Positions 1 through 25,989 of a stretch of DNA of 25,989 bases are shown here, in pieces. Positions within the stretch are counted from its first letter, which is position 1; the number at the start of each line of letters is the position of its first letter. The notes beneath the pieces were generated by a model that was not told the origin of the DNA, did not search any database, and worked only from the letters and a program-made list of their open reading frames with translations. The stretch covers positions 1-25,989 of IMG/VR virus record IMGVR_UViG_3300010885_001744. One strand, given 5' to 3'. This DNA comes from a virus. The translations under genes were made by a program, and so were the position numbers.

Positions 1-965
1 CTGTTTTCGGATTATGGGTTAGCAAAACTGAAACTGGCGGACTGAACGGAATACAAACAAACAGTATTACGGTAGGTGATACAAACAGCAGCATCTATCT
101 AATAGGAGCTGGACAGGGAATACTTTCAGTAACCGGAACTGATAATTACGAAGAACAAGTTTTAGATTACGCTGCTCAGTTAGCTTATAAAGATCCAGAT
201 ATTATACCTAATATAAAAGCTGTAGAAGACAAGATTAACTATAATCTTAATAACGTAGCAATTAATCAAATTACAAGAGGTGGTGATAGTACTATATCTA
301 TTTTTGATAGTAATATTACTGAAAAAATTACAACATACAGTACAGTTGGATTTAGTACTGTTGTAAAGATAAACCATTTTCCAATATCAAATAAATCTCT
401 AGATATTGATACATCAAAATCTGTTACTATTATAGGTAATGATAGTCCTGCAATGAATGGAACTTTCCAAGTTATTACAGCAACTCCTGGTGCTTTTTTC
501 TTTTCCATACAGCTTCCAGCGCTCCACAATTATCCTGATTTACCTTGGACAGGAAATATTTCTATAGCAAATTATAGAAGTAATGCATCTGTTTCATTAA
601 ACAGTAATCTTATTAGTACATTTTATGATAACCAAGTTATTTTAATGAACCTATCTATTACAAGAGATACTGTACAGCCCGATCCAACAGATCCAAAATA
701 CGGATGTATTTTATCAACTAGGACTGATACTGATTTAACAATTAAAACAAGTGGAACTGGATTGGTAATAGTAGATAAAGAATTGAAAATAAACAATATT
801 ACTAATTTTGTAAATCAAAGCAAACCTAGTTCAGTAGCAGGTATAACAAAAATATATGCTGCTGCCCACGGTGTAGGTAATACAGGATTATATTTTGTAA
901 ATACTGATCACAGCGGAGAATTTATAAGTAAAAAGAAGGCAATTGCCTTCAGTATATTAATGTAA
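1..965 (+). CDS. Tail-fibre-like structural protein, 5' end outside window
   Basis: The reading frame is open from base 3 to the TAA at 963-965, so about 320 C-terminal residues are visible and the true start lies upstream. A methionine at 453 is internal and should not be used as the start. The visible part is rich in Asn, Thr, Ser and Ile with short beta-strand-like stretches. It contains an AMNGTFQV segment and an RTDTDLTIKTSGTG segment that resembles the repeats of the fibres downstream. The C-terminus (GLYFVNTDHSGEFISKKKAI) looks like the closing motif of marine T4-like fibre proteins, which is recalled family knowledge and was not searched. The next gene starts 12 bases downstream, so they are probably cotranscribed. 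Role inferred: part of the tail fibre or baseplate periphery. No catalytic motif was seen. Confidence 0.7.
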   Translation, partial: VFGLWVSKTETGGLNGIQTNSITVGDTNSSIYLIGAGQGILSVTGTDNYEEQVLDYAAQLAYKDPDIIPNIKAVEDKINYNLNNVAINQITRGGDSTISIFDSNITEKITTYSTVGFSTVVKINHFPISNKSLDIDTSKSVTIIGNDSPAMNGTFQVITATPGAFFFSIQLPALHNYPDLPWTGNISIANYRSNASVSLNSNLISTFYDNQVILMNLSITRDTVQPDPTDPKYGCILSTRTDTDLTIKTSGTGLVIVDKELKINNITNFVNQSKPSSVAGITKIYAAAHGVGNTGLYFVNTDHSGEFISKKKAIAFSILM

Positions 966-977
966 GGTAAATTAAAA

Positions 978-1289
978 ATGGCAATAGCAAACGTAAACAT
1001 AGGAACATCAGATACAAATATTTACACTAGTGCTGGCGACTTTATGGTTGCTACTATGATATTTTGTAATACATCGAGTTCAACTTCTGCTAACATAAAC
1101 ATTTACCTCATACCAAACGGTAGTGCAGTTGGAACCGCTACTATGATAGTTAATCAGCTAACTGTTCCTCCGACTGAAACTGTATTTTTTGATACTGAAA
1201 GATTAGTATTGGCAATTGGAGACAGTATTGTAGCAAGAAGTTCAGCTGCAAGTACTATTACCTGCACAATAAGTACGGTGGCTATCTAA
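978..1289 (+). CDS. Small beta-rich virion protein (103 aa)
   Basis: The protein has 103 residues, begins MAIANVNIGTSDTNIYTS and has no signal peptide or membrane segment. It shows alternating hydrophobic and polar residues typical of a beta sandwich. A VPPTETVFFDTERLVLAIGD segment is followed by ARSSAASTITCTIS. The 109-aa protein at 5001-5330 follows the same plan (TPNTSLRVVNGGERLIL, then VVSNLEASVDVIVS), so the two are probably paralogues. The end of the giant fibre at 9784-18222 has a similar pattern. An AAGG at 964-967 is the only ribosome-binding candidate. The ATG of the next gene directly follows the stop codon, which suggests translational coupling. Inferred role: small fibre, tip or decoration protein; the exact function is unknown. 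Confidence 0.65.
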   Translation: MAIANVNIGTSDTNIYTSAGDFMVATMIFCNTSSSTSANINIYLIPNGSAVGTATMIVNQLTVPPTETVFFDTERLVLAIGDSIVARSSAASTITCTISTVAI

Positions 1290-1814
1290 ATGAGATTTTT
1301 AAAACAACAAAATCTTAACAAATATCGAAGGACTGACAAAACAGTTTCTTATGATCAAACAGGTCAGATTAATCTAAATTCTACTCTTAGTTTATTGTTA
1401 CCAAAAGGAACATCTGGACAAGAACCAACAAGCCCAATAAATGGAGAGGTTAGATATAACACATCAACTAATGAAGTTGAAGCATATTCAAATGGAGCTT
1501 GGAGAGCTTTTAGATATAAAGAACCAACTAATATAATCTACCAGTCAATTGGAACAGGAGATTATGTTGAAACATATTTTGGACCATTAACTCCAACGAG
1601 CGCAAGCAACTATCCTAATAGTAATGGTATAACTGTTTATGGAACAAATTACGGTGCTAACATATTAGTTTTTGTAGAAAATGTTATGCAATTATTTGGT
1701 ATAAATTACACGCTAGAACAAAATCCAATTGGATATGATCCAGGTTGGTATATTCTATTTGCAGAAGCTCCGCCAATCAAATCAATAACAGTCATATACG
1801 GTTTTGATAACTGA
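1290..1814 (+). CDS. Fibre-associated structural protein (174 aa)
   Basis: The ATG follows the upstream TAA with no gap, and a GGTGG about ten bases upstream, inside the preceding gene, can serve as ribosome-binding site. The N-terminal half carries the phage-fibre motif PTSPINGEVRYNTSTNEVEA followed by YSNGAWRAF (about residues 46-75). This form, 'remove/merge, GxxRYNT, xxEYYNGxW', is common at fibre domain ends. The C-terminal half (about 80-174) is a separate beta-rich domain with IYQSIGTGDYVETYFGPLTP and NILVFVENVMQLFGINYTL. That segment resembles phage domains that bind or cap fibres, but I cannot name the family. The gene ends just before a late promoter, so this looks like the last gene of a transcription block. 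Confidence 0.6.
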   Translation: MRFLKQQNLNKYRRTDKTVSYDQTGQINLNSTLSLLLPKGTSGQEPTSPINGEVRYNTSTNEVEAYSNGAWRAFRYKEPTNIIYQSIGTGDYVETYFGPLTPTSASNYPNSNGITVYGTNYGANILVFVENVMQLFGINYTLEQNPIGYDPGWYILFAEAPPIKSITVIYGFDN

Positions 1815-1815
1815 T

Positions 1816-1833
1816 ACACTATAAATATAGTGT
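1816..1833 (+). promoter_or_regulatory. T4-type late promoter inside a perfect hairpin
   Basis: TATAAATA at 1820-1827 is the exact T4 late-promoter consensus, recognised in T4 by gp55 with gp33 and the sliding clamp. The start codon of the next gene is 18 bases downstream of the box, with GAGG at 1834-1837 as ribosome-binding site. The box sits in ACACTATAAATATAGTGT, which has 6-base complementary arms and a 6-base loop. Transcription is expected to start about six bases past the box. Confidence 0.7.
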
Positions 1834-1844
1834 GAGGTATCAAA

Positions 1845-3392
1845 ATGAGTGAACTAGGTAGGATTTCTGGCCCGTTATTAAAAGACAATTTAGTACGCAA
1901 TGATATAGATCTGTCGTTTGAAACAGATCTATTATATCTAGACGTTACTCGTAAGCGTATCGGCATCCACACACCTGGACCAACAAATGATCTAACAATA
2001 GTTGGTACTACAAATATAGGAAACGATATTACAGTATCTTATCCTATACCAATAGGTAATATTGTTTTAGGAATAGACGGATCTATATCTTCTGTTGTAG
2101 GAACACTAACTCTAGAAGCAAATAGCGGCTCGGGAACTATCTATACAACTAAACTAGCAACTGATCAGTTAACAATACAAACTAATACGATATCATCTGA
2201 TACCAATACTGACATTATAATAGATCCAACTGTAAATTTAAACATACGTTCTAATACAAAAGTTACTGGAGATTTAGAAGTTACTGGTTCAATAGATATT
2301 GACCAAAATTTTACTGTTAACGGAATTTTAACACTAGGAGCAGGGTCTGAATCAACTGATCAAATAAATTTTGAAGGTACAGTAGGGCAAAGTATATTTC
2401 CAAATACAAACGATAAATTCTTATTAGGATATCATGATTTTGCCTGGAAAAATGTTTATATTAGCAACTCAGTAAAAATAAATGTTACTGAAAATATTAA
2501 TCTATCACCTGTAGCTAACGTTAAAATATACAATAACAATGAAATAACAGTTGATAAAACAGATACAGATTTAGTCTTATCTGGTAGAGGAACTGGTGCT
2601 ACTAAAGTAGAAAATTTAAGATTTTTTAATAACTCAATATCAACAAATGTTAACGATATTTCTATCACGATAACTCCTGGATCGTCTAACAGTCTTATAA
2701 TAGGAGGAACCGGAGCTATAAAAATTCCTAATAGCACTAACTATCTAGCTCCCGGAACAGGAGATCTAAGATTCTCAGTCAGTGACCATAGATTTAAAGG
2801 ACGAAATGATCTAGGATCAGATGTAACATTTAGTGGTATATTTTCTGGAGATAAAAAAACTTATGTTATACCTGAAACTGTTTTAAATGCAAACGATAAG
2901 GTTACCAACTTTGTCGTTAATAATGCATCTGTAGTAAGGATACAAGATGGTAGATTTAAACCCAATAAAATACAGATAGATAATACTAATATCACATCTA
3001 ACGCAATAACAACAGTTAACAATAACAATTTAACGATTCCTTCAAACGGTACCGGATCTATCATTGTTAATGAAGTATCATTTAAAGATTCTACAATTAC
3101 TACTACAAGTGCAACATCTAATCTAATATTTTCAGTACAGGGGAATAAAGGATATGTAAAAATTGATGATACTTATGGATTAAGTATACCAGCAGGCGAC
3201 AGTGCCTCACGCAGAGATAACCCTTCAACCGTGGACCCTCTAGTTAGTACTACACGATTTAACAGTGAATTAGGGTATTTAGAATCATATGATGGAACAA
3301 CATGGTATCCATCATACGGAGCTTCTCCTCTGTTATCACAAGCAGATGTAGAGGAAACTATGCTAATCTATTCTCTTATATTAGGTGCTTAA
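1845..3392 (+). CDS. Tail-fibre-like protein with GRISGPLLK N-terminus (515 aa)
   Basis: The ATG is preceded by GAGG at 1834-1837. The N-terminus contains GRISGPLLKDNLVRND, then DLSFETDLLYLDV and RIGIHTPGP. The protein at 3519-4994 has the same plan, so the two are paralogues. The middle (about residues 140-215) holds TKVTGDLEVTGSI, then a GxLTLG...INF...LLGYHDFAWKNVYI segment, again shared with the paralogue. Further on there are recurring units such as DTDLVLSGRGTGA and NNLTIPSNGTGSIIVN. The C-terminus has a fibre-type ending (TTRFNSELGYLESYDGTTWY). There is no enzyme motif. Inferred role: a trimeric beta-structured fibre, with the conserved N-terminus attaching it to the virion. It is a known type in marine T4-like phages by recollection, with no assigned function. 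Confidence 0.7.
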   Translation: MSELGRISGPLLKDNLVRNDIDLSFETDLLYLDVTRKRIGIHTPGPTNDLTIVGTTNIGNDITVSYPIPIGNIVLGIDGSISSVVGTLTLEANSGSGTIYTTKLATDQLTIQTNTISSDTNTDIIIDPTVNLNIRSNTKVTGDLEVTGSIDIDQNFTVNGILTLGAGSESTDQINFEGTVGQSIFPNTNDKFLLGYHDFAWKNVYISNSVKINVTENINLSPVANVKIYNNNEITVDKTDTDLVLSGRGTGATKVENLRFFNNSISTNVNDISITITPGSSNSLIIGGTGAIKIPNSTNYLAPGTGDLRFSVSDHRFKGRNDLGSDVTFSGIFSGDKKTYVIPETVLNANDKVTNFVVNNASVVRIQDGRFKPNKIQIDNTNITSNAITTVNNNNLTIPSNGTGSIIVNEVSFKDSTITTTSATSNLIFSVQGNKGYVKIDDTYGLSIPAGDSASRRDNPSTVDPLVSTTRFNSELGYLESYDGTTWYPSYGASPLLSQADVEETMLIYSLILGA

Positions 3393-3413
3393 CAAACGAT
3401 ATTTTTCTTATCT

Positions 3414-3421
3414 GATAAATA
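3414..3421 (+). promoter_or_regulatory. Late-promoter-like box GATAAATA
   Basis: GATAAATA differs from the T4 late consensus only at its first base. The same variant occurs at 5697-5704 and 21966-21973, which supports it as the working form in this phage. It lies 22 bases after the stop of the upstream fibre gene and about 97 bases before the start of the next one, so it would leave an unusually long leader. Confidence 0.55.
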
Positions 3422-3518
3422 ATATTATCAAGTATTAGACCATAATATTTGTGTCCAAACTGTGGTAAACCCGCAATGTAAGGTGGTTAGCCGTGTAACT
3501 CGGTGGTTGGGAGAGCAA
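3422..3518 (+). other. Long 5' leader, less AT-rich than its surroundings
   Basis: This is the longest gene-free stretch in the window. From about 3450 on it is visibly richer in G and C than the flanking sequence, and the enrichment continues about 80 bases into the following gene. Short complementary pieces are present (CCAA near 3455 with TTGG near 3507; GCCG near 3490 with CGGT near 3501). A GTG at 3462 would open an in-frame 19-residue extension, but the GGGAGA at 3509-3514 five bases before the ATG at 3519 is a much better start signal. No defined RNA family was recognised. Confidence 0.4.
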
Positions 3519-4994
3519 ATGGCCGTTGGTCGCATTTCGGGTCCTCTCTTAAAAGCTAACCTTCTTCGCGACGGCGTAGATCTAGCTTTTGAGACGAGCT
3601 TATTGTACTTAGATGTAAACAATTCTCGAATTGGTATAAACACCAGCTCGCCCGACTATGATTTAGATGTAAACGGATATGTTAGAACTACTGATTTAAG
3701 AGTATCAGGTGCGTTATCTAATGATTCATTAACTGTTAGCGGAAACACAATATCAAGTATAAACGATATAACTTTATCCCCAGCAACTGGTGGAGTTGTA
3801 TATCAAGGAACAATAAACGCTGGCAATATAGAAATTAATAATAACACTATTTCAACTACTAGTGGAAATTTAGAAATTAGTCCAAACGGATCTGGAACTA
3901 CCCAAATTTATTCAAATACAAAAATTTGGGGAGATTTAGAAGTTACTGGTGATATTAATGCTGATGGCGATGTTAGAATTAGCGGAAATATAACACTAGT
4001 TAATCAAAGTTCTGGAAGCATCAACTTTGCCGCAGGCATATCGAGTGATATTTTACCTACACTAGATAATCAATATAATTTAGGCAGTAATGTTTATAAT
4101 TGGAAAGATCTTTATGCTTACAATCTTTATGTAGGCAGTATTTCTGTAAGCGGAAATACAATAACAACACGCACCGCAGGCACAGATTTACTATTAAGCG
4201 GAAATGGTACAGGATCAGTAAATATTGAAGACGTTATAATTAAAGATTATACTATCTCTTCAAACACAGATCTAGTATTACAGACATACGGAACCGGTAA
4301 AGTTGTTATAAACTCATCACAAAGTATACAAATACCATCAGGTGATAACTCACAGAGGCCAACTAGTCCTTCATCAGGAATGATAAGATTTAATACAGAA
4401 TCTCACCATTATGAAGGATATAACGGTGTTGATTGGATTATCATCGATGGCGTTTATGACGCTGATCGAAACACATACATTACAGCAGAATTAACTCCGG
4501 GTGCTAATGATAACACTATTAGATTTTATAATAACGGATCGCTAACTGCTGATCTAGATTCAACTCGTTTACGAGTCAACAGATTACAAGCAGGTGTTGT
4601 TGATATTACAAATGATACTATAACAACATCAACAGCAAACGGCAATCTTTATATCACATCAAACGGTAGCGGAAAAGTAATAATCGATTCACTGCAATTT
4701 ACTGGATCTACTATATACAATCCTGTACCAAACGGTGCAACTATACTTAGAAATGATAACGGTGGATATGTCCAAATAGCTGGAACTTATGGATTTGTCT
4801 TACCGGTAGGGAATAATCTCAACAGAATAACTAGTCCTTCTAATCCAATAGGATTAACAAGATACAATACTGATGATAAAAGAGCAGAAATTTGGGACGG
4901 ACACGAATGGATTTCTATAGCTGGGCAGGGTGCCGGCGTAGTACAGCAAGATGCAGATACAATCGCAATTTTAAGCGTTTTTACTTTTGGATAA
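3519..4994 (+). CDS. Tail-fibre-like protein with GRISGPLLK N-terminus, second copy (491 aa)
   Basis: The start is placed at the ATG at 3519 because GGGAGA lies five bases upstream and the paralogue at 1845 begins at the same point of the alignment (AVGRISGPLLKANLLRDG versus SELGRISGPLLKDNLVRND). Shared features in order: DLAFETSLLYLDV and RIGINTSSPDYDLDVNG (about residues 20-55), KIWGDLEVTGDINADGDV (about 140-158), and LGSNVYNWKDLYAYNLYVG (about 190-210). Then come repeated DLLLSGNGTGSVNI-like units and two fibre-type endings: MIRFNTESHHYEGYNGVDWI near 310 and LTRYNTDDKRAEIWDGHEWI near the C-terminus. Inferred role: a trimeric fibre subunit. The second internal ending suggests two joined fibre segments. 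Function beyond structure is unknown. Confidence 0.7.
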   Translation: MAVGRISGPLLKANLLRDGVDLAFETSLLYLDVNNSRIGINTSSPDYDLDVNGYVRTTDLRVSGALSNDSLTVSGNTISSINDITLSPATGGVVYQGTINAGNIEINNNTISTTSGNLEISPNGSGTTQIYSNTKIWGDLEVTGDINADGDVRISGNITLVNQSSGSINFAAGISSDILPTLDNQYNLGSNVYNWKDLYAYNLYVGSISVSGNTITTRTAGTDLLLSGNGTGSVNIEDVIIKDYTISSNTDLVLQTYGTGKVVINSSQSIQIPSGDNSQRPTSPSSGMIRFNTESHHYEGYNGVDWIIIDGVYDADRNTYITAELTPGANDNTIRFYNNGSLTADLDSTRLRVNRLQAGVVDITNDTITTSTANGNLYITSNGSGKVIIDSLQFTGSTIYNPVPNGATILRNDNGGYVQIAGTYGFVLPVGNNLNRITSPSNPIGLTRYNTDDKRAEIWDGHEWISIAGQGAGVVQQDADTIAILSVFTFG

Positions 4995-5000
4995 ACAACA

Positions 5001-5330
5001 ATGGCAATAAGTTTTCAAAACTCAGTAATAAAAGATGTAGGATTATCAAATACTCTAGTCGCTAGCACCGATGCTAATACTACACTAACTATTATAGGAT
5101 TAAGCGTTACTAATGTTACTGAAAGTGTTATAGAGATAAGTGTACTATTAGAAGATTCTGGTAGTAATTTAGGATATTATTTAAAGAATACAATCTTAAC
5201 ACCTAATACTAGTCTTAGGGTAGTAAATGGAGGAGAGAGATTAATATTATCAAATAGTAATAATCTATATGTAGTATCTAATTTAGAAGCTAGTGTAGAT
5301 GTTATAGTAAGTTACGCATCACAGGTATAA
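5001..5330 (+). CDS. Small beta-rich virion protein (109 aa)
   Basis: The protein starts six bases after the upstream stop codon and has no strong ribosome-binding site (GGA at about 4989-4991 at most), so coupling to the fibre gene is likely. It has 109 residues and begins MAISFQNSVIKDVGLSNTL. It then follows the layout of the 978-1289 product, with TLTPNTSLRVV-like and GGERLILSNSNNLYVVSN segments and a C-terminal VDVIVSYASQV strand. Each of the two small proteins sits in a block of fibre genes, which suggests an accessory or tip protein. No enzyme motif or transmembrane segment was seen. Confidence 0.65.
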   Translation: MAISFQNSVIKDVGLSNTLVASTDANTTLTIIGLSVTNVTESVIEISVLLEDSGSNLGYYLKNTILTPNTSLRVVNGGERLILSNSNNLYVVSNLEASVDVIVSYASQV

Positions 5331-5341
5331 GGAATAGAGAT

Positions 5342-5698
5342 ATGAGTTACATTGGAATGTCAGGAAGCGATGCATTAGGTGGGCAACCTAGATATTTCTA
5401 TGCCCTACGTAGAACAGACGATGGCGAATTATACCTCAGTATCATTGATATGGTAAAAACAGATGACAGTATAACAATAAATGCTCCAGGAGATGTGAGT
5501 AATGATTATACAGAATTTGAAGTAGGATCAGATTTTTTTGAAGGACGTGATATAACACATAACTTAGTTTATCCAAATTTAAACTATGAACAATATCGTT
5601 GGGATAATAAGATAGTTTATTATTATTTGGATAGCCAAGGTAATTTTGTAGCTAGAATTGGACAAACATACGCATACCCTGCATCAAAAGATGCTTGA
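5342..5698 (+). CDS. Hypothetical structural-region protein (118 aa)
   Basis: AGGAA about ten bases upstream supports the ATG at 5342. The product begins MSYIGMSGSDALGGQPRYFY and continues ALRRTDDGELYLSIIDMVKT. It is richer in charged and aromatic residues than the neighbouring fibres (DFFEGRD, YEQYRWDNKIVYYYLDSQGN). It looks like a compact globular beta protein with no repeats, signal peptide or membrane segment. I do not recognise the family with certainty. Its position between fibre genes, and a late promoter overlapping its stop codon, suggest a virion or fibre-attachment protein. Confidence 0.6.
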   Translation: MSYIGMSGSDALGGQPRYFYALRRTDDGELYLSIIDMVKTDDSITINAPGDVSNDYTEFEVGSDFFEGRDITHNLVYPNLNYEQYRWDNKIVYYYLDSQGNFVARIGQTYAYPASKDA

Positions 5699-5704
5699 TA
5701 AATA
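5697..5704 (+). promoter_or_regulatory. Late-promoter-like box GATAAATA overlapping a stop codon
   Basis: The box shares its first two bases with the TGA stop of the 118-aa gene and lies 25 bases before the ATG of the 1341-aa fibre gene. It is followed by the perfect 12-base palindrome TTCAATATTGAA at 5705-5716, in which transcription would be expected to start. AAAAGG at 5715-5720 is the likely ribosome-binding site. Confidence 0.55.
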
Positions 5705-5729
5705 TTCAATATTGAAAAGGTGATAAGAA

Positions 5730-8700
5730 ATGGCTGAATTTAAATTAGGTAGGTTGAGGTTCGTATGGCAAGGTACTTGGACTACCAGCCACGATTATGT
5801 TAAAGACGATATCGTAAGATATGGTGGTAAAGCTTATGTTTGTCTAGTTGGAAACACTAGTTCTAACACCCAATACGGGTTTAATGCAGATCTAAGTGCT
5901 GGTAAATGGGCTTTAATGAGCGATGGTGTTTCATACATAAGTGCTGGGTGGTCAATTGGTAGTACTTATAAACTTGGTGATATACTAACAGTTGGATCGT
6001 CAACTTATATCTGTACAACTGCAAACATAGCAGGATCAACATTTGCTGGAGACAGCAGTAAGTGGACATTATTATCAACAGGTTTCTCAAATAGGGGCGA
6101 CTGGAGCACTTCGACTGGATATAGCATTAATGATGTTGTTGCAGTTGGAGGACAAGAATACATTTGTACAACTGCACATACCTCAAACGCAACTCCAAAT
6201 AGCGGGTTTTATAGTGATATAGCTAATTGGACTATTTTTGTTGGTGGCTTTATGTGGCAAACTAACTGGTTCCCATCAACTTATTATAATCTAAACGATA
6301 TTGTTAAAGTTGGCGGTAAGGAATATATTTGTATTCTAGCACATAACTCAAGCAATACTTCAAACAATAGCGGATTCTTTACAGATCTAAATGCATCAAA
6401 ATGGTCACTATTTGTTGACGGTCAATCTTGGCAGGGATCTTGGACACAGCTTACATATTACAATGTTGGTGATTTAGTTAGTTACGGCGGAACTGTTTAT
6501 ATTTGTAATACTGGACACACTAGCGGAACTAACACACAGGGTCTTGAAAATAATCAAGGTAGCTGGACAGTCTTTACTAGTGGGTTTGGTTGGAGAGGTG
6601 TTTATACTAACGGACCTACTACATACAAATTAAACGATGTTGTAAAATATGGTGCTGATCTTTATATCTGTACAACTGCTTATACAACTAGCACTTCTAC
6701 AATAAATCTTTCAAACTGGTCACTTTTTGTTGCTGGTTTAGAATTTCAAAGTACATATAGTGGAAGCACTAGCTACGCATTAGGCGATGTTGTAACTTAC
6801 GGAGGATATGTATATGCATCTAAGAGCACAAATAATCTAGGACATACTCCTACAACTAGTTCAGCTTATTGGGACGTTGTAACTACTGGATTTAATCTAC
6901 GAGGTGCTTGGTCAGCTAGTGCAAGTCCAACTTATGAAACAGGCGACGTAGTAAATTATGGATCAACAGTTTATGTTGCTAAGGCAAACAATGCTAATAC
7001 TAATCCAGCTAGCGACACAGGTAGTTGGACACTATTAACTAGTGGTATTAGCTGGAGAGGTACTTGGTCTGTTAGCGCATCTTATATTGTTGGAGACGCA
7101 GTAAGCTATAGTTCAAACAGTTACATCGCAATAGCACCAACTACTGGAAATGATCCGACAACAGACGGTGGAACACACTGGAATATTTTAGCATTAGGTA
7201 ATGCTACTAATGTTACTACTACTAAAGGTGATATGATTTTCTATAACACTTTAGGAAATGACAGGTTACCAATTGGTACAGATGGTCAAGTATTAAAAGT
7301 TAGTGGTACATCACCAGCTTGGGGATATTTTGGTCATATAACAAATGTTTATTATGTTGCCCCAACAGGAACTGATACTCTTGCTAACGGACAAGGTAAG
7401 ACACTTGACAAGCCTTTCTTAACTATCGCATACGCATTAGCTAATGCACCATTTACTGGAAATGCTGTTGTTTATGTAAAGACGGGTTCTTATCAAGAAG
7501 TTTGTCCAATGAGCATTCCAGCTAACACTTACCTAGTAGGTGATAGCGTTGGTAGTGTTACTGTATCTCCAACTAGCGGAACTAACACAAACAGTATGTT
7601 CTTACTAAGAGATAATACTGGTATTTCAAATATGACACTAACTGGAATAGTTGGCACACTTGGATCAGCTAATTCTAATGGTACAAAACGTCCAAGCGGC
7701 GGCGCTTATATTAGCGTTGATACAGGCGGTAGCGGTATCACAAGTACTAATCCAACTATTGACAATATAACTATACTTGGTACAGGAGCTAACGCAAGTG
7801 CTACTGGCATCTATTTAAATTCTGCTGCAAATCTCGGAAGCGACACTTTAATACTCAACGATATTAATATTATCCTTTCAGACGGTATCGGCATATGGGC
7901 TACTGGTGCTGCTGCTAGAGTACGAGCTTCGTCAGTTTTCGTTTATTATGCATATGCAGGAATGCTTTCGGAAGGTGGAGCTAGAATACAATCAATTGGA
8001 TCAAGTTGTCTATATGGTACGTATGGTGCTATAGCAGAAGGTACTAGCTCTGTTGAAACTCCAGCAACTGGTGTTGTCAATACACAAACACAGCAAGCTT
8101 CAATTGCTGGCGCATTATTTGGTGCTGGTCAGATACTTTGGTTAGAATATGCTAATGCTGGACAGACTTATTCAAGTGCTACTTATAGTTTTACTAGTGG
8201 TACTGGATATGGTGCAACTGTAAGTGCTGCAAATTTTGTAACAAATGCAGTTCCGGAAGTACGTGTTATTACTGGTGGTACAGGTTATGTAACTACTACA
8301 AACACCGCAGCAACTGGTACATCAACTACTATAACATTAAATCCTGCAGATACTGCTGCAACAGGTGCATATGTAGGTATGAGAATCATACTTTCAAACG
8401 GTACTGGTGCAGGACAATACGGATATATTACAGCATATAACGGAACTACTAAAGTAGCATCAGTAAGTGCAGACTCAACAAGTTCTGCAGGATGGGATGT
8501 TGCAGTAGTTGGAACTGCTGTAGTATCAACATTAGATACTACTACACGTTATACTATTGAACCTCGTGTAACATTCTCAGGTACAGGAACTGGATTACTA
8601 GTAAGAGCTATTGTTGCTAGTGGATCTATATCATCAATGAGAGTTATTAATCCAGGTACAGGTTATACTGTAGCACCAAGCATTACAGTAACTGATCCAA

Positions 8701-9755
8701 ACGCTACAGTTGCAGCTACATTTACTGTAAGACAACAAGCATCGGGTGTGTTAGCACAGCCAACTTGGACTAGCAGAGGTACAGGTTATTATGATCTACA
8801 GGGTACTATAACAGGTAACGGTGTTGCTGATTATCAGGCTGTTGGATCTAACATTTACATATCAGGCCTGGCAGCTATTCCAACTGCTGGTGCAAATGTA
8901 ACAATATCCGGAACTCCATATAACTTAATACAGGTTATAAGCACTACTGGTAGCGGTCCTTATGTAGCCTACCTACAGTTAGGAACTACATTTACTACTA
9001 CTAGTGCTCCTGCTAATTCAACAGCAGCAAGTATCACTTACAATTATAGTCAGGTAAGATTACAAGGGCATTCATTTGCATTTGTTGGATCGGGTAATAC
9101 TGTTGCAGCTGGATATCCAACTGTTACTGCTAGCACTAAAACTACAGCTAACCAAGCATTTAATGTTGTTGGTGGTCGTGTATTTTATGAAAGCATAGAT
9201 CAAGACGGTATAGTTTCATTAGGTAACCTAATTAGTTCAAACACATCTACCGGTATAGCAAGCATTAATGCTAACCTATTAACTATTAACGGATTAAGCC
9301 AATTACAATTTGCTAGTGGCGGTGCAACTGTTACACAGTTTAGCACTGATGGAACTCTAGCAGCTAACAGTAATTCACTTGTCCCAACACAGGCAGCTGT
9401 AAGATCATTTGTGATTTCTCAGCTAAATCAAGGAGTTGCTACACTAACAGCTAGCAACCTTTCAACTGGTAGGATATCTATCAGTGGACAAACAGTTACT
9501 ACTACAACTGGCAACGACTTGCTATTAACAGCAGCAGCAAGCCAGTTTATACAAGTAAATTCACAGACTAACCTAAATGCAGCGATAGTGTTAACATCTT
9601 CCGGATCATTAACACTAAACAGTGGTTCAACATTAACAGTCAATGGTACTACAGTAATCAACACTACACCAACAGTTGCTACTGATATTACTAACAAAAG
9701 ATATGTTGACCGTGTACTTTCGCTAAATACAAGGTGGACAAACTATTGGGTATAA
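5730..9755 (+). CDS. Large tail fibre with nine carbohydrate-binding-like modules and a beta-helix (1341 aa)
   Basis: Residues 1-10 (MAEFKLGRLR) lead into nine tandem modules of about 50-58 residues up to about 490. Their pattern is W-x-G-x-W...Y...D-V-V-x-Y-G-G-x-x-Y-x-C...W. This resembles the CBM5/12 chitin-binding fold (inferred from pattern). A linker with IGTDGQVLKVSG follows. From about 540 to 770 comes a right-handed beta-helix candidate (YYVAPTGTDTLANGQGKTLD, FLTIAYALANAP, then NMTLTGI, NITILGTGANAS and ILNDINIILSDG rungs). The region at about 790-1000 has GTGY motifs (VINPGTGYTVAPSITVTDPN). Residues about 1110-1165 carry RLQGHSFAFVGSGN and GGRVFYESIDQDG, a segment I associate with marine T4-like fibres. 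The end includes SLVPTQAAVRSFV and ITNKRYVDRV. Inferred role: host-surface glycan binding, possibly with lyase activity, although no catalytic residues were identified. Confidence 0.75.
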   Translation: MAEFKLGRLRFVWQGTWTTSHDYVKDDIVRYGGKAYVCLVGNTSSNTQYGFNADLSAGKWALMSDGVSYISAGWSIGSTYKLGDILTVGSSTYICTTANIAGSTFAGDSSKWTLLSTGFSNRGDWSTSTGYSINDVVAVGGQEYICTTAHTSNATPNSGFYSDIANWTIFVGGFMWQTNWFPSTYYNLNDIVKVGGKEYICILAHNSSNTSNNSGFFTDLNASKWSLFVDGQSWQGSWTQLTYYNVGDLVSYGGTVYICNTGHTSGTNTQGLENNQGSWTVFTSGFGWRGVYTNGPTTYKLNDVVKYGADLYICTTAYTTSTSTINLSNWSLFVAGLEFQSTYSGSTSYALGDVVTYGGYVYASKSTNNLGHTPTTSSAYWDVVTTGFNLRGAWSASASPTYETGDVVNYGSTVYVAKANNANTNPASDTGSWTLLTSGISWRGTWSVSASYIVGDAVSYSSNSYIAIAPTTGNDPTTDGGTHWNILALGNATNVTTTKGDMIFYNTLGNDRLPIGTDGQVLKVSGTSPAWGYFGHITNVYYVAPTGTDTLANGQGKTLDKPFLTIAYALANAPFTGNAVVYVKTGSYQEVCPMSIPANTYLVGDSVGSVTVSPTSGTNTNSMFLLRDNTGISNMTLTGIVGTLGSANSNGTKRPSGGAYISVDTGGSGITSTNPTIDNITILGTGANASATGIYLNSAANLGSDTLILNDINIILSDGIGIWATGAAARVRASSVFVYYAYAGMLSEGGARIQSIGSSCLYGTYGAIAEGTSSVETPATGVVNTQTQQASIAGALFGAGQILWLEYANAGQTYSSATYSFTSGTGYGATVSAANFVTNAVPEVRVITGGTGYVTTTNTAATGTSTTITLNPADTAATGAYVGMRIILSNGTGAGQYGYITAYNGTTKVASVSADSTSSAGWDVAVVGTAVVSTLDTTTRYTIEPRVTFSGTGTGLLVRAIVASGSISSMRVINPGTGYTVAPSITVTDPNATVAATFTVRQQASGVLAQPTWTSRGTGYYDLQGTITGNGVADYQAVGSNIYISGLAAIPTAGANVTISGTPYNLIQVISTTGSGPYVAYLQLGTTFTTTSAPANSTAASITYNYSQVRLQGHSFAFVGSGNTVAAGYPTVTASTKTTANQAFNVVGGRVFYESIDQDGIVSLGNLISSNTSTGIASINANLLTINGLSQLQFASGGATVTQFSTDGTLAANSNSLVPTQAAVRSFVISQLNQGVATLTASNLSTGRISISGQTVTTTTGNDLLLTAAASQFIQVNSQTNLNAAIVLTSSGSLTLNSGSTLTVNGTTVINTTPTVATDITNKRYVDRVLSLNTRWTNYWV
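5757..7200 (+). repeat. Nine tandem CBM-like protein repeats
   Basis: Units begin at FVWQGTW, SAGWSIG, RGDWSTS, QTNWFPS, QGSWTQL, RGVYTNG, QSTYSGS, RGAWSAS and RGTWSVS. Each continues to a [DN]xV-x-YGG-x-x-Y core and closes with a W-[ST]-x-[LF] strand. The first six units keep an extra YxC motif; the last three lose the Cys. The copies are diverged at DNA level, so this is an old protein repeat and not a recent tandem duplication. Confidence 0.7.
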
Positions 9756-9783
9756 TCAAAACATTTAATCTAGGAGAATTTTT

Positions 9784-12700
9784 ATGACAACAGCCGGCAA
9801 ATTTGGCGCACAAGACTTAAATGGTAATCCGTTCAATTACCAGCAGCTAGTAAATCCAGCAATCACTGGACCTAGCAACGTCATAGTCAATACTACTTTC
9901 GTTAACAGAACAGGTACTGCTAACAAGGCAAGATTAGCACTATCTTCAACTGCACTTGTTCCACAGACAGTATCGAGCACACAAGGATTATACCCTATTA
10001 CTGCAAACCAGACTAATAATGCTGCCTCTGTAGAAACACAGCAGATATTAACCATTGGTAGCACTAGTAGCGTAACAAACGCTTTCACAACAGCACCCAC
10101 AACTGTAACAGCAACAGCAACTGGTACTAACCAGATTACTTGCACAAGCACTAACATTCTATCAGTTGGACAACCTGTTGTATTTTCTTCACCGATTGGT
10201 GGACTATCTGCTAACATAACATATTATGTCTTAAACATTGTAAGCAATACAAACTTTACAGTTTCAAACGTTTGGAACGGTGCTATTGTTTCATTAACTA
10301 GCCAGGCAGCTAACGTACTAATGTATCAATCAACTACTAACCTAGTAGTTGGTATGCCAATACAGTTTCATGGTACACCATTTGGTGGACCAGCATATAA
10401 CTTTAACTATTATGTTAATACTATACCAACTAACAACAGCTTTACTGTATCATTAGTGCCAAATAGCGGAAGTGCATTTGCGTTAACAACAGTAGCAGCA
10501 GGAACTTACGGAACATTTAATGCTGTTCCATTAACTGGAAGCATTTTTAGACCACAAATAAACAATCCAGCTTCTGTTAACGTATCAAACATAGTTTCAG
10601 CCACATACAACAGCATACAGGGATTGAGTATTGGATATGCTAACAGCACAGGTAACGTTTTGGTTACTGCTGCTATAAATATTACTGCTACTTTCAATCA
10701 GCAGAGTGCAAGTCCAATAAATCCTTCAGTTATTTTCTGTTCCTCAACACTAACACTAACAACAGGAATGCCAATTGTATTCAGTGCTACTAGCGGCGGT
10801 ATTACAAGCGGTACTATCTACTACGTATCACAGATCCACAGCAGCATTGCGTTTAATATTTCTGCAACTCCTGGCGGCCCTGTGCTTCCATTAACATCGT
10901 CTACTCCAGCAGGTATGACAGCACAGCAATCAACTACTTTCTTACAGATTGGACAGCCAATTGTATTCAATGGTGGTGGTGTATATGGTGCAGGTGTTGC
11001 TAACCAAGCAGGTGTAGGTGGTACTGTATTTGGTAACTTAAACGTTAATACACCATATTATGTATTAACTATTCCAAGTTCAACTACATTTACTGTATCA
11101 ACTGTTCCGGGCGGTTCTGCTGTAACTCTTCTTACTGAAGGCATGAACGGTACTATTGTAACTGCCGGTAGCTTTAAAATTGGTCAACGATATGTTATCG
11201 TTACAACTGGTACTACAACATTTACTGGTATAGGTGCAGGTGGTAACTCACAAGGTACTGTATTCGTTGCAACTGGCGCTGGTACTGGTACTGGTACTGC
11301 AATGGTTTGTACTTCATATGTAGCTGGTGGTTCTTTAGTAGCTGGTGTAACTTATGCTATTGGTTATTTAGGAACTGTAACTAGTACTAACATTAACACA
11401 GCAGCCGCAACTGGTACAACACAGCTATCTGTAGGTGGTACAGCTACTCCATACTCAGCAGTTGGTGGTTTTACTTACGCTAACCCAACAGGTGCAGCAG
11501 CAACTAACAACCAAGTAATTAGTTATTTCGTAGCAACTACAACTACTACTGCTGACGGTGTGTTTATTCCGATAAACCCAATGGTTACTACAACTGCTAA
11601 CCATATTGCAAATCCATTAACATTAGCTAGCTCAAGTGCAGTTACTAGTGCATTTACTATGGCAGCTATCGCAGTAACAGCAACAGCGGCATCGACTGGG
11701 TATATAACTTGTGCAAGCACTGCTACATTAGCTATTGGTATGCCAGTTGTATTTGATACTTCATTCTCAACTATTACAGCTGGTACTGTTTATTATGTAT
11801 TGACTACACCAAGTTCAACTACATTCCAGATATCTGCAACACAGATTACATCAACTACACCAAACGTTGCACTATTTCCATTAACTACAACTAGTGCGCA
11901 GACAGTTAATATGTATCAAGCAAATACCAACTTAGTGGTTAACGTACCAATGATATTTACTGGTACTACTTTTGGTGGTGTAACTGCTGGACAGATTTAT
12001 TATGTTCAGAACTTATTAACAAATACAGTTAGCGGTGTAGCAATACCAAACGCATTCCAAATTTCAACAATATATGGTGGTCCTGCACTAACATTAACTA
12101 CTGCTAGTGGTACAATGGTTGGATCTGTTCTCCCAGTTGTTCCAACTATTAACGTAAACGCTTCGACAGCAAGTGGTTCATTAACAGTAGGTGGTGTAGT
12201 TGGTACTTACACTAACTTCCTTACTACACAGTTTGCTACTTGCTCTGCTACAGCAGGTTCGGCACCATATGAAATCACTGTAAACTCAACTAGCTGGATG
12301 TCAGTAGGACAGCCTGTAGTATTCAGTTCTACCAACAGTGGTAGTGCTATATTTGCATCTACTAGTGCTATTGGTAGCACTAATATAAGCGGTGGTACTG
12401 TATATTATGTTTCAAACATTGATAGTTTAACAGCTTTCCAGGTATCGGCTACTTATGGTGGCTCACCTGTAGCACTTGGTTCAACAAGCCAGACTATGTA
12501 TGTTTATCAAGCTACTTCTAACTTAAACGTAGGACAACCTGTAGTATTTACAGGTGCTACTATTACAGATAGCAGCCTAGCATTAAACACAACATATTAT
12601 GTTTCATCTATATTAGGTTTAGCATACTTTACTGTATCAAGCACAATTTATGGTGCACCTATAACATTAGCAGGTGGCGGCACTAACATCAACAGTGTAC

Positions 12701-15700
12701 AAATTGGTCCACGCCCATTAATGACAATATCTGGTACTGTCACATCAACCGGTGTTACTATGATGACTTACCCAGTATCTGCTACACAGCAGATTACTAA
12801 CTTAATCACAGTAAACACTACATATCCACTAATGGTAGGTATGCCAGTTGTATTCAGTGCTGCTACTGGTTTAATGGCTGCTAACCAGCTATTTTATGTA
12901 GCAAGCATCGTAAACGGTACACAGTTTACAGTATCGTCAACTAAGGGTGGCCCAGTTTATGTACAAAACACTACAACTGGTATCAGTGCAAACTTACAAC
13001 AATCTACAACAAACTTATATCTAAATCAACCATTAGTGTTCTTTGCAACAGTAGCAAGTTCTTCAGTTTCTAACGCTACAAGCGTACCAACTGGACTTAC
13101 TAATATGGTATATGGATATACTGTTTACATTAGATCATTTAACAGTTTAGTTTCGTTTACAATATCACTATCACCTAATAGTTCACTACCTGGTGCAACT
13201 GCTGCTACACTTATATCACTATCAACGGGTGGTGTTACTAACGCATTTGCTTTCCTACCAGTAACTAATAACGTAATTTCAACTCTTGCTTATCAGACTG
13301 CTCCGGTTGCTGTAACTGCAACTAGTGCTACAGCACCATACTTAATTACTTGCGCAAGCACAGCTGGTTTTGCAATCGGTCAACCAGTACAGTTTGACAT
13401 AGCAATTGGTGGATTAGCTATTAATACAATCTATTATGTGTTAACTACTCCAAGTTCAACTACATTTAACGTATCTTCTACACCATTTGGTGGAGTTGTA
13501 GTTACTACAGCAGCTACTGGCGGCACAGGTAACGTTTGGCAGTCAACCGCTGGTTTAACAGTTGGATCTGCAATACAGTTTACTACAGCAAGTTCATATT
13601 TTGGTTTACCAACTGATACATATAAGAACTATCTAGCTGCTGGTTATAGCAACTTATCAGCAGGTTTAACATTCTATGTACAGAGTATTCCTAGCTTTAA
13701 CACAGTTATATTAACACTGATCAATGCAAGTCCTGCATCGTTTGGTGCTACTTCAAGCTCTACAGCAGGAGCTTTTGGTGGTGTTGGTATGTTACCGTTA
13801 GGCGTTGGAACATTTACATCAGGTGTACCAGCAAGTGGTGCACAGAGTGGTGCTATGTATCTCAATACTATTAGCCCAGTTCCTCCACTAATAATTGGTT
13901 CAACAACAACAACTTCAAACCTATTTACTACACAGGCAATTCCTGTATCAGCTACATCAGCTACTGGTAATACAATTACTTGTACTTCTACACAGTATTT
14001 TTATCCTGGAATGCCAGTAGTGTTTAGTTCTGGTTTAGGAAATCTTGTTTCTAGCACAATTTACTATGTATTAACTATTCCAACTACAACTACATTTACT
14101 ATATCAGCATCATTTAATGGTACAGTGTTTACTCAAACAACTGCTAGTGGTTCAGTATCAGTACAACAGACAGCATTGTTCTTACAGATAAATCAACCAG
14201 TTGTATTACAGGGAACATTGCTAGGAAATCAGATCACTAGTTATTCTATTAGCAGTGTTACAACGGGTGGTATAGTAACTTTAAATAGTGCAGTTACATT
14301 AATTGCTGGTTCTACAATTACATTTAACGCTGGTTTAACTGGTGGTACTGGTATTACAGCTGGCGCAACATATTATGTTACAACATCTGTAACATCAAGC
14401 ACAACTATAACAATAAGTGCTACATATGGTGGTTCTGCAATTTCTATTGCTGGTGGTTCTGCAACAGGTACTACAACAGTGATAATCAACCCTATGATAG
14501 GACCAATAGCTGGTACAACATATTATGTAACACAAGTTACAAGCAGCACAACCTTTATAGTTAGCCAGTATGTAAATGGACCTGTATTATCTGTTCTTAC
14601 ATCTACTGGTATACAGTTTAGTGCATTAACTGGTCCATATAGGCACTTCTTAATAAGTGCTACTTCGAGTGCAGCAACTCCTACTTTAACTTTAGGAACA
14701 TATAGCGTATTTGGAACACAGTCAACTAACGGTACTAACTTGGTAATAGTAAACAATACTTTTGCTTTCTATCCAGGACAACCAATATCAGTTGGTGGTA
14801 CGTCAGGTGTGTTAATAACAAGCGTGATATATTATGTTGTTAACATATATGACCAGTATCGTATGACAATTTCAATAGCTCCACCTAGTCAGTATGCTTC
14901 ACCAAATAGTTTTGGTTACATACCAACTACAAACAGCATCATTTATCAAACACCAAATGGTACTGTATTGCCTGTTACTACACAGACAACAACCCAGACA
15001 CTTTATCAGTCAACAGCTAAACTACAGCTTAATCAGCCAGTTATGTTCTATGGTAACTTAGGTGGTATGACAGTTCTTTCTAACGCATTAGTAATTGGTC
15101 GAACATATACTATTGTAGCAGTAGGCGACGCAACCTTTACATCATATGGTTCTGCTGCAAATACCGTTGGTACAGTGTTTACTGCTACAACAACAGGTGG
15201 TGGTACTAGTGGATTAGTTTATAGTGGTTTCTTAAATACTAACGCAGTATTGCTTCCAAATACTGTTTATTACGTAAGTTCAATAAGCGGTGCAGGTATT
15301 AATGCTAACGCAATTACAGTTTCAGCATCGCCAACATATGCTGGTGTTAACATAACATCATATATTTCCAGTGTTACTAACGCTACACCTGGTGTGTTTA
15401 CAGTATCTGGATTACCTTTCCCACTAGTTGTAGGACAGGCAATCACTATAACAGGTACTGCAACTAACGGTACAACTATAGGCGGTGGTTCAGCTACAGT
15501 GAACGCTACTTATTATGTGCAGACAGTACCAAGTGCTACAACATTTACTTTAGAAGCTTATCCAGGTTCAGGTAACCTTGCAGTAGCAGTTAGCACATCA
15601 GTAGCAGGTTGGACATTTACACTAAACGGTATTAATCCAAATATTTCTGTAAACTTGTCGTCTGCAAGTTCGGCAGCACTTGGAGTAAGTACTGTAGGTG

Positions 15701-18222
15701 CAGGTTCAGCACAGGCAATGACAATGGTTGCAATGATGAGTAACGTAACTGCTCCAAATGTGTTCCAAGCACAACCATTACCGATAACATTTACAACTGG
15801 CTCAAGCACATATACACTAAACACTGGTGTTGTTACTGTAGCATATGCTACAGCAATTAACACTAATTTAGTAACTTGCTTATCAACAGCTGGTTTAACA
15901 ATTGGTATGCCAATATCATTCAGTGCTACACTAGGTAATATAGCATCAGCTACTACATATTATGTCCTAACAATTAATAGTTCAACTACATTTACAGTAG
16001 CAACTACTTGGGGTGGACAGGTATTAATAATGACTAATGCTTACAACTATTCCTATGTACAGCCATCAACTGCTAACTTAACACTTGGGCAGCCGATGGT
16101 ATTTAACGGAACAGTATTTGGTGGTATTATTTCTTATAACACTTATTATGTAGCAACTATACCAACTACAACATCATTCACCCTTGCTAATAGCTTAATG
16201 GCAGCGATTGGTACTGCTGGTTCACCAACTCTAGTACAGACTACAGCAGCAACTGGTTATATGTTAGCTTATACTGCTAGCGGAAGCACAACAACTACAG
16301 GTGCTGTTGTGGGAGGTGCTAACAACGGTGCATTTGCATCAGGTAACTATGGCTTAGTACTTGGCACACAGTATATGATTACTTCTGTAGGTACAACTAC
16401 TTGGACTAGCTACGGTGCAGCAACTAACACTGTTGGTACAATCTTTACTTGTACTTCTCCAGGTGCTGCATACGGTCTTTCCGGTGCAATGATTGGTTCT
16501 GGTACAGGAACTGCTATAGAACTAGTAGGATTAATTGGAAATATGAATGCTCCAATTGCAGCAAATGCACCTGGTATATTTGTTGGTCCAACTATCACTG
16601 TTACAGGTATAAATGGTACACAGCTTTATACTCCAGGTAACACAAACTATCTAAGTGTTGGTCAGGCTGTAGTGTTCACTGGATATACTTTCATAAGTGG
16701 TATTACAGCAGGACAGACTTACTATATACAGAGCATTGTAAGCAGCAACGTGTTTACATTAAGTGCAACTAACGGTGGATCTGTATTAACATTTACTACT
16801 GGTAGCAATACATTAACTATGCAGATACTAAACAGCATAGGCACTAGCTTAGTACCATATCAGACTTACTATACACAATCTGTTCCTAACCCAATATCTT
16901 GGAGCATTAGCAGTACTAACGTACAGGCTCCAAACATATCAGTTAGTGCAGTTGCTACAGGTACAGCATTTACTACTGGTGCCTATACTATTACAGCAGT
17001 AACAGCTACTGGTAACTTAATTACTACAGCATCAACTGCTGGACTAGCTGCTGGACAACCTGTAATATTCCTAACAAGTCTAGGTAACTTAGCTGCATCA
17101 AGCACTGTATACTATATACTAACAGTTTACAGTTCTACACAGTTTACTGTAAGTTCTACTGCAACTGGACAGGTATTTAATCCAGGTACTGCTTCAGGTA
17201 GCGTAACTATGCAAATAGCTACTTCAAACCTAACAGCTGGACAGCAGATATCATTCTCAGGTAACGTTGGTTCAAGCGGTGTTGTAATTGGAACAAACTA
17301 TTACATACAGAGCCTAAATGCTAACTTGTATCAGTTTACTGTTGCAAGTACTCCAACAGGATCTGCACTATCGTGGACCGCTACTACATTTACTAGTAAT
17401 AGCGTAACTGCTAACTTTATTATTAATGCCACTACATTGACAACTAGTACAACTTCTACTGTATCATATCAGAGTAATATACTAACTCTTGCTACAGGCA
17501 GCAGCACTAGCTACTTGTTACCAAACCAACCAGTTGTGTTTACTAACACTTCAGGTAGTAACTGGTCAAGCTTAAACTCAATGTTGACTATTAACAGCAG
17601 CAGTACGTTCTCTTCAGCATATGTTGTAACAACTCTTGCTAACGGTAATACTGGTACAGTTACATTAAACTATGTAACAGGTAATACTGTTACTAACACA
17701 GCTACTACATTAACAACTGGAGCTTTCCCAGGATTAACTGTTAACCAACCAGTTGTGTTTTTTGGAACAGCAGCAGGCGGTCTTGTAATGGGTCAGACTT
17801 ATTACATAAGGGCAATTACTGCTGCTACAACAATAACATTATCAAGTACTCCAGGCGGCGCAGCTGTAGCAATTACTGCTGCTACTCCAGGTTCAGCAAT
17901 GTTAATGATTCCAGCTTACTATGTAAAGGCAGTTACTAGTAGTAATACACTACAAGTTACAGCTACACCAAACGGTACTGCTGTTGTAATACCAACAGCA
18001 TATGCTACTGGTACTAACGTAGTACAGATGACTCCAATGCCAATGAACACAGACTTTATCTACGGCGACGTAGCTATAGCTGCTCAGACTCAGGTAACAC
18101 AGAATGGTATATTAGTACCACCAAACACTTACTTGTATGTTTCGGGTGGTTTAACAGTATTTGGATCAGGTGCAGGTTCAAGTATGAACGTTATCGCAAT
18201 CGGTGTACAGGATCTAGTATAA
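9784..18222 (+). CDS. Giant repeat tail-fibre/adhesin protein (2812 aa)
   Basis: The ATG at 9784 has AGGAG at 9772-9776. Residues 1-95 form a distinct head (MTTAGKFGAQDLNGNPFNYQ, then VIVNTTFVNRTG) that probably attaches the protein. From about residue 95 to 2740 it is built of about two dozen diverged modules with the plan L-x-V-G-[QM]-P-V-V-F, a glycine-rich turn, YYV, S-x-T-x-F-T-[VI]-S, and G...L-T. Three copies of another module interrupt this series. The last 60 residues (PMPMNTDFIYGDVAIAAQTQ, then VPPNTYLYVSGG and MNVIAIGVQDLV) are non-repetitive and look like a tip. The protein is dominated by Thr, Ser, Ala, Gly and Val with very few charged residues. No peptidase, lyase or membrane segment was seen. 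Inferred role: a long beta-solenoid or beads-on-a-string fibre contacting the host. The frame is open throughout, with no sign of frameshift. Confidence 0.75.
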   Translation: MTTAGKFGAQDLNGNPFNYQQLVNPAITGPSNVIVNTTFVNRTGTANKARLALSSTALVPQTVSSTQGLYPITANQTNNAASVETQQILTIGSTSSVTNAFTTAPTTVTATATGTNQITCTSTNILSVGQPVVFSSPIGGLSANITYYVLNIVSNTNFTVSNVWNGAIVSLTSQAANVLMYQSTTNLVVGMPIQFHGTPFGGPAYNFNYYVNTIPTNNSFTVSLVPNSGSAFALTTVAAGTYGTFNAVPLTGSIFRPQINNPASVNVSNIVSATYNSIQGLSIGYANSTGNVLVTAAINITATFNQQSASPINPSVIFCSSTLTLTTGMPIVFSATSGGITSGTIYYVSQIHSSIAFNISATPGGPVLPLTSSTPAGMTAQQSTTFLQIGQPIVFNGGGVYGAGVANQAGVGGTVFGNLNVNTPYYVLTIPSSTTFTVSTVPGGSAVTLLTEGMNGTIVTAGSFKIGQRYVIVTTGTTTFTGIGAGGNSQGTVFVATGAGTGTGTAMVCTSYVAGGSLVAGVTYAIGYLGTVTSTNINTAAATGTTQLSVGGTATPYSAVGGFTYANPTGAAATNNQVISYFVATTTTTADGVFIPINPMVTTTANHIANPLTLASSSAVTSAFTMAAIAVTATAASTGYITCASTATLAIGMPVVFDTSFSTITAGTVYYVLTTPSSTTFQISATQITSTTPNVALFPLTTTSAQTVNMYQANTNLVVNVPMIFTGTTFGGVTAGQIYYVQNLLTNTVSGVAIPNAFQISTIYGGPALTLTTASGTMVGSVLPVVPTINVNASTASGSLTVGGVVGTYTNFLTTQFATCSATAGSAPYEITVNSTSWMSVGQPVVFSSTNSGSAIFASTSAIGSTNISGGTVYYVSNIDSLTAFQVSATYGGSPVALGSTSQTMYVYQATSNLNVGQPVVFTGATITDSSLALNTTYYVSSILGLAYFTVSSTIYGAPITLAGGGTNINSVQIGPRPLMTISGTVTSTGVTMMTYPVSATQQITNLITVNTTYPLMVGMPVVFSAATGLMAANQLFYVASIVNGTQFTVSSTKGGPVYVQNTTTGISANLQQSTTNLYLNQPLVFFATVASSSVSNATSVPTGLTNMVYGYTVYIRSFNSLVSFTISLSPNSSLPGATAATLISLSTGGVTNAFAFLPVTNNVISTLAYQTAPVAVTATSATAPYLITCASTAGFAIGQPVQFDIAIGGLAINTIYYVLTTPSSTTFNVSSTPFGGVVVTTAATGGTGNVWQSTAGLTVGSAIQFTTASSYFGLPTDTYKNYLAAGYSNLSAGLTFYVQSIPSFNTVILTLINASPASFGATSSSTAGAFGGVGMLPLGVGTFTSGVPASGAQSGAMYLNTISPVPPLIIGSTTTTSNLFTTQAIPVSATSATGNTITCTSTQYFYPGMPVVFSSGLGNLVSSTIYYVLTIPTTTTFTISASFNGTVFTQTTASGSVSVQQTALFLQINQPVVLQGTLLGNQITSYSISSVTTGGIVTLNSAVTLIAGSTITFNAGLTGGTGITAGATYYVTTSVTSSTTITISATYGGSAISIAGGSATGTTTVIINPMIGPIAGTTYYVTQVTSSTTFIVSQYVNGPVLSVLTSTGIQFSALTGPYRHFLISATSSAATPTLTLGTYSVFGTQSTNGTNLVIVNNTFAFYPGQPISVGGTSGVLITSVIYYVVNIYDQYRMTISIAPPSQYASPNSFGYIPTTNSIIYQTPNGTVLPVTTQTTTQTLYQSTAKLQLNQPVMFYGNLGGMTVLSNALVIGRTYTIVAVGDATFTSYGSAANTVGTVFTATTTGGGTSGLVYSGFLNTNAVLLPNTVYYVSSISGAGINANAITVSASPTYAGVNITSYISSVTNATPGVFTVSGLPFPLVVGQAITITGTATNGTTIGGGSATVNATYYVQTVPSATTFTLEAYPGSGNLAVAVSTSVAGWTFTLNGINPNISVNLSSASSAALGVSTVGAGSAQAMTMVAMMSNVTAPNVFQAQPLPITFTTGSSTYTLNTGVVTVAYATAINTNLVTCLSTAGLTIGMPISFSATLGNIASATTYYVLTINSSTTFTVATTWGGQVLIMTNAYNYSYVQPSTANLTLGQPMVFNGTVFGGIISYNTYYVATIPTTTSFTLANSLMAAIGTAGSPTLVQTTAATGYMLAYTASGSTTTTGAVVGGANNGAFASGNYGLVLGTQYMITSVGTTTWTSYGAATNTVGTIFTCTSPGAAYGLSGAMIGSGTGTAIELVGLIGNMNAPIAANAPGIFVGPTITVTGINGTQLYTPGNTNYLSVGQAVVFTGYTFISGITAGQTYYIQSIVSSNVFTLSATNGGSVLTFTTGSNTLTMQILNSIGTSLVPYQTYYTQSVPNPISWSISSTNVQAPNISVSAVATGTAFTTGAYTITAVTATGNLITTASTAGLAAGQPVIFLTSLGNLAASSTVYYILTVYSSTQFTVSSTATGQVFNPGTASGSVTMQIATSNLTAGQQISFSGNVGSSGVVIGTNYYIQSLNANLYQFTVASTPTGSALSWTATTFTSNSVTANFIINATTLTTSTTSTVSYQSNILTLATGSSTSYLLPNQPVVFTNTSGSNWSSLNSMLTINSSSTFSSAYVVTTLANGNTGTVTLNYVTGNTVTNTATTLTTGAFPGLTVNQPVVFFGTAAGGLVMGQTYYIRAITAATTITLSSTPGGAAVAITAATPGSAMLMIPAYYVKAVTSSNTLQVTATPNGTAVVIPTAYATGTNVVQMTPMPMNTDFIYGDVAIAAQTQVTQNGILVPPNTYLYVSGGLTVFGSGAGSSMNVIAIGVQDLV
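11152..11313 (+). repeat. GTGTGTA-type module, copy 1
   Basis: Residues about 457-510 of the giant fibre read GSFKIGQRYVIVTTGTTTFT, then GIGAGGNSQGTVFVATGAG and GTGTGTAMV. The plan is GxxYxI...GTTxFTxxGAxxNxxGTxFxAT followed by Gly-Thr pairs. The same module recurs twice later in the gene. From memory, this small module is scattered through many phage structural proteins. Confidence 0.6.
15076..15222 (+). repeat. GTGTGTA-type module, copy 2
   Basis: Residues about 1765-1813 read SNALVIGRTYTIVAVGDATF, then TSYGSAANTVGTVFTATTTG and GGTSGLVY. It interrupts a VGxPVVF-type module after QPVMFYGNLGGMTV; the YYVSSI strand of that module resumes downstream. This suggests loop insertion. Confidence 0.55.
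16345..16530 (+). repeat. GTGTGTA-type module, copy 3
   Basis: Residues about 2188-2249 read NYGLVLGTQYMITSVGTTTW, then TSYGAATNTVGTIFTCTSPG and, after an AAYGLSGAMIG extension, SGTGTAIEL. It matches copies 1 and 2 in the YxI...GTTxxT core and the NTVGTxFT strand. Confidence 0.6.
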
Positions 18223-18237
18223 GTTAACACTTATACT
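18216..18237. terminator. Hairpin spanning two convergent stop codons
   Basis: AGTATAAG (18216-18223) and CTTATACT (18230-18237) form a perfect 8-base stem with loop TTAACA. The stem covers the TAA of the giant fibre gene and, on the other strand, the TAA of the cupin gene. No T-tract follows on either strand, so it may protect RNA 3' ends or weakly terminate; it is not a classical intrinsic terminator. Confidence 0.45.
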
Positions 18238-18593
18238 GGATAACTAGGAAAAATCAAAAAAGTGTCGGCAAGCTTATCAGCTGTCGACACTTCTGATATC
18301 ATACTACCAGCAACTATTGCTTCTAATTGATGAGGTCTTAGAGGTTGGCAACGCCATACACTACCTTCAGTTAATACACTTTCTTTGATTTCTGCTGTAG
18401 CAGTATCTATCCATCTTAGGATAAATTTACCAGTATTAACAAACCAGGTTTTATCTTTTTCTTTATGGAAATGCATACTAGTCCTAGAACCAATCTGTTC
18501 AAAGACCATCATTTTAGCACAATACAAATCTGTATTTGCCCAAACAATTTCGTAACCCCAATTTTTTTTGATTAAACCTTCTTTATTTGACAT
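18231..18593 (-). CDS. Small cupin-fold protein (120 aa)
   Basis: The N-terminal LIKKNWGYEIVWAN matches the KxWGxE opening of type II mannose-6-phosphate isomerase-like cupins. Cupin motif 1 is H41-x-H43 (SMHFHKEKDKTWFVNTGKF) and motif 2 has His88 in PLRPHQL. The C-terminal EVST segment is also typical of the group. The usual motif-1 glutamate (position 48 by the spacing to Gly55) is lysine, so metal binding may use Glu45 or Asp47, or be lost. The length is that of a single cupin domain with no fused nucleotidyltransferase. Its substrate cannot be told. It has its own promoter-like sequence and terminator. The promoter spacing places the predicted transcript start at the ATG, and no ribosome-binding site is visible. 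It is unlike its structural neighbours and may modify sugar metabolism in the infected cell. Confidence 0.75.
   Translation of the reverse strand: MSNKEGLIKKNWGYEIVWANTDLYCAKMMVFEQIGSRTSMHFHKEKDKTWFVNTGKFILRWIDTATAEIKESVLTEGSVWRCQPLRPHQLEAIVAGSMISEVSTADKLADTFLIFPSYPV
18246..18292 (-). terminator. Intrinsic terminator inside the cupin 3' coding end
   Basis: Read on the minus strand, AAGTGTCG (18292-18285) pairs with CGACACTT (18267-18260) around an AGCT-GATA-AGCT inner hairpin. It is followed directly by a run of T and then GATTTTTCC (down to about 18246). The structure is encoded by the codons for EVSTADKLADTFLIF, so the polymerase would stop just before or around the stop codon at 18233-18231. 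Confidence 0.65.
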
Positions 18594-18599
18594 AAAGAT

Positions 18600-18628
18600 A
18601 TTATATTATGATAGCGTATATTTGTCAA
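18600..18628 (-). promoter_or_regulatory. Consensus sigma70-type promoter for the cupin gene
   Basis: On the minus strand TTGACA (18628-18623) and TATAAT (18605-18600) are separated by exactly 17 bases, so both hexamers and the spacing match the bacterial housekeeping consensus. The -35 hexamer overlaps the stop codon of the Nudix gene. A start site seven bases past the -10 falls on the A of the cupin ATG (18593), which predicts a leaderless message. Confidence 0.7.
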
Positions 18629-19065
18629 CTATCTGCTTTAATTAAATCCATCATTTCAAAAATAGTATCTAATTTAGCACGTACTATCTTACTGCTAACT
18701 GTATTTTTTATACCTTGGTGTACTGGTCTAGGCCATTTATCAATCGGACACCAAGCCCACCCCATATGCTCACTGCTCAATGTAGGAACAAATTCATCGC
18801 TTACTATACAAACATAAGTTTGGAAATTAAAATGATTGTCATCACTAACAAACATTTCTAGAGGAATTGATTTAATCGTATCAGGCATAAATCCAATTTC
18901 TTCAATAACTTCTCTCTGTAATCCTTGCCACACTGATTCGTCAGGATGTATCTTACCTCCTACTAAACCCCATATACCTTCTTTTTTTCCGGAAGCTTTT
19001 TGTAAAAGTAAAAATCTTTTGGTATTCCTACTTAAAAATAAAGCGCCACTGCTCTTTATTTTCAA
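18625..19065 (-). CDS. Nudix hydrolase (146 aa)
   Basis: The Nudix box GxxxxxExxxxxxxREUxEExGU is complete: G37, E43, R51, E52, E55, E56 and G58 in GKIHPDESVWQGLQREVIEE then IGF. The preceding GIWGLVGGKI is the usual entry strand. Such enzymes hydrolyse a nucleoside diphosphate linked to another group, using divalent metal held by the box glutamates; the substrate cannot be told here. The frame is closed by TAA just upstream of TTG at 19080. A second TTG at 19065 is preferred as start: it overlaps the upstream TGA as TTGA and has GGAG nine bases before it. The product then begins M(L)KIKSSGALFLSRNTKRFL. It is coupled to the gp15-like gene. Inferred role: nucleotide or cap-metabolite clean-up during infection. 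Confidence 0.85.
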   Translation of the reverse strand: MKIKSSGALFLSRNTKRFLLLQKASGKKEGIWGLVGGKIHPDESVWQGLQREVIEEIGFMPDTIKSIPLEMFVSDDNHFNFQTYVCIVSDEFVPTLSSEHMGWAWCPIDKWPRPVHQGIKNTVSSKIVRAKLDTIFEMMDLIKADS

Positions 19066-20429
19066 AGTATTAGTCTCCAATTACCAGCAAAATATTCGCC
19101 ATCGATACTTTTAGTCCAACTCATACCGTCCCATTTATACTGTATCTGTGTTTTTAAATTAAGTACGTATACAGTATCTTTAGTATTCTCACTGTTAAGT
19201 ACAACTACCCAAGAAGATCCGTCCCACATTATAATGTCATTAGCATTAGCAGTAAAATCATCTCCAGAAACACTTCTCCAAGCAGCAGGACCATATCCTG
19301 CAGGATTTTTACTACTGCCTATTGGGTTTAATATTAAGTATCTTATACCAGAAGCTACTTCGCCTGGATTATAAGTAAACGGATCGATGATAGCATCGAT
19401 ACTTCCCCTACCTTCAATTATAGTATTTGAAGGATACGTATCTGGATCCCAATTAACTAACATCACATTATTATCAACAGGATCAATAGTACAAGTTCCT
19501 ACAACATCATATCCTGTTGATTGTTTGAGATATATCTGGCTAACTCCAGCTTTAAATTCTCCATATATATCTAAAACAGATTGCCAATTTGTATCAGGGC
19601 CGTATTTTATATTTGGAGCTATGACTTCGTGACTGATATTTTCGTATCCGGCTAGTAGTTTTACTTGATTAGTGTAAACAAACACTCCAAAATTTCCTGG
19701 AGTAGCATTTACTCTAGCTGCTGGCCTGCCAAACATAAAATCTTTATCTATTTCACCAGGGGGCTCTGTAAAGATATTTGTGATAATACTAGTTATAACT
19801 CCCATACTTTTGACCTTAGCTGGCGGAGTTATCCATATCGGTGTATCAAACTCTAGTGTAGCAACATCGATTTCACTATCAACACCGACTGGAATAGTCC
19901 TATTACTCCACTGTACTTGGCTAAGATAAACAACTGTGAGACTAGTCCAGTCTACAAAATTATCAGTAGTTTGTATCTCTAGACTAGGATTAAACAATAC
20001 TAATATCTGTTCTAGTATCTGCATTTTTTGTTCAGTATTTGATGCCCATATATCTGCTTTTACTCTCAAATTAAATGGGGTAGGCATTATTCTTTCAATG
20101 GTATAATTCTGTCCTTGCACGTTTTCGTAACGACCTGTATCAGGATTTATCTTTCTTTCTCTTATGTATACATTTTGAGTATAACTAGAATCTTGTAATC
20201 TCTTTGTATCTAAACTAAGACCGTTTACATATAAACTTATCCTAGGAGCACTAGGCAATTTATTCTCGCTGTTATCTCTCAAGATGCTAGATACACTTCT
20301 ACTCATATCTCCATATAATACCGGAACAACTCTTTGTGTACCATCTCCTGCTTGGACTTTAAAGCCACTTAGCATCCTTATCATTTGAGATAGATATCGC
20401 CTTAATTGGCCGTCATAAAAGAACTCCAT
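19062..20429 (-). CDS. 15: T4 gp15-like tail terminator / sheath stabiliser, extended (455 aa)
   Basis: In T4, gp15 forms the hexamer that caps the tail tube and sheath before head joining. The N-terminal half follows T4 gp15: an opening FFYDGQLRRYLSQMIRML, a VPVLYGD strand, MPTPFNLRVKADIWASNTEQ (116-135), ILEQILVLFNPSLEI (138-152) and TLEFDTPIWITPPAKVKSMG (191-210). T4 gp15 has about 270 residues and the homology seems to end near 225. The remaining 230 residues are an extension with fibre-like WDGSSW and WDGMSW motifs near the C-terminus. The ATG overlaps the stop of the upstream gp14-like gene by one base (TAATG), and the 3' end overlaps the Nudix gene. The identification rests on my recollection of the T4 sequence. 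Confidence 0.7.
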   Translation of the reverse strand: MEFFYDGQLRRYLSQMIRMLSGFKVQAGDGTQRVVPVLYGDMSRSVSSILRDNSENKLPSAPRISLYVNGLSLDTKRLQDSSYTQNVYIRERKINPDTGRYENVQGQNYTIERIMPTPFNLRVKADIWASNTEQKMQILEQILVLFNPSLEIQTTDNFVDWTSLTVVYLSQVQWSNRTIPVGVDSEIDVATLEFDTPIWITPPAKVKSMGVITSIITNIFTEPPGEIDKDFMFGRPAARVNATPGNFGVFVYTNQVKLLAGYENISHEVIAPNIKYGPDTNWQSVLDIYGEFKAGVSQIYLKQSTGYDVVGTCTIDPVDNNVMLVNWDPDTYPSNTIIEGRGSIDAIIDPFTYNPGEVASGIRYLILNPIGSSKNPAGYGPAAWRSVSGDDFTANANDIIMWDGSSWVVVLNSENTKDTVYVLNLKTQIQYKWDGMSWTKSIDGEYFAGNWRLIL

Positions 20430-21946
20430 TAGAAATCTGCCTTTGGTAATAATGCTTTACTTAATGCTTGACGTTGCTGTACACCTTCTTTATATAATGT
20501 CCAAGCTACAATATCACCAGGCATTAATACAAATTCTGTTTGGAACGATGAGAATCCATTGTTATTTACAACGCCCTTAGTTGGCATATTTGTTTGATTT
20601 ACGAATACTTTTACATTATGTTTAACATCATACGGAGTTCGAGTAGTAATTATACTATTATCTAAATCTAATAATGCTGTTGAATCATTAGATTCGAATA
20701 CATTCGCATCTCGAACAACAACTGTATCTCTAGCAATGGGTTTTATTCCAGTAATATTAGTGTTGTTTATAAATCCTGTCTTTTGAGTATACCTAGTATC
20801 AGTATTAGTTAATGTCATTTTTACATCTTCCTCAAACACAGTCCATCGTGTTCCGTTAAATCGAAACATCCTGTTTGGTAGATAGTCAGTCCTAAGATAA
20901 AAATCTCCTATAGCCGACTCTGGTGGAAACGCTATACCAAATCCAAAAGGCAATCCGTTTGGCGGATATCCTTGTCCTAACATATAGCCTTTATATCCAG
21001 ATTTTAACGGTGCCGGATTTTCTGCATCAGCAAAGTCTACATCGTCGATGTTTATATCTAAATTATCAACAGTTGTTAATGCTGCCTTACCTTTTTCATC
21101 TAATGCTATCGTATAATAGTTTTGTGTGCTATATCCTGCTGTAGGAGCATCTGCTTCAGCAGCTGCTACAACACTATCATTTAATAATTGTTCAATACTA
21201 AACGTACTCATCATAGCTCTAAGATTAGTGCTAGCATCTTGTGGTGTAAAGAACGCAGTGTTTGGAGGTTCTGTATTGGAACATTGCGCTGTTACAGTAT
21301 ATAAAACTCCTGCTGATTTAACTATTTGCCCAGGATAATATGTTTTAGAAGAATCATAATCTCCAGCATAGTTGTCAGTATTTTGTGGCATATCTAAAAT
21401 ATCTTTGAATTCTTGGCTGTCTACTATTGGTTTTAGTTTTAATCTGTAAAGATGTGGCCACCAAGTAACTGAAAATCCTTCTGCTGCCCGATTGATTTCT
21501 TCTACTACATAGAATCTTTTAAGTCCATAAGCAAAATTATTTGCTGCAAAATCATCTATGAGATGTGGCAGTTCAATGACATCACCGCTCATTATCTTAC
21601 GACCCATTGTTTCAACACTGTTATTAATATGTACGGTCATAAAAATAGTATCGTTTTGTAAGAATAAACCAAATTGACTTAGATTAAAATCTATATCTTG
21701 GACGTTATAAACACCTCGCATAACATATACAGTTGGATCATATTTACGATCTCTATTCTCTAGGAATAATACATCCTGTATAGTAGTTGGAGATGTTGCT
21801 TTATTTGGATCAGTTGGATCAGCAGGGCCGATATATTTGTGGAAAAACACATCTACACCACCAACTTGGAACTGTTCATAGACGGTTTTATCTATAAATT
21901 TGTAGTCATTACCGCGTTCGGGCTTATAATTCGAGAGTCTAGGCAT
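20429..21946 (-). CDS. 14: T4 gp14-like neck protein, enlarged (505 aa)
   Basis: The start is the ATG at 21946 (MPRLSNYKPERGNDYKFIDK). The longer frame begins with TTG at 21976, inside the promoter region, and is unlikely. T4-gp14-like segments are VGGVDVFFHKYIGP (28-41), a long FNLSQFGLFLQNDTIFMTV (87-105), GDVIELPHL (121-129) and YGLKRFYVVEEINRA (140-154). Gp14 joins head to tail in T4 and has about 256 residues there. This protein is roughly twice that length. Residues 195-237 insert a GDYDSSKTYYPGQIVKSAGV module like the repeats of the 1341-aa fibre. The region from 347 has GDFYLRTDYLPNRMFRFNGT and a TNTDTRYTQKTGFINNTN stretch that I recall from marine T4-like neck proteins. It is followed at once by the gp15-like gene. 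Confidence 0.65.
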   Translation of the reverse strand: MPRLSNYKPERGNDYKFIDKTVYEQFQVGGVDVFFHKYIGPADPTDPNKATSPTTIQDVLFLENRDRKYDPTVYVMRGVYNVQDIDFNLSQFGLFLQNDTIFMTVHINNSVETMGRKIMSGDVIELPHLIDDFAANNFAYGLKRFYVVEEINRAAEGFSVTWWPHLYRLKLKPIVDSQEFKDILDMPQNTDNYAGDYDSSKTYYPGQIVKSAGVLYTVTAQCSNTEPPNTAFFTPQDASTNLRAMMSTFSIEQLLNDSVVAAAEADAPTAGYSTQNYYTIALDEKGKAALTTVDNLDINIDDVDFADAENPAPLKSGYKGYMLGQGYPPNGLPFGFGIAFPPESAIGDFYLRTDYLPNRMFRFNGTRWTVFEEDVKMTLTNTDTRYTQKTGFINNTNITGIKPIARDTVVVRDANVFESNDSTALLDLDNSIITTRTPYDVKHNVKVFVNQTNMPTKGVVNNNGFSSFQTEFVLMPGDIVAWTLYKEGVQQRQALSKALLPKADF

Positions 21947-21950
21947 CGTA

Positions 21951-21959
21951 GTATTTATT
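21951..21959 (-). promoter_or_regulatory. Late-promoter-like box AATAAATA for the gp14 transcript
   Basis: The minus strand reads CAATAAATAC, one base off the T4 late box. It lies only about six bases before the ATG at 21946, so a normal late start would give a leaderless or nearly leaderless message. No ribosome-binding site is visible. It forms the left arm of a perfect inverted repeat with the box on the other strand. Confidence 0.45.
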
Positions 21960-21965
21960 GCTAAC

Positions 21966-21973
21966 GATAAATA
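21966..21973 (+). promoter_or_regulatory. Late-promoter-like box GATAAATA, divergent
   Basis: The box lies 28 bases upstream of the ATG at 22002; AGGTGA at 21992-21997 is the ribosome-binding site. GTATTTAT (21951-21958) and ATAAATAC (21967-21974) are perfect inverted arms around an 8-base spacer, so two promoters face away from each other. Confidence 0.6.
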
Positions 21974-22001
21974 CAATGAGTAAAGATATGCAGGTGACCT
22001 T

Positions 22002-22529
22002 ATGACAAATCAAATTATAAATCTAGGTACTGGAGCAAACAGCAAAAACGGTGACACTGTACGTAAGGCATTTGCCAAAGTTAATGCAAATTTTGCCGAG
22101 TTATATTCAACTGTTGGACCAAGTATAATTCCTGATATAACCGGCAATGGTGGAAAATATTTAACTACGAACGGAACAGCTTTATCTTGGGCAGATGTAT
22201 CTCCTGTTACAGATCGTTTAACTAAAGTCACTCCTAGCGGAACACGGTCACTTAGTTTAGATACAAGTGGTGTATTAACTTTATCTGTATCAAATAACAA
22301 CAAAAGTGTACTAAGAAGTATAACTGATATGCAAATAGCTGCTGGTAGATATGTTTGGACTTTTGGAAGTGACGGAACACTAACACTACCACCGGGCGGA
22401 AACATAAACAACAGCGGCGGCACAGAATATGCACCCGGCGGTGGAGGAACATCATTATTAATTGATGGGGGTTCTCCTACAACAGTTTATAGCGGCGATG
22501 CATTAGTAATTGACGGAGGCGCCGTTTAA
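22002..22529 (+). CDS. Short tail-fibre protein (175 aa)
   Basis: The N-terminus TNQIINLGTGANSKNGDTVR then KAFAKVNANFAELYS (residues 2-36) is a recognisable phage structural head of the form INxGT...GDxxRxAFxKxNxNFxELY. It is followed by GNGGKYLTTNGTALSWADVS, a linker seen in fibres and also in the 788-aa gene downstream (GNGGKFLTTDGAGVLSWAS). One WTFGSDGTLTLPPGGNI unit follows, the type that is repeated in the 788-aa fibre. The C-terminus has two [DN]GG motifs (LLIDGGSPTTVYSGDALVID then GGAV). Probably a short fibre or fibre adaptor. A remnant of a third DGG unit lies in frame after the stop. Confidence 0.65.
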   Translation: MTNQIINLGTGANSKNGDTVRKAFAKVNANFAELYSTVGPSIIPDITGNGGKYLTTNGTALSWADVSPVTDRLTKVTPSGTRSLSLDTSGVLTLSVSNNNKSVLRSITDMQIAAGRYVWTFGSDGTLTLPPGGNINNSGGTEYAPGGGGTSLLIDGGSPTTVYSGDALVIDGGAV

Positions 22530-22539
22530 ACAAAATGTG

Positions 22540-22547
22540 AATAAATA
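22540..22547 (+). promoter_or_regulatory. Late-promoter-like box AATAAATA
   Basis: AATAAATA lies 46 bases before the ATG of the 788-aa fibre gene and 10 bases after the stop of the upstream gene. It is one base off the T4 late consensus. Confidence 0.5.
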
Positions 22548-22559
22548 TAAGAAATAGAC

Positions 22560-22592
22560 ACTGATCTAATAATCGACGGGGGCTTAATACAA
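22560..22592 (+). pseudogene. In-frame remnant of a fibre DGG end motif
   Basis: In the reading frame of the upstream 175-aa gene, but after its stop codon and two further stops, the bases encode DTDLIIDGGLIQ. This matches the DALVIDGGAV end of that gene and the DTVLNGGGA end of the next. It looks like the tail of an earlier, longer version of the gene. Its GGGGG (22578-22582) now lies 11 bases before the next ATG and can act as ribosome-binding site. Confidence 0.4.
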
Positions 22593-22593
22593 A

Positions 22594-24960
22594 ATGGCAT
22601 CAAAAATTAAATTACGAAGAGGTACTAAACAACAGTGGATCGATGCTTATCCTATAATATTAGACATCGGTGAACCAGGATTAGAACTAGACACAGATAA
22701 AGTTAAGTACGGCGACGGACTTACTGAGTGGCAGAATCTAACATATTCTTCAGAACCAATTCCTGCTCAATTAGGTAATGGCGGAAAATTTTTAACTACA
22801 GACGGTGCAGGTGTACTTAGTTGGGCATCTATAGTTGATAATGACTCAATGTATGTTACTTCTACAAGCTTAACATCTACACTATCAAATTATGCACTAA
22901 CTACTTCTTTAAGCGGATACATTAGTTCTACAGCATTAGGTCATTATACATTTACTGACGATGCTGGTGACACTATACGAAATTCTTCTACAGCGAATAT
23001 TAATTTAAAGACTGGTACACGTTCTTGGTCATTCCAAACTGACGGAACAACACATTTTCCAAACTATACATTTCCTGTAGGACACGGTACTGCTGGTCAA
23101 GTATTAATAGATAACGGTGGTGGTGTATTAGCCTGGGGAACAATTACTGGAAATGGAAATGCTAACACTGGTAATTTTACATTTAATTCTAATCAATTAT
23201 CAGTTAATAATACAAATAATATAACACTTGTTACTAATGGTAAAACTTGGACATTTGGATCTAACGGAACAACAACGTTACCAACAGGTGGATCAATCTC
23301 ATTAGGCGCAGGTAATTCTACTACTATTATTGATGCAGACGGAGTTGCAATAGGAATTGATGCGACTCATTATGTTGCTGTTGGATCACCTAGCACAGTT
23401 ATAAATTCTAATGGAAATAGTTGGAGTTTTGGATCAACTGGTGTATTATCGTTACCAACTGGTGGATCTATATCAAGAGCTTCGTTAGGACTCACAGCCA
23501 TTACCGACGCCGACGGCGTAGCAATAGCAGTTGATACATCCCATTACGTAGCAACTTCGACAGTTAATACTGTTATAAATTCTGGAGGTAATTATTGGAC
23601 ATTTGGAACTGATGGTATTTTATCATTACCAATAGACAGCGTGATTAAAGGTAGTTCTAATTCTACAGTTACTATACAATCAAATTTAAATAATTGGATA
23701 TTTAGAGCAGATGGTAATTTAAGATTACCAGACGATAGCACATTTATATCTAGAAATAACACTTCAGTTAATATTGAATCTAATTCAAAAACTTGGACGT
23801 TTGGTCCGGATGGTAAATTAGTATTACCAGATAGCGGTAGGATTAAAGGTAGAAATAATACTTCAGTCGCTATTGAATCTAACTCAAACATTTGGTCATT
23901 TAATCCAGACGGTATTTTATCATTACCGATAGACAGCGTGGTTAAAGGAAGTGGTAACTCTACTGTCACTATCCAATCAAATTTACACAATTGGATATTT
24001 AGAACAGATGGTAATTTAAGATTACCGGCAGGTGGTGGTATAACTGACAGCGCCGGAAATAGTGTATTAGGTAGTAATACTACTAGGCTAGTTAATGGTG
24101 ATAAAACCCTAACACTTGAATCAAATGGCGATGTAACATTACCATCATCCGGAAATATAAATGCTCCTAATGTAAGTAGTGGTCACGGTAATTCTATCAC
24201 GATAACAGCAGGCACAACTACTCAGATGGCTAACACTGGTGGTAGCATCATACTACAAGCAGGTAGCGGATCAGTACCTACTACAGGGTTTGACGGAGAC
24301 ATCCAGCTTAAAACTTCAAGCGATACTTGGACTTTTGATCAAGGTGGGAAACTAAACTTACCACAATCTGCAACTATAGCAGATACAGGAAACAGTGTTG
24401 TCATAACACCGAATCATTTAGCTAGTGATTTCCAACTAGAAATTAAAGCATATAATGAATCACCGACTCCAGATGACATACATATTCGTGCAAACAATAC
24501 TGATTACGGATTAACATTAGGTGATAGCAACGGCGGCAGTTATGTTTCTATTAATGGTGATCTACACGATAATGAAGTTATAATTTCAACTATTAATAAG
24601 AACAATGAGGAACGCAAAGAATTTGTATTCGACGTATCAGGGCATTTACAAGTTCCAGGCGATGTACAAGTTTCAAGCATTGGCGCATTTAAAAACAGTA
24701 ACGGAATAAGAGCTGCGTATATAAATGAACTTCCAACTGATGTTAGTGATTTAACAGACAATTCGGGAATGTTTTCTGTAGGTCAACAAGTTGCCGAATT
24801 AAATATCGACGGCGGCCACGCATTAGCATTCTTTGCTCCTCCGATAGCAGCAGACGGTGGCGGATCAGCAGGACGATTTGGACCAAACAGCATTGTGTTC
24901 AACGGAGGCGCTGCCGCAGGTGGGGTTTATGATACAGTATTAAACGGCGGCGGAGCATAA
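22594..24960 (+). CDS. Tail fibre with Mtd_N-like head and W-x-F repeats (788 aa)
   Basis: Residues 3-52 (KIKLRRGTKQQWIDAYPIIL, then GEPGLELDTDKVKYGDG and TEWQNLTY) match the N-terminal domain of the Bordetella phage major tropism determinant family, a head found on many phage fibres. A GKFLTTDGAGVLSW linker follows. From about residue 145 to 640 the protein repeats a W-x-F-x-x-D-G-x-L-x-L-P-x-x-x-x-I unit about ten times; some are perfectly periodic in the DNA. Near residues 605-690 there is a separate beta domain (SDFQLEIKAYNESPTPDDIH). The C-terminus has two NGG motifs (IVFNGGAAAGGVYDTVLNGG then GA). The start codon is followed by the next gene's ATG one base after the stop. Inferred role: trimeric receptor-binding fibre. 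Confidence 0.75.
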   Translation: MASKIKLRRGTKQQWIDAYPIILDIGEPGLELDTDKVKYGDGLTEWQNLTYSSEPIPAQLGNGGKFLTTDGAGVLSWASIVDNDSMYVTSTSLTSTLSNYALTTSLSGYISSTALGHYTFTDDAGDTIRNSSTANINLKTGTRSWSFQTDGTTHFPNYTFPVGHGTAGQVLIDNGGGVLAWGTITGNGNANTGNFTFNSNQLSVNNTNNITLVTNGKTWTFGSNGTTTLPTGGSISLGAGNSTTIIDADGVAIGIDATHYVAVGSPSTVINSNGNSWSFGSTGVLSLPTGGSISRASLGLTAITDADGVAIAVDTSHYVATSTVNTVINSGGNYWTFGTDGILSLPIDSVIKGSSNSTVTIQSNLNNWIFRADGNLRLPDDSTFISRNNTSVNIESNSKTWTFGPDGKLVLPDSGRIKGRNNTSVAIESNSNIWSFNPDGILSLPIDSVVKGSGNSTVTIQSNLHNWIFRTDGNLRLPAGGGITDSAGNSVLGSNTTRLVNGDKTLTLESNGDVTLPSSGNINAPNVSSGHGNSITITAGTTTQMANTGGSIILQAGSGSVPTTGFDGDIQLKTSSDTWTFDQGGKLNLPQSATIADTGNSVVITPNHLASDFQLEIKAYNESPTPDDIHIRANNTDYGLTLGDSNGGSYVSINGDLHDNEVIISTINKNNEERKEFVFDVSGHLQVPGDVQVSSIGAFKNSNGIRAAYINELPTDVSDLTDNSGMFSVGQQVAELNIDGGHALAFFAPPIAADGGGSAGRFGPNSIVFNGGAAAGGVYDTVLNGGGA
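23248..24027 (+). repeat. Periodic W-x-F-x-x-D-G repeats: two of 174 bases, four of 99 bases
   Basis: The TGG codon of each unit falls at 23248, 23422 and 23596 (174-base steps) and then at 23695, 23794, 23893 and 23992 (99-base steps). The 174-base units carry an extra DADGVAIxxDxxHYVA insert. Bases 23611-23730 and 23908-24027 form a 120-base direct repeat, offset by exactly 297 bases, with only a minority of positions differing. Confidence 0.8.
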
Positions 24961-24961
24961 G

Positions 24962-25115
24962 ATGACAAACAAAATTCAACTTAGAAGGGACACTACAGAA
25001 AACTGGACTAGGATTAATACTATCTTAGATGATGGTGAACCAGGGTTGGATATCAGTGCTAATAGGATAAAATACGGCGACGGAACTACTGTTTGGCAAG
25101 ATTTACCTTACAGCA
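24962..25115 (+). repeat. Direct repeat of the Mtd_N-like coding segment, copy 1
   Basis: This segment and 25604-25757 encode the same 50-residue head with few differences. A run around GATGATGGTGAACCAGGGTT is identical in both. The 788-aa gene carries a more diverged third copy at its start (22594-22752). Confidence 0.7.
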
Positions 25116-25591
25116 ATGATATCCCACCTGGTGGTATTATTATGTGGTCAGGGAGCGAAGCTAATATTCCACTTGGATGGGCACTTTGCGACGGGACTAA
25201 TAGTACTCCAAATTTACGTGATAGATTTATTGTTGGCGCTGGAAACATATATGATACAGGTGACACTGGCGGAAGTCCTAATGCTATAGCAGTAACTCAT
25301 AGCCATACAGCATCAACGAGTATTACTGATCCTGGACATAAACATTGGATTAGTGGTGCGCAACCTGACGATCATAACTTTAGCGGTCAAGGATTACTTA
25401 CACAAGAATACGGTGTTTGGGCAGACGGCGGTTCATACTCTGCAGATGATCCAAATCGTAATTATGGACGTTATGTTAAGACTCAATCAACAGGCATAAG
25501 TGCTAGTACATCAATTGATAGCACAGGATCAAGCGGCACTAATGCTAACTTGCCACCATATTATGCGTTATGTTTTATTATGAAAATTTAA
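24962..25591 (+). CDS. Short tail fibre with Mtd_N-like head and tail collar domain (209 aa)
   Basis: Residues 3-50 (NKIQLRRDTTENWTRINTIL, then GEPGLDISANRIKYGDG and TVWQDLPY) are an Mtd_N-like head. Residues 55-95 are the phage tail collar domain (PPGGIIMWSGSEANIPLGWA, then LCDGTNSTPNLRDRFIVGAG), and the C-terminus NLPPYYALCFIMKI is its usual closing strand. Between them lie H113-x-H115 and H126-x-H128, which resemble the metal-binding His pairs of T4 gp12/gp37 receptor-binding tips. ATG lies one base after the previous stop, and GGCGGAG, part of the coding for the upstream NGGGA end, serves as ribosome-binding site. Inferred role: short fibre or tip that binds the host surface. Confidence 0.8.
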   Translation: MTNKIQLRRDTTENWTRINTILDDGEPGLDISANRIKYGDGTTVWQDLPYSNDIPPGGIIMWSGSEANIPLGWALCDGTNSTPNLRDRFIVGAGNIYDTGDTGGSPNAIAVTHSHTASTSITDPGHKHWISGAQPDDHNFSGQGLLTQEYGVWADGGSYSADDPNRNYGRYVKTQSTGISASTSIDSTGSSGTNANLPPYYALCFIMKI

Positions 25592-25603
25592 GGTAGATAT
25601 TAA

Positions 25604-25757
25604 ATGACCAACAAGATCCAACTTAGAAGAGACACAACAGCGAACTGGGAAAGAGTGAATCCTATACTAGATGATGGTGAACCAGGGTTAGATATCACAA
25701 CAAACAAAATTAAATACGGTGATGGATCAACTGCTTGGAACGATCTATCTTACGCAA
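25604..25757 (+). repeat. Direct repeat of the Mtd_N-like coding segment, copy 2
   Basis: Second copy of the head-coding segment, 642 bases after the first. The two copies enclose the rest of the collar-domain gene, so recombination between them would swap or delete the tip while keeping the head. Confidence 0.7.
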
Positions 25758-25989
25758 GTGGCGGAAGTGGTGGTGGTGGAGACAGTATAGTTAATGGTGA
25801 CTACTCAGTTAGTGTAGGAGCCGACGGCATATTAACAATGCCTCCCGGCAACGAAACTACAGCAGGTTGGATACAGTGGAGCCACGCAAGTGACGATTTA
25901 ACTAATGTTGCCGGTGCTGGATTTGTTGATTATTTTAATGCATATACAGGTTTAGGATTGACCGCACCGACTGATACTAATGCTGAAAA
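25604..25989 (+). CDS. Tail-fibre protein with Mtd_N-like head, 3' end outside window
   Basis: The ATG at 25604 has AAGG upstream at 25590-25593. The frame is open to the last base (128 codons). Residues 3-50 (NKIQLRRDTTANWERVNPIL, then GEPGLDITTNKIKYGDG and TAWNDLSY) closely match the head of the 209-aa protein at protein and DNA level. A glycine linker (ASGGSGGGGDSIVNGDYS) leads to VSVGADGILTMPPG, a version of the WxFxxDGxLxLP fibre unit, and then TAGWIQWSHASDDLTNVAGA. Continues beyond the window as another tail fibre. Confidence 0.7.
   Translation, partial: MTNKIQLRRDTTANWERVNPILDDGEPGLDITTNKIKYGDGSTAWNDLSYASGGSGGGGDSIVNGDYSVSVGADGILTMPPGNETTAGWIQWSHASDDLTNVAGAGFVDYFNAYTGLGLTAPTDTNAE

Follow-up and report, generated by a model that had tools for sequence, protein, structure and literature searches.

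Phage morons and prophage accessory loci are extra genes lodged between core genes, present in some relatives and absent from others, and carrying their own sigma70-type promoter and a hairpin with a run of T residues; in the strict prophage sense of the word, a "moron" is of benefit to the lysogen. The cupin gene described here, which lies opposite a long convergent gene, resembles these loci in placement, patchy distribution and signals, but differs from them in that its terminator lies within the coding sequence, its transcript is predicted to be leaderless and the gene is most likely what is left of a cassette of several genes.

Homologous cupins are found in the ADP-heptose/LPS cassettes of the cyanophages S-SM2, P-SSM2 and S-CAM1 (T4-GC 307; PHROG 7851, "cysteine dioxygenase") and, at the same site and behind a homologous promoter, in PA5oct-like relatives that carry the cassette (L031, L043, L124). 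The clade of solo cupins to which our gene belongs differs from these cassettes in having no hldE, hldD or gmhB and in having lost a Glu among the metal ligands of the cupin.

In its expression signals, the gene recalls two other systems. The ribosome-rescue genes arfA and brfA carry an intrinsic terminator that lies within the reading frame a short way ahead of the stop codon and yields non-stop mRNA (PMC8012679; PMC6881298); in brfA, this rho-independent terminator cuts off 9 residues (PMC6881298). The cupin gene has the same arrangement and the same potential for non-stop mRNA, but its protein is unrelated and its residues past the terminator are conserved. Like the leaderless cI mRNA of phage lambda, the cupin message is expected to begin no more than a base from its start codon and has no Shine-Dalgarno sequence, but the cupin is not a repressor and its leaderless state is a prediction from sequence.

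Genomic Setting

The source record, a 25,989-base viral fragment from IMG/VR that was analyzed over its whole length (the window), comes from a PA5oct-like contractile-tailed phage. A structural gene in the gp14 position, a gp15-like gene, a NUDIX gene and the cupin gene follow one another on the minus strand and converge on a plus-strand gene of 2812 amino acids:

20429..21946, minus strand: virion structural gene in the gp14 position, ATG start at 21946 (PHROG 11591, E=7.3e-80)
19062..20429, minus strand: gp15-like tail sheath stabiliser (Pfam PF16724, E=5.5e-21)
18625..19080, minus strand: NUDIX hydrolase gene, upstream neighbor of the cupin and fixed left border of the cassette site (Pfam PF00293, E=2.4e-16)
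18231..18593, minus strand: solo cupin gene, 120 amino acids, ATG start, stop codon 18231-18233 (PHROG 7851, E=5.7e-26)
9784..18222, plus strand: convergent gene of 2812 amino acids, repetitive, presumed tail or virion protein, fixed right border (from the open reading frame list)

The order structural gene-gp15-NUDIX is also that of Pseudomonas phage PA5oct (Arenbergviridae), and environmental relatives of gp15 are plentiful in the viral collection (368 confirmed stretches). The cupin gene begins ~30 nt after the NUDIX stop on the same strand, its own stop lies 8 nt from that of the convergent gene (long convergent genes are likewise located in L028 and L029), and it is flanked only by these two genes, with no neighboring hldE, hldD or gmhB.

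A Conserved Promoter at the Cupin Start

The initial annotation had reported a perfect sigma70-type promoter upstream of the cupin gene, and this is borne out: on the minus strand, TTGACA (18628-18623), a spacer of 17 nt and TATAAT (18605-18600) match at 12 of 12 positions, and no other perfect site exists in the window, where 0.06 would be expected.

18623..18628, minus strand: -35 hexamer TTGACA, overlapping the NUDIX stop codon, invariant in four lineages
18600..18605, minus strand: -10 hexamer TATAAT after the 17-nt spacer, TATAAT or TATACT in relatives at identical spacing
18591..18599, minus strand: 6-nt gap and ATG, with a leaderless transcript start predicted at ~18593 from the conserved spacing

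Four lineages of solo cupin were compared (the window, L001, L002 and L027/L028/L030). All keep TTGACA, the 17-nt distance, TATAAT or TATACT and exactly 6 nt to the ATG, although 13 of the 17 spacer positions vary among them. We also considered, and rejected, the idea that the -35 hexamer is a by-product of the end of the NUDIX gene: among relatives it lies at offsets of -1, -5, -8, -11 and -17 from the NUDIX stop and in different frames, so that NUDIX coding is no cause of it.

The initial annotation had further proposed comparing related phages for presence of the cassette, and this comparison revealed a fixed site at which the promoter comes and goes with the cassette. The 48 non-redundant junctions downstream of NUDIX comprise 33 without a cassette, five with a cupin only and 10 with a heptose cassette; a promoter matching at no fewer than 10 of 12 positions (>=10/12) occurs at 13 of the 15 junctions with a cupin or ADP-heptose cassette and at none of the 33 without (Fisher p = 5e-10, a value that overstates independence because the junctions share ancestry, although the pattern is clear nonetheless). 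Its absence from the other two cassette junctions (L070 and L050) indicates that it is not obligatory, and at the hldE-headed junctions L123, L124 and L127 the -10 is weaker and the first ATG lies 4-10 nt away. In the 145-kb relative G001, only two perfect promoters are present, one of them at the cupin. The cupin gene thus appears to have a promoter of its own, perfect and conserved in the sigma70 manner and independent of the phage late programme.

The distance from the -10 to the ATG, which in most cassettes headed by hldE or NT amounts to 5-6 nt, bears on translation as well: with only 6 nt, the usual start distance would put the 5' end on the start codon. We therefore predict a leaderless transcript starting at the A of the ATG (18593), about the position that the initial annotation named as the transcript start, leaving its leaderless consequence unremarked. 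No Shine-Dalgarno sequence precedes the cupin; unlike its promoter, the early-type promoters of relatives mostly have leaders of 18-35 nt, most with a Shine-Dalgarno-like sequence. In the record G003, sigma70-type promoters that are perfect or nearly so crowd positions ~11,660-23,300, mostly one per small gene; their spacers are 16 nt long and their leaders of the GGGCAA type, and the stretch is likely an early region.

The Neighboring Late Operon

That the surrounding genes use late-type boxes holds for the operon as a whole and fails gene by gene: a box precedes the gp14-like gene, and none was found at the starts of gp15, NUDIX or the cupin.

21952..21958, minus strand: ATAAATA box of the late type, 12 nt upstream of the gp14-like ATG and likewise placed in G001; probable promoter of gp14-gp15-NUDIX

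The exact sequence TATAAATA was rejected as a definition of the late box, since it is not enriched in the window (two found against 5.4 expected); the core ATAAATA is informative only once its position is taken into account. This core is rarer than chance in the window (seven against 14.7 expected), and by our reading of the positions six of the seven sites closely precede the start of an annotated gene. In G001, octamers containing ATAAATA are among the most enriched upstream words, and the box occurs at 17 genes. By this ATAAATA-type upstream box, the genes next to the cupin appear to form a T4-type late operon. With only 12 nt between box and ATG (21946-21958, minus strand), as in G001 also, the late mRNA of the gp14 position may be leaderless too.

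An ADP-Heptose Cassette at the Same Site

Many relatives carry genes for HldE, HldD, the cupin and often GmhB at the site of the window cupin, usually headed by the homologous promoter; the identities of HldE, HldD and GmhB were confirmed by NCBIfam. The closest sister junctions are either empty (L109, L120) or full (L124, L127), and L123, L124 and L127 share with the window the exact overlap of the -35 with the NUDIX stop. With the window counted, the solo clade numbers just four distinct lineages. Most likely, then, the unit in the window is a reduced form of the cassette (hldE-hldD-cupin-gmhB in relatives) in which the cassette promoter has been left driving the cupin. We infer the direction from cassette to solo gene from the shared promoter position and the kinship of the cupins; the cupin tree leaves the order open. 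The view of the gene as a self-contained, single-gene moron consequently survives as regards its own promoter and gives way as regards independent acquisition of a single gene.

No GmhA-type (SIS_2) gene was found in ten records (G001-G008, NC_015279 and NC_020837), most of which have HldE-type genes, so the cassette cupin may stand in for the isomerase that is lacking. A literature search turned up no useful paper joining phage, cupin and heptose.

A Terminator Hairpin Within the Coding Sequence

The initial annotation had placed a hairpin with a T-run at the end of the gene. The hairpin stands, as the best of the 204 T-tracts tested; its position does not, as the structure lies inside the reading frame, with the T-run starting 28 nt before the stop (34 nt in relatives).

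18260..18292, minus strand: terminator hairpin AAGTGTCGaCAGCTGATAAGCTTGcCGACACTT inside the cupin coding sequence, from the folding scan and codon conservation
18249..18261, minus strand: T tract TTTTTTGATTTTT, with T6 at 18261-18256 (TTTTTT conserved in relatives); predicted transcript 3' end at ~18250-18257, before the stop

A built-in terminator scan missed the hairpin, which has an internal loop and a bulge, and a folding-based scan found it. Its energy is -15.1 kcal/mol (z -5.4); none of 200 shuffles folded as well, and the best of 1,267 shuffled tracts reached -16.1 kcal/mol. Codons whose amino acid is invariant across the four lineages are identical at nine of 10 positions in the hairpin, against 21 of 63 elsewhere (p = 0.001), and those fixed in the hairpin include ones rare in the phage (GTG 5.9%, TCG 4.7%, GCC 4.1%). 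The exact hairpin pattern occurs in five viral contigs only, all in the solo-cupin clade, and its arms are invariant among lineages, so that no compensatory change is seen. A bidirectional terminator was rejected because the plus strand has no T-run.

In relatives, the cupin and the convergent gene share 4 nt at their overlapping stop codons, so a terminator has to sit inside the gene. Efficient termination at a T-run 28-34 nt before the stop would give stop-less mRNA. The codons past the terminator nevertheless keep L, I, P and S with synonymous changes across the four lineages, which suggests that full-length protein is made and that some messages reach the stop.

The Cupin Protein

The AlphaFold model of the cupin has a pLDDT of 91.5, with the lowest confidence over the final ten residues, and Foldseek against the PDB returned cupin-fold matches at E ~1e-8, among them quercetinase, D-lyxose isomerase, KdgF and CapF. 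On this modeled structure, the protein belongs to the cupin superfamily and has its conserved beta-barrel fold. No one enzyme was singled out by the structure search; "cysteine dioxygenase" is only the name of PHROG 7851, and Foldseek lists CDO among many cupins and not at the top. The earlier proposal that the product is not a structural protein agrees with our finding no virion-protein homologue. A decaying pseudogene was also considered and rejected: the solo cupins are under purifying selection, with dN/dS ~0.1 where dS is unsaturated.

The canonical His-His-Glu-His metal site is absent from the window cupin, which keeps H41, H43 and H88 and has Lys48 in place of Glu. Among 86 distinct cupins, this fourth-ligand position is Glu in 79 and Lys in seven, namely all six solo cupins (6/6) and the cupin downstream of hldD in L024. 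Throughout the window's solo clade, the DNYR..GDSQ tail, conserved elsewhere, is likewise missing. These two losses make the ancestral enzymatic role doubtful, and the cupin probably no longer performs the reaction of the cassette enzyme, or acts without that chemistry. A role of the family in sugar metabolism is well supported by gene context, so the label of sugar-metabolism cupin suits the cassette relatives and does not extend to the solo cupins. Bacterial relatives were uninformative on function, with only nine loci in a collection of 84,980 species genomes at the sensitivity used.

A Model for Expression and Its Alternatives

Combined, these features lead us to favor as probable a model in which the cupin forms a separate transcription unit, a reduced cassette with a host-type promoter, a leaderless mRNA, an embedded terminator and a changed cupin, inserted between the end of the gp14-gp15-NUDIX late operon and the convergent long gene. 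Transcription by the sigma70 RNA polymerase of the host would begin on the ATG or no more than ~1 base away, and as no phage late factors would be needed, the gene could be transcribed from the start of infection. The terminator in the last codons, embedded there because there is almost no intergenic space, would limit antisense transcription into the convergent gene. A coupled ribosome suppresses intrinsic terminators (PMC5021804), and a ribosome close behind the polymerase would do so here, so that translated messages would reach the stop and uncoupled ones would end before it. The product would be a folded, selected cupin with three His ligands and without the Glu ligand and the family tail. 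Promoter activity, the leaderless start, early timing, termination and the order of gene loss are all points that we infer from the sequence.

In DNA as AT-rich as this (GC 0.37), many weak promoter-like matches arise (35 found in the window against 47 expected), and a perfect promoter might be no more than a coincidence of such sequence with the NUDIX end; given the tiny expected number of perfect sites, the conservation in four lineages in different frames and the lack of any such promoter at the cassette-less junctions, we strongly disfavor chance and consider it highly improbable. It is also conceivable that the promoter is little used and the cupin mainly the last gene of the gp14-gp15-NUDIX late message, the unit not being independent in practice. 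The cupin and NUDIX lie on the same strand, a late box stands upstream of the gp14-like gene, and there is no terminator sequence between NUDIX and the cupin, so that late read-through is likely in addition to the cupin's own transcript. As the main route we find it quite improbable, since the promoter elements are strictly conserved over a diverged spacer and tied to cassette presence, and since polycistronic translation should be poor for a gene without a Shine-Dalgarno sequence.

An unlikely alternative to coupled readout is that the terminator is efficient and most transcripts lack a stop, so that the cupin, at about 110 of its 120 residues, is tmRNA-tagged and kept low unless trans-translation is overloaded. 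The position of the T-run in all four lineages, the rare codons that maintain the hairpin, the same design in brfA and a barrel that would survive truncation are all in keeping with this; the conservation past the terminator argues instead that full-length protein matters, and the convergent stop overlap in relatives explains the terminator position more simply. Rather speculative is an extension in which a leaderless host-promoter mRNA usually ends before the stop and the tmRNA-held ex-heptose cupin rises when rescue is saturated in infection, in a new and possibly non-enzymatic role. As to the protein itself, the solo cupin might still be an ADP-heptose or LPS-type sugar enzyme working with host enzymes, which we judge doubtful. 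It retains three His ligands, and cupins with a three-His site can be active. Of the 79 canonical cupins, 73 lie no more than 3 kb from heptose genes, and cyanophage homologues sit in LPS gene sets (PMC3037559). The substitution of Lys for Glu and the tail loss throughout the solo clade speak against retained activity, as does the finding of no hldE in G001 or G007, two records that may be incomplete.

On our favored model, the locus would offer a comparative case of an auxiliary cassette that keeps its own early-type unit inside a late virion operon and shrinks to one promoter-keeping gene, as well as a phage gene on which the predicted combination of a leaderless message with a terminator ahead of the stop codon can be tested. 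That every solo copy has lost the Glu ligand points to an altered function.

Other Occupants of the NUDIX Junction

Several further arrangements were seen downstream of NUDIX. In L081/L085, a similar hairpin and T-run lie 34 nt before the stop of gmhB, the last cassette gene, at a convergent junction, a second instance of a terminator placed within a reading frame. In the cassette-less L064, L072 and L082, the terminator at the NUDIX-stop junction is compact and symmetrical, AAAATGCCCC..GGGGCATTTT. A second type of solo cupin, without a promoter and followed by a small ORF, comes after NUDIX in L050 (2612-2989) and L055; here all four ligands are lost (F, Q, K, V). In L129/L130, the start of an FAD-dependent oxidoreductase-like gene follows NUDIX instead, which suggests a general insertion site.
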